From positions 298,110,978-298,174,977 of the forward strand of contig NC_085140.1 of NCBI RefSeq assembly GCF_024139115.2: 64,000 nucleotides of DNA, given 5' to 3'. Positions 1 through 64,000 of the stretch are shown one piece after another (position 1 is the stretch's first letter; each line of letters opens with the position of its first letter). Position numbers and translations under genes: made by a program. The stretch comes from Armigeres subalbatus (Eukaryota; Arthropoda; Insecta; Diptera; Culicidae). A model generated the notes under the pieces. That model was not told the origin of the DNA. It searched no databases and saw only the letters and a list, made by a program, of their open reading frames with translations.

Positions 1-1
1 T

Positions 2-739
2 TCATGTGAGATGCATGCCAAATTCTAACGACTTTCCGTTGGGGTCCTCAATCTCATATGACGAGGAGCCTAGCTTAGACTTAACTCGTCCTGGCAGATA
101 CATTGCACCATACTTTGCATTGTAGTTATGTACCGCACTAGATTGCTTCATGTTTCGATAATAAATTTGTTGACCTATTTCGAATCCCTTAGCATGCTGG
201 CGATGTCTAAGATTGAAACGTTCTTTTCCAACTTCATGAGCTTGTTTGAGACTTTTCTCTACAACGTCGTAGATTTTATCGAAAAGTTGTTTTTGGGCAT
301 TTGACCGCTCTTCAACCGTTTGATCCTGTTCGGAAGGGAAATTCTTGTGATCTGACCCTTTAACGAACAATTCATGACCATGCGTGATGAAGTAAGGGGT
401 CATTTTCGTGACGGAGTGGACCGAAGAATTCAATATTGTCTCAATTTCTGACAATTTGGAGTCCCATAATCTTTGGTCTTCTCTTACATAAGTCCTTATG
501 GCAGCGTTCACGGTTCGATTTACCCGTTCTACAGGGTTTGCTTGACAATGATACTTAGCATTTAACCAGTGCCGTATGTTGAAACGCTCCAAAAGGGATT
601 TAAATTCCTTTGAAAGGAAACATGAGGCGTTATCAGTTATGATAACGTCAGGGGTTGAGTTCCTAAAGAACCATTGATCACGAACAATGGCACATAAGGA
701 TGCACTGTCGATCTTACGCACGGGGTTAGCATAATCCAT
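2..739 (-). pseudogene. Ty3/gypsy integrase, core and C-terminal part
   Basis: This 245-codon frame continues the integrase that begins in the larger pol frame, in another reading frame. The second catalytic aspartate lies in TDNASCF (residues about 35-41) and the catalytic glutamate in HCQANPVERVNR (about 64-75). The C-terminal half (QIYYRN, PGRVKSKLGSSSYEI) resembles the chromatin-contacting tail of gypsy integrases. The two frames overlap by about 100 bases and the first catalytic Asp lies in the other one, so an indel within the integrase core most likely disables this copy. The frame ends with TGA at the window edge. Confidence 0.85.
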
Positions 740-3165
740 TTGCTATATAGATCAAGCACCACCAGTATATGCTGATGTCCTTTCTTGCTGCGAGGCAAGG
801 GACCAATAAAGTCCATTGCAATTATTTGCCATGGGTGTTTAGTAATCCGTTGATCACCCATTAAGGGGACAACAGGTACTGAAGATCCTTTGACTTCTTT
901 GCATGTTGTGCAGTCCTTAATGAATTCGCGCACTTCAGCGGCTAATTTTGGCCAATAGTAGCGCTGCTTTATTCGGTCAATTGTCTTGTCTGCTCCAAGA
1001 TGCATTGACCCGTCATGATTTTCGCGGATAATGTCCTCTCTATCTGTCACCGGTGGAACTAACTTCCATTCATACCGATGATCGTATGGTAAATTTGGAG
1101 TGGAAACAAATTTATAAAGATTCCCATTTTCGACTCGGAAGTCTACATAGTCATCCGGGTTTTCCTTGACTTCCTGTATGGTTTTCTCGTACCAAGACGA
1201 GGATGATCGGGTTGTCACTATCGCAACGGCCCTGGATAAGGCGTCGGGTACTATGTTATCCCGTCCCTTTCTGTGTATTATGTTCATGTTGTACTGTTGT
1301 AGGGTTAAACACCATCTGCTACAACGTGATGCGGTTTTCCACTTTGTGGTCATTATGTGAGATAACGCGGACGAGTCGGTTATTAAGGTAAAGTGGGCTC
1401 CTTCCACATACCCGCGGAATGCCTCAATAGCCAACAGTGCCGCTAATGTTTCTTTTTCACACGCATGGTAATTGCGTTGTGGGGTCGTTAGTTTGTGTGA
1501 AAAATAGGCGATGACCCTTTCCGAGTCATCTTGCTCCTGCGTAAGTACACCGGCGACAGCTACATCGCTGGCGTCGGTTTGGATGCAAAATTCCTTGGTA
1601 AAATCAGGACACATGAGAATGGGAGCAGTGATAAGCTTTTCTTTTATATCACTGAAAGCTTCTTCCGCTCTCTCATTCCAACCTAAAACTTTACTCTTGG
1701 TTTTTAGCAGGTCTGTCAGTGGGGCGGTTGCGCCACTGAAGTCCTGTATAAACCTCCGGTAATAGTTACACATGCCCAGAAATCTGCGTAACTTTGTTAC
1801 CGTTGTCGGGCGCTCATAATCTACCACGGCTCTGACCTTTTCAGGATTCGGTTTTAAGCCTTGGATTGATAGTAGATAACCCAAAAATGGAAGTTCTTCG
1901 ACTCCAAATTTGGACTTATCTAAATTGATTGCCAAGTTAGCAGCTCGTAATCGACGTGCTACCTCCTGAAGTAGTTTGACATGTTCTTCGAATGTTTCAC
2001 TAACGATAACTATGTCATCCAAATATACAAAAACACGAGGTTCCAGTTCACCGTGTCCCAAGACTTGGTCCATCAGACGGGACAATGTCGCTGGACTGTT
2101 GACCAAGCCAAAGGGTAGACGGGTGAACTGGAACATGCCTTTGCTTTGTACACTAAATGCTGTGTACCGGCGTGAGGATGCTTCGAGCGGAATTTGTAAG
2201 AAAGCTTCTGAGAGGTCTATTGTGCTTAAGTATTTGGCTTTCGGTAATTGACCTAAAATTCTACCGGGGTGCGGTAAAGGATATGCGTCCCTAACGGTGC
2301 GCTCATTAATTTTCCGCGCATCGAGGCATAACCGGACTTTGCCGGTGGGTTTTATCACCGGAACGACGTTAAGCGACCAATCAGAATGACATCTTTCAAT
2401 TATTCCCACTCGAAGCATCCTTTCCAGCTCTTCCGTTACCTTTTCTTGGACTTTAGGAGAGATGGTGTAAGGATATTGACGAATGGCTGGTTTGCCCTTC
2501 CATTCTTCTTGGATATCTATGCGATGAGTAATAAGGGGAGTGGATGAAATTTCACCCGGAATAGCAATCTTAAAAAGTTTCTTGACGCTTTCCAATTGCT
2601 CCAATTCAGTTTTGGATAACGAAGGTTTGGGTTCTTCAGGGTTTGGGTTCGTATTTTCTTCTACTAAAGCGCATCGCTTTATCGATGGAGAAATTTGGAA
2701 TTTCCTCCAAAAATCCATGCCTAAGATGCAATCTAGGATCAGATTCTCGATCACCAGGGTTGAAATTATTCTTAGCTGATAATCGAATGTGATTGGAATG
2801 TACAATTTACCAAGTACTTTCAACTTCGTTCCACTAGCTGCTCTTATGTCTAATGGATCTCTCAAAGGATGTAATTTGGGTTTGTTCAATTTATGGTAAA
2901 TTCTGTCACTGATTAAAGTTAAATTACTGCCTGAGTCAAGTAAACCATTTACTATATTCCCATACAATTTAACTTTAGCGTATGGTCTATTATCCTTTGG
3001 TACGGAATTTAAAATTACTTGTACATCTGGATCCGCTTTAGAGTACATTTCCTCTAAAGTAGGTTCCCAAAATTCAAATGGAGTAACTGCACTTTCAAAA
3101 CTATTTACGCGGATGACGTCGACGACCGGCGACTTTTGGTCGTCTGAAATCCGTTTTTTAAGCAA
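637..3165 (-). CDS. Ty3/gypsy pol: protease, reverse transcriptase, RNase H, integrase N-terminus
   Basis: An 842-codon frame. An aspartic protease is seen around residues 62-150, with the active-site triplet in LLDSGS (about 75-80). Reverse transcriptase covers about 220-420, with LPFGLVNSP and the catalytic YLDD at 381-384. RNase H follows (IQTDASD) and then the HHCC zinc region of integrase (HLGADK ... CTTCK). The frame breaks shortly after the first integrase aspartate (VLDLYSKW), and the last roughly 30 residues are out-of-frame tail. The function is to copy element RNA and insert the DNA. The long intact stretch suggests a fairly recent copy. Confidence 0.9.
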   Translation of the reverse strand: MLKKRISDDQKSPVVDVIRVNSFESAVTPFEFWEPTLEEMYSKADPDVQVILNSVPKDNRPYAKVKLYGNIVNGLLDSGSNLTLISDRIYHKLNKPKLHPLRDPLDIRAASGTKLKVLGKLYIPITFDYQLRIISTLVIENLILDCILGMDFWRKFQISPSIKRCALVEENTNPNPEEPKPSLSKTELEQLESVKKLFKIAIPGEISSTPLITHRIDIQEEWKGKPAIRQYPYTISPKVQEKVTEELERMLRVGIIERCHSDWSLNVVPVIKPTGKVRLCLDARKINERTVRDAYPLPHPGRILGQLPKAKYLSTIDLSEAFLQIPLEASSRRYTAFSVQSKGMFQFTRLPFGLVNSPATLSRLMDQVLGHGELEPRVFVYLDDIVIVSETFEEHVKLLQEVARRLRAANLAINLDKSKFGVEELPFLGYLLSIQGLKPNPEKVRAVVDYERPTTVTKLRRFLGMCNYYRRFIQDFSGATAPLTDLLKTKSKVLGWNERAEEAFSDIKEKLITAPILMCPDFTKEFCIQTDASDVAVAGVLTQEQDDSERVIAYFSHKLTTPQRNYHACEKETLAALLAIEAFRGYVEGAHFTLITDSSALSHIMTTKWKTASRCSRWCLTLQQYNMNIIHRKGRDNIVPDALSRAVAIVTTRSSSSWYEKTIQEVKENPDDYVDFRVENGNLYKFVSTPNLPYDHRYEWKLVPPVTDREDIIRENHDGSMHLGADKTIDRIKQRYYWPKLAAEVREFIKDCTTCKEVKGSSVPVVPLMGDQRITKHPWQIIAMDFIGPLPRSKKGHQHILVVLDLYSKWIMLTPCVRSTVHPYVPLFVINGSLGTQPLTLS

Positions 3166-3711
3166 TAAGGACAGTTCTGGGTATCAAACCCTTTGAAACC
3201 ACACATCCTGCAGAACAAGCCTTTACTCGATCGGCATTGATCAACCGTGTGATTCGTGAATCGGCAAAAAATGCATTGATCCATTTGGGGAGGTTTGTGT
3301 GCTGCTACCAAACTATCCAAAGAACGAATATTATTATGATTTCCTTCCTGTGGGTTCTCCTTTCCTACTTGAGGTCTGGAAGGCGAATCAGTAGAAATTG
3401 GTTTCTTCTGATTTTGCAATGGTTTAGTTTGTTCCTTTATTGGTTTGTTCGGAACTTTTTCAAAGGTTTTTGATTTTTGATTATTGTTAGACCATTTTTT
3501 TTCATTTGGTCGTGGGTTCTGAGGTTTTACTTCATGTCTGTTCGAATGAATTTCGTTTACGATGTTGGCGGATTTTTCCGAGCCGAACATTTTATTGTAG
3601 AGGAAAAATTAGATGCATCAATCAGACGACCAGCATCGACTAATTGTTGTAACGTCGTTGTTGGCTTCCACAGAAGGTATTTCTTGTAGTCGCCACGCAT
3701 ATTACGCTTCA
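3105..3711 (-). pseudogene. Ty3/gypsy gag C-terminus with zinc knuckle, frameshifted
   Basis: The 3' part of gag continues here in two further frames, with breaks near 3712 and near 3600. The 161-codon frame at 3105-3590 is rich in N, K, Q and P. It ends with two cysteine clusters, CIFCRFTNHTVDQC and CRMCGFKGFDTQNCPYC, of zinc-knuckle type, which would bind the element RNA in the nucleocapsid. It overlaps the start of pol. Whether the overlap at 3105-3165 is a natural frameshift site or damage cannot be told from one copy; the two upstream breaks look like decay. Confidence 0.7.
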
Positions 3712-5395
3712 CTACATCCAATTTTCGGTTTCATTCATTTGTATCGTCATTGACCTAAAGAGTTTCTCCATATCGTAATAGTAGTCTTGAAACGACTCGT
3801 TTCGTTGCTGACGTCGTTGATAAACTTTTGAGCGAACCAGAGAATCTAATTCTGGATGCACGAAAGACTTTCTCAATTCCTCAACCATATGGTCCCAATC
3901 TCTTAATAAACCTTTGGAACTCATTGACATGAACCAGTTCAAAGCAGGCCCCGTAAATAAATGGAATGCGGAGTCAAACAATTCTTGCTCTGAGATTCTC
4001 TCAGCGAGCGACAATTGTTGCACCAATACCAGGAACTCATTCAAGCTACTGCCTTGATCGGTACCTGCATATTTTTCCAGCTTCCACTTCGAGACAGGCA
4101 ATGATTTATGGCTGTACGACGCATTCGTAGGTACGTGCGACAGATGAGATTGAGTGGGAATAGACGCTACCTGTGACACCAATGTGTTTGGAGCGACAGA
4201 GCTGAAAGTCGAAATCGGTGGTGTGATCGATACTTGAGGTGTGATCGAAACTACCGGCATGGGTACTGAGTATGGGATTTGTTGAGGCAAGTATGAAATA
4301 GCTGGAAGATTTTGATATCCCGCTAGGCTATTACCGTAGACATTGGGATACCATCCAGTTGGAATCATGGAAGAAGCATTCATTCCTGAGAATGCACCTG
4401 AATACGGCGTAGGGTAACCATAAGCTGACGATGAGTAGGGCACACCGCCGTAGAGATGAGGAACGGGGTAAGGATTAGAAGCATTAGGAATTGTGACATT
4501 AGTGTGATAAACTGAGCTGTGTGACGGCGGTGAAGGTACACTGACTGATGGTGTCACCTTAGGAGAGAAGAGAGAATTCACCACTGTCGTATTTAAATTT
4601 GATATTCTAGTGCTATTCGAAGTTACGTGAACCGATTGCATAACGGATGTAGATACATTACATCTTACATTATTTCGCGCTTGCGACGTCTGTTTGTACT
4701 TCCGTAATAAGTACAACTCATGCTCGAATGTGAGCATGGCATCACGAATATCTTTCTTCTGATCACCCGAGCTTGAAGCTGGGTCTAAGCAACCTAACCT
4801 TTGCAAACACTGAATTAAATCGTTATCGACTGGATCCAATCCCGAAACGTTTTCGCTTTGATTAGTTACCGGATTTTGAGGAACTGTTAGTAAGTCATCA
4901 ATGAATAAATCACTTCCTACGCTATCTGTCCTGTGGTGTTCTCTTTTTTGATAAAAGAAACGATTTAGCCATTCGATAATTTTATCGAGGAATGTGCTCA
5001 GAATATTTCTTTTTGTTTCATCCACATACTGCATCAATCTACCAATCCTAGTACCTAAATGCAACATTGTCGATTGACATCGCGGTGGTGAAGTTTTCGC
5101 ACTACCTAAGCTATCCAGTAGCACATTGTATTTATCTACACAACACGCATAATCTATCTCTGGATCCAGTTCGTATTTGATTTCTACTTTAACAACCGAT
5201 TCTCGATCCCGCTTGAGAACTTCTCTGAGATTCCCACGCTTGCGCACCATTTGCGCGCCTTCTTCGCAAATGATACCCCTGATATGCAATTCATAATCCA
5301 GTTCATCTTCGTTTAGAAAATCGACTCGAAGGTCACCGAAATGTGCCTCCAAATCTTCTATATTCGCAATCGCACTGCTACCTACACTTGCCATC
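3712..5395 (-). CDS. Ty3/gypsy gag, N-terminal and capsid part
   Basis: The open frame extends to 5478, but the better start is the internal methionine at MASVGSSA (5395), because the upstream part lies in the leader and is hydrophobic. The middle is a low-complexity stretch rich in S, P, Y and V. The C-terminal third (KWKLEKYAG ... LFTGPALNWFM ... RRQQRNESFQDYYYDMEKL) matches the retrotransposon gag capsid domain. The frame is cut at 3712 by an apparent one-base shift, beyond which gag-like sequence continues in another frame. Confidence 0.8.
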
Positions 5396-5810
5396 CTATG
5401 AAGAATTGCTGCCCAAAAGAAACCCAATAAAAAAATGCTAATAATGCTGCTAGAACCTAGAAACGCACCAAAGCACACTCAAAACTGTTTCAAATCGGGA
5501 CCAACAACTCCAACAACAGATGCATTCGATCAATAAAAATGATGAGATGAGCAATCGTTTCGAACCGCGTGGTTTACCCTTTTTTAAGAGAATCGTTCTA
5601 CCCGCAAACAATAGTTGTTTGTGCAGCTTGCTAATCAGGTAGCTAATCTTTTGCCGCTTTGCACTAGATCAAACGGACTGTTCTACCACTTAGAAATTTG
5701 GAAATACTGAAATCAAAATCAATTCGATCACGAAGAGCTATGAAAGAGGAATCGTGAGTCTCCCCCAAGCACAGTAAAATTGTGTGGTTGACCATACAAT
5801 TCAATTATCT

Positions 5811-5824
5811 TCCGAGGATCGCCA
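5811..5824 (-). other. Primer binding site of the gypsy element
   Basis: On the minus strand the proposed LTR end is followed by two bases and then TGGCGATCCTCGGA. A TGG start directly after the LTR is what a tRNA 3' CCA end pairs with in first-strand priming. I do not assign the tRNA species. The 5479-5810 leader to gag otherwise shows nothing recognisable. Confidence 0.6.
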
Positions 5825-5826
5825 AT

Positions 5827-7136
5827 TGTAACTACCAATGACGCCCATGCGTCTGTGGCATGGACGTCCTTACGTCCCGAGCCAGCTCACCTCTTCAGTT
5901 TCTCAGGGTCGTCGGCACAACGTGCTGGGGAAAACTCACCTGTTCACTTAAAATGTCTCAACCTGTAACTGTTTCTTTCAGTGGATGCAAGAAATCAATA
6001 GGAAAAGCTAATTATAATCGCCACATCAATTAGATCTATATTCATTTTCCTTTCACTTATAATTTGGAAAGCCTAATTGGGTCTCTGCTCGAGTTACCTT
6101 CAATAATCTGCCTGTGCTGCTGATGCCACGTGGTTCCCTCGCTACTAGATGATGCTGGAGCTTTCTTGGCTGGAGCGCTTCACCCGTATCCGGGCTCGAA
6201 TTCCGTTTGGTGCAGGCCGTATATAACGTTTGGCCGCGGTCGTATGTTGACGGACGACCTGTTCAGCGCATCTGGGAGCGGAATCACATCACTGCACTGA
6301 TCCCTGCAGTTAGAGGGATTATCTAGCTCACAATCGCGACACCTTGTCTTCCCGGTGGCTTAACTACACGGACAGTTCTTCGTATCGTCTTAACTTTTGC
6401 AACACCGGAGGACGACCTCTAAACACTAACTGGCCTCAACGTTGGCAGTAAGGAGGTCCAGTTCGCCACCCAGTGGCCACTAAAAGTTTTCACTTTCAAC
6501 GCGAGCTAGATTTAAGCAAAGACTATGCTTCAAATTGTCTATTTGAGGATCTATTGGAAGGGTGATAAAATCACTTAGGATAAACTCACTGTCCGTTACG
6601 AATCACTACTTCCAGATTTATTAGCGTTCGATCCTCAACTTGCTGAACTACACTTCTGACTATCGCACCGTTTTCTCGCTTCCCAGGAATTTTCTAAAAA
6701 AAAGAGACCGACAAGTTGGAAGCCGGTCCTTATATAGCTGTTGGGTAGAATATCGCGTGATCGTCATTTGATACTCAGATGATCATTTCACCCATATCAT
6801 TCTACACATGATGGTGTGGAGATTTTGATTTCAACAAACACTCACAGGCTTCAGTTGGTGTGTTTCGTCGGCATGAGAATTCTCGAGCAGGGCCAGTAGT
6901 CGCTTATCGACGTATAGGTTTCGATGTGCCCTATCAGTACCTGATCTTTCTATCTATTAACTTGAAATATTTCAATGGGCGGTTTAAGGCGATACGGTAC
7001 AATTTAAATTTATATAATTCAAATAGAGTTCTTGCAAAATAGATATATTTTAAGTACAGTATTTTTGCTCTTGATTTTCGAGGGAAACTATCACCAAAAG
7101 GGAAATGTTTTGGGTTGAAACATAGGATATGTTACA
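5827..7136 (-). repeat. Proposed 5' LTR of the gypsy element (about 1.3 kb)
   Basis: On the minus strand this segment begins TGTAAC at 7136 and ends GTTACA at 5827, a perfect six-base inverted terminus next to the primer binding site. A TATA-like ctatataag lies near 6737 and an AATAAA-like signal near 6616, in promoter then polyadenylation order. The inner end is secure because of the primer site. The outer end is inferred only from the inverted match, since the partner LTR is outside the window. Confidence 0.55.
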
Positions 7137-7790
7137 ATATGTAAGCGTGTACACTAAATCGATTCCCGCCATGATTTGACGTCTATTTGTTTTCAGATTG
7201 AGCACTCACACACAAATATTATACACGGAAAATCAAACTTTTTTGAGTGTATTGAGTGTGAGAAAAAGATGACTGTGAGAAAAAAAATCTCGCAGAACTC
7301 TTATAAAGTGCAAAAAGCGCAATATTTTAACAAATTTATTTGAGGCTTACCCTTTCGAGATGACTTCCGAGATGCTTCTGCAAAACTACCCGATCCTTAA
7401 CACCACCCGAGTCCCCGAAAAGGCCTCGAACCGTCGCTTACGAGTGCAGTTCATTTTAGAAGAGGGCACATGCTGACGCAGATCCCGCTCGGGAGAAGCT
7501 TATTCCGCTTCGATAGCAGCCGGAGATTTGATGATGCAAGAGATATCACTTGAACAACCAGCATATCCCCGATGACATAAGCTTCGCATTCTCCATTCGA
7601 AAGTCTTCACCAAATACTGCAGCGGAATCAAAATCACGATGAAGGCCAATTTATTTCCTGTTCAATAACACAATTTGAAAGGATTCACAATTTACTGAAT
7701 ATGAATTATCAAAAGGAATATGAATAAAACTTACCTTTTAGTTTAATTTCCACAAAACAAATTTTCGCTGCGCTTCCACATCAAGTGCGT
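7137..7790. other. Unassigned intergenic sequence
   Basis: No long reading frame, known repeat end or RNA gene is recognised. A moderately GC-rich patch at about 7350-7640 stands out from AT-rich surroundings but contains stops in every frame that I followed. Confidence 0.5.
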
Positions 7791-7797
7791 AACGTTT

Positions 7798-9510
7798 TCA
7801 TTGCGCGTCAACTAAATTTTCACCCATTAATGGGTAAATATTCGGAGGTGTAAAATGGGCATAATTTACTCATAACAAGAAAATAAAAAATAACCATTAT
7901 TTTGACAACTCCATACACGCTTACTTCAGTTCACCCAAATATGGGTGAAGAGTACCCAAAATCATCAAAAAGTGCACATACCTAGATATGGGTGAATCAT
8001 CATTTACCCATATTTGGGTGTTTTATAGGAACAGTCAATATTACCCAAATTTAGGTACTTTTCTGAGCTTTGAGATGGAGGCTGTTTTTGTTATGGATTC
8101 ACAATTGCATTTTGTATGTTCCGATTTCTCATTGATTGTGAAAGAAAAGATTTATAAAACTACGTGCTGAACATCATTTTTATTATATTCATGGTACATC
8201 ATAAGAACCTCGACAAGAACAATGAACTGATTAAGGATTGGATTAATAATACTTCTAGGAGATGGTGTTTCTCGTAATTTTTGGCATCTTCCGATGTAAA
8301 AGCAGCTAAAGAGGCCGTTGCGGATTTTGTTTTCTGGACAGCTAGTGGTGGTTATTGCTATAGCCACTTAATACTAATCACTAATGACGTGGTTCATGTT
8401 GCGCGAATCTGTGCTGAAGGTGTTTCCGTGGCCGGCAGTTCACGGATATTCCGCCCACCACCACACCAAATATGTAAAAACGTCTCTTCATTGTAGCTGT
8501 TATAAAACCACCTACTTCTCCAATTTCCCGTGACCATGGATTTTTAATGCAGTGGGGTGACTTTTCTATCATGTTGCCTTTTAATAACGCTCGGACGAAA
8601 AGAAAATCTGAAATTTCAAAAGAAAATGTTTTTAAAAGATAAAAATGACATGCGGGTTGCCATAGACATTAACTATTCAGTTCAATACTCACCAGTAAAT
8701 TTGAAAAATCCTCCAATTTTAAATTTTAATTTGAGAGAATCTGAGGTTTACACCGGTATCCACGAGCTCGGTGGTCTAGTGGCTATCGCTTCTGCCTTAT
8801 AAGCAGGAGGTCGTGGGTTCAATTCCAGGCTCGCCTCTTTCCTACTTTGTATTTCTATCTTAGTTCTTTCTGTGTTTCACGTTCTACCAAAACGATTCCT
8901 ACTGTTATAACCTTCCACACAATCCCAAAACCTCCCGTGGCACCTATGAGAGGTCGTAGAGTTCTCTGCATCTTTCTTAAGTAGGTGTCCAACAAACCAT
9001 CCTTCCCCTTCCTCAGCATTCGCAAGGACGTGGCCAGGACAGATCTCGACTATTGGAGAGTGCATTATTTCCATCTAAGAGATAGTGATTAGTCCCAAAT
9101 CAATATCTGTGGTAACGGATGAAAGTGATACTACTCTCACACAATAGTCTTGGCTTGTACCACCTACGAATTTGTGCGAACTGCTAAATGCTAATGCTAA
9201 TGCTAATGCTAATCTGAGGTTCACACCGGTATCCGTGTCCGTGATGTTTTCGACTGAACGAAAATGTTATTTTTTTCATCCAAATATGGGTAAGTTCATT
9301 TACCCATATATGGGTAAAGCTGCTTCAAAAATTTTATAAGTAAACTTTACTGATATTATAGGTATATTTCACCCATATTATATGTAAAGCATGCTTTTAC
9401 CCAAATATGGGTGAATCAAGTACCCATAAATAGGTAAAGTGAACTAAGCGTGTATGTCGTCAAATAATGTGTATTTTTACCACATTAATGGGTAATGTCG
9501 AGTTCACAGT
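7798..9510. mobile_element. Non-autonomous element with palindrome-rich inverted ends
   Basis: Both ends carry ACCCATTAATGGGT-type palindromes in inverted order. The left end (7797-7965) includes cccattaatgggtaaat, tacacgctta and acccaaatatgggtga. The right end (9395-9510) carries the reverse complements of these with mismatches. Further copies of ACCCATATWTGGGT lie inside at 7990-8060 and 9285-9330. No transposase frame is seen. A SINE is inserted at 8762-9210, so the element itself is about 1.2 kb. The 44.8 kb foldback shares the TTTACCCATTAATGGGTA end motif. Exact outer boundaries are uncertain. Confidence 0.6.
8762..9210 (+). mobile_element. tRNA-derived SINE with 24 bp target-site duplication
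   Basis: The head (8762-8838) is tRNA-like: a box A region ggtggtctagtgg, an anticodon-like stem tctgc/gcagg around a seven-base loop with TAT at the anticodon position, and a box B region ggttcaattcc. The T stem pairs badly, so it is not a functional tRNA gene. The tail ends in four GCTAAT units. It is flanked by 24-base repeats at 8738-8761 and 9211-9234 that differ at one base, as expected for LINE-driven retroposition. The internal polymerase III promoter would drive transcription. Confidence 0.75.
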
Positions 9511-9511
9511 G

Positions 9512-9772
9512 TATATCAGGGGGGTAATATGCGGTGCATCGCGCCTCCTCTGCATGTATAGTATGAAGCAAATGTAAATAAACAATCCCACATTTTTTTC
9601 GTTAGTCAGCAGTAGTGTAGGTTAACCAATATCCTACAAGATTCCAGTTCGAAAAATGTTACACTTGCCAAGCGGGGTGGCCCGCCTTTCCCAAGCGGCG
9701 AGGCCCGGATAATACATCTTAGGTAGGATTGATTTGTTCGTGGATGACAGGCTTACTCCCCCCCTGATATAT
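9512..9772. mobile_element. MITE with TATATCAGGGGGG ends
   Basis: Inverted ends tatatcaggggggtaa (left) and ttactccccccctgatata (right) enclose about 230 bases without a coding frame. TA or TATA may be the target duplication. The transposase family is not assigned. Confidence 0.55.
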
Positions 9773-10186
9773 ATAACATTTTTTATGTTTTATGTTACTT
9801 GAAGGGAAGTATAACTAACATCCCCTAACCAGTGTCTAACCTCTAACTAAAAGTGCCTCTGGGTATGGATTTTTGCCAATAAATATGTGTGGATTTTTAG
9901 TAGTGTACTTTTCCAATTCGCCACAGGTGGGTTCTACTGTTATTTTGAGCAACTAACGTATTTTACACACCCCTGCAAAAAAGTGCGCCGCTTCGGATCT
10001 TTGGCTGAAAGCTGTGACGTTAGTGACGTTTCGTTGTGCTTTAAAAGTTCAGAAGTAGAAAAATATTCTGATTTTCCGTGAATATTTTCTAGTTTGCATC
10101 TGTTTGCATAAGAAATATATTGACTTGAATTATAAAATAGTGACCAGGAAATTAATATTATATCAGGTGGGGCATTTGTTTTAAAA
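9773..10186 (+). promoter_or_regulatory. Upstream region of the SAM-domain gene
   Basis: This stretch must hold the promoter and 5' UTR of the gene starting at 10187. No clear TATA box or initiator is evident. A short repeat, gtgtggatttttagtagtgta near 9889, has a relative near 46369, so part of the region is repeat-derived. Confidence 0.35.
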
Positions 10187-11931
10187 ATGCCTACCGCCAG
10201 CGCCGGTAAGTTCATATATTTTATTCGCTTTTTTTTTGCGATTTCCATCGGCAACATCGCTTGACTGCATTCCTTTCATGGATAAAATACCAAATTTTCC
10301 ATTCAATCCACAGCTTCATGGGTAAAATTCTTCGCTAATGCCGGCATACCGTCGCAGGCGGCCGCCGGATATGCGCATGTTTTCGTTGAGAATCGCATCC
10401 AAATGGACATGCTTATGGATCTCAACAAGGAGTACCTCCGCGAGATGGGAATCACGACCATGGGAGACATCATTGCCATCCTGCGTCACTCAAAGGTGGT
10501 CAGCGAGCAATCTGCCCGAGACAAGGTCCTATCCATACCGGGAGACGAGGGCAGCAATGGAAGCTCTTCAGTGGTGCCTGTAGCAGCCGTTTCAGCGACG
10601 CAGAGTTCCGTGCCGAAATCGGTGGTATCAAGTAAGTTGTCGAAAATCAATAAAATTGCTTCTGGGTATAAGCTACACAATGACGTGCATGTACATAGAA
10701 TATAATCCTTTGGTTGGAATAGTTCACTTCATCAGGTACAAACTAAATTGTCGTTGCAGGACCCAATTCCACAGTGTCACTTCCCAGCAAACCGCGTCGT
10801 GTATTTCAAGAACACAAAATCACACTTCCTGCTACAGGTAGTATTGGTAGGTCGGTGAATGAGATTCCCGAGAAGAAAACATCTTCAGCGATGGGAACCA
10901 CAAGTAAGAAGACGGACGTCTTTAAAAGGCTTTCACACAATTCGGACGATGATGCCGACGAGGAAAGTCTGCGTGAGCCACCCTCGAAGCTCGCTTCGAA
11001 AGTGACTCTGAAAGGCATAGAACCGATTCGAGCTAGCAAAAGTACAACGTCTATATTCTCCCGACTGGGAGGAAAAAGCAAACGAGATATTACAGATGGG
11101 CCAACGGGAATACTAAAGAAATCTCCCAACAGACCGGTTTGTATTGTTTAATTTGATTTTCATAACTGATTTATGCAAAATTTTGTATTGTTAATTGAAA
11201 ATTATGACAACAGTCTAACATTATCATTTTACCAAAATCCTTGCGTATTACAGATGTCGTTAGAGCGAAAAATTACCACCTCGTCACAGAAGATAATGGT
11301 GGTCAAGAAGATTCCAGCCAAAGCGGTCACCGTTTCGGATGACGATGAGTACAGTATGCGGAAGGCCAACATCCGTCCGAGGTCATCATTCAGCCGGATG
11401 GATACGGGAGAGCCTTTGAAATCCGTGTCCTTCTCCGAGGAGGACGAGGTTCTTGAAATAGATCCCCGCCCAGCGGGTGATCAACGTTCGCCAAAAGGTA
11501 TGAACCGAATGAGATTCAACGAGCGAGAAGTTCCCGTACGCTCCAGGCTTGGCCATTCTCCAAAGCGCAACCAGATCTCTCCACTGCGGGGACCAAAGAA
11601 AACGGTTTTCATGAAGCCCCAGCGAACGTCGGCCGGCAATGTGACGACCCTTTCGCCGTCATCACTGTCGCGATCAAAAATGAAGTCCGATGCCATGCTG
11701 TTGCGTACCGAGCTACCGGTAAAAAATCGACTGACCTTGGCCGCCCGAGCCGGTGGCCCTTCTGCAGGCAGAAAAGATCAACACACGCATAGGACCGCCG
11801 ATCGATTCAGTCTGGATTCCAAGCTGGCCGGCCTGAAGCTCAAGGGATCCAACGGGAAGCCGACGAACGGCGGCAGGAAAAGTGTCCCCAGCGGAAGTGT
11901 TTTTGACCGATTGGGTTATAATAGGAAATAA
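10187..11931 (+). CDS. SAM-domain protein of the C19orf47 type
   Basis: Four coding exons are read from splice signals: 10187-10205, 10314-10631, 10760-11136 and 11254-11931, joining in frame to 463 residues. All introns are GT-AG, of 108, 128 and 117 bases. After MPTASA, residues about 7-75 form a sterile alpha motif (SWVKFFANAGIP ... NKEYLREMGI ... GDIIAILRHSK) that I recognise as the type found at the N-terminus of the vertebrate C19orf47 family. The remainder is disordered, basic and serine-rich, with two acidic patches (NSDDDADEES, FSEEDEVLEID) and repeated short motifs FKRL, IFSRLGG and VFDRLGY. The molecular role of the family is poorly defined; RNA binding or scaffolding would be guesses. 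Confidence 0.85.
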
Positions 11932-12073
11932 GCGGGATTCTTTCGTCGAGACTACGTTGATCTTAGAGGATAGTATGCGCTAAAATAAGTAACATATATG
12001 GCAAGTTTGACAGATTGCTCCGCATGGAAGGAAAATTTCCTGTAGTAACGTTCGAGGCAAACCGAAACGAAGA

Positions 12074-12184
12074 AATAAACTATTCATATCTCTCGAGAAT
12101 ATTATAGAGTTAGAGAATTGTCTCGCAAACACGATATTTGCCAAGTGTTGAATACTGTTTGAATGGCTATATAACAGAAATAAA
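12074..12184 (+). terminator. Polyadenylation signals of the SAM-domain gene
   Basis: AATAAA occurs at 12074-12079 and again at 12179-12184, about 145 and 250 bases after the stop codon. The second, followed by a T-rich stretch, is the more likely main site. Confidence 0.55.
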
Positions 12185-12439
12185 GCTCTTCTAATTTACT
12201 AATGTAGCCCATAGCCATAGCGGCACCGTTTTATTTTATTTTGCCGTTTGTTTCTCCGTAACTTTTGCTCTGTTCTCGTTGGTCTTAGGCGATGTTTTCC
12301 CAGTTTTCACGTAAGTTAAGATCTTCTATTCTGTCTTTTCTTTCCAACATACAAAACACTCTGACTCTAAGTGTGTACCGATGTCTGATGCAAGGCAGGG
12401 TCGTAGTTAAGGGTGCTCCACAATACCCCCTCCATTTAC

Positions 12440-13857
12440 ACAAGGAATCTATTTTTTTATACCAGATTAAGGCCGGAGTGGCCTGTGCAATACATAAAAG
12501 TCTTCTGCATTCAGCTCGGTCCATGGCTGCACGTCGCCAACCACGCAGTCTGCGGAGGGTCTGCAAATCGTCCTCCACCTGATCGATCCACCTGGCCCGC
12601 TGTGCACCTTGCCTTCTTGTTCCCGTCGGTTCGTTGTCGAGAATCATTTTCACCGGATTACTGTCCAACATACTGGCTACGTGCCCGGCCCATCGCAGTC
12701 TTCCGATTTTTGCGGTGTGAACGATGGATGGTTCTCCCAACAGCTGATGCAACTCGTGGTTCATTCGCCTCATCCACTTACCGTCCGCCATCTGCACTCC
12801 ACCATAGATGGTACGCAGCACTCCGAAAACTTCTAGTGCGCGTTGGTCCTCCACGAGCATCGTCCAGATCTCGTGTCCGTAGAGGACTACCGGTTTAATA
12901 AGGGTTTTGTAGATATGTAGTCAGTTTGGTACGGCGGCGAATTTCTCTGCTGGAATCGTTATCGGAGATCACCAGTGAGCCCAAGTTCACGAATTCTTCA
13001 ACCACCTCGATTTCGTCACCACCAATACAAACTCGGGGTGGGTGGCTTACATTGTCCTCTATTTAGCCTCTTCCTATCATGTACATACTTCGTCTTCGAC
13101 GAGTTGATGATTAGTCCAATCCGTTTAGCTTCGCTTTTCAGTCTGATGTAGGCTTCCTCCATCCTCTCAAAGTTAAGTGCCATAATATCTATGTCGTCGG
13201 CGAAACCAAATAACTGGACGGACTTTGTGAAAATCGTACCACTCGTGTCGATCCCTACCCTTCGTATTACCCCTTCCAAAGCGATCACCTTGCCGTAACC
13301 CTATGCGCGTTTTGAAGGTACTCGAGAATGCCCGTGAAACTCAAACCACAGAAACCATCAAACTACGCACATCACCCGATCCATCGTTGCCTTGATCAAC
13401 CGTTTATCCGGTAATCCGTTTTCGTGCAGGTTCCTTACCATACGCCACCGTTGTCTGCCACATCGCCATTCAGGTGCTCTTCGTAGTGCTGCCGCCACCT
13501 TTGGATCACCTCACGCTCGTTTGTAAGAAGGTTCCCGTTTATCGGGCTGTGACACGTGGACCTTACGTGAACGGTTCAACTTCTCATAGAACTTTCGTGT
13601 TTTATTAGCACGGTACAGTTTCTCTGTTTCTTCACGGTCTCGATCTTCCTGCTGGCGCTTTTTACTCCCGAAAATCGAGTTTTGTCTGTTCCTCGCCCGT
13701 TTATATCGTGCCTCGTTCGCCCTTGTGCGATGTTGCAGCAATCTCGCCCATGCTCCATTCTTCTCTTCTACTAACTGCTCACATTCGCCGTCATACCAGT
13801 CATTTCTCTGATCCGGGGGGCATCGTGCCAAGTGCAGCGGTTGCGGTGCTACCGCTT
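12440..13857 (-). pseudogene. Decayed RTE-clade LINE fragment
   Basis: This is a 5'-truncated copy of the family that is better preserved at 35323-37864. Pieces in order on the minus strand are the linker after the endonuclease (13831-13511, DQRNDWYDGECEQLVEEKN), reverse transcriptase with FGFADDIDIMALNFERMEEAY (13288-13016), and the C-terminal region with KIGRLRWAGHVASM and ARWIDQVEDDLQTLRRLRGW (12860-12440). Frameshifts, stops and a deletion in the palm separate the pieces. The 5' side ends against a MITE remnant at 13858. Confidence 0.85.
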
Positions 13858-13913
13858 CAGCTTCACTGAGCTGCTTAAGCGAAAAACGTACTCTTAAAGG
13901 AACTTTTGGTTAC
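13858..13913. mobile_element. Fragment of a small foldback MITE
   Basis: About 55 bases match, in reverse orientation, the MITE at 49860-49955 (cttcactgagctgcttaag and ggaacttttggttac). One inverted end is missing, so it is truncated. It sits at the junction of the RTE and gypsy fragments. Confidence 0.6.
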
Positions 13914-15135
13914 TCAGGTAGGTGATCTCCACACAAGAATCTTGGGCATCCCGAAATACTGCGAAATTTATTTACCCCAGAAGTACTGCAACTTTTCGTG
14001 GGACGGAGAAAGATAAACCTTGTAAAAGTGTCAATAATTCCAAGTACTTGGGTATTCTGCCTTTTACTGTTAGGAAAGGGACCGCAATATTCGGCATGAA
14101 CCACCCAAAACGGAATTGGCTGCTTCGAATGAGGGCGAAATTTCATCAAGTCCTCGTTTATTAGCTGCGCACTCGATGCAACATTTAACGTGCTGTCTGA
14201 TGAAAGCATTCATGTTTTCGAACCAGAAATCTTGACTCACCAACTCAGAAGTTTTTTCAATACCGGGGTGTCCCATATCGTCGTGCATTGACTTGACAAC
14301 GTGAAAACGAACCTTCACCGGTACTACGAATTTCAAGCCACTAGGAGTCAAACGGAATATACGTCCGTTGACCTCCTTGTAGTTCTTCAATATATCCTTC
14401 TCTGCAAATAGCATTTCCTCTAACATTTTCCTTACCTTGCAGATCTTCCCGTCTTGTAATTAAAGTGCGGCTACCCAGTCAAAGCTATCAACAGTTATTG
14501 CCATCACTTTTTGGTTTTTTTCCGTTCGTCTAAGTTACGGCTGAGGCTGTCAACATGATTCATCTGACGACCGGATCGGAACTTGAGATCAAACGAGAAT
14601 TCCTGAATAGTTAACCACCAACGAGCTATTCGATGATTTAGTTCCTTCTTGGCACGTGTCAGGGCCAAAGACTGGCAGTCCGTGAAAATAGTAAAGTGCT
14701 TATTGAGCAAGTAATAGCTAAACTTTTTCAAACTTTCGACAACTCGCAAGTACTTCAAGTTCGTAGCTATGATATCGTGATTCTGGATCAGTCGTGGCTC
14801 TGCTGAAGTACATCACTGGTTGTGCCTCACGCTCATCGTTGAGCTGAAAGAGGATTCCTGCTAGTCCGAAACTACTTGCATCGCAATGAACTTCATGTTC
14901 TAGAGAGGGATTGTATAACGCCAAAACGGGACGAGTCAAAGCGAATTTGAGAGCCTGAAATGCTTTTGGTTCCGCCTTGCCTCAAACAAATGGAACTTTC
15001 CCAGTGAATCTGGTTAGTGGCGCTGCAATCATCCCATATAGTTTTGAGCAAAGCGACGAAAATATCCGATAAGACCCAAGAACTGCCTCGCACTTCGCGC
15101 GTCATAAGGAACAGGGAACTTCTCTACAGCTTCCG
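13914..15135 (-). pseudogene. Ty3/gypsy pol fragment, RNase H to integrase
   Basis: On the minus strand RNase H is recognisable first (EVHCDASSFGLAGILF, YELEVLAS, FTDCQSLALTRAKKELNHRIARWW), followed by the integrase zinc region (HPGIEKTSELV ... CCIECAANKRG) and the start of the core (FWVVHAEYCGPFP, IIDTFTRFIFL). Frames are broken at several points. The sequence differs clearly from the element at 1-7136, so this is another gypsy family. Gag, protease, most of reverse transcriptase and both LTRs are absent. Confidence 0.8.
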
Positions 15136-15480
15136 ATATTGACATTCATATGCGTATGAATGTAAACAATTTTTTTTCAACAAGTCAAAGCATACTTCGA
15201 CTCCTAAATTTGAAAATTATACTGCCGCGATTCGCATAAGAGTCCCATGTCGATTTTTGACGATTTTGATTTTCTTCTAGAAATAAGCTTAAAATGAACT
15301 CATCTTTAAGGAAAACTGATAAATTAATAGGCTTTGTTCTAGAAATTTGAAAATCAAAACCCACTTGTGTTGTCCCATCTTGCTATTTATTCGCATAACA
15401 GTCACATTCCAGATTTTGATACACTCTCGCACAAAACATCAATGTAATTATGGTCCATTTAATTGTTCCATAGCAATGTA
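15136..15480. other. Unassigned AT-rich sequence
   Basis: No coding frame or element end is identified. Motifs resembling gcataacagtcccat at about 15236 and 15395 recall an inverted repeat inside the 27.8-31.3 kb hAT-like element, suggesting decayed repeat sequence. Confidence 0.35.
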
Positions 15481-15747
15481 CAGTAGACGTTCGATAACTG
15501 CAAGTCATTTAACTGCAATGCTTTTTAACTGCAATTCGATAGTTGCAACAGTTTTGCAATTATCGGACCGCTAAACTTCAAACTGATGTCAGATTAAATG
15601 ACAGCTGCATTGCGCTGCACATTTAGATGCACTTTTATTGCATCTGACGTCGATTGACAACCGTTTGACGTCTAGAATGCGTTGCAGTTATCGAACGGCA
15701 TTCGTTAACTGAAAAGTAAACATTTTGCAGTTATCGAACGGCTACTC
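15481..15747. mobile_element. Pogo-like MITE, copy 1 (267 bp)
   Basis: It begins CAGTAGACGTTCGATAACTG and ends with the inverse, GTTATCGAACGGCTACTC, between TA dinucleotides (15479-15480 and 15748-15749). CAGT-type ends on a TA target suggest the pogo branch of Tc1/mariner. A second copy of identical length lies inverted at 24595-24861. No coding capacity. Confidence 0.75.
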
Positions 15748-16239
15748 TACGGCATTTTATCATTTTGCTGTCCACTTTAAATTTTATGAGAGAATTAAAA
15801 CTTACAGTAATCACATCCATCTTGCAAAGGCGCTGTGGTCCTCAGGCGCTCAGGCGCAGTGGTCCCACTTCTAAAATGTTACAGAAAATCCCAGGAGCCA
15901 CTGATTTTAACAGGAAAACTAAACTAGTCGAGTCCCGGCCTTTTTCAGCCACGTCTTGCACGGCAGTCGGCTCGATAACGAATGCCTAATTCTTTCAAGA
16001 GTAGTAGTAGACTGAGCGAGGACTTCGTACTCAGAATACAGAACTCAACTAGCCAGCGTAGGGATGTACAATTTAACTCTTTTTGCCTTGAGTTACATTA
16101 CTAGTTATTTAACATGTCTCCTATATATACATAAAAAAATGTTATCCTCGAGAAGTTTCACTCTGGCTCAACTTGGAATATCTGAATCGTTATTCATTCT
16201 CCTGCATGCGATCAGAAGTAATGACTAAAATACTATTTT

Positions 16240-16970
16240 TGACGTAAACTACGTCTAAGGGGAAGCCTCAGATACAGGGTGCAAAATGAAAATTTCCAAA
16301 TTGAGGACCGTCACGAAATCATGTAAGATTTCAAACGGTAATAACGTCTTTATCTTTCGATGGATTTTCGACATTTGCTTATCAATCGATTCGGAAACTC
16401 TCCAGCAATTTGCCAATTCTATTGATACTATTGATTATCAACGTTAAACTATTGAAAATGTTATTTCTTTCCAAACCGGGTGAAAAATTCAATTCCGTTC
16501 ATAAATCCCCAACACGGACATCAGATTGTAGTAACGTACGGGCCTTTTGATCCACTGCTTCGTTTTCCCTGTGTATAAAAAGCCCCGTGTTTCGCGTGCG
16601 CGCGTCATTTTCATTCTGCATGTCACGGAGAACGGACGATTTCGTTCGCACGGGAGGGCTCGTTGATTGAGATTTATGAGTGTTGATGCGGATGAAATTT
16701 TTCGTCATGTGGTGGTGGCGGTCTGGCAACAGCAGTACATCTTTTCATCCGTGTTCCCAACAGCATCGTTGTGGAAATGAATCGGTTCTTTTCAGGACCA
16801 CCATTATGTTTGGGAGGAAAATTAAGTTGAAATAATTTTTGACGTAAACTACGTTTAAGGGGAAGCCTCAGATACAGGGTGTAAAACGGAAATTTCCAAA
16901 TTCGAGACCGTCGCAATAGATTTCAAACACGAATAGCGTCTTTATCTTTCGATGCATTTTAATCACTTAC
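16240..16970 (+). repeat. Direct repeats of about 130 bp flanking a 470 bp unit
   Basis: A segment starting gacgtaaactacgtctaagg at about 16240 recurs at about 16841 with gacgtaaactacgtttaagg, followed in both by gaagcctcagatacagggtg and later by cgtctttatctttcgatg. An isolated related motif, acgtagtttacgtcgggcg, lies inverted near 23660. The arrangement suggests a tandem duplication that includes the TATA and stem-loop unit at 16574-16803. Confidence 0.6.
16574..16803 (+). other. TATA box, 34-codon frame and histone-type 3' stem-loop
   Basis: TATAAAA lies at 16574-16580. A 34-codon open frame runs 16676-16780. Three bases after its stop, 16784-16799 reads GGTTCT-TTTC-AGGACC followed by ACCA, which fits the replication-dependent histone mRNA stem-loop (six-base stem, four-base loop, ACCA flank). 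The encoded peptide does not resemble any core or linker histone, and the stop-to-stem spacing is shorter than in histone mRNAs. It may be a remnant or a decoy; function unproven. Confidence 0.35.
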
Positions 16971-17459
16971 TCTGCAGAAGTCGAATGATGGATTGAATCT
17001 TATGAATTTTTGCGTTACTGCTGCCGATTTATTGCCACAATCTCATGAATTTACTCTCAGTCAAACCAAATTCCTCCAATGAAAAATTTAATGCCCTGAA
17101 AAGGACAGATTTCAGATCATGCGAATTTCTAATCACCAACACAACAGCAACCATTCGATAGTCAGAATATCACAAGAGTATTTCACTCAAATGCAGATGC
17201 TGGCTCTATGGTTCTACCGCTACACTGCAACAGATTGCCATCGTTGGATTCTCTGTCGCAACGATCCTGTTACGAGCGATACCTACGCCATCGGTGGAAA
17301 CGAAGAGCGTGCGTCAGAAGGAGAAGCTGCAAAAATGTATTTGCATGGATGGAAGTTGAACCTGAAACAAGTAGCAGTCTATCTACTAAAATAATAACCT
17401 TGAGGGGAAATTTCACTGGTATTGATGCTATCCATGTGAATAAATTTTTGTAGCGTCCC
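16971..17459. other. Unassigned sequence left of the Jockey element
   Basis: No recognised gene. An open frame at 17119-17394 has no visible similarity to known families. Sequence near 17280-17330 has short words shared with the 22.9-23.3 kb region on the other side of the Jockey insertion, so both may derive from one repeat. Confidence 0.35.
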
Positions 17460-17948
17460 TGACGCACGGTCGTGATTCCGCCACTGACGGAAACTATCAG
17501 CCATCACCAAGCGATTGATATGCACTTTGATCAAAATTCGTCTCGCCTCAAATTATGGCTTAAGAGATGCTTTAACTGATGACACTTCAGACGTACCACC
17601 GTCTGCTCTCCGCGATAACTCGAACGAAATGGCTCGCGCGCGCGGAAGAGCTGCTTGCTTGTAATCAATAAAGTTGAATCTGTAGCCACGCCCCTTTGGT
17701 GAGTGTTTGACAATATTTGCAGCCATACCGGACAACAAAGAGGCGGGACTAATGAGCCATCTTTATTGATTATAAGAAAACTGCTCTCCCGCGCGCGCGT
17801 GTCACATCGAACAGGAGCACAGCACGCCGCAGAGCAGTTCACTTTTGTCCCCCAACTGAGACGGACGCGGTTTGATCGTGACGGAAAAACGTACGCGAGC
17901 GAAAAAGTAGTGGCAAAACATCGTGCGAAAGAAACAGCCGGTCGCAAA

Positions 17949-19807
17949 ATGCCACACCGGCGAAAAAAGATGGCATCTGCCGATCAATCAGCCAACACCA
18001 CGGCCAGCACACCACACCAAATTCGGAAAGACGGTGATCAATCCATCCTCAACACGATCCTTTCTAACAACCGGTACTCTACCGGCGGCACAGCAATCAA
18101 CGACAGCGATCTCGGTGATTTTGCTGATGTACCGGATAACGAAGAAGAAGAAGAAGGACAACAACAGCAGCAGCGCTTGACTGCAGAAAAAATCCCCCCG
18201 CTGATGGTAAAGTCCGTCGGCCTAGCCAAACTCCAAGCAACAATGAAAGCAATCAGTGTGAGTGCTGTTTACAAACTCTGCAGAGTCGGCATCAAGGTGG
18301 TCCTTGCCTCCAAAGAGGACTATCAGAAAGCCAAAAATTACCTGGAAAGATGCAAAGCGGAATTTTACACCTTCGACATCCCGTCGGAAAAGCCATTCAA
18401 GGCAGTGTTTCGCGGCCTGCCCATCATTGACAAGGATGACATCAAGGCGGACCTGGAATATCGCTACAAGCTTCGGCCCCTGGCAGTATTTCCTATGGCT
18501 CGACACAACCAAGATGTGGAATACCGGGAGTGCCTGTATCTCGTTCACTTTCCCAAAGGCTCGGTAACACTAGGTGCACTCAAGGCTGCTCGTGTGATCC
18601 TAGACGTCATCGTTTCGTGGGAAGCATATCGTGGGGCGAATAAGGACGTCACACAATGCATGCGGTGCCTGAGCTTTGGGCACGGCACACGCAACTGTCG
18701 CCTCAGAGCTAGGTGCAACCTATGTTCGCTAGACCATCAAACGGACTCCTGCCCCTCCAAGGACACTGTGGATTTTGAAGCCAAATGCGCAAGGACGGAA
18801 ATCTTCGTTTTACTATCAGTTGCATCGATGCTCAGTAGGCAGCTTCGTCATAGATTCGTGTTTGTTTTGATCAGACGCTCGGCGATGCAGGCACGAACAT
18901 CTCGCAGCATGCTGTCAAACTTCCATACCGAATTTACCGCCCGATCTTCAATAGCCGATTGATAATCGAACGCAAAACTGAATATCTACCGGGGCTGAAA
19001 TGAATATTTTGAATTGTGGTTAATTTGCACCGATAAATGATGATTATTTTAGTTTATATACTAAACAAATGCATATATTTTAGGAATCTGACTTCAAAAT
19101 GTTGAATCCATGCACCGCAGTATGAAATGATATTCATATTTTGAGATTTCAAATTGAATATCAATGTGCCAAGCTGAAGATTCATTTTGACACCGCACAA
19201 AACAACGCTGACACCGAGAGTCGACGCTTGCTGCTGTTCGTTCGCATGCCGTCCTATTCATTCGCACATTCAAATTCGGGAAGGACTAGCAACTTGATTG
19301 CGTGTTCAATGTCAGCTGTTTGAGTGTAGTTGAACTGACTTTTTCTGTCCCTGCAAATGCGTCAATTGCGGTGGCAAACATCGCTCGTCGGATCGAACTT
19401 GCCCGAAACGTGCTGAATACAAACAAATCAGACAACAGGCCTCCTCCTCCAACCAACCCGGCAGAAGAAGAGAACGAGCTGCGCCACCCGATCTGGAAGA
19501 CTTTCCTGCGCTTCTTCAAAACACTAATCAGCAGGCCCCACCGGCTGTATGGCAAACGCTTCCATCCAGAGAAGCACAAAGGTCTAGACCTATCTCGTCT
19601 GGCCCTCTCCCGGGTTTCCAGCGAACAGCTCAGCCTCATGTTGCTGCACCGCTGGGTAGCGGGTCCCCCAACGACATCCCACACCTCTACACGGCTGCTG
19701 ATCTGCAGCATATTCTGAATGAGATGTGCGACAAGCTTCAGCAATGTTCCACCTGATTGGAACAAGTCCGCTTGATTGGTAATCTCGTCCTGACCTATGG
19801 GTACTGA
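17949..19807 (+). pseudogene. Jockey ORF1 (gag-like), split by an insertion
   Basis: The chosen start, MPHRRKKMASAD, is the first methionine after the leader. After a low-complexity acidic and glutamine-rich segment comes the folded part (YKLCRVGIKVVLASKEDYQ ... FRGLPIIDKDDIKADLEYRY), then zinc knuckles CMRCLSFGHGTRNC and CNLCSLDHQTDSC. A third, CANCGGKH, is completed only after removing the insertion at 18790-19353. The C-terminal HLYTAADLQHILNEM resembles other Jockey ORF1 ends, including the relic at 62.0 kb. The protein would coat the element RNA. One internal stop lies near 19755. Confidence 0.8.
18790..19353. mobile_element. Non-autonomous hAT-like element in Jockey ORF1 (564 bp)
   Basis: It is flanked by the exact 8-base duplication CAAATGCG (18782-18789 and 19354-19361). 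Ends are caaggacggaaa and tttctgtccctg, an imperfect inverted pair. Eight-base duplications with short CAGGG-like ends fit hAT. Removing it with one duplication restores the zinc-knuckle frame of ORF1. The 172 codons preceding it are open while the insert itself has no transposase frame. Confidence 0.8.
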
Positions 19808-22709
19808 TGATTTGAAAGCACTCCTTTGGAACGCCCGTGCAATTGCGCGGAAAAACACCGAGCTGCTAGACTTGATGACGCGTCACAGCATTGACATCTT
19901 AGTAGTAACTGAAACCCACCTAAAACCTGGAATGAAATTTAATCTTCCGGGTTATGTCACCATCCGGTTGGACCGCACTCAATCGAACGGGGGTGGAGTG
20001 CTGATCTCTGTTAAAAACAACATCAAGTTTACCATCCAGCCGCATTACAAGACCACCATCATCGAAGCGCTGGGAATCGAAATCACAACGAATAACGGCG
20101 CACTACTCATCATTGCAGCCTATTGCCCAAAGCAGTGTTCAAACTCCAACGGGACTAGCAAACACTTCAAAGAAGATCTAGCAAAATTAACGAGGATAAG
20201 AAAGAAGTTCATCATCGGTTGTGACCTGAATGCTCGTCATGAGGCTTGGTGGAACCACAGGCGTAACAGAAATGGGGAACTACTCTTCAATGACTCGCAA
20301 CTGGGACTCTACACTGTCAATGCACCCCAAGACCCAACTTTCTTCTCGCCAGCCGGCGTACCTTCGACACTCGATATTTTTCTGACGAATGCTTCCCACA
20401 TCGGTGACCTGGTGACCATCCACGAACTGAGTTCGGACCATTAGCCTGTTGTAATCCAAATCGATTCTTCATCGACACCCCGGACGAGAGCAAGCAGAAA
20501 AGATTATCACAACGTAAACTGGATCGAGTTTCAACGCAGTGTCGACCAATACATCGATACGCAGCCTCGCCTGGAAACCACCGAAGACATCGATCGAGAA
20601 CTAGCGAATCTACAAGCAGCCATCTCAACTGCCGAAGGAAGATGCATCCGCCAAGTTCCTGCGAATGTAAGTAACTCCATCGAAATTGACGCAGTAACGA
20701 AGATCCTTATTTCCAAACGAAACACAGTCAAAAGGAGATTCCAACGGGCAGGTAATCTCAACGACAAAATTCTCGCAGCAAAGCTGACAGATTTGATCCG
20801 TGATAGGATAACTAGGCTTAAAAACCACAAGTTCCGACAAGATTTATATAAGTTAGACTCTCGTTCCAATCCTTTCTGGAAATCCTAAAATCCAAACCTC
20901 AACAAATCCCACCGCTTAAAGTGAGTGATACCTTACTGGTTTCTCCCTCTGAAAATCTGATGCCATTGCACAACAGTTTTAACATCACATAAATTAGGAT
21001 GTAACATTATCAGCCCCATGGAAACAGTAGTATAGGAAACAATAATTACACTAAGGAATACACCGTGCTATGTACCAAATAATAAAAAGATAACTTTAGA
21101 TGAAGTCAGGTTGGTTCTCAAAAATAGTAAAAATATGAAGGCCCCAGGGTTCGATACCATATTTAACCTTGTATTAAAAAACCTCAGCACCCGTACCTTG
21201 ACCCACCTGACCTGCATCTTCTTCTTATATATAAAAATGAAATGGTCTGTGTTCGTATCCGCATAACTCGAAAACGGCTGGATGGATTTTTTCATTTCTT
21301 CAGCAGAAACATTCGTTATATTTTCCGACGGGTTTATATGATATTACCTAATGCGAAAATTACAAGTAAAGTTGAGCAAATCGTGAAAAACTAAAATTGT
21401 GATTTCTATGCGAACTTTGCATGGGCAGTACGGAACGCACATTCTCGCCTACTATGCAGGACAACGTCTGCCGGGTCAACTAGTTCTAAATAAATGTATG
21501 GACGTTCAGTACTTCCCGTCCATATGGAAATGCGCCAAGGTTATTCCTATACAAAAACCGGGGAAAGATTCCACATCGCCTTCCAGTTACAGACCGATCA
21601 GCCTCTTGTCGTCAATTTGTAAATTATTTGAAAAACTTATACTAAATCGGTTACTAGAACACATTAGTAATAATAGAATAATCCCAGATCAACAATTTGG
21701 CTTTAGAAAAAACCACTCCACCTCACATCAACTACAACGTGTTGCTCAATTTATCCAAAAAAATAAGACGGTAGCCAAATCCACGGTCATGGTTCTACTC
21801 GACATAGAGAAGGCCTTCGACAACGTGTGGCACGAAGGCCTTCTCTATAAACTGTATAGGTACAACTTTCCAATATACCTGACTAAAATTATACAAAATT
21901 ACCTTGCCGATAGGAGCTTGAGGGTTGTAATAAATAATGTCCCCTCACAGACTCTCTCAATCCCAGCAGGAGTTCCGCAAGGGAGCTTACTAGGTCCTGT
22001 TTTGTACAATATCTATACTTCTGATGTTCCACAACCTCCAGATGATTGTCATATGTCTTTGTATGCAGACGACACTTCAATAATGGCCAAAGGCCGTAAC
22101 ACCAAAAGCACTATCAAAAAAATACAAAATTATCTAAATTCATACACGGCATACATGCAGACATGGAAAATCAAAATTAACTATACAAAAACGCAGGCAA
22201 TATTATTCCCTTATAAAAACACACCAAGATTAAATCCGCCCAATAATTGTCAAATAACAATAAACGGCAATCCAGTTAAATGGGAAAAGGAAGTAGTATA
22301 CTTAGGACTTACTTTCGACGAAAAACTCATCTTTCGCACACACATAGATAAAATTAGAACAAAATGTCAAATTTTACTGAAAAAATTGTATCCCTTGATT
22401 AACAGAAATTCCAAACTTTCTATTATAAACAAGGCAGCAGTTTATAACCAGATTGTATTACCAGTAATTATGTACGGTTCTCCCATATGGGACTGCTGTG
22501 CTAAAACACACAAAAGAAAACTTCAAATAATTCAGAACAAATTTTTGAGACTTATCTATAACCTATCAAGGTTTACCAGAATAACAACTATTCATGAAAT
22601 AGCAGAAGTAAAAACAATAGAAGAACAACTTATTCACACGAAACAAAAATTTATAGAAAAATCGCGACTTTCAGAGTATGAAACAATACGTGGATTGTTT
22701 CCACTGTAG
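19797..22709 (+). pseudogene. Jockey ORF2: endonuclease and reverse transcriptase, broken
   Basis: The apurinic-type endonuclease (19797-20444) shows LLWNARAI, VTETHL, IIGCDLNARHEAWWN and the terminal SSDH motif, directly followed by a premature TAG. Decayed linker follows to about 21150. Reverse transcriptase (21484-22709) carries SYRPISLL, VMVLLDIEKAFDNVWH, AGVPQGSLLGPVLYNIY and the catalytic YADD near 22062. ORF2 starts within the end of ORF1. The function is target nicking and reverse transcription. Reverse transcriptase is long and open, whereas the central linker has several shifts. Confidence 0.85.
21217..21483 (+). mobile_element. Helitron-like insertion in Jockey ORF2 (267 bp)
   Basis: The segment starts TCTTC after an A and ends CAACTAG before a T, the A|T insertion with TC...CTAG ends typical of Helitrons, without target duplication. 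The 3' end (aggacaacgtctgccgggtc, then aactag) resembles Helitron ends known from insects. Joining base 21216 to 21484 restores an uninterrupted reading frame through the reverse transcriptase N-terminal region. No coding capacity. Confidence 0.75.
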
Positions 22710-22914
22710 TATTAGTTAGTTAAGATTAGGTTAAGGATTATAACAGTCTACCAGTGATAATATCATTGAAAATGTAAAACAGTAAAATGTAGAAACAATA
22801 ACAAATCAACAGCAAATAGAACTTAAGATGTAAGCGTAGACAATCAATTAAAATGTAAAATGAATAGAAATGTTAAAGAATGAAAATAAATATGAGATTG
22901 AACGAAAAAAAAAA

Positions 22915-23760
22915 CGCGTGCGTGGCACTTCATTAGAAATGTCGCGGGCGGCGGTCCCAGCATCGGTTCTTCTCAGGGCCACCATCCTATGCAAAGGAAG
23001 AGGTGAGGCGAATATTGTTCAAAGAGCAAATTAAGCACTTGGCGACGCCATAATGTTGCCGTCCGTAGCAGAATCACGAGTGCGCCCCGGGAGGAGATGC
23101 TACAATTATGAATTCGTATGGATGGCATCAGTGGCAGCCAGGTGAAATTTTCTCAAGATCTTATTTGATTTTGTTGCAGCTTGTGATTGGGAAGGCGGAT
23201 TATTAACAATCAATCGAAAGATGGAGATGGAGACAGTTCAATCGAAATGATGCCGTCAGTAGCGAAATCACGAGTGCGCTTTGACGCGTGGTCTTTGCAA
23301 AAACATGTGTGCGTCTTCAGTGATTTGACGGAAGTTATCCTCATTTCTAAAGTTTTAACGGTTAAATACAGTAAAAAGTGCAATTAAACTTGATAAATTG
23401 AAATTTAGAAATACCCAAGTTTAGTTAAGCTCATTTAGAATATTTTTCGAAAAATTCGAAAAAGAGCAATGAATTGAATTTAAACAAACAAAACTAAACT
23501 ACTCATATTATACAAAACTCGGAAATTCAATAAATTTGTTTTAATTACATAAATATATTAGTTCCTTTTAAAATGTAAATTTCATAAGAAATCCAAAGAG
23601 TAATTTTGTAATACTCATGGATAATGGCACTAGATTCTTCATTTTACCAAACTGTTTCACGTAGTTTACGTCGGGCGGTCGTGTCTTGTACACAACCCTT
23701 ATGATTTTTTTATTCTCAAAACACGCTAAAAATACTCATTCATAATTTTTTGTTTTTTTT
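22915..23760. other. Unassigned region with a second histone-like stem-loop
   Basis: At 22965-22980 the sequence GGTTCT-TCTC-AGGGCC is followed by ACCA, a weaker relative of the hairpin at 16784. Two diverged copies of a unit containing gaatcacgagtgcgc / gaaatcacgagtgcgc lie at about 23055 and 23255. No coding gene is recognised. The rest to 23760 is AT-rich and shows nothing. Confidence 0.35.
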
Positions 23761-23761
23761 T

Positions 23762-23805
23762 TCTCGAGAAAGGCATCAACACCGCTAGATGGATTAATCA
23801 GGGTT
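23762..23805 (-). repeat. End fragment of the 51.4 kb dispersed repeat
   Basis: ctcgagaaaggcatcaacac and cgctagatggattaatc are the inverse of the left end of the repeat at 51395-51910 (gattaatccacctagcgg, gatgcctttctcgtg). Confidence 0.5.
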
Positions 23806-23993
23806 TCACCTTTAAGGCTTGGTCTTAGTGTTGAGAACTGCCTAATAAATTTCCACTCGATTGTACTATCGCTCCATAATTTTCCTTAGCTGCTCCTAGC
23901 TCCCTTGCAATTCCCTTTCACTTTCACTTTCACTTTCACACCCCAAGTGGTGCACATGTGGTGCAAGCGAATGGGAGTTGGGGGTATTACTCG

Positions 23994-25460
23994 TCATACC
24001 CCCACAGAGTGAGGGACCGAGTGTATGGGTGAGCACACAAGTAAGTCTCGCATGGTACGCATGGTCGGTAGTGTTAGAATGACTGAAGTCTGGTGAGGCC
24101 TGGCAGGAGTGTCGGGGGGCAGATACCTCTGCGGCACCTCAGAAGTAGGGGACACGAAAGTCTCGCTGCGTCTGGCAGGAGTGTCGGGGGGTTGATGCTT
24201 CTGCGGCACCTCAGAAATCGGAGACATGTAAGGTAAGTGGTGCGACCCCGTTGCAGGATGGGGAGACCACCACACTGGCTGAGGACTACCTGGGCTTCGA
24301 AATGTCAATGGGTGGGTGCTGCCAGCAAAGTACCTAATGGTGACCTATTGGCAGTATCAAAGCCTGGGTAGGTGAGTGTTAGGCACGCCTGACGTGCCGT
24401 GTGTTCCACGCCCAAACGATGCACAGAGTGGATAAAAATGGGAGATGGGGGTATTACAACCCCCACTGAGTGAGTGACTGAATGTCAAAGAGAGTGGTGC
24501 ACAAGTGGTGCAAACGATCGGGACTGAATGTATGAGCGGGCACACAAGTCAGACTCGCATGGTACGTATGGTCAGTGTGGCTGCTTAGGCAGTACAGTAG
24601 CCGTTCGGTAACTGCAAAATGTTTACTTTTCAGTTAACGAATGCCGTTCGATAACTGCAACGCATTCTAGACGTCAAACGGTTGTCAATCGACGTCAGAT
24701 GCAATAAAAGTGCATCTAAATGTGCAGCGCAATGCAGCTGTCATTTAATCTGACATCAGTTTGAAGTTTAGCGGTCCGATAATTGCAAAACTGTTGCAAC
24801 TATCGAATTGCAGTTAAAAAGCATTGCAGTTAAATGACTTGCAGTTATCGAACGTCTACTGTAGTGTGATCCGGCTGTCAGGGACGGAATGAGTGAAGTC
24901 TCGCTAGGCCTGGCAGGAGTGTCGGGGGGCAGATACCTCTGCGGCACCTCAGAAGTAGGGGACACGAAAGTCTCGCTATGACTGGCAGGAGTGTCGGGGG
25001 GTTGATGCCTCTGCGGCACCTCAGAAATAGGAGACATGAAAGGGTCTGCCTCGTAGCTGAGGTAGGAGCGGCATAGGAGCCACCAACCTAGGGTCGCCTC
25101 CGGCTTGGTAGACAAGTGGTGCCATTCTGTTGCAGGACGGGGTGAGCACCATACTGAATGAGGACTGTCTATGTTGTGAGATGGGTACCTGGTCTTCCCC
25201 TGCAGTCATTCAAGCGGCATAGGCAGGTGAGTGTTGGGGCACATGTGGTGCCAGTATGTCTTGTGCAAATGTGTTGCATGGGGAGTGTCGAAGAGTTGAG
25301 GCGCATACGTGCACTTGTGTACGTCATGGAGGGGGCGCAATGCCCAATAGTCATCCCCCGAAGTATTGCTTAATTGCGGGCCGGGGGAATGACTGGAGAG
25401 GAAGGAGTTGGTTTTAGTGGGTCGGGAGTGGTGATCCCATCCCCACACTACCTGGGTTCG
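23994..25460. repeat. GC-rich, internally repeated region
   Basis: A module containing ggcaggagtgtcggggggc, agatacctctgcggcacctc and a near-copy (gttgatgcctctgcggcacc) occurs at about 24100-24230 and again at about 24900-25040. Within each module the half-unit is itself doubled. The minus strand gives proline-rich open frames (SPTSEVPQRYLPPDTPAR), but repetition and the lack of a start context or splice signals argue against a gene. A pogo-like MITE (24595-24861) is inserted between the modules. Class of repeat unknown. Confidence 0.55.
24595..24861. mobile_element. Pogo-like MITE, copy 2 (267 bp)
   Basis: Same 267-base element as at 15481-15747 in the opposite orientation, with CAGTAGCCGTTCGGTAACTG at the left and GTTATCGAACGTCTACTG at the right, between TA dinucleotides (24593-24594 and 24862-24863). 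Most internal sequence is identical between copies. Confidence 0.8.
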
Positions 25461-25654
25461 CCTCCCCAGGTGTCTGTTTGCAGATTTCCATTACCCTCGT
25501 TATAAAAAAAAAAAAAAGCATGTTCTTCAAATGTTGACTCCTCTTCTTCTTCTTCTTTCTAGTCGGTGCTGCAGACACCTGAGGGATGGCACCAGCGTAT
25601 GCTAAATCGCCAACAATGTTTGTTTATAGCCTTGTTAGACTTTTCTATCTACGC

Positions 25655-25797
25655 CAGTGGCGTAGCCACGGGGGTTATTTTGGACATAACCCCCCCCCCC
25701 AAAGACAAAATTTTTAGAAGAATTTTTTTTTTCGAAGAAAAAAATGATCAGAAACCCCCCCCTCCCCCCCGGTCCAAATTTTCTGGCTACGCCACTG
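25655..25797. mobile_element. hAT-like MITE, copy 1 (143 bp)
   Basis: The ends CAGTGGCGTAGCCA and TGGCTACGCCACTG are exact inverses. Flanks ATCTACGC (25647-25654) and ATCTTCGC (25798-25805) form an 8-base duplication with one mismatch. The interior is C- and A-homopolymer rich. A related copy is at 49960-50097. Confidence 0.75.
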
Positions 25798-25967
25798 ATC
25801 TTCGCTGTCAGTTGTACTTCTCCGTCGCGTCGCGACGGCACGTCGTCGTGTGGAGATTTACATTTATTGCAAGTTGTTAGCTATATATGGCAAGATATAT
25901 GGCTTTTGATTTCCTTTAGGAATCGAACTACATTTTTAAGCAGAGTTATGTTTTTTGTTTGGAAATC

Positions 25968-26141
25968 AGTATGGCGAAAGGCATCTAATGTTTAATATCT
26001 TGAAAATAAGCCCTTTAATCGAAAAAATATTTGGTAGGCGTAGTAGCGGACACCTTCCTACATAACTGGTACCAAATAGTTTTTCGTGAAAAGTTCCTAC
26101 TGTTGAGATAACCCGCGGTAGATGTCTTTCGCCATACAAAC
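25968..26141. repeat. Small inverted-repeat element downstream of the I-type LINE
   Basis: agtatggcgaaaggcatcta at 25968 and tagatgtctttcgccatac ending near 26138 are inverted near-copies, suggesting a MITE of about 170 bases. No clear target duplication is seen. The 26142-26233 stretch would be 3' UTR of the LINE. Confidence 0.4.
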
Positions 26142-26233
26142 TTCGGGTGGTTAACTCATGCTGGCTATTTTCATATATACGTTAGCGCCTGGTGCTGGCA
26201 GCGACGGGTAGGAAACCAGTCACTGTATGTGAT

Positions 26234-27306
26234 TCATTGTAAGCAATTTCTTTCCTTTGCGTACTTTGCACAGAAGAACATGACATGGTCAGCGTTGTCA
26301 ATAATATCACATACGTTGCAGAAACAATCATTTTCTATTTTCATTATATGTAACCAGTATCTGGAATAATCATGCCCCGAGAGTAAGCGATTTAGAGTTC
26401 GTACTTCAATGTTGTTTAGTTGTAACTTATAGTGCCAGGGTTTAGACGGTATAGTGTTTTCTATTTGGAAAAAAATTCTGCCTTTACCTAGTTCAATTGT
26501 GAATCAATCAATCAACCAAAAATCAAGTTGTGAATCCTTTTCACTAATGGCATGAATGTAGTTGATGGCGTCGTGTAGAAGGATTTTGTTGTTACATACA
26601 GCGTCTTGGTTGATCCCTGCTTTGGCCAATTCATCCGCTGTCTCATTTCCATTTATCCCAGTGTGTCCTGGGATCCACTGGATAGTCGTGTTGAACTCTG
26701 CAGCCATCCTCAAAACTTCGTTTATCACCTTGTCCCTTTCCGCAATATGCATGTTTCGCTTGATGAAATCACAGCCGGATTTTGAATCTGTCATTATAAC
26801 TGCGTTCAGTAGGTTTTGGGAACTGATATACTGCAACGCAACATAAATAGCTTCCACCTCGGCAGACATTATGCAAACAGCATGTTTTAGTCTGAGGCTC
26901 AACTTGAAGTTATGTTTCTCATGATACGCCAATTCCACATGTCTCTCCGTCCGTTGAAGCGTCGGTGAACACTATAGATGTCTACCGTTATATTTCCCGT
27001 GAATGAGGGACAGAGATAACTGTTTCAGTACTTTTGGATCTGTGTTCTTTTTATCCCACGTTCCTTCTTTTAAGGTGGTGATAACTTGCACTTCTCCCCA
27101 TTCGTACGGTCCTTTGACCATTGTAGACATGTTCCTCAATTCACTATAGCGTTCAACAGTTGTTGTTTCGATCTTCGTGTACCTTTGACCCTCGCAAAGT
27201 TTGCTATCAAGAAGTTCTTGGCGTATTTGTTCACACGTTTGGTCCCAAACTGGAGTTTTCCTGTAACAGTGTTTAACAACTTGTTTACCTATCGCACTGG
27301 CTCGTC
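26234..27306 (-). pseudogene. I-type LINE ORF2 C-terminus: RNase H and CCHC motif
   Basis: After a linker (RASAIGKQVVKHC ... DQTCEQIRQELLDSK), RNase H is seen at 26504-26938 with SAEVEAIYVALQ, TDSKSG and WIPGHTGINGNETADELAKAG, carrying the usual acidic and histidine residues. A shift near 26960 separates it from the linker. The terminal motif CNVCDIIDNADHVMFFC lies at about 26256-26306, and the stop at 26234-26236. RNase H would remove RNA from the hybrid during integration. Confidence 0.8.
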
Positions 27307-27308
27307 TA

Positions 27309-27698
27309 TTGACGATTAAAGGTTGCATGAAGAAGAAGAAGAAGTCGAAGGATGATATTTGAAAAAAAAATTCATGGGGAAGCATACGGGAAGTTTTTTT
27401 AAACTCTTCTCAAAAATTCTAGGAGCAATTTAATTAAAAACGGTTAGCAGTACGGGGTTGGACTTTCCTTCTACTGCATAATAAACGCAATTTTTCGATT
27501 TCAAATTTTATTTCATGATATTATACTTAACACATAGTATAAGAAATGTCCAACCCCGTACTGCTTTCCGTTTTTAATTAAATCGCTTCTAGAATTTTTG
27601 AGAAGAGTTTTAAAAAAATTTCCGTATGCTTCCCCGTGCAATATTTTTCTAATATCATCCTTCGACTTCTTCTTCTTCATGCAACCTTTAATCGCCAA
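27309..27698. mobile_element. TA-target MITE with long inverted ends, copy 1 (390 bp)
   Basis: Inverted arms of about 190 bases begin TTGACGATTAAAGGTTGCAT and end with ATGCAACCTTTAATCGCCAA, between TA dinucleotides. Conserved words include gcagtacggggttggac and gaagaagaagaag next to each end. A second, longer copy is at 45706-46247. It interrupts the I-type LINE between the reverse transcriptase and RNase H parts. Confidence 0.8.
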
Positions 27699-27700
27699 TA

Positions 27701-27788
27701 CTTTAGCGGAGGTTGTGCTGCTAAAGCTTGTAGAGTGTTTCTGGGTGTAGTTTTTGTACAACCTGTTATTCTTCGAAGGCATTGGTTG
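27701..27788 (-). pseudogene. I-type LINE ORF2 sliver between two insertions
   Basis: About 88 bases of LINE coding sequence survive between the MITE ending at 27698 and the hAT-like element starting at 27797. On the minus strand it encodes NNQCLRRITGCTKTTPRN and continues in frame with the sliver at 31330-31370 once the hAT-like element and one duplication are removed. Confidence 0.75.
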
Positions 27789-27999
27789 TTTGTAGTTAGA
27801 GGTGTGCGCCGGTCCGAAAATCGACGGCGGCGGCGTTTGTCAAAATTTTGGTCGGCGGCGGCGGCGTTTTCGGCGTCACGCCGAAAGCCATTTTAACCGG
27901 CGGCGGCGGCGGCGTGAATCGGCGTGGTGATTTTTTTATAACGTTCTCGAAGATTTTTTTTTTCATTTTTTCGGGATATTTTCAAGACATCAACGGGAG

Positions 28000-30660
28000 C
28001 ATCTTTTCCAGATTTTTTTTTTCCAAAATATTCATTATTGGAAATTATTTTCGAATTTTCCACAGGAACTACTTTGCAGCTCTTTGTAATTCCCAAGGAA
28101 AATTGTTTGGAATTTCAGGGGAAAATAATTCACTGCATGAGAAACTTTTTAGAATTTTCATGAGAAATTGTTCTGAATTTTGTACTCCAGAAAACTCAAC
28201 AAAATATTTTGTCAAATTTACACTGAACATTTTTCGGAACATCCGCGGGAGACTCTAAGGAGTTTTTACGGGAAACTCGCTGGAGTTTTCACCAGAAATT
28301 TTCCATGGGAAATTTTTTAAAATGAGAAAAAAATACGATTTTAATGGAAATTGTTGGGAGTGTTCGTAGGAAATTTATTCTAATTGGCACGAGATGTTTT
28401 TTTTTAAATTGCCATGGAAAGTTCTTCGGAATTTTCACGAGGAATTTTCCAGAATTTCCATAGGGTGACTACTACCTGGAAAACCTGGAAAAAATGCTGG
28501 AATTATCAAAGAATTTCTGACACAATCAGGGAACTTTCAAACATGAAAAAAATTAACAATTTAAGAATTGAACACGTATAAATCGTTGTTCCGATCTATG
28601 GACAAAAAAAAGCGTTTATCTAGCTTTAAAGAAATTCCTGAATTATTCCCGAAGCAATACTTGAAGAGAGCTAAACATTTATTATGGAAATCAATTAGGT
28701 TTTGCTTGTAAAATCTTCTCAGTATTCGCTAGGAAATTCTTCATGAATGTATAAAAAAAAATAATTGAGGATTTCAAGGCAGTTCCTGGAAGAACTTTCG
28801 GAGAAATTTCTGGATCAATTTTCAAAAAAAAAATTTCGGATGGTTTTACAAAGGAATTACATGTCCTAGGAATTATAAGCGTAATTTTTAAATTATTCCT
28901 GGGGGAATTCCCAAGATGAGTCCCCGAATGAATTCCTGGAGAAATTTCTATAGGTAATTCAGGAGAAATTTCCAAGGTAAAACATGAAAAGGTTTATAAG
29001 AAAATAAAATCTAAAGGAAATTGTGAAGGATTTCTGCTAGAGGAATTTTCGATGGAATATCGAATGAATTTTCCAAGGAATTCCCAGAAGAATTTTCAAA
29101 AGAATTTCTAAAGGTATTCTCGAACTTATTCTCAAAAAATTCAAAGAATTCCTCAGAAGAACCCAAAAATGAATTTATGATTAGATTCCCGAAGGAATTT
29201 CGAAATAAATTTCTATGGGAATTTTAAGAGAATTTCCGAATGTTAAAAGGAATTTGTAGAAGAGAAACTCTTTAGAAATGACCGAAAAAATTTCCGTAGA
29301 AGTTACTGGAGGAATTCCTCAAACAAATATCGAAAATATTCTCCTCTAGGAATTCTAGAAATAATTTCCAAAGAAATTCCTTGAGGAATTTATTAAATTT
29401 TCCAAAGAATTTCGTAGAGGAATTTACGAAGGAACCTTTAAAGGAATTTTCCTAAGAATATCCAGAACAATTCCTTAAGGTGTTTTCTAATGTTTTCGTA
29501 AATAAATTTTCGAATGAAAAAAATATCAAAAAATCCGAAGCATTTTCCAAATGTGTTCCCAGTAGAGCATAAATATGTCTATATTTATGCATACATATGT
29601 CTATACTTATACTACCGTTTTTTGGCTGCGTTTGACCACAATATTGCCCCACTCGCATAACAGTCCCATTTGACTTTCGTCACTTTTTAGTAAACCCAAT
29701 GAATAGGGTTCACTTCTTATGTACTTCCATAAATCATAATAAAATCTGCGATTTTGTATGCCCATGAGTGAAAAAAATACCAAGTCATAGTCCCATATTG
29801 GAAGTACCCGCATAACAGACCCACTAAGAATTTACATGAACTAATTGCTCAAAACTAAACAATGTTTCGATCAAACTAAATCGCTTTACGGTAATCCAGC
29901 GAATGACGAACAACTTAGCAAAATTTCAGCAAGATACGATGATGTCTCAATCTATTAGATTTTTTAAAAGTTTCATATGGAAGATGCAATTTGGAACTCC
30001 AATAGCTATTATCTCGGTATGCGAAAAAACGGTATGGGACTAATATGTGAGTGGGGCCAGAATAGGTGTTGGTCACATGGACTGGGGTGACTTTAGCAAT
30101 TTTATACTTTTTCATCATCTGTATTTCCGAACAAATTTCTAAAGGAATTCCTTAAAACATTTACGAGGAATCTGAGATGAGCCAGCCGTGGGCTGAAAAT
30201 CTCATTAATAAAGACATTACAATTTCCGAGGAGTGTGCTAAAGATCTCGTAAAAGAATTTACAAAGGAATCGTCGAATGAATTTCTGAAGAAATATCCGT
30301 ACGAAGTTCTGAAGGAATTTCCGAAGAAAGTCTCAAACAAATTTCCGGAACAATTCTTGAAGAAGTTTACTAAAGTTCCTCTAAAGAAATTACTAATTAA
30401 AATCGATCGAATTTGCGAAAAAAAAATTTAAAAGAATATCTGCAAAAATCTCCAAAGTATTTTACGAAGGATACCATAAGGGATTTTTTGTTATGGAATT
30501 CTGGAGGAAGTTCCGAAGGAATTCCTGAGGAAACATTTTTTCGAAGCAATTCTTAGAATGTCTCTTTGAAGGAATTTCCAATTTCATTTCGTGGAAGAAT
30601 TTTCGAAGGAATGCCTGAAGAAATATTTGATTGAAAGGTTGAAGCAATTTCTGCATGAGC
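28000..30660. repeat. Degenerate GGAATTTCC / GAATTCC word array
   Basis: Over about 2.6 kb, short words such as ggaatttc, gaattcctgaag, aatttccgaagg and gaagaattttc recur in both orientations at irregular spacing of roughly 15-25 bases, consistent with an old, diverged tandem repeat amplified inside the hAT-like element. Frames such as the one at 30177-30431 (KEFPKKVSNKFPEQFLKKF) are just this repeat translated. Confidence 0.6.
29625..30090. repeat. Inverted-repeat segment inside the hAT-like element
   Basis: ttgccccactcgcataacag (about 29643) and its inverse, ctaatatgtgagtggggcca (about 30040-30059), are embedded in about 60-base imperfect arms. This looks like an older MITE carried within the hAT-like element. 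Ends and target duplication not resolved. Confidence 0.45.
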
Positions 30661-30707
30661 TAAGTTACGAATCAGGGCCATAAAACAAAACCATGCAGAA
30701 GGTTGGA

Positions 30708-30830
30708 ATTTTTTTCCATCCCTGGGCATATAAATGTATCATCGTGTTGGCCTCACGATATATGAGTGAAAATGGAAACCCGGCTTAGATAAACCGCGCA
30801 TTTAACAACAGTGGAAGTGCTTAATAAAAA
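30708..30830 (+). mobile_element. Partial Feilai-type SINE
   Basis: Words ccctgggcatataaatgta, tcatcgtgttggcctcacga and gtggaagtgcttaataaa match the 3' body of the SINE that is more complete on the opposite strand at 46390-46906. The tRNA-derived head is missing. Confidence 0.65.
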
Positions 30831-31372
30831 AACATTTAAAACAAGAAAAGGTCGTCGACCAAATTACTTTTTGGGCCAAACAACTTTGGGCTAGATGGAA
30901 TTCGGTCAAATGATGTGCTTGGTCAAACTACATATTCGGCCTTGTTGCTTTCGGCCAAATTATTTTCTGCCGAACCACAAAAAATCTATTTCAGCGAGAA
31001 ATTCTTCGGAATTTCCACTCACAGTTTTTCTAAGATTTTACGGAGATTTGAACGATAATTCTCAAGGAAATCATTGGTATTTTCACGAAAAATTCTCTGG
31101 GGTTCCAACGTGATGATGAGGGGATCATTCGGAAAATTCGACTGTATCTTCGAAATTTCCACGAAAAATTCTACGGACTTCTTCAAATTTGAATCGGCGT
31201 GGAAAAATATAGATCAGCGGCTAAATTGTAAACGGCGGCGCGCCGATACAAAAATGCCGGCGGCGGCGGCGTGCCAAAAACTGTCGGCGGCGGCGGCGTG
31301 TCGCGGCGGCGCACACCTCTATTTGTAGTGTCAATTTTTTTCAGATTCGTGTTACTGGCTAAACTGTAGATA

Positions 31373-32614
31373 GGGTATCTGTTCCTATATCAATAACAAT
31401 AAGCCAATGCGCATATGAAATGCATTTATTTCTCACCCAATAATCAAGAAACATGAGAATAATTATGCTCGGCTGACATCATTTTTAATTGATAACAATT
31501 TGGTAACTTCAAAAAAGAAATTGTTATCACATTATAGAAGTATTTAGCTAAAAAACATCATCACTGTCATGCACCTATTTCAATAACATTCAAAAACAGT
31601 TAATCCTATGCCTGTACCTATATCAATAATACTGTTTCCAACATAAAATACGCACACTATTACTTGTGTGTATACGTAACGATACGATTGCAGTGATGCC
31701 GAATTCTTCAATGTTTTGTATTTGAGTTGAAATATAATTACAAAATTCGAGTTTTCGTTGTAGTTTTCCAACTTATCAGTTTGATTTTATGTTTGTCATA
31801 GCTTATCTCTTCGATATACCTTGTTTTACAAACATAAGAATTGAATTTCACAATGAAAGTTCATTCAAGCATTTTTGAAATAAAAATCTAGGTCGGCAAC
31901 CTTTGCCGATGCTGCAGCCATGTAAAAAGTTTGGAATACGGACAAGAATAATTTAGACGTTGTTCAAAATAAACCTATATCAAACTATAGGAAATTGCGT
32001 AAGTTTTTCAAATATGATTATATTTATAGTGAAATTGTGATGTGCTCTATGTGTTGTGAAGTATAGATAGTGGAATATATAGATGAGCGAAGATAAATCC
32101 TCTGTCTCCAAACGAACTGTCAAACGTGTCTCCAAACGAGCATGACGTCACGATTTCAATGGAAACGTTAAGGGCTGTGACGTCATATGCGCGTGTGCAC
32201 GGGCAAAAAAATCGACTCAGCCATGCTTTCGCTCATCTATAGATTCTACTATCTATATTGTGAAGTGTATTTTGAAAGGATTCATTTGTTTTAGCTTGAA
32301 ATTGAGTGGAAAACAACGGCGTGAAATGAGATGAATCTGCTAGTAGCAATCGAGCAGTGCATCAAATCAACAGTTCAGAGGTAGGAAAATAAAAATAAAT
32401 GTGTTTTATAATTTTGTTTTTAATAATTTGAGTCTAGTGAACTAAAACATTACTCAAACGGAATTTTAAATAATATTCCAAACATTGGAGAAGGTGGTCT
32501 ATTCATTATTGTGTACATACGATGTGAGAAATTGTAATCAAATTGATTTTTTATTTGGTTTATCGACGGTTGAGATTAATATACGGGCTGTTATTAATAT
32601 GGGAACAGATACCC
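31373..32614. mobile_element. TA-target element with GGGTATCTGTTCC ends, copy 1
   Basis: Inverted ends gggtatctgttcctatat and atatgggaacagataccc sit between TA dinucleotides (31371-31372 and 32615-32616). Removing it with one TA restores the LINE frame. It has no transposase frame and is 1242 bases long, including a 196-base insertion (32062-32257). A second copy without that insertion is at 53892-54928. Superfamily unassigned; a TA target fits Tc1/mariner-related elements. Confidence 0.8.
32062..32257. mobile_element. hAT-like MITE nested in the TA-target element (196 bp)
   Basis: It is flanked by the exact duplication TTGTGAAG (32054-32061 and 32258-32265). Ends tatagatagt and actatctata are inverted and continue as atagatgagcgaa / ttcgctcatctat. 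The second copy of the host element at 53892-54928 has the single, empty site ttgtgaag, which proves this is an insertion. Confidence 0.85.
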
Positions 32615-32616
32615 TA

Positions 32617-33358
32617 CTCGTTCCGTACTCTACGAAACTTCTTACTAAAGCTTTGTATGCCATACTTAAGGTTTCCGGATGTCCACCATACTTCGTACCG
32701 CTGATTACTTTCAGCATGTTGAGACGTTCTGCCATCTTCTGCGTTAATTCTCGCACGTGAGCACCAAAGCGTAGAGATTTGTCAATCAGAACCCCTAAAT
32801 ATCTGTGGTTCCTCACCGCTTCGATGTCTTCGTTGTTTATCGTGATTTGCATCCTCTTTGCACTGTTCAGGAATAGTATCGACTTCGTCTTCTGGGAGTT
32901 GACTGTGAAGTTAAGCTTTTTTGCAGCTTGGATGAAGCGTTTCATGAAGGCATTTCCTCTTTCGTTCACCTCCTCGATTGATCTTCCTGATACAATAATG
33001 GAGAAGTCGTCTGCGTATTGAACCAATATGACGCCATCAGCATGGATTTCCGCTGTGTAAACGTTGAACAATGTCGGTGACAATACATCTCCTTGCGGGA
33101 GCCCTTGATTTACGTATCTCACTACTTGTTGTTTACCCACCTGTAATTGAACTCTTCGGTTAGTTAGGAAGGTCAGTATCCAACTTCTGATCTCTGGTGG
33201 CGTTTCGTTTGTTTCCATAATTTCTTCTAGCTTTTCTGGCTTCACTGCGTTGAAGGCGTTAGAGAGATCGACGAATATGGCACCAACAATCAATCCTTCG
33301 CGTTTTGATGCTAATACGCTATTAACCATATATTCCAGACAGCCCGCTGTTGATATAC
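32617..33358 (-). pseudogene. I-type LINE reverse transcriptase
   Basis: This encodes the palm of the reverse transcriptase: GISTAGCLEYMVNSV, VGAIFVDLSNAFNAVK, NQGLPQGDVLSPTLFNVY, the catalytic YADDFSII and the thumb (RYLGVLIDKSLRFGAHV). It is open throughout, so damage comes from insertions rather than from point decay. The frame continues across the MITE at 33363 into the endonuclease and across the TA-target element at 32614. Confidence 0.85.
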
Positions 33359-33362
33359 CCTT

Positions 33363-33527
33363 GGGAAGATCCATTAATTACGTAACGCAAAAATTGGACT
33401 TTTTCAACCCCCCCTCCCCCCTATGTCACACTTTTTGTATGAAGCTTCTGAAAATTTTGTATGGATCGTCACACTTCACTCAACCCCCCCTCCCACCTCT
33501 AAGCGTTACGTAATTTGTGGACGTTCC
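33363..33527. mobile_element. MITE in the LINE reverse transcriptase (165 bp)
   Basis: Imperfect inverted ends share attacgtaacgc / gcgttacgtaat and extend to gggaagatcc / ggacgttcc. The flanking CCTT at 33359-33362 and 33528-33531 would be a 4-base target duplication. Removal with one CCTT rejoins the LINE frame exactly. The C-rich interior (aacccccc, ctccccc) is itself symmetrical. Confidence 0.7.
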
Positions 33528-33531
33528 CCTT

Positions 33532-34990
33532 CCGAAATCCAAAAGACAGGTTCGGAAGAATAGTCTTCTGGTCGAGATGTAGCTGAAGCTTCTCTAAAAC
33601 CGCTGCGTTCATTATTTTGAGACAACAGTTGATCATTGACTGGTATCGTATTAGTTCTCCATATCCTGTTCAGATCCGATATGATGATGTCGTTAATTTC
33701 GTTGTTGAGTGACCGCAACATACTGTATGATATTGCGTCTGGTCCTGGTGCTGATGGTGTTCTTTTCTTATTTAGAAATCGATTCCAGAAGTCGGCCGTA
33801 ATGATATCGTAGTTGGGTAGATAACTTGGCTGGAATTCCGAGAGTTCTTCCCAGGGGAAAAATTTATCAAAAAATTCCATGGCCATCCCTATGTCTGCAT
33901 GAACTAGTATGTTGCCCTCCGATTTCCTTTTCCCTGTTAGCTTTCGTAACTGTTCCCAAATAATTTTTGATGGTGTGCGAGGGTCAATGCTTGCAACGAA
34001 TTCCTCTTGAGACACCTTCTTCAGATGATTGAAAATAGCTTCCTTCCGTTTGAGCTGAATTAGCTCGTGCATACCTCCTGTGCGATTAAACCGCATGCGG
34101 GCTTCTCGCTTTTCCTGCCATGTTTGCTCCACTTCTGTAGACCACCAGAATTTAGGTTTGTATTTGTCTTTCTGCCTGGAGTTCTTTATGATTCGCCGTG
34201 TTTCATTTTGCAAATCGTCGATGCCTTTGATGTTCTCGCCATTTAGTTGACATATTGCAGCTTTCACCTTGGACTTATTTACAAAATAACGTTCAGATTT
34301 CCCTTCTGCGAGTTGGACGTCCGTTACTAGCGCAAGATGGCGACTACCAATTCCGAAGTCTAGTGTTTGCATTGATGTATTGTTAATCAGCTGCGGTGTT
34401 ACCATAACCAGGTCAATTGCCGATGGGCATTTTCCTAGCTCCGCTGGAATAAACGTTGCATGTCCACTGTTGAGGAGGATTAAATTTTCATCATTTATTA
34501 GATCGAATAACACTATACCATTTCTGTCGGAATGATGTGGATCCCATGCACTATGGTTAGCGTTGAAGTCTCCACCGACTATCGCTCTTTTATATTTTCG
34601 AATTTCCCTGAAGATAATGTCGATGTTATCCCGTAACTCAAGCTGCGGAACTTTCGGAGCGATGTAGATCGATACTAGTAGGATATCCAATCCGACGATT
34701 TGCCTTGCAACTACTTGTATTCGCTGAAAACTTGGAATAATCACTTCTCTCGTTTTGATTTTCTTGTTTATTATTATTCCCGCACCACCGTATCCATCAT
34801 CCCTAGATTTGAGGAAGGTGAAATACCCTGGCACTTTATATTTAGTACTTTCTAACTCTAATCTGCTCCACGTTTCGCTTACATAGGCTACATTGTATTG
34901 TTCCTTTATTAGTATTCTTGCTAATTCATCCTTATTTTTTTCTAGGCTTTGTATGTTTATTTGAAAGATTCGTATGTTTTGCTCTGTCAT
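33532..34990 (-). CDS. I-type LINE ORF2 N-terminus: endonuclease and RT start
   Basis: The start methionine (MTEQNIRIFQINIQSL) lies 25 bases beyond the ORF1 stop. The apurinic-type endonuclease is complete: QINIQSLEKN, SETWSR, VGGDFNANHSAWD, AIDLVMV and the terminal GSRHLALV (where many families have SDH). A linker and the reverse transcriptase N-terminal region follow (KKRTPSAPGPDAISYSML). Endonuclease activity would nick target DNA. The frame is intact for about 480 codons up to the MITE. Confidence 0.85.
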
Positions 34991-35322
34991 GTTCTACTTA
35001 CTTTTCCATCCTAGTTCAGTTCGACTCCTGCGACCAGTCTATAGTACTGGATCGAAGGCGACGGTTGCTGACATTTTCCTTCATAGTTCTGCTGTTATCC
35101 GCTATGTCTGTGATCTTCCCACCAGCTGCTCCTTGGAACGCTGTGTCATCCCCGTTTTGGTCATTTTTGCTGAGCTGCTCCGTGATCTTCTGGGTTCTCT
35201 GTTCTTGGAATTGTTGAGCCCATCGTTCAAAGTCGGATACTTTGAATTTGTTAAAAAGGGCTACCCCTGCACTCTCCTTTTCGCTGGTCTTCTTCTTTTT
35301 ATCGGCTAGCACCTGTACCTGG

Positions 35323-37864
35323 ATACGATGGATGCCCACTGCGGGACGTCAAAATCGTCATCGGTGACATGAACGCTCAGGTAGGAAGGGAGGAAATGTA
35401 TAGACCGGTCATCGGACCGGATAGTCTGCATACCGTATCGAACGACAACGGCCAACGATGCATAAACTTTGCAGCCTCCCGCGGAATGGTAGTCCGAAGC
35501 ACTTTCTTCCCCCGTAAGAATATCCACAAGGCCACATGGAAATCACCTAATCAAGTAACGGAAAACCAAATCGACCACGTTCTAATCGACGGTAAATTCT
35601 TCTCCGACATCACGAACGTACGCACTTACCGCAGTGCGAATATTGAATCCGACCACTACCTCGTCGCAGTATGTCTGCGCTCAAAACTCTCGACGGTGAT
35701 CAACACGCGTCGGAGTCGTCCGCCGCGGCTTAACATTGGGCGGCTACAAGACGGTAGACTAGCCCAAGACTACGCGCAGCAGCTGGAAGTGGCACTCCCA
35801 ACGGAAGAGCAGCTAGGCGCAGCATCTCTTGAAGATGGCTGGAGAGATATTCGATCCGCCATTGGAAGCACCGCAACCGCTGCACTAGGCACGGTGGCTC
35901 CGGATCAGAGAAACGACTGGTATGACGGCGAATGTGAGCAATTAGTTGAGGAGAAGAATGCAGCATGGGCGAGATTGCTGCAACACCGCACGAGGGCGAA
36001 CGAGGCACGATACAAACAGGCGCGGAACAGACAAAACTCGATTTTCCGGAGGAAAAAGCGCCAGCAGGAAGATCGAGACCGTGAAGAGACGGAGGAACTG
36101 TACCGCGCTAATAACGCACGAAAGTTCTATGAGAAGTTGAACCGTTCACGTAAGGGCCACATGCCACAGCCCGATATGTGTAAGGACATAAACGGGAACC
36201 TTCTTACGAACGAGCGTGAGGTGATCCAAAGGTGGCGGCAGCACTACGAAGAGCACCTGAATGGCGATATGGCAGACAACGGTGGCGGTATGGTAATGAA
36301 CCTAGGAGCACGCGCGCAGGACATGCGACTTCCGGCTCCGAATCTCCAGGAAATCCAGGAGGAGATCGGCCGGCTGAAAAACAACAAAGCCCCTGGAGTT
36401 GACCAACTACCAGGAGAGCTGTTTAAACACGGTGGTGAAGCACTGGCTAGAGCGCTGCACTGGGTGATTACCAAGGTTTGGGAGGATGAGGTTCTGCCGC
36501 AGGAGTGGATGGAAGGTGTCGTGTGTCCCATCTACTAGCAACTACCGCGCAATCACATTGCTGAACGCCGCCTACAAGGTACTCTCCCAAATTTTATGCC
36601 GTCGACTAACACCAATTGCAAGAGAGTTCGTGGGGCAGTACCAGGCGGGATTTATGGGTGAACGCTCCACCACAGACCAGGTGTTCGCCATACGTCAGGT
36701 ATTGCAGAAATGCCGCGAATACAACGTGCCCACACATCATCTATTTATCGACTTCAAAGCCGCATATGATACAATCGATCGGGACCAGCTATGGCAGCTA
36801 ATGCACGAAAACGGATTTCCGGATAAACTGATACGGTTGATCAAGGCGACGATGGATCGGGTGATGTGCGTAGTTCGAGTTTCAGGGGCATTCTCGAGTC
36901 CCTTCGAAACCCGTAGAGGGTTACGGCAAGGTGATGGTCTTTCGTGTCTGCTATTCAACATCGCTTTGGAGGGAGTAATACGAAGGGCAGGGATTGACAC
37001 GAGTGGTACGATTTTCACGAAGTCCGTCCAGTTATTTGGTTTCGCCGACGACATTGATATCATGGCACGTAACTTTGAGAGGATGGAGGAAGCCTACATC
37101 AGACTGAAAAGCGAAGCTAAACGGATTGGACTAGTCATCAACACGTCGAAGACGAAGTACATGATAGGAAGAGGCTCAAGAGAGGTCAATGTGAGCCACC
37201 CACCACGAGTTTGTATCGGTGGTGACGAAATCGAGGTGGTTGAAGAATTCGTGTACTTGGGCTCACTGGTGACCGCCGATAACGATACCAGCAGAGAAAT
37301 TCGAAGACGCATAGTGGCTGGAAATCGTACGTACTTTGGACTCCGCAAGACGCTCCGATCGAATAGAGTTCGCCGCCGTACCAAACTGACTATCTACAAA
37401 ACGCTTATAAGACCGGTAGTTCTCTACGGACACGAGACCTGGACGATGCTCGTGGAGGACCAACGCGCACTGGGAGTTTTCGAAAGGAAAGTGTTGCGTA
37501 CCATCTATGGTGGGTTGCAGATGGCGGACGGTACGTGGAGGAGGCGAATGAACCACGAGTTGCATCAGCTGTTGGGAGAACCATCCATCGTTCACACCGC
37601 GAAAATCGGAAGACTGCGGTGGGCCGGGCACGTAGCCAGAATGTCGGACAGTAATCCGGTGAAAATGGTTCTCGACAACGATCCGACGGGAACAAGAAGG
37701 CGAGGTGCACAGCGGGCAAGGTGGATCGATCAGGTGGAGGACGACTTGCAGACCCTCCGCAGACTGCGTGGTTGGCGAAGTGCAGCCATGAACCGAGCTG
37801 AATGGAGAAGTCTTTTATGTGCAGCACAGGCCACTCCGGCCTTAGTCTGATGATAAATAAATAA
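35323..37864 (+). mobile_element. 5'-truncated RTE-clade LINE with 12 bp target duplication
   Basis: It is flanked by exact 12-base copies of ACCTGTACCTGG (35311-35322 and 37865-37876). It starts inside the endonuclease region and ends gatgataaataaataa, a short A-rich repeat tail as in RTE elements rather than a long poly(A). It is inserted in opposite orientation in ORF1 of the I-type LINE. The exact duplication implies a recent insertion. Confidence 0.9.
35369..37850 (+). pseudogene. RTE-clade LINE pol: partial endonuclease and reverse transcriptase
   Basis: The C-terminal half of the endonuclease (MNAQVGREE, TWKSPNQVTENQIDHVLI, SDHYLV) is followed by a linker (DQRNDWYDGECEQLVEEKN), then reverse transcriptase with NYRAITLLNAAYKVLS, FIDFKAAYDTIDR, RGLRQGDGLSCLLFNIALE and the catalytic FADDIDIM. 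The C-terminus has KIGRLRWAGHVARM and ARWIDQVEDDLQTL. A small deletion at about 36530, between VVCPIY and SNYRAI, shifts the frame; the two open frames overlap at 36486-36538. The element is otherwise open for more than 800 codons. Confidence 0.9.
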
Positions 37865-39080
37865 ACCTGTACCTGGTCGGCGATATTCACATTCTGAATC
37901 GTTCTCTTCGGCTTCTGAGGTCTGTACTGTCTTTCGTTCTGCGTACGGTAAAGTCCCGCGGTCATATTCGCGAAGCTCTCCGGAAGGGTTGGGTATTCTT
38001 CCGCATTTTCCAGGGCATCATAATGGTTTTGTGTTAGAATCGGATTTTGTTCCTGTGCTTCCATATACGTCATTGTTGACTTCGCCATGATTGTTTTTAT
38101 ATTTCGTTGCCTCACTCTCTCAGCACAGTTTTCGTCCGATGTTTTGTGTTCCGAGTTGGTTCTGCAATAAAGGCACTTCCGTTTATTCGGGCTTTCACCC
38201 AGCTCCATTCCACAACAGCACACAACAACATGTGCAGTTTTCGCAACGTTTCTTCGATCGGCAGCTATCGGTCTTGTAATTGTACCTTAAACAGTACTGG
38301 CTTGCTTATGAATGGTCGTACTGAATTCACACAGCAGAACAGACGAACATTCTTCGGTAGTACGCTTGCGCGGAATGCAATGCTGATTCTGTTCGTTTCT
38401 ACTTTGTTTCCTCCTTCATACCTGTGTAGACGGTTGATGCCAAGAACCGGGCAATCACTTCAGATGTTTTGCTGTATTTCCTCGATTGTCATGTCGACTG
38501 GAACTCCTGATATCACTCCTGACACTGCCACAAAGCTTCGTGGTATGTAGGCGCGGTAACCCTTTGGTTGTAACTGCTTATCTGCTTGCAGATTATTTGC
38601 TGCTCGGTAGCACTTCATAAAAACCAGTACCTTGTTTCTGCCGAGAGGGCGCAGATTGTTAATGTTGTTTTTGTATTCGTTGTTTTGCGACAACATTCGT
38701 CCTACGGTCAATTTGTTGATTTGCGCTTTGGCATCCCCATCATTCTCCAGCTGCACGATAACCCTGTACGGAGACGTGTCATTTGCGTTGTACTCATAGA
38801 TCCGATGCTTTGCACTACTGTCGGGTGGTTTATTCTGCTGTCCAGGTGGGTCCGCCATTTTGTGGTTTGGATTTCAGCGTATTTGTTTCTTTTCCTCACT
38901 CAATAACAATTGATTCGATGATTTGGATTATACTCACTCGATAAACTTTGTCACTTTCAGAGATACTTAATTGGAGAAAATATTTCGTAATTATGCGAAA
39001 ACAGAAGCACTTGAAAAATTTTCCTTCCTTCCACCTCTGCGATTTGTCCGGGAGTCTTGAAGGAGGGACGGAAAATGAAT

Positions 39081-39753
39081 TTTGACTCCTCGGAAGTAGT
39101 TGATTCGCCTTCGTAAATTATAATTTTATTTACATAGTTTTATGTGATCCTGTAGGTCGTGATCCTCGTCGGCAGAGAACTTCGACAATGCTACGAAAAT
39201 GGATATAATACCTAGATTATATTTTGTAGAACTATTGCACGAGTAATAAATTCGTCGCCGTAACCTGTAGCTAATAGGGTTGAAGGAAACTATTATTGTA
39301 AGTTCAAATGAAATGTTGTAAATCATCAAACTAATAACAATACAATTCAGTTTTAAGCTGCTGTGATTAACTTCGCTCTGTAAACAAATGCAAACACCAT
39401 GAATAATTACTAATGGCTCTTAGTACAAATACCGAACACAATCTGAAAAAGCGGGTGACAAGTTTCTTTCAAACACAAATTGACAAACCAAGGACGAATC
39501 TTTACCCGGAATGGACTGTATATTGACTTAAAATTTTAGAATTTTCGTTTTCATAGAAGGTACGCATATCGGAATACGACGGGAAATGGACCAGATAAAA
39601 CACAATCCAAGTAAAATGGTAGAAACGACATAATGGAAAAAATAATGAGATAAACAATATGCATAAATAGAAGAATGTGCGAGAGTAGAGATAAGTAGAA
39701 AAATCAGAAAAAAAATAATTGTAAATGGGCAAAATTCGTCCGTTTTATGTTGA
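39081..39753. other. Spacer between the LINE and shuttle craft
   Basis: AT-rich sequence with no recognised gene. The 3' UTR of shuttle craft must lie here. A minus-strand AATAAA exists at 39125-39130, which would give a 3' UTR of about 630 bases, but the assignment is weak. Confidence 0.4.
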
Positions 39754-42700
39754 TCATTTGTTTGCCGCACTGGCACCACCTGCTGGCGCCCTACCCCAGG
39801 CATTCAAATTGGGAACCACCACACGACGTTGTCCGCTTTCGCGTTGCAAAACTTCCAGAAGGCTCATGCTGGGCAGCCAGGTCTGTAACGAGATGGGACT
39901 CTTTTAGCCTTATCTGAAAATTGAGTTCACCAAAAGTGATTTACCTTAAACCGATCGGCCGTGGCCACCACGTTGCGGTTCGGTTCGGCATCGTAGGCCA
40001 CCGACTCGACACCAAACATTCCGCACATTTCGTGCACAACACGCCGCTTATCGCGGTTCATCACCGGGAATGAATGGCTACGCGAGTGTTTGCTCTCCTT
40101 TGCTAGCTTGACCAGCTCGGTGAGTTTCTCGTGGACCATCTTGATCAGGGTGGGATCCTTCTTGGCGAAGGTTTTCAAAAAGTCTGAATAGTTCGGCTGC
40201 AGCTTGGATGACAGGTCCGGGTTGCGAATCTGGAGACCGATGGCCAGGCGCCGGTTTCGTTCCACTAGGCGGCACTCTTCGCTGCACTCCAGGCTGGAAG
40301 ATCCAATAATGATTAGAACGATGTTCGCTGATTTTTGGGGTGCATATGGAAATGAACATAAATTTTCTACTCACGTTTTGTTGCTTTTTGGTTTACCAGA
40401 GCCAAGGATATCGCTCAGCTCCACCGATCCGCCGCGTTGCATTTCCTGCATGGAAGAGGCCAACTGGGCAGAAGCGAATCGCCGATAGTCCTTGCCGAAG
40501 TCATGACATGTTCGCATCTGTTTCCGGTGGCCACACTCGCACGTAACCTCAACCATTTCCTTACAGGGTAGATCGGGTGGACATTCTCCGTCATGGCAAG
40601 GAGCCTTGCACTGGTGAGTGCAGTTCGTTCTGGGGGTGGTGCAGCTTTGCTTGCAAATTTCGCCCTCTTCGAAGCATTCGTTCTGGTGACACGGTTTGAT
40701 GCACTTGTGACGTCCACAGGGCAGTGGTTTGGCGCATGCAAGGCCACAACTGAACGAGCTCTGGAAGCACGGGATAGTCTTTCGTTGTTCGTGTTTGCCG
40801 TAGCAATGTTGGGTGGTCAGCACAACGCACGGCGGACAGTCGGTATCCGAATGGCAGTTGTGCAGAACGGGGTGGGAACAGCTGTGCCGTCGAGAGCAGG
40901 GTTTATCGCAATGAGGTTTTTTCGTTCCACAAGGCACTGGTGGATAAATAATGCTAGCTCCACACTCGCAGGTTAACTCGTCGAACGATACGCGGTGGCA
41001 TGTTTGGCACGAGCCTTTGTGACAGGTCTTATCGCAGCGATGACGACCGCAGGACAGCATTTTGGAGCAAGTTTTTGTGCAGATGTGATCGAAATCGATG
41101 CAACATTCCTGGTTACACTTGTGTTTGGCGCAGCTACGCATTCGACTGCAGCGCTTCTTACATCGTGCATCATCGGCTCGGGTTTGAAGCTGTTTGCATT
41201 TCATTTGCTGGTCCATGTGGCCGCAGCGGCATTTGACAACAGTAGATTTATTACACGGCGGACAATCGCCCAAGTGGCATTTGGCGATACATACGTGATG
41301 AGCACCCGGGGTGCCACAGAGAAGTTGCTTCCCACAGACAGATTCACAGACTGGTATAGGGTCCAAGCATGATTCCCTTTCGCCTTTGATAATTGCTTGT
41401 TTCCCACATGGACATGACGTGATATGTCCGGGAGAGAGCAAACACTCGCCACAAGTGCTCGTGTGGCAAAGTTTCGTGCAGTTGTGGTTCTTGCAACTCA
41501 GCTGGGCATTACAAACTTTCTCACAACAGAAACGAGTATTATCCAAATTATCAACCGTACAAGCTACCAGCCTTTTCTCTTTCCCACAGTGACATTCGTG
41601 CTCCAAAGTTTCCTCACATTGGTTGCAAGCTCCGTAGTGGCACTTCTGCTGACAACTGTGAATGCCGCAATTCAAAGCTCTTTCGCAAGTGGCATCGCAA
41701 AGGATCTCATCTTTCTGACGGCACTGCATCGGCTTGGTGGAGCGGCCGCATCCACAGCTTCTCTGAACTATCGCCTGACACGGCGGACAAGGTCCCGGGT
41801 GGCAGAGCTGAGTGCACGAATGTTCACAAATCTCTTCGCGGCCACATAGCTCTCCGCACGAGTGGGCCACATCGTTCCGATTGTATTGGGGATTCCTCTG
41901 CTTGCCACAGAAACAGTAGTATTCGTGGGGTACCTGTTTAAAATAAAACATCAGAATAAGTAACGATAATAAATAAGTATTTTGGAGTTTCTTAAGCGGA
42001 ACAAAGCCGTTTACACTTTAGAAACCTCCGCTGTATAATACTGAGCTAGCAAGTTACCTTCTTCGACACGTTCTGACACGCAGGGCATCGCCACCCATCG
42101 TCGGACTTAGAACTGCTGGCCCATTTGGTCGTACAGTTCAGATGCAGAATGTGGTAGCAGTTCGGACAGGACCAAACCGATTGAGTGGGGCGCACCAGTT
42201 CGCAACAAACGAGACACTCCAGTTTGCAGGAATCCAGCTCCCGAATCAATTTCTCGCGCTGCGAGCACTTGGAGATGATTTTCGCTTCTAACTTTTCCTG
42301 GCGGGCCCGGTTTCTCTGAAACCCATTCGGTCTCCGTTGCTCCTTCATGTCCGCGTCCTTGGATTCACTCTGATTGTGATTGCTGTTGCCGTTCATCTGA
42401 GGCTCGTTTCGATCCTGGTCCGGTCTTTGACCTTGGCGGCCAAACCGGAATCGTCCTCCCCCATTGTTTCCCTTCCATCTTCCATTTTGTTGAGGTAGTT
42501 GTTGAGCCCTACGAGGACGGTCGTAGTCTCTTGAGGTGTCCTCATATCCTCCGTTTTGAAAATGTCCTTCTCCACCATTCTCCCTCGGTTCACGGAAATC
42601 ATTGAAACCACGTCCTCGCCCCCTCGCAAATCCATTACGATCTCCGTTACGATTATTCTTGCGACCATTGTTCCACCTTGGTCTGTCGTACTGCTTGCGT

Positions 42701-42978
42701 ACAGCGCCGGTTGCTCTCTCCCCATTGCATTGACCAGTGATGCTTTCTTGATGAGGAAGCCTTCCTTCCTGCCGTTGCCAGCTTGGTACAAATTCCGCTG
42801 CGGTTGGTTTCAGGCTTGAGCTTCGTTCACTGTCAAATCCACCACCTGAACGCGAATTGGATGGTTCTTGCCCGAGGGAAGCACGCGTGGAAAATTGCGA
42901 TATGAATTGCTCAAAGCTTTGATGTCCACCACCGGATGCTACTGAGGACGACGGTCCTTCTCTTCCACCTGACGCCAT
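39754..42978 (-). CDS. stc: NF-X1 type zinc-finger protein, shuttle craft
   Basis: Coding exons on the minus strand are 42978-42058, 41933-40375, 40293-39945 and 39882-39754. All have GT-AG introns (124, 81 and 62 bases) and join in frame to 985 residues, the size of fly shuttle craft. The N-terminal 220 residues are disordered, rich in G, N and R, with RGRGRG. A RING/PHD-like finger is at about 255-305 (CLVCCELV ... [12 protein letters not shown] ... CPAC). Exon 2 carries tandem NF-X1 cysteine repeats (for example [31 protein letters not shown]). An R3H domain is in exon 3 ([25 protein letters not shown]). The family consists of nuclear DNA-binding regulators; in flies stc acts in nervous system development. 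Confidence 0.93.
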
Positions 42979-43171
42979 TTCTGGCTACAGGTGGTTTGTC
43001 CTGCTTCCTTTGCAGCACAACAAAGATCTTTCGCCCCGCAAGGGGGATTCAGAGTAAAGATGGAACGCAACTCCCAGTAGTGGTGTATGACTGCCCTGGA
43101 ATGATGGTAAACAACGGTCCTTAACTGACGACGAAATGTTGCGAAATAAATATCAATGGAATGGAATAGTA
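42979..43171 (-). promoter_or_regulatory. 5' flank of shuttle craft
   Basis: This is directly upstream of the start codon on the minus strand and probably 5' UTR or proximal promoter. No TATA box is obvious. A MITE lies just beyond (43172-43342), within about 200 bases of the start codon. Confidence 0.4.
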
Positions 43172-43342
43172 GGTGAAATGACGGCTTTGTTCTATTAATG
43201 AGGGTTTTTGTTGACCAAATTTTATGAAATTTGGCCACAATATTCTTTGATATGCTAAGAATGTTTAGAATTTGAGCATAATTAGTTAACGAAAACCCAC
43301 TGACAATAATAGAACAAGACCTGCTAAAGCCGTCATTTCCCC
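43172..43342. mobile_element. TA-target MITE upstream of shuttle craft (171 bp)
   Basis: Ends GGTGAAATGACGGCTTT and AAAGCCGTCATTTCCCC are inverted, with ttgttctattaatg / aataatagaacaag continuing the arms. TA dinucleotides flank it (43170-43171 and 43343-43344). No coding frame. Confidence 0.75.
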
Positions 43343-43344
43343 TA

Positions 43345-43725
43345 TTTGTTCGAGATTAGATGATTGAACGATAGACCGATAATTACTTGGCTAATAAAAG
43401 GTCAGATGTAATTATTTTCTCATCAGCATTTTTGGCATACCCTAGTCAAATGATTGTCGTCATTGAAGGAAAAAGAAGAGAAAGTTTCCCTCTTGCAAGT
43501 GTTTCAATGTTGTGAAATTTAAATTCAAAATGATTGCCCTATAAACGATTTGATTCCGGATATTTTTATTTAAAAATGTAAAACATGCTTACCTGAGCTG
43601 GAAAATCGAAGGAAAAGCACTGGGGAAATGAGGAAAAGAACTAAAAAATTGGAAAATTACTATCGATGGTGAGTTAGGTACTGCACGAGCTGACGGTGGT
43701 CAAAGACCATCACCGAATCCGAGGC
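43345..43725. other. Spacer left of the MITE cluster
   Basis: No gene, RNA or repeat end recognised. It could contain distal 5' sequence of shuttle craft. Confidence 0.35.
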
Positions 43726-43908
43726 CAAGATTTTTTTATGTACAGGTTATCCGACTTGTCAAAATCCCCAACTCAGCCATCTTGGATTTTTGTATGGAAT
43801 TTATGCTCGTTTATTTACGTTTTGCACTGAAAATTTATGTTTCCCCCCCGCGCTGGTTATTCCCATCTACTGACGAAGTCATATAACCTGTACATAAAAA
43901 AAATCTTG
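43726..43908 (+). mobile_element. Self-nesting MITE, copy 1 (183 bp)
   Basis: The ends CAAGATTTTTTTATGTACAG and CTGTACATAAAAAAAATCTTG are inverted. The exact 8-base duplication TCCGAGGC flanks it (43718-43725 and 43909-43916), pointing to hAT mobilisation. The interior includes ccatcttggatttttgtatg and cccccccgcgctggttattc. No coding frame. Confidence 0.85.
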
Positions 43909-44020
43909 TCCGAGGCAATGATCAAGATTTTTTATGTATAATATAAACAGAAATAAACATAAAATAATCAAGATAACTGATTGAAGTCAAATCAATAAAA
44001 ATCTTAACAATGATAAATCG

Positions 44021-44203
44021 CAAGATTTTTTTATGTACAGGTTATCCGACTTGTCAAAATCCCCAACTCAGCCATCTTGGATTTTTGTATGGAATTTATG
44101 CTCGTTTATTTACGTTTTGCACTGAAAATTTATGTTTCCCCCCCGCGCTGGTTATTCCCATCTACTGACGAAGTCATATAACCTGTACATAAAAAAAATC
44201 TTG
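44021..44203 (+). mobile_element. Self-nesting MITE, copy 2 (183 bp)
   Basis: Same element and orientation as copy 1, 112 bases further right. Flanking octamers (ATAAATCG and GATGACCG) do not match, so one flank has changed or this copy arose by recombination. The spacer itself contains a truncated end motif, caagattttttatgtata, near 43923. Confidence 0.8.
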
Positions 44204-44267
44204 GATGACCGAACCGAATGAAAGAGAGTCTACTGGCAGTAAGAGCGAGAAAAGACGAGCAGCAAAA

Positions 44268-44641
44268 CAAGATTTTTTTATGTACAGGTTATCCGACTCA
44301 AGATTTTTTTTATGTACAGGTTATATGACTTCGTCAGTAGATGGGAATAACCAGCGCGGGGGGGAAACATAAATTTTCAGTGCAAAACGTAAATAAACGA
44401 GCATAAATTCCATACAAAAATCCAAGATGGCTGAGTTGGGGATTTTGACAAGTCGGATAACCTGTACATAAAAAAATCTTGATCCGACTTGTCAAAATCC
44501 CCAACTCAGCCATCTTGGATTTTTATATGGAATTTATGCTCGTTTATTTACGTTTTGCACTGAAAATTTATGTTTCCCCCCCGCGCTGGTTATTCCCATC
44601 TACTGACGAAGTCATATAACCTGTACATAAAAAAAATCTTG
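44268..44641 (+). mobile_element. Self-nesting MITE, copy 3, split by copy 4
   Basis: The outer copy is flanked by the exact duplication CAGCAAAA (44260-44267 and 44642-44649). It is interrupted after its first 31 bases by copy 4. Confidence 0.85.
44299..44481 (-). mobile_element. Self-nesting MITE, copy 4, inserted inside copy 3
   Basis: A complete 183-base copy in reverse orientation, flanked by the exact duplication ATCCGACT (44291-44298 and 44482-44489), a sequence that belongs to the inverted end of copy 3. This proves a secondary insertion of the element into itself. Confidence 0.9.
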
Positions 44642-44782
44642 CAGCAAAATAAAAGGGATAGTACGAGACAACAAGATTATCAGTTTTTTTTTATTTTGAC
44701 GATTTTTCAACCCACCCCTGCGACTTCGACTATATAGGCCTTTTCATGTGACATTGCCGCAGGGGTAGAAGGTGAACTGTTA

Positions 44783-44980
44783 TAGATGACTTTACCCATT
44801 AATGGGTACTGTGTTATTGTTGATATTATTCCCACCGAGAAAAATTCACCCATTTTCTTGAAAAAGTGCCACTACCCATTTTAATGAGTAGTGGCGCTTT
44901 TTGAAGAAAATGGGTGAATTTTTCACGGTGGGAATAATATCAACAATAACACAGTACCCATTAATGGGTAAAGTCATCTA
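44783..44980. mobile_element. Near-perfect foldback palindrome (198 bp)
   Basis: The arms run from tagatgactttacccattaa on the left to the exact inverse ending gtcatcta on the right, with the centre at about 44881. Only a few mismatches occur in about 99 paired bases. Both arms contain ACCCATTAATGGGT, itself a palindrome and the end motif of the 7.8-9.5 kb element. A transcript would form a long hairpin. No coding frame. Confidence 0.8.
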
Positions 44981-44989
44981 ACCGTGTGG

Positions 44990-45553
44990 AGCACTAAATC
45001 CCTACCCCAACATTAGGCTTTCAGCGATCGTGTACGTACACGCACGTTTCACTCACACTTTTACTCGGTTTGTTTGCAACCACAAGCAGCTGTCGCGGCA
45101 AAATCAAATGGGATTGTTTGTAACCACGAACCTGCGTTCGTGTTGGTGAGAAATGTCGGCAAGACCCTAATGTGCGACATCTGGATTTGGTTCTAAAGTG
45201 TAAACAACAGTGTTAATTCTCTACCATTTTTTTGTTATGGCGAGGCAATTTTTATGCACACTTTTGTTTTCGACATTTTATCAAAATTAAAAACTCAATC
45301 ATGCAGCAATATAACGATGTGGTATGCTTGAGATACCTGCTTGATTATAGGGACTCGAAAAAGAATTTATTTGCAGTAATTAACCGAATATAAAAATGCT
45401 CACATTAACGATTGCGCCCTAACACCGGTTCTAAGCTTCAATGCAGAGTACACGAGCTTTGTTCGCCAGTGACAGGCGTATGAGGCCCTTGCATTGCCGA
45501 GACTGCACTTGTTTACAACCGCTGAACAGGCCTGCAAGTCCGAAGCTGTCACT
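44990..45553. other. Unassigned spacer
   Basis: No gene or element end recognised. Confidence 0.4.
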
Positions 45554-45687
45554 TTCATAGAAGAACTGTCAATTGATGATGAAATCAGCTGTTTTCAAAC
45601 GTCTCGTGAAAAGGCCCATTCCATTTCATAGAAGAACTGTCAATTGACGATAAAATCAGCTGCTTTTAAAAGTCTCGTGAAAAGGCC
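45554..45687 (+). repeat. Tandem duplication, period 71 bp
   Basis: tcatagaagaactgtcaatt at 45555 recurs at 45626, and both units continue to gtctcgtgaaaaggcc. The two units differ at a handful of bases. Confidence 0.65.
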
Positions 45688-45705
45688 TCTTGTACACAGA
45701 CTGGA

Positions 45706-46247
45706 TTGGCGCTTTGATGTTGCATGAAGAAGAAGAAGAAGCAGAAAGATGATACTCGAAAAAATCTCCACGGGAAACCATACGAAGAAGTTTTTAAAAC
45801 TCTTCTCAAAAATTCTAGAAGCAATTTAATCAAAAACGGTAAGCAGTACGGGGTTGGACTTTTCTTCTACTGTCAGGCTATTGACATCCTATTGTTTAGC
45901 CCATCGCCAGATCGTAGCCAGGATGTCCCGCGCTATAATTTTTTTTTTCATACTGCGTTTCAATGATGACAGCGGACTATGTATATTGATGATGATGACA
46001 CCACGCTTGACACCGGCTTGTCTACTGTATAATAAACAATATTTCTATTCGAAATTTTATTTTGTGATACTACGCTTAGTACTCAGTAGAAGAAAAGTCC
46101 AACCCCGTACTGCTTACCGTTTTTAATTAAATTGCTTCTAGAATTTTTGAGAAGAGTTTTGAAAACTTGTTCGTATGGTTTCCCGTGGAGATTTTTTCGA
46201 TTATCATCTTTCTGCTTCTTCTTCTTCATGCAACATCAAAGCGCCAA
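45706..46247. mobile_element. TA-target MITE with long inverted ends, copy 2 (542 bp)
   Basis: Same family as 27309-27698. The ends TTGGCGCTTTGATGTTGCAT and ATGCAACATCAAAGCGCCAA are exact inverses, the gaagaagaagaag blocks are present, and gcagtacggggttggac occurs in both arms. It is longer than copy 1 because the loop contains about 160 extra bases bounded by ctactg repeats. A TA follows at the right; the left flank reads GA. Confidence 0.75.
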
Positions 46248-46389
46248 TAGGATTTGTTTTCATCGGGAAACGCTAAAAACCTTTATGTGGATTCTCCTAT
46301 AACGGGTGGTTATAAACGCACACATAAAATTTATTTGTAAATTTCTTTAGATTTTTGCCATTAAAAATGTGTGGATTTTTATTAGTGTA

Positions 46390-46906
46390 CACTAGGACAG
46401 AGCCTCCTCACAGCTTAGTGTTCTTTTAAGCACTTCCACAGTGTTATTAACTGCGAGGTTTCAAAGCCAGCTTACCATTTTTGCATCCGTATATCATGAG
46501 GCTAACACGATGATACTTTTATGCCCAGGGAAATCGAGACAATTTCCAATCCGAACATTGCCTTGACCGGCACCGGGAATCGAACCCTGCCACCACAGAG
46601 AAACAGACGTCTCACTCAGCACATGTTCCATCGTTCACCTTTTTAACGGTTAATTTAATTTTATGTAGGTGGTCAATCGGCCACCGATGGCGCTTCCATC
46701 GATTTTGCTTGTGTTTGACGTTTGCGCACTACCGCCATCTGGTTGCCGCTTGACCACACACAGTGATTTTAGCATTGGGGGATAATGTTTTCGTGACGAT
46801 GATTTTGATTGCATTTTGTTCTAAGTGAGACGTCTGTTTCTCTGTGCTGCCACCATCAGCATGGTCTTGCTTTGTGGCCGCGCGTCTTACCACACGGCTA
46901 AGGAGG
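46390..46906 (-). mobile_element. Feilai-type tRNA-derived SINE, interrupted
   Basis: On the minus strand the head reads cctccttagccgtgtggtaa (box A) and the box B-like gggttcgattcccggtgccg lies at about 46566-46585, followed by the body with ccctgggcataaaagtatca, tcgtgttagcctcatgatat and gtggaagtgcttaaaagaac. I recognise this as the abundant Aedes SINE class. A hAT-like MITE at 46595-46846 separates the box A half from the box B half. Confidence 0.75.
46595..46846. mobile_element. hAT-like MITE inside the SINE (252 bp)
   Basis: The exact 8-base duplication CTGCCACC flanks it (46587-46594 and 46847-46854). Ends acagagaaacagacgtctca and tgagacgtctgtttctctgt are exact inverses. Removing it restores the SINE head. 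Confidence 0.85.
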
Positions 46907-47790
46907 TCAAAAATTATAGGGGTCCTATAAAGAGAGATTTGCAAATGCTTTTCCAGACGATTTAGAAACGATTTCAAAATTTACCAATCTTTGCAGATAG
47001 TTTATGCAGCATTTTGGTAAATAGTAATGAGGGACCGACTGTTTACTGCGATGACATTTACTTCCAGGGTGCAGCAGCCGTTAAAAGTGTAGGCAACAAT
47101 CTTGTTTATGGCAAATATTTTGTAAGTCGCTTCCTAGGAGCTGCGGATAGAGTCAAAACGAGTGCCAAAAAATCTCCAAAGTAAGCTGTCAAAAAGTATC
47201 CATCGCATCGAGAGAGGTTTTGTGCATTTTGAGCGCATCTGAGAGAGTACACGTATAAATCAACTCATACTAAATATTGCTCATTTTGAACAAATTTCAA
47301 TTTTCTGGCGTCATTTTAAATATATAGACGGATTCAAAATAAGTGGAGGGTATGAATTAATAAAATATTCGACACGTTAATTCATGCGATGCAGTAAATT
47401 GACGAAATCTTTATAATTAATTCTATAAAGATAAATACAATGATAATTCAATGTGAAAAAATCGTAACGTGCGCATTGAACACCGAGAGGAAATTTGCGA
47501 GTTTCAAGCAAAATATCTTGAAAATTAAATTCGATCTACAGTGACTATAATAACAGTGTCGTCAAGTGTCAGAATTGGAACAGAATCGTTTGTCAGTTCC
47601 ATACAAATGCGCGTTCCAAACGAGCAGGAGACCTGTCAAACGTGGCACATGACGTTACTCTTCTTACAGGACTCTAATTCGATCGAGTCCGCAGCTCCCA
47701 AGTCGCTTCAAAATATTACGCTTGATTTTGTCCAGCCCTGATGGTTCTAATTCGTTCCATGTCTCTGAATGGAAAGAGAAAAGAGCCCGC
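46907..47790. other. Unassigned spacer
   Basis: No gene, RNA gene or repeat end recognised in this mostly AT-rich sequence. Confidence 0.4.
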
Positions 47791-47798
47791 ATCAAAAC

Positions 47799-47981
47799 CA
47801 AGATTTTTTTTATGTACAGGTTATATGACTTCGTCAGTAGATGGGAATAACCAGCGCGGGGGGGAAACATAAATTTTCAGTGCAAAACGTAAATAAACGA
47901 GCATAAATTCCATATAAAAATCCAAGATAGCTGAGTTGGGGATTTTGACAAGTCGGATAACCTGTACATAAAAAAATCTTG
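47799..47981 (-). mobile_element. Self-nesting MITE, copy 5 (183 bp)
   Basis: A complete copy flanked by ATCAAAAC at 47791-47798 and 47982-47989. The right-hand octamer is shared as the left flank of copy 6. Confidence 0.85.
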
Positions 47982-47989
47982 ATCAAAAC

Positions 47990-48362
47990 CAAGATTTTTT
48001 TTATGTACAGGTCAAGATTTTTTTTATGTACAGGTTATATGACTTCGTCAGTAGATGGGAATAACCAGCGCGGGGGGGAAACATAAATTTTCAGTGCAAA
48101 ACGTAAATAAACGAGCATAAATTCCATACAAAAATCCAAGATGGCTGAGTTGGGGATTTTGACAAGTCGGATAACCTGTACATAAAAAATCTTGGTACAG
48201 GTTATATGACTTCGTCAGTAGATGGGAATAACCAGCGCGGGGGGGAAACATAAATTTTCAGTGCAAAACGTAAATAAACGAGCATAAATTCCATATAAAA
48301 ATCCAAGATGGCTGAGTTGGGGATTTTGACAAGTCGGATAACCTGTACATAAAAAAATCTTG
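47990..48362 (-). mobile_element. Self-nesting MITE, copy 6, split by copy 7
   Basis: It is flanked by ATCAAAAC on both sides (47982-47989 and 48363-48370), the same octamer as copy 5, giving octamer-copy-octamer-copy-octamer. It is interrupted after 23 bases by copy 7. Confidence 0.85.
48013..48194 (-). mobile_element. Self-nesting MITE, copy 7, inserted inside copy 6
   Basis: A 182-base complete copy with the exact duplication GTACAGGT (48005-48012 and 48195-48202), which is part of the inverted end of copy 6. It is the second independent insertion of this element into itself in the window. Confidence 0.9.
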
Positions 48363-48370
48363 ATCAAAAC

Positions 48371-49148
48371 GTGAAACGAAAAACGAAACGTGAGAAGTGC
48401 AGTTTCGCATTCTTTCCTCATCGTGAGGTGCATCTCGCTTCGTCCAGGTGAAAAACAAAAGCATGTCGCGTTTTGGTATGTGAGTTGTGGGGATGGGGAG
48501 GAAGTAGTCAGGCAAAAGGTAAATATGTGAAACGCGACTCGCGCGCCAGCCGTGCTGGCGAGATCGAGAACAGCTAAAATGTAAATATATACAAACTCTA
48601 TGCAGCATTGAAGGGAGAAGGTTGAGTTGGCTCGCTAGTTCATATTCGTTCGGATCCAGAAATTTTCCTTTTTTTCGTAGCTAGAAAGAGGAAATTGCTT
48701 GTTGATGATTCTGGTGAGCGGACTCGGAACATTTAATAAACCCTATTTATAATAGTTTGGTCGATGTAAAATATATCCAGAGAGTGCAATTTTTATTTTT
48801 AGGCCTCTTTCAGTGGATAGCTGCCCTTTGGATTATTTCGAAATCATCCAGCTATTGGCCTCGTAGAACAAAGAGTAAATCTTGAGGTAAGTAAAATAGT
48901 AAAAACATTGAATAGAACGTCCATTAGATTTTCTGATTACTAAAATTCTGTTGCGTCTATTGTTTTGTACAAACAACACGTTGTTTTTAGCCAACTACTT
49001 ACAGTGCCTTCCTGTATTTTCCCCTACTCTTGATTGATGTAACGTAAAACGTGAACGCGAGAATCTAATGTTCTTTATGTAATTCTCGATTATCGCAATC
49101 TTCATGCATAGCTGCTCGACATTCGTACGCAGTTAGACACGATCAGCA
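48371..49148 (+). promoter_or_regulatory. Likely promoter and 5' UTR region of the ceramidase gene
   Basis: No coding frame. A good donor, ttgag|gtaagt, at about 48892 could end a non-coding first exon, and tatatac near 48588 is a possible TATA. A splice acceptor would be needed between 48900 and 49148; tttcttaag-like candidates are weak. Treat the exon proposal as a guess. Confidence 0.3.
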
Positions 49149-49244
49149 ATGACCTGGGAACATCTGGAACGTGGCAGTTCGCCCGTTGATTGGTGCGAGG
49201 GCAATTATCTCATTTCACCGGACATAGCTGAATTCGTCAATACG
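49149..49244 (+). CDS. bwa: First coding exon of alkaline ceramidase
   Basis: Thirty-two codons starting MTWEHLERGSSPVDWCEGNY and ending at ACG before GTAAGT. The phase matches the exon at 60428, and the encoded residues are the conserved N-terminus of the family (W.....GSSPVDWCE.NY..S..IAEF.NT). It is too short to show up as a long open frame. Confidence 0.88.
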
Positions 49245-52200
49245 GTAAGTAAGAGGATCCTTGACCCTGAGGTGTTGCATCTGATTGAGATTTATAACAC
49301 CTCCTGGGATAGTGATTAAAGTAGAATAGAACACTTATATAATGCGATACCATGTGTGGTGTTTTATATGCCGCATTCAACTAGATTGCGTCGCATCATC
49401 GGATGATGCTGTTGAATGAGTGAAACAGATGTGATGGATTAAAACGAAATTTTGCTGATGTGAAACCAGTCGGCAAAATCCGTATTTTTTCGAGTACAGT
49501 GCACATGTTAAGAAATGATGATTACAGACTTATTTGCTTAAAGAATATATTTCATTTGTTTTCCAACATTCTTTGATACAGTTTTATGTGTGTACGTCGT
49601 AATTCTCGTCGTGTTTTTGTTTTAGCCTAGACTTCGCTAAGCTCTCGCTTCCTACCTACTTGTTATCAGCAAAGGTTATTATCACGGTATCTCAATTGGC
49701 TTCATTGTGAGGAGACAAACTTATTTTGCAATCAATTTGCATACTGTCCACGGCTGAAAATTATGATTATATCCGAGCACTGGATTCAGTAGAATGAGAT
49801 TATATGTCAGTTGACATGGAATCATACTGGTGAAAGTTTGAACTAAGTTTGCCCAAGTTACCAAAAGTTCCTTTAGGAGTACGTTGCGCGCTTAAGCAGC
49901 TCAGTGAAGTTGATTAAGCGAAAAACGTACTCTTAAAGGAACTTTGAATTACTGGAAGTCAGTGACGTAGCCACGGGGGTGGTTTTGGACATAACCCCCC
50001 CCCCCCCCAGAGACAAAATTTTCAGAAGGAATTTTTTTTTGTCGAAAAAAAAATGTTCGGAAAACCCCCCCAGACCAATTTTTTGGCTACGCCACTGACT
50101 TGGGTGGACAACTAATAATATGAATTTATCTGATCAAGTCATGGCTTATGTACATTAGACTGTCGCAGGAAACGAAAAGTTGTCGATTTCTTCGGGGCAC
50201 TCTCGAGGATTTAATACCTAAACTTTAAGTTAGTTCCCAATATTTTTTTTAATTGTGCTCTTCGCAATTCATTGATTGAATAACCTGTGCATGTAATCAA
50301 AGGTGGCTTCAATATATGTTACATGATGATGGTCGTACTCTCCGTGTTGTCCAAAGCAAAACCGAATGTAATGTCTTATTCCAGGTCGCTCGTTCTTGGG
50401 CCGCTAGTCGCCAGTCTCCCTGCATGCCGGCCGCACACGCATCTTCCTCGATTGTACACAGCCAGCGAGTGCGGGGTCTACCCCGGAGCCGACATCCTCT
50501 TCCAGGTTCTCTGCTAAACATGACTTGCTGGTATCCCTCCAAAATGTCTTTCACTTCAATCAGAAATCTTCTCAACAGACCCTTTTAGTCACTTGTCAAC
50601 ATATGTTAGTTATATTATCCTACATTTCAATACATGCAAGGCCATCCAAAACGTTCTTGAGTTGAGGTCTGCCGGCTCGTGATATTCTAGAATTGCCGCA
50701 AATGATATTCTAGAATTCGCAAATAATTCTGAACTGTTGATTGTAAGGACTATGCAGTAACGGCCTTCAAAAAGTTTATGGCATCTATCAAATCTCATCC
50801 CTACAAAACCTTAGATGACTGTGAAGATATGTTATACCAATCTCGCTTTATTCTTACACACCGAAGGTCATCCAACATGTTCTTGAGATCAGGTCGTCAG
50901 ATCTACAACCATATAGAAGCGTATGCGATTGTACGACATTTCGCGGTTAACCATTTCGCGGTGCACCACTTCGCGTTCAGATCATATCGCGGTATAACAT
51001 TTCGCGGTTTATATTATTTGGCAGTATACCATTCCGCGGTTAGTACTATTTCGCGGTGAACTTTTTCGCGGTCAATGCTAATTCGCAGGTTTAATTTTAC
51101 TAATGTTACAAGTAGTTCAATAATGTGTTCTTTGGCTTTAAAATTCACCTAATTATTGTGTAAAGCAGACTTGTATCCAGCTTTTTACGCTAACTATAAA
51201 TCTGGAAAGGGGTGATTTAACTATGACAGATGATGAGTACATTTTTATAGATCAAATCTAGTAGCCATGAATTCAATGTTTACATTATACGATCTGTCTT
51301 TTTTCAATTCATGATTTTTTTCTGTTCCTGCAGTTCACGGTAAAATGGTTCAAATTATATTTATAATAATAAATCTACATTTTAGATAAAAACCCAGATT
51401 AATCCACCTAGCGGCGATGATGCCTTTCTCGTGCATCGTAAAATGTACTGAAAAAATCACATAGGAAAGGTCAAAAAAGCACTTTAGGGAGATAGATCGC
51501 ATATTTTCTATCATTTTGCATGTTTTTGCATTAATTACTATGCATTCCCACCATTCTTTAAAAAAAATTTCGATTTTGATATTTTGTCCCCCCTTGGGAA
51601 AAAACAATGATTTTTCAATAATTCCGGAATGCAATGTTCGATCAGGCCAATTTTCAATAGCAAACAATGGGACCGCATTCCGTAAATCGGGTAATGCTAA
51701 GTTCCAAAAAGTGTGTCTACAAAATTTGTACACATACACACATACACACACACATACATACATACACACAAACAGACATCACCTCAATTCGTCGAGCTGA
51801 GTCGATTGGTATATAACACTATGGGTCTCCGAGCCTTCTATCAAAAGTTTGGTTTTGGAGTGATCATATAGCCTTTACGTATACTTAGTATACGAGAAAG
51901 GCAAAAATCTACAAATATCAAAAGGAACCAAACAATGTTCATACAATGTGAAATGTTGAGCTTGACCTTGAGCTTGACCATCCTTGCTCTAGCATAGAAG
52001 AAGAAGCCGCTCCTAAGTCCCAAGCTTCTAAACAACTCTGAAGATGATCCGGAGGATTTAGACTCCGGGAAACAAAAGCCCGTCAATAATACTCTCCTGT
52101 AAGGACGATGGTTCGCTCAAATTCCATCTCTACCCTTATCTGAACACTTTGGTAGAATCGTGATGAACTTTATAATTTAAAAAAATCACGTTAATAAAGA

Positions 52201-55200
52201 TATAAAAAAAAAACTTTGGTAGAAGTTATAGGGATCGATGATAGTAGGACAGAAGTAAAACAAATGAAAAAATCAGTTTTGAATTATTGTTTAGTCTCGT
52301 TTGTGCTCTGTCGAATGAGGGCTTTGTGTTATTGGTTTCCGAGGGCCTTTTGTAAGTGGTTTGCGCTCCCAGATAGAATTCTGGGTTGGTTTTTCGCTAG
52401 GTTTGTTGCAATGCAGCCGCAGTAGTGTTTGTGACGTCTTGGAAATAGCTGTATCGACGCACTGATTATTCGAATGTTTATCAGTGGTTCAAATTCCATC
52501 TGGATACTGAAGTAAGAAAACATTCCTTTCACTCGATGCCAATTAAAAAAGAATATACCTTGGATTGTTTTAGACATTGTAGACTGTTGATTTTTTTATG
52601 TTATTAGTCCAGAAGAAACAGTTTGAAGCCTACATCCCTCTCTTTCTTTCTCATTAACCTTCGTTTTTGTCCTAAAAAAAAATATTGTTCGTCGTCTGTG
52701 AACTGCAATTGCAGTTTATATGTCACTAAATTTAGGTATCAAAATCACCTAATTTATATATACACGAAGGAAAGTATACAAGAAACGTATCAGGATCCTA
52801 TCTCTTCGAAGAGATAGTGGTTCAACACAAGCAACCATGCAATCGTCAATCAGTTTCGTCGGAAGTGAGCACCGGTATATCTGAGCCGGCTCCACATTTC
52901 TGAACACCTCATTCCAGTCCACTGTAGAGTCTAACATAACGCGTTCATAACTCTGGTCCATATATCTTATTGGCCTCTTGCTGATCAAAACTAACGCACA
53001 AAAACTTGCATAAAACATACAAAAAGACTTTGTTCGTCCGAATAATTGCATCTCTTGCGAGGTCCACCGAGATCTTCCAATTATCCATTTCTAGCAAATA
53101 TGAATTGTCATCAATTGTCAGCATACAGCGCAGCTCTTCAATTAGCTGAGAAAGATAGGTAATTTGAAACAACAATTGAGAATCAAAAGCCTTCTGTGAA
53201 AAAGATTCACTTATATGACGTTTCGAGAAAATCAACATTTTCCCACGTAACAGAGCATACTTTGATCGAATTTCGAAATTTATAGTGGACACACGAAACG
53301 TCAGATAGGGGTGATTCAAAGTTTATAGCGTGGCCTGCGTAAAAAGCTGGATACATTTAAATCCCAACAAAAAAAAATATTTTGTGGCAAAACATATTTA
53401 CAAATGCAACTATGTAAAGAAGGCGAAACAACACACTTTGCCTTATACCGGGCAAATGCAAACATTTAAAGAAAGCAAAACATAACATTTTGCTTTATAC
53501 CGGGCAAATGCGAAAATTTAAAGAAGGCGAAACAACAGATTTTGCCTTATACCGGGCAAATGCGAACATTCAAAGAAGGCAGCACATGATATTTCGTCTA
53601 ATACCTAACATAAGCTAACATTTAAGGAAGATACATTTTGCCTTATAGTGTATCTTGATGGCAAAGTCCACATATCCAATTTGGAAATAACATAAAATAA
53701 TGCGTAAACAAAAGAGAAAAATACTAGAAAGGAAAACGCAATGATAGAAACGGCCATATAAAGAAAAGGAAATTAAGAGTTGGTAGAAAAGAATGGCGAA
53801 CTCTTAAAAGTACAAAAAAGCTATGCTTGAATACCGCGAAACGGAGCACCGCGAAACGGAGCACCGCGAAATTGTAAACCGCGAAATTATAGGGTATCTG
53901 TTCCTATATCAATAACAATAAGCCAATGCGCATATGAAATGCATTTATTTCTCACCCAATAATCAAGAAACATGAGAATAATTATGCTCAGCTCACGTCA
54001 TTTTTAATTGATAACAATTTGCTTACTTCAAAAATGCAATTGTTATCACATTATAGAAGTATTTAGCTAAAAAACATCATCACTGCCATGCACCTATTTC
54101 AATAACATTCAAAAACAGTTAATCCTATACCTGTACCTATATCAATAATACTGTTTCAAACATAAAATACGCACACTATTACTTGTGTGTATACGTAACG
54201 ATATGATTGCAGTGATGCCGAATTCTTCAATATTTTGTATTTGAGTTGAAATATAATTACAAAAAGTGCTGTTTTTGTTGCAGTTTTCCATCTTATCAGT
54301 TCAATTTTGTGTTTGTCATAATTTATCTTTTCGATATAATTTATTTTACAAACATAAGAGTTGAATTTCACAGTGAAAGTTTATTCAAGCGTTTTGAAAT
54401 AAAAATCTAGGTCGGCAACCCTTGAGAGTACTGCAAGCCATGTAAACAGTTTGGAATGCGGACAAGGATAATTTAGACGTTGTTCGAAATAAACCTATAT
54501 AAAACTATAGGAAATCGCGTTAGTTTTTCAAATATGATTATATTTATAGTGAAATTTTGATGTGCTCTATGTGTTGTGAAGTGTATTTTGAAAGGATTCA
54601 TTTGTTTCAGCTTGAAATTGAGTGGAAACAACGGCTTGAAATGAGATGAATCTGCTAGTAGCAATCGAGCAGTGCATCAAATCAACAGTTCAGAGGTAGG
54701 AAAATGAAAATAAATGTGTTTACAATTTTGTTTTTAATAATTTGAGTCTTGTGAACTAAAACATTACTCAAACGGAATTTTAAATAATATTCCAAACATT
54801 GGAGAAGGTGGTCTATTCATTATTGTGTACATACGATGTGAGACATTGTAATCAAATTGATTTTTTATTTGGTTTATCGACGGTTGAGATTAATATACGG
54901 GCTGTTATTAATATGGGAACAGATACCCTATATACCGCGAAACGGAATACCGCCAAAATGTATAAACCGCGAAACAGATTACCGCCAAATGATACAGACT
55001 GCGAATTGGTACACCGCGAAATGGTTTACCGTGGAATGTTTTACCGCGAAATGTCCGGACAACCGCGTATGCCGTGTTTCAAATCAAACTCATGTCATCC
55101 TGGTGTAGTATCGTAATATTCATAAATATGAAAAGGCCCTCCAGTTCTGTAATCTAAGCAATCGGGGTGGAAACTGTAAACTCTCATGAGTGGGGGGGCA

Positions 55201-58200
55201 TACGTGTTTGAGACGTCAAAGAGCAACAACGTGTTTGACTCCAGCTCCGGTTTTATCAAGAATACTACATTGGCGACGAGGAAGAAAAATGGATAATTCG
55301 TTGGGTAAGTAAATGTTTGATTCTGGCTCATGATAGTAATGATCCAGTAGCTTTGATGTATGAAGCCTGGCATCATTCTGCAAAATAGCAGGTGAAAATA
55401 GGATGCTCAAAGCGAAAAAATGGCTGATTAATATCGGAGTAAATCAGACGCTTCAATGCGGAAAAAATGGCTGATTCAATTCCGTATGATTAGGGGCTGT
55501 TTTAATTCCAAGTCAACGAACGAGGTCCGAGAATAATCTCATATGCGAGTAGAAGCTTGACGGATGTAGAGAAACGATATGCTCAGTTTACAACGGAATT
55601 ATACTTCGCCGGAAAAATTTTACTGCGTGGAACAAGGATAGTCCTTCCAAAGTCGTTAAGAGCAAGAACCCTTGACCTGGCCCATAAAGGACACCCGGGG
55701 ATGACAGTAATGAAACAAGAGTTGCGTACAAAAGTGTGGTGGCCGAAGCTAGATAGTCATGTGGAGATGTACGTCAAAAACTGTCAGAATTGTACGTTGG
55801 TAGCAGCTGCATCCGTGCCAGAACCTATGAAACGAAGAGAACTACCATCACAACCTTGGCAACCTACAGGCCACTACTTGTTCGTTGAAGTGGATTACTT
55901 CAGCCGATACATTGAAGTCGAAGTGATGAAGAAGATAGATTCAACTGAAACGATCAAGCGGCTGAATACTGATTTAGGCTGCCGGAATCTATTATTGCTG
56001 ATAACGGTCCACAATTCATTAGCGAGGAATTCCGCAGTTTTTGTGAATCTAACAACATTAAGCTCATAAATACAACCCCTTATTGGCTGCAACAAAATGG
56101 CGAGGTAGAGCGACAGAACAGGTCGTTATTGAAGAGGCTATCCATCAGTCAGGCTACAAACAAGGATTGGATGGACGAGCTCAAGAAGTATCTGCTTATG
56201 TACAGATCTTCTCCACACTCGACGACTGGAAAGTCTCCATCGGAAATGCTTTTTGGCTATAATATTCGAGATAAAGTACCATCAATCAATCTTCCAAGAG
56301 AAATTGATGAAGAGACGGCTGATAGAGATAGAACATTGAAAGAACAAGGAAAACAGTATGCTGATAAACAACGCAACGCTAGACCAAACCCTATATGTAT
56401 GCTAGACCAAACCCATATATGTTTGAGACGTCAAAGAGCAACAACGTGTTTGACTCCAGCTCCAGTTTTATCAAGAATACTACACCTGTGTATTCAAAGA
56501 TATCAGATGATTTTGCGAAAATATTCTGCATGTCGCATAGTGGCATTATAAAGGTCGCAAAATGTTTTAAAGTTTTTGTTGTAAGGCCTAAGTAGTAACG
56601 GCATCCAAAACATTTTCGGTTTCAATCAAAATTCTTCTCAACAGACCACTAGACGCCGGTCAAGATATGTGAGATCTATTATCCTACATTTTAATGCATG
56701 CAAAGCCATCCAAAACGTTTAATAGTCCAGATCGTCAGATCTACAATCATGTAGAAGCGTGATGCGTGTTTCAAACCAAGCTCAGGGCATCATTCTCAAT
56801 GGGGAAGTTTGGCATGTCCCAATGCTCCAAAAAGATAAATTTTAGAATTCGAAAAACGTTCTGAAGTTTAGGTTGTAAGGTCTACACAGTAACGGTCAAA
56901 AAGTTCATGGCATATATCAAAACCCTTTCCAACAAGTCCTTGGATGTCTATGAAGATATGTTATACCATTCTTGCACAATACACACTCAAGGCCACCCAA
57001 TACGTTCTTGAGTTTAGGTCATCAGATCAACAATCATATAGAGTATGTCGGTTTTCACACGCAGCTCAGGTCATCCTGTTAAACCCAATAATATCATACG
57101 AGTGCTCCACTCGCACTTACTTTGTTGGTTACGGAGCAACTTCTGGCAATTCATTTTATGCAGATGTTCCACAAACATATAATGAGATTGCTGGACGAGA
57201 CGATAGCAAAGATTGGTTTCGAGCGGTGCACAGTGATCTTCAATCCTTCAAAGCAATCAACATGGGTATTCCGGCTAAAAGAGGATGGGCCCGATACAAG
57301 GAGAGGTTATTTGCGAAAGGTTATCTTCAGAAATTAGGACGAGATCTTGGGGAAACTTACGTACCAGTGGCATGGTTGACCACAATCCGTGCAACGTTGG
57401 CTATTGCAGTTCATCGCAAGCTCCACTTCCACCATATGGACGTAAGGACTGCTTTCCTGCATGTTCGTCTCAAGAAAATCATCTATATGAAACCTCCAGC
57501 TGGTGTTAAAGTAAAGCCTGATGAAGCATGTCGTTTAATCAAATCGCTATATGGGCTCAAACAATCACCTCGATGCTGGAATGAGCGCTGTAACAACGAA
57601 CTCCTCAAAATGGGATTTTTCTGATCAAAGCTCGATTATTGTCTATATACCAAGCTGATTCCAGACGATGAACTAATTTTCATTCATCTGTTGGTTGCAG
57701 GACGAAATCTTTCATCGATTCGGAAACTAAAGCTAGACCTGGCTAAGCTTTTTGGACATTGGAGAACTTCGTCATTTCTTAGGAATCAAGGTAGATTATA
57801 TCTATGAAGACGGAGTGATGCATCTTTCACAAAGTACAAGTATCGACGGATTGATGAAACGTTTTGGGATGAGTGAGTTCCGATGGAATAGGGATTGTCA
57901 CTGGAACTGACGGAACAACACATCGATGAACCATATCGGGAAATATTGGGATCGCTGATGTACCTTATGTTGTGTGTGCGACCAGTTATTTGTTTTCCGG
58001 TTGGATACTTGGGCCGTTTCCAGCAAAGCCTCAAATCTCAACATTGGCAAGCACTAAAGCGAGTGGTTCAGTATATACAGGAAACAAGAAACATAAAACT
58101 ATTATTCCATCGGGACGCATCGAATTCATCATTGATTGGATATGCTTCGGACACAAACGATCGAAATTTTTCAAGGTTTTTGGCTGTTCGGTTTCCTGGT

Positions 58201-61200
58201 GCAGTAAGAAGCAACTTACCGACATTATGTCAAATGACACGTGACATTCTGGAGAGTTTTTGTTCTCAAGCCTCAGACATAGCACTTATTCTTTAGCCGA
58301 ACATATAGGACTATTCAAACGTTATGAGCACATAAAAAATATGAAGCGAATTTAGCTTATAAAAAGTTTTGAGCAAATTGCAGCATTTTTCAAGAGTGCT
58401 TCTCATACTCACATTCTGGAATTCGCGAAGAATTCTTAAAGTTTATGTCACAAGACCTATGCAGTGATGGCTTCAAAAATGCTTTCGACATCTATGTATT
58501 AAACCGCTTTCCTACAGATCCTAAGACAAGATATGTGACATCAATCTAGCTGAATTTGAATACACCGAAGCCCATCCACCCATCTACGTCCTCGCATTCA
58601 GGTCAAAAGATCTACAACCATGAAACAGCATATGTTGGGTTTCAAACTATGCTCAGGTCATCCTGCTGAGTTCGAAGATATCAGACGATACTGACATTCT
58701 GGAAGCCGCAAGACATTTTAAAGTTTAGTCAGCTCGGGATGTATCACTGGCTCTGAACTCAGTTCGTCCATTAAATTTGGAGTTGATACCGTAGGAGTCA
58801 AGTCACTTTTCAGAGCGTTGACTGTGCTGGATAGCAACTTCAATTCATTCATGATGGCGTCGGTTGAGGTAGATTCACTCTGGCTTGAATTGTGTTCCTC
58901 GCAATGGTTGGCCATTCCAATTGTTAGCGAACTCACTTTATCGAATTCATTACATATTCGGTTCAATTCTTTGGTGAAGTCGGTTGACAGTGTTTTTGCA
59001 TAGTCGGCCATATTTTCCTTCGTCGACTGCAATGACGAATCGAACAGTGACGTGATGTGATTTTTTAGCTCATCAACATCAGGAGTTTTTTTTTGCCCAT
59101 ATTGCTTTGATATTGAAGATTGTATTTCCTTCTTTAACTCATTAATGTCCATTTCAATGTTCTCAAAGCATCCTCTAAATGTATAGAAAAATTAAACGGG
59201 GAAGGGTCGTTTGGCCAAACTCCATTCGGTCGAAGGCCATTTGGCCGCATGTCAAACCATTTGGCCGAATAGGAAATTTGGCCGAATAGGACATTTGGTC
59301 GAATTGGACATTTGGCCGAATAGGCCATTTTGCTGAAAAGAATATTTGGCCGAATAAGACATTTGGCCGAAATGGACATTTGCCCGAATTTGACATTTGA
59401 CCGAATAGAACATTTGGTCCAATAGGAAATTGGGCCGAATAGGACGTTTGACCGTATAGGACATTTGGCCGAATAGGGCATTTGGCTGAATAGGACGTTT
59501 GGCCAAATAGGACATTTTCCGAATTGGACATTTGGTCGAATAGAACATTTGACCGAATTGGACATTTGGCCAAATAGGATATTTGGACGAATAAGATATT
59601 TGGCTGAATAGGTCGTATGGCCGAACAGGACGTTTGACCGATTAGGAGTGAGAAGTAAGACAGCTCACTACTCACTTCTCATTTTTCACTGCTCACTGTT
59701 AATAGTGAGAAGTGGATTGTATAACATTTCACCTAAGACCTTTCGCGGAATTCATTTCGCAGAATGTACTATTTGGCGGAATATTAATAACACTGTGTTG
59801 TTCATTCAGCACTGTGCGGCCTAGCTCTGCCGAACGAGCTATCACGGGGTGTGCTGTCTAATCGCGCGTGCGACTCCGTTGGTTGTCCCACGAGGGAAGG
59901 GCAAAGTCATGGCTTGCTATTTGCTAGTTGGTGTTGGCAACCGAACCGTTATACGATATTTGTATATCTGTCATCAATGCACTCTAAACGTGGATTGCCC
60001 AACTCTTAATATATCTCACCCTCACAGTAAGGCCTATGAAATAAAAGCCTCCAAAAGTTATAAGAAAAGTCGAACTCCAACTAAACTATTTCAAGAATTA
60101 TACAGGTTGCCAAAATGCGTTTTTCAGTTTAATTACCCTATGACATTATTGTCATTCATCCCTCGTGATAATATGAATATGATGGCGTACTTATCCCGCT
60201 TTCCCCTACGCACGATGAAGTAGGGTTCAGGTCTGAAGTACCATATTCAAAAGGATATTTGAAAATAAATGAATATCTATTTGTGTAGATTGAATTAGCT
60301 TCATTTTTGGCAACTTGCTGTTACAGAGGGAATTTTGGTGATAGTTCCTATGAAAAATTACAAAAGGCACTGCATTTGCTGATAGCTGTCTGTTTATCTC
60401 ATTTCATCCAATCGTATCGTCATTCAGGTTAGCAACATACTGTTTCTGGTCGGACCTCCATTCTTGATCTACCTGTTCAAAGACTATGGCAAATTCATCC
60501 AACCGGCCATTCACATGATCTGGATCCTGTTGATCATTGTTGGATTGAGCTCGGCGTACTTCCACGCCACACTTAGCTTGCTGGGTCAGCTGCTGGACGA
60601 GCTGACCATTCTGTGGGTCTTCATGGCGACGCTGAGTTTGTTCTGTCCCAGACGACATTTCCCCCGTATATTTAAACATTCCAGGTGGTAGTTTTTAACA
60701 ATTGATAGGACCTTAGATTAGAATTAGAATGGTTTTTGCTTCTTTTGTTTTAGAAAGCGCTTCTGCATCTCGATGTCGGTGTTCTCCCTCACGGCAACCG
60801 CCCTATCCGTGTGCTATCCGGCGATCAATGCGTTCGCCCTTATGTTGCTGGCAATCCCTGCTACCTACCTTCTGTACAAGGAACTGCAAATGTAAGTGTT
60901 GTCAATGTTTTCAAAGATCAGGGTTCCCTTTCACTCTAATTTTGCATTTGTTTTTCGTAGCGTGAAAGATAAACGGGTCTACCGGTTGGGTGTCCGCAAC
61001 ACCACCATCCTGGTGCTTGCCATCGTGTGCTGGATCAACGATCGGATGTTTTGTGATGCGTGGTCGCGGATGCACTTTCCGTATCTGCACGGTTTCTGGC
61101 ACATTCTGATCTTCATTTCGGCCTATACGGCCTGTGTGCTGTTTGCGTACTTTTTCGTCAGCGACGAAAGACCCGAAAGCCGACCCCAACTCAAGTATTG

Positions 61201-61276
61201 GCCTTCGAATAATTTCGAACTGGGCGTTCCGTACGTGTCGGTTAAATGTTACAAGAAGCTTAGCGATCATATCTAA
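49149..61276 (+). CDS. bwa: Alkaline ceramidase (brain washing type)
   Basis: Four coding exons, 49149-49244, 60428-60684, 60754-60891 and 60961-61276, join in frame to 268 residues, the normal length for the family. Introns are GT-AG; the first is 11183 bases, the others 69. The enzyme hydrolyses ceramide to sphingosine in ER/Golgi membranes. Exon 1 has the family opening SPVDWCEGNYLISPDIAEFVNT. The zinc site is represented by H in SSAYFHATLSLLGQLLDE (with the paired S and D) and by the HGFWH pair near the end (LHGFWHILIFISAY). About seven hydrophobic membrane segments are evident. The C-terminus ends KKLSDHI. The coding part is clean of insertions; all the mobile DNA sits in intron 1. Confidence 0.92.
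49245..49859 (+). other. Ceramidase intron 1, first part
   Basis: No element end or gene recognised before the first MITE at 49860. Confidence 0.4.
49860..49955. mobile_element. Small foldback MITE
   Basis: Arms accaaaagttcctttaggag / ctcttaaaggaactttgaat are inverted around a short loop containing cttaagcagctcagtgaag. A truncated relative is at 13858-13913. No coding capacity. Confidence 0.65.
49960..50097. mobile_element. hAT-like MITE, copy 2 (138 bp)
   Basis: CAGTGACGTAGCCA and TGGCTACGCCACTG form the ends of a relative of 25655-25797, with the same C-run and AAAATTTTCAGAAG-type interior. It lies five bases from the preceding foldback. The flanks do not give an exact duplication. Confidence 0.7.
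50330..50520 (-). pseudogene. LINE C-terminal fragment
   Basis: The minus-strand frame encodes RGRPRTRWLCTIEEDACAAG and WRLAAQERATWNKTLH, the basic C-terminal motif downstream of the reverse transcriptase in RTE/CR1-like LINEs. The catalytic domains are absent. It belongs to a family other than the RTE copy at 35.3 kb. Confidence 0.55.
50521..50918 (+). repeat. Diverged satellite, block 1
   Basis: Units contain atgcaaggccatccaaaacg (50634), then tcttgag, later gatatgttataccaatctcg and gtcgtcagatctacaac. The aaggccatccaaaacg-like word recurs after about 230 bases (aaggtcatccaacatg, 50864). Related blocks are at 55073-55195, 56540-57110 and 58390-58720. Confidence 0.65.
51395..51910 (+). repeat. 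Dispersed repeat with internal CA-rich microsatellite
   Basis: It begins attaatccacctagcggcga and gatgcctttctcgtg, and ends gtatacgagaaaggcaaaa. The two ends share an inverted gcctttctcgt / acgagaaaggc. A CACATACA tract lies at 51729-51776, followed by gtcgattggtatataacact and atgggtctccgagccttcta, a sequence that I recognise as an abundant culicine repeat. Element class not assigned. Confidence 0.6.
52749..53319 (-). other. Two overlapping unrecognised open frames
   Basis: Minus-strand frames of 124 and 100 codons (53319-52945 and 53051-52749) overlap inside the TTTCGCGGT element. They contain no motif that I recognise as transposase or reverse transcriptase. They could be the worn remains of the element's own protein or a captured exon. 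Confidence 0.3.
53345..53660 (+). repeat. Short tandem repeat of about 60 bp units
   Basis: ccttataccgggcaaatgc recurs (about 53442, 53496 and 53548) with tttaaagaa(g)gcaaaac / gcgaaacaaca in between, giving four to five diverged units of 50-60 bases. Confidence 0.6.
53892..54928. mobile_element. TA-target element with GGGTATCTGTTCC ends, copy 2
   Basis: It closely resembles 31373-32614 but is 1037 bases because the nested hAT-like MITE is absent. TA dinucleotides flank it (53890-53891 and 54929-54930). It is inserted within the right-hand TTTCGCGGT array. Confidence 0.85.
55205..56484 (+). mobile_element. Internally deleted Ty3/gypsy element with 65 bp LTRs
   Basis: Two 65-base direct repeats (55205-55269 and 56420-56484) start TGTTTGAGACG, end ATACTACA and differ at one base. 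The left one is followed by TTGGCGACGAGG, a plausible primer site. Between them only integrase is left; gag, protease and reverse transcriptase are gone. Very short LTRs are known from the mag clade of gypsy elements. Confidence 0.75.
55557..56400 (+). pseudogene. Ty3/gypsy integrase remnant, mag-like
   Basis: The HHCC zinc region is clear (HKGHPGMTVMKQELRTKVWW ... NCQNC). The core has VDYFSRYIEV (first Asp), a frame change near 55975, then ITVHNSL-type and QQNGEVERQNRSLLKR sequence with the glutamate, and a C-terminal stretch (YRSSPHSTTGKSPSEMLFG). Frameshifts disable it. It belongs to a different family from the elements at 1-7136 and 13.9 kb. Confidence 0.8.
56540..57110 (+). repeat. Diverged satellite, block 2
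   Basis: Shares atgcaaagccatccaaaacg (56698), gatcgtcagatctacaatca (56729) and gatatgttataccattcttg (56956) with block 1. Unit spacing is about 230-290 bases. Confidence 0.6.
57115..58296 (+). pseudogene. Ty1/copia pol remnant: reverse transcriptase and RNase H
   Basis: Motifs of copia reverse transcriptase: DDSKDWFRAVHSDLQSF, ARYKERLFAKGY, HHMDVRTAFLHVRLKKIIYM and CRLIKSLYGLKQSPRCW. The frame then breaks at about 57625 and the catalytic YVDD region is not intact. RNase H-proximal sequence follows (YREILGSLMYLMLCVRP, HWQALKRVVQYIQETRNIKL). Gag, integrase and LTRs are missing. It is the only Ty1/copia sequence in the window. Confidence 0.8.
58390..58717 (+). repeat. Diverged satellite, block 3
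   Basis: Words such as ctatgcagtgatggcttcaa, agatctacaaccatgaaac and gggtttcaaactatgctcag relate it to blocks 1 and 2. Divergence is high. Confidence 0.5.
58718..59152 (-). other. Unrecognised open frame with coiled-coil character
   Basis: A 144-codon frame beginning MDINELKKEIQSSISKQYGQ, rich in S, E, K and L with heptad-like spacing (ELKNHITSLF, LKLLSSTVNALKS). It resembles the N-terminus of a retroelement gag-like or ORF1 protein more than a host gene, but no motif decides this. No splice signals or conserved cysteines are visible. It abuts the GGCCGAATAGGACATTT array. Confidence 0.35.
59200..59645 (+). repeat. Minisatellite of GGCCGAATAGGACATTT units
   Basis: About 27 diverged units of 16-17 bases (ggccgaataggacattt and variants) run head to tail. 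Long minus-strand open frames here are the repeat translated. A looser relative, ggccaaac / tcggccaaat words, lies at 30845-30975. Confidence 0.8.
59646..60427 (+). other. Ceramidase intron 1, last part
   Basis: A short inverted patch near 59660-59705 (ctcactactcacttctcat, tagtgagaagtgg) is present. A 124-codon frame at 59849-60223 has no recognisable motif and is probably chance or decayed repeat. The intron ends with an ordinary ttcatttc-rich stretch and cattcAG at 60427. Confidence 0.4.
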
Positions 61277-61711
61277 TTAAGAGAAACGAACATCGATCTG
61301 TGCTAGGGAAACGTACTATTCTTACTATCAAGGGGTTAGAAAATGAGATTTAAAAATTGGTAGCACCTTTTAAAAAGTACTCTCGTACTATTAGTAGTAC
61401 AAACGTAGAAATGAGAATAAAAGCGGGAAACTTATTACTCTCACAATATTGTGTCATAAAGCCAAAAGTGACGTTTTAGCAGTTCAAATACAGCAAAAGC
61501 GTTCACAGTAATTAGTTATAATAATTAAAGGTGTTTAGTTAGCAATCTCATATTTCGTGGGAAGATTATGTATGAACTACTATTTTCATGGAAACTAAAA
61601 TGCAGATAATCTCGATAGCTACGAAAGTGATATGAATAGTGATTAATGTTGTTACAGTAGAAAACGTGCTTTGTATTTCGCGTTATTTATAGTTCTATAA
61701 AGATGTTCTCA

Positions 61712-61717
61712 AATAAA
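61712..61717 (+). terminator. Polyadenylation signal of alkaline ceramidase
   Basis: AATAAA lies 435 bases after the stop codon, at the end of an AT-rich 3' UTR (61277-61740) that contains no other feature. Confidence 0.6.
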
Positions 61718-61899
61718 TCTGTAAATAGTTATATTTCTTCAAAATTGTAGGAATTTACATTGAGATCCGAAAACCCTGCTTTGAGAGAAACAGACCTGTT
61801 ATATTAAAAGGTTTTGCGTTCAGAAAATGATATCTTAGGTCAAAGAAGTAGCATAGCGTAGAGAATAAGATTAGCATTGAAAACAAACAAACGGCTGGC

Positions 61900-62940
61900 G
61901 GCCGCTGCAGCATCGATTCAAGCTCCAACTCCATACGCTCCATCCACCAGTGAATGACCCCCACATCCTCCTCCTGGATTCCGTCGTCAGGACAATGAGC
62001 CCCTTCCGGCCGAAGATAACCCATCGCTCTACACATCAGATGAGCTAATTCCGATTTTCACCCAACTGGCAACGCGACTACGCGAGTGCAAAACACGCTT
62101 CGACCAGATCTTCACTCTGGGCATGTTCGTCATTGAAAATGGCTGCTAGGGTGTCGGTCTGGTTAATTGGAATGCTTGCTCGCTTAAGAGCAAAATCAAT
62201 TAGCTGGCTGATTTCCTCGACGAGAGAGAGATCGGCGTGGCTTTCATCACGGAAATGCACCTGAAGCCCGAGGTGAGTGTACATATTCCGGACTTCCGTG
62301 TGGTGAGACTCGATCGGTCTAACTCCAGGGGGGATGTGTGACTATCGTACTGAGGAACAACGTCAATTATCGTCTGCTGCCAAGTCTGCAGCTCAAGATC
62401 ATCGAGGCAGTTGGGGTAGAAGTAATCACTTCCGTCGGAGTAATCACCCCCATCGTGGTCCAACTCAAACCAAGACAGCAATGGCTCTAAGGATCGCTTG
62501 ATAACGTCTGCAGAGAAGGTCGCCGAAATAGGTCGTCACACTTTGTCAGCTCGCACAATCTTAGACAGAACATCATCGGCCCACACGAAGCAGTCGTTAA
62601 CGAGCATGCTAACAACATCCATCTTATTCCCAACGACTTCTTGGAGGAGTTGGAGATCTCAGCTGGCGAATTGGCGGCCATCAAATCATCGAAAAACATG
62701 AAGGCCCCAGGCTTCGACAGCAACTTGAATTTCGAACTCAAACACATGAGTGCTCCATTCTTCGAGCACCATTCGCAAATCTTTAACTAGTGTCTCCGTC
62801 TCAGCTACTTCCCATCGTCCTGGAAGTCAGCCAAAGTCATCCCCATTCGGAAGCCTGGGAAGGATCCTTCCTCTCCGAGAAGTTATCGCCTCATCAGCCT
62901 TCTCTCAGGGTTATCGAAGTTGTTTTAAAAGGCATTTTTT
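61900..62940 (+). pseudogene. Decayed Jockey-clade LINE
   Basis: The ORF1 C-terminus (PSLYTSDELIPIFTQLATRL, about 62020-62085) is followed by the endonuclease start (GLVNWNACSLKSKIN, stop, LADFLDEREIGVAFITEMHL) at 62150-62270. A deletion leads into reverse transcriptase (KSSKNMKAPGFDSNLNFELK, CLRLSYFPSSWKSAKVIPIR) ending near 62930. Stops and deletions are frequent. It is the same clade as 17460-22914 but a different, much older copy. Confidence 0.8.
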
Positions 62941-62969
62941 TTCTCAAAAAATTTGTTCTACATTTTCTG

Positions 62970-63175
62970 ATGATATTTTGTAGGCCCTTCGAAGTTTAAA
63001 AGCCTCGAAACGTCCTGGACCTGATGTAATCTCTCCTCTATTTATGAAAACCTTAGCAATGGAACTAACCGCTCCATTATTTTGGCTATTTAATATGTCA
63101 CTAGTATCAGGAAAATACCCAAATAAATGGAAAGAAATCATTTTTGATTCTGTAGATAATAAAAAAAGTTTCCCG
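62970..63175 (+). pseudogene. Reverse transcriptase fragment of another non-LTR element
   Basis: Encodes LRSLKASKRPGPDVISPLFM and a following MSLVSGKYPNKWKEIIFDSV, the region before the first palm motif of a LINE reverse transcriptase. The sequence is distinct from the adjacent Jockey relic. Only about 65 codons remain. Confidence 0.6.
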
Positions 63176-63434
63176 TCAGGCGTGCCGAAGAAAGAATTTT
63201 TTTTTTGTCTTTATTTGAGAGGTTTTCAGCTCTTAGCTGGCTCACCTCTTATCGAAGAAAGAATTCACAGTGACCATTGGTCAACTGTGCTTAGTGCAGG
63301 TTTTTCTTTATGTGCACTTGGTGCTGGTTAGGAAACGCTGGAATAATGCTAAAATCGAGGATTTTCATTTTGAAATAAGGCAGACATTAGTAGGTATAAT
63401 AGACACCAGAAATACGAACACAAAATGCATCACG
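63176..63434. other. Short unassigned spacer before the pterin synthase gene
   Basis: Contains a T-run and no recognised feature. The 3' UTR of the minus-strand gene reaches its right part. Confidence 0.4.
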
Positions 63435-63440
63435 TTTATT
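63435..63440 (-). terminator. Polyadenylation signal of pterin synthase
   Basis: AATAAA on the minus strand, about 136 bases after the stop codon. Confidence 0.55.
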
Positions 63441-63575
63441 TCGACAGTCCGAGTCGTCTAAATCACTTTTCCAATTTAGTTTTCAGTTTACAATTTCAAC
63501 ATCAATATTTCGTGCTTTGCAACCGGCGTCGATAGTTGTCAACGCCTAATTAATACCGTATCCGTTGTTCGAGAC

Positions 63576-64000
63576 CTAACTATCCGAATCGGACGAAAGA
63601 TTCGTCGAGCAAACGTTATCGTTGGAGCTCAGATCGTTGTTGTGGTAGTGATGATTGGCATCAAACTTCTGACCCCGGTAGATGACCGAGTTCTTGTCCG
63701 TTTCGTAGATCTTCACCTCGTACAGTAGGTCTGGTTTGGGCATAACGAGCTTCAGGCTGTCCCAGATGAAGATGGCCACGTTCTCTGTGGTGCTGGCCTG
63801 TACAGAAAAAAACGATGGTGCGATTATTGATGTGCAAAATACAAGCCGTCACAAGCACATACCAAATTCTTAAAATAGGGAACGTCTTTATCCAGATTAA
63901 GATGGTCTAATTTCCTCATGATCGTCTGGTCCATGTATTGCTTCAAATCCGTGATGTTCATGACCATTCCGGTCTTGGGATCAACCGGTCCCCGAACGGT
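63576..64000 (-). CDS. pr: 6-pyruvoyl-tetrahydropterin synthase, last two exons
   Basis: Coding segments are 64000-63863 (continuing outside the window) and 63797-63576, separated by a 65-base GT-AG intron. The enzyme converts dihydroneopterin triphosphate to 6-pyruvoyl-tetrahydropterin for tetrahydrobiopterin and eye pigment synthesis. Visible family signatures are GPVDPKTGMVMNITDLKQYM, the catalytic Asp-His in KLDHLNLDKDVPYF, STTENVAIFIWDSL with the conserved glutamate, and LYEVKIYETDKN near the end. After the usual end (SVIYRGQ) the frame runs on for about 30 residues rich in H, N, S and D, an unusual tail. The N-terminal zinc histidines and catalytic cysteine are off the window. Confidence 0.92.

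What the first reader, a model, noticed from the sequence alone, without database searches (positions are those of the whole stretch)
43718..48370. A 183 bp MITE that repeatedly inserted into itself
Seven copies of one CAAGAT-ended element lie within 4.7 kb. Copy 4 sits inside copy 3 with exact 8-base duplication ATCCGACT, and copy 7 sits inside copy 6 with exact GTACAGGT. Both targets lie within the first 31 bases of the host copy, in the inverted end. Two independent self-insertions in the same short region suggest that the transposase prefers its own ends as target, or that the ends are unusually accessible. Exact duplications mean recent activity.
Basis: seen in the sequence. Interest (0 to 1): 0.8.

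Follow-up and report, generated by a model that had tools for sequence, protein, structure and literature searches.

The report
Local burst of a self-nested MITE
Seven near-identical copies of a tiny jumping-DNA element sit within 4.7 kb of an insect genome, two of them inside other copies, most likely because the element hops to nearby sites, not because it aims at its own ends.

Summary
In detail: seven copies of a 183-bp CAAGAT-ended element in 4.65 kb, copy 4 inside copy 3 (TSD ATCCGACT), copy 7 inside copy 6 (TSD GTACAGGT). Preference for the element's own ends is not supported: by exact pattern, an end interrupted by another end occurs in this genome only at these two sites; two internal anchors found none; 0 of 80 sampled elements elsewhere contain a copy of their own family; and the ends are not favoured by the element's TSD motif. 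What is unusual is the crowding: 7 of the 21 copies carrying the young subfamily's diagnostic 25-mer lie here. Given seven insertions into so short a stretch, two or more self-insertions occur in 24% of simulations. Best reading: a recent local-hopping burst of an ordinary, probably hAT-type MITE upstream of an NF-X1-like gene. No autonomous element was identified; the transposase search did not complete.

The parts
43726..43908 (+). copy 1, 183 bp, G67, TSD TCCGAGGC (43718-43725, 43909-43916)
43923..44006 (.). 84-bp element, CAAGAT...ATCTTA, TSD GCAATGAT/ACAATGAT (1 mismatch); resembles the 183-bp family only in its outermost bases
44021..44203 (+). copy 2, identical to copy 1, no TSD (ATAAATCG / GATGACCG)
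44268..44641 (+). copy 3 (host), A67, TSD CAGCAAAA; interrupted by copy 4
44299..44481 (-). copy 4, G67, inside copy 3 at element positions 24-31, TSD ATCCGACT
47799..47981 (-). copy 5, A67 and T53, TSD ATCAAAAC
47990..48362 (-). copy 6 (host), A67; shares the middle ATCAAAAC (47982-47989) with copy 5; interrupted by copy 7
48013..48194 (-). copy 7, 182 bp (one T short in the T-run), G67, inside copy 6 at element positions 161-168, TSD GTACAGGT
39930..42984 (-). neighbouring gene: RING, NF-X1 zinc finger and R3H reading frames (NF-X1-like); the cluster lies in its 5' flank
   Evidence: PF13639 at 22.8 bits is below its cut-off of 27.3; PF01422 and PF01424 are above theirs

Best explanation
A recently active, non-coding 183-bp terminal-inverted-repeat MITE, moved by an unseen transposase that makes 8-bp duplications, reached this stretch upstream of an NF-X1-like gene and then transposed repeatedly to very nearby sites (local hopping). 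With several copies packed into about 3.3 kb of other DNA, two G67 hops landed by chance inside A67 copies, at 8-mers that fit the transposase's loose target motif RTYNNRAY reasonably well. The tandem of copies 5 and 6 arose either by a second insertion exactly into the first copy's TSD (a 98.7th-percentile target) or by duplication of the 191-bp unit between the two TSDs during break repair. Shown: copies, TSDs, host and insert subtypes, 7 of 21 diagnostic copies here, rarity of nesting elsewhere by exact pattern. Inferred: local hopping, order of events, superfamily (hAT of the Ac/hobo type thought more likely than P).
For: 7 of 21 genomic copies with the exact diagnostic 25-mer lie in this 4.65 kb; the other 14 are single, the closest two 0.57 Mb apart. 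The broad family (1,494 ends at up to 2 mismatches, control 0) is spaced about as at random in the listed sample of 100 exact ends: 1 of 74 gaps under 20 kb against 0.71 expected. Five different exact TSDs show separate insertions, not a segmental duplication. Eight full-length copies are identical, three in the window and five elsewhere. The used self-target sites rank 2nd and 15th of 176 8-mers by a motif built from 74 other TSDs. Given the crowding, two or more nestings have P = 0.24. [quoted passage not shown] P within ~100 kb, and 50-60% of maize Ac within 5 cM (PMC3016246, passages).
Against: No donor-to-target move was observed. Of the 14 other young copies 4 lie within 50 Mb of the cluster (post hoc P = 0.024) and 2 within 20 Mb (P = 0.077), so exported copies show at best weak linkage. 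No second tight cluster of this subfamily exists, though local hopping might be expected to make others. The simulation takes the cluster's own span as given, which favours nesting; over 20 kb P falls to 0.012. Copy 3's own TSD is a poor match to the motif (36th percentile).
Confidence: 0.65

Rival explanations
1. An insertion hotspot: open chromatin or an attractive sequence upstream of the NF-X1-like gene draws insertions from anywhere, and nesting follows from the crowding.
For: The stretch lies in the 5' flank of a gene, and other inverted repeats and an 84-bp CAAGAT element lie there too.
Against: All seven copies carry a 25-mer found only 21 times in the genome. No copy of the far more numerous older subfamilies (1,494 family ends) was found in the 64-kb window, although a lasting hotspot should hold a like share of them. 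A hotspot open only during the young burst is not excluded.
Confidence: 0.2
2. The transposase prefers, or is tethered to, its own ends, so new copies are aimed into the TIRs of resident copies.
For: Two of two self-insertions lie in the outer 31 bp, at opposite ends and in both relative orientations; copy 6 abuts copy 5. In the fetched loci 4 elements have an older relative inside about 1.1 kb, one of them as host (L003, L026, L091, L121); how common such relatives are was not counted.
Against: No other end-interruption by exact pattern in the genome, none among 80 sampled elements; the one other nesting, L091, is in the middle of its host; ends hold 21% of predicted target weight against 27% under uniformity; both in the ends by chance P = 0.12.
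Confidence: 0.07
3. The arrangement is an assembly artefact.
For: Near-identical copies are hard to assemble, and no reads were available.
Against: Exact 8-bp duplications at both nested sites, and subtype differences (A67 hosts, G67 inserts, T53 in copy 5), are not what collapsed or misjoined repeats would be expected to produce.
Confidence: 0.04
4. Copies spread by duplication or gene conversion within the locus instead of transposition.
For: Copies 5-6 are a 191-bp direct tandem; copies 1, 2 and 4 are identical; copy 2 lacks a TSD. A 40-bp end duplication is seen at L127.
Against: Five distinct exact TSDs around copies 1, 3, 4, 5/6 and 7.
Confidence: 0.04

Closest known systems
hAT-derived MITEs of insects (e.g. 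Mar of Drosophila, PMC3517528, passages seen)
   Same: 8-bp TSD, short TIR (hAT TIRs 5-27 bp per that paper), no coding capacity.
   Different: Mar is Buster type with TSD nnnTAnnn; here the motif is RTYNNRAY, nearer to the Ac/hobo type nTnnnnAn (recalled). No transposase linked.
P-element MITEs of Anopheles gambiae (PMC1562414, passages and outline seen)
   Same: 8-bp TSDs, short non-coding derivatives; mosquito host (here only inferred).
   Different: P TIRs there are 27-31 bp; here ~25 bp. No P transposase linked. The P target motif GTCCGGAC (recalled) would also fit RTYNNRAY.
Maize double Ds (one Ds inside an identical one, in inverted orientation; structure recalled; PMC3260210 passages, mention it)
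   Same: One hAT copy inside another with an 8-bp duplication; copy 4 in copy 3 is also antiparallel.
   Different: Far shorter element; copy 7 in copy 6 is parallel. PMC3260210 calls nesting rarer for Ds types and found no double Ds in B73.
Nested MITEs of maize and rice (Jiang and Wessler 2001; only the reference line seen; paper not held)
   Same: MITEs found inside MITEs (recalled).
   Different: Content not read; no numeric comparison made.

Membership tests
MITE | short, non-coding, TIR-bounded, TSD-flanked, many similar-length copies | tested here: met
   183 bp, ~25-bp TIR; 80 distinct elements elsewhere with a TSD at up to one mismatch, 74 exact; 59 of 80 are 181-185 bp; 1,494 ends
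hAT superfamily | 8-bp TSD | tested here: met
   74 exact and 6 with one mismatch among the 80 kept; pairs with two or more mismatches were not kept
hAT, Ac/hobo type | TSD consensus nTnnnnAn | tested here: inconclusive
   T2 34 of 74, A7 40 of 74; symmetrised RTYNNRAY; a P-type motif would also fit
hAT, Buster type | TSD nnnTAnnn | tested here: not met
   positions 4 and 5 carry 0.02 bit each
hAT superfamily | mobilised by a hAT transposase with the same ends | not tested
   PF05699 search of the genome was sent 11 times and never answered
P superfamily | 8-bp TSD, 27-31-bp TIR, THAP transposase | tested here: inconclusive
   TSD length met; TIR ~25 bp; transposase not searched
MULE (Muta1 type) | TIR over 100 bp, TSD 8-10 bp | tested here: not met
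   TIR ~25 bp; definition from PMC5225508, passages

The most novel reading that the evidence does not exclude
The transposase-end complex of this family captures nearby or end-bound DNA as target, so that young copies seed dense local arrays by inserting beside, into the TSD of, and into the ends of resident copies; the array here is the one locus where several copies were present during activity.
Probability: 0.08. Interest if true: 0.55.

Novelty: new member of a known kind. Interest (0 to 1): 0.3.

Why it matters
It is a snapshot of a MITE burst: one third of the 21 copies that carry the subfamily's diagnostic 25-mer lie in 4.7 kb, with part of the insertion order readable from nesting and from one diagnostic base. 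That makes the distance distribution of MITE hops testable in an insect. It also shows that nesting by itself is weak evidence for self-targeting when copies are crowded.

Tried and rejected
Self-targeting of ends: rejected as the main cause. L127 was first noted as a shared-TSD tandem or aborted gap repair (note); its sequence shows a 40-bp tandem duplication of the element's right end, TSD and 10 bp of flank, with ACC at the junction, so it is not nesting. Of the 4 element-element abutments found by pattern, the two outside the window are not recognisable as pairs of elements (no BLAST hit at L125; one 17-base, 88% hit at L126). Reading frames near fetched copies (33 loci) showed no transposase to the eye; none of them was run against a family library. 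Viral and prokaryote collections gave 0 hits for one TIR pattern. MULE origin rejected by TIR length. The nesting patterns demand exact anchors, so diverged hosts are missed: L091 (element in the middle of an older sister-family MITE) was found by BLAST of a fetched locus, not by pattern. Roughly, element positions 52-65 and 97-103 and the outermost 21 bases of each end were covered by no anchor.
Full report
OBSERVATION. The window holds seven copies of one 183-bp element with ends CAAGATTTTTTTATGTACAGGTTAT (left) and the same with one more T (right). Copy 4 sits antiparallel in copy 3 with exact ATCCGACT; copy 7 sits parallel in copy 6 with exact GTACAGGT. Re-joining the host halves in a script gives 183-bp copies that differ from copy 1 only at base 67. 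Both hosts (3, 6) and copy 5 carry A67; both inserts (4, 7) and copies 1 and 2 carry G67. So the inserts are of another subtype than their hosts, as expected if they came later from another donor; with four G and three A copies this pattern alone is weak.

MISSED FEATURES. Copies 5 and 6 are separated by 8 bases only, and ATCAAAAC stands before, between and after them. Genome-wide, two CAAGAT ends facing away from each other within 30 bp occur at 4 places against 3 for the reversed control pattern. Two of the 4 are in this window: copies 5-6, and copy 1 with the 84-bp element. The other two are not recognisable as pairs of elements. Copy 2 lacks a TSD. An 84-bp CAAGAT element with a 7-of-8 TSD lies between copies 1 and 2.

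GENOME-WIDE CONTEXT. The window lies at C2:298110978-298174977 of a 1.336-Gb assembly in 2,076 contigs. No call names the species; the three chromosome-sized contigs seen and the gene content suggest a mosquito (recalled, not tested). The TIR pattern with up to 2 mismatches has 759 + 735 matches, control 0 and 0. The 100 listed, all exact and all on C1, form 75 loci with near-random spacing: 1 of 74 gaps under 20 kb against 0.71 expected, 6 under 100 kb against 3.5. An exact 25-mer carrying the young diagnostic base A38 occurs 21 times, control 0: 7 here and 14 elsewhere, the closest two of those 0.57 Mb apart; young copies with a change inside the 25-mer would be missed. Eight aligned copies are letter-identical, three of them in the window (32 sequences aligned, the 7 window copies and 25 of the 30 loci, the five window loci being left out as duplicates).

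NESTING TEST. The pattern 'element end, then another element end within 30 bp' gives 3 places, control 0: the two in this window, and C3:295669386, which is a 40-bp tandem duplication of an element's right end, TSD and 10 bp of flank. Two internal anchors gave 0 each. One search took 117 fetched loci outside the window (several show the same place twice); they hold 80 distinct elements with a TSD at up to one mismatch, 74 exact; pairs with more mismatches were not kept. None of the 80 holds a copy of its own family. Ten of the 117 loci show a second stretch of similarity of 45 bp or more: six rows are four elements split by other DNA (L051/L052, L055/L056, L062, L119), and four have an older relative nearby or around them: L026 at about 190 bp, L121 at about 490 bp, L003 at about 1 kb, and L091, whose 184-bp copy (TSD GGCTGCCC) lies in the middle of an older sister-family MITE. 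These four speak mildly for closeness to relatives; the number of such relatives in the genome was not counted, so chance cannot be judged. Limits: exact anchors miss diverged hosts, parts of the element are not covered, and only about 80 of roughly 750 or more copies were read.

TARGET CHOICE. The 74 exact TSDs give a weak palindromic motif RTYNNRAY. A weight matrix from them, none from the window, ranks ATCCGACT 2nd and the used GTACAGGT site (positions 161-168) 15th of 176 8-mers in the element, its mirror at the left end being 14th; an earlier matrix from 26 TSDs, three of them from the window, ranked them 3rd and 16th. ATCAAAAC is at the 98.7th percentile of the window, ATCCGACT at 96.8, GTACAGGT at 88.9; the median of the 74 TSDs is at 95.1. 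Against this, copy 1's TCCGAGGC is at 74.2 and copy 3's CAGCAAAA at 36.2. The element as a whole is a poorer target than the window (mean weight 0.63 against 0.98), and its outer 31-bp ends hold 21% of the weight against 27% if uniform. So the used sites are fair targets, and the ends are not special.

CHANCE. With random insertion over the genome, 0.04-0.15 nestings are expected for 750-1,500 copies, 0.62 for 3,000, so two in one window are unlikely to be genome-random. But seven insertions into this stretch (3,316 bp without the copies) give two or more nestings in 24% of 20,000 simulations, and both in the outer 31 bp in 12% of those with exactly two; over 20 kb instead, the first figure falls to 1.2%. 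The fact to explain is therefore the crowding.

MECHANISM. Local hopping explains crowding by one young subfamily. It is described for cut-and-paste transposons in general (PMC3016246, passages). A lasting hotspot predicts many older family members here; none was found in 64 kb. Linkage of the 14 other copies to the locus is weak: 4 within 50 Mb, P = 0.024, thresholds chosen after seeing the data; 2 within 20 Mb, P = 0.077. The copy 5-6 tandem may be a re-insertion in the TSD or a repair duplication; the data do not decide.

CLASSIFICATION. MITE: met. Superfamily: an 8-bp TSD and a short CA-ended TIR fit hAT or P; the TSD motif is compatible with Ac/hobo-type hAT and, from memory, with P. The autonomous partner was not found: the transposase family search was sent 11 times and never answered.

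LITERATURE. The listings (one search listed none) showed no paper plainly on this element, but a text search cannot find a sequence, so it may be in a repeat library under some name. PMC3260210 (passages) states that nesting is rarer for Ds types than for LTR retrotransposons and that no double Ds was found in B73. PMC2803484 and PMC6200218 (passages) gave nothing that bears on self-insertion.

VERDICT. Observation confirmed; self-targeting not supported; a real and tidy example of a local MITE burst with self-insertion. Interest 0.3.

Noticed in passing
L003:2685-2868 (C3 near 202.97 Mb): A sister MITE family with different ends (CAAGATGAATACACCACTAGGTGTT, TSD GGGCACAC) shares the internal core CAGCCATCTTGGATTTT, which holds a YY1/Pho-like AAGATGGC motif (motif recalled). 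Ends differ while the core is kept.
   Followed up: partly
L127:9-258 (C3:295669386): A 40-bp tandem duplication of an element's right end, TSD and 10 bp of flank, with ACC at the junction: looks like faulty break repair at a transposon end.
   Followed up: partly
L091:433-740: A 184-bp copy (TSD GGCTGCCC) inserted in the middle of an older sister-family MITE.
   Followed up: yes
L051, L055, L062, L119 (and perhaps L112): Copies lengthened to 415-631 bp with the same TIRs; in those looked at (L051, L055, L119) the internal DNA does not match the 183-bp element. L112 (454 bp) and L062 were not read.
   Followed up: partly
44783-44980: A near-perfect inverted repeat with 98-bp arms (96% complementary, 2-nt spacer), probably another foldback-type element.
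   Followed up: no
45729-46227: An inverted repeat with 144-bp arms (97%) and 211 bp between them, probably another MITE, in the same upstream stretch.
   Followed up: no
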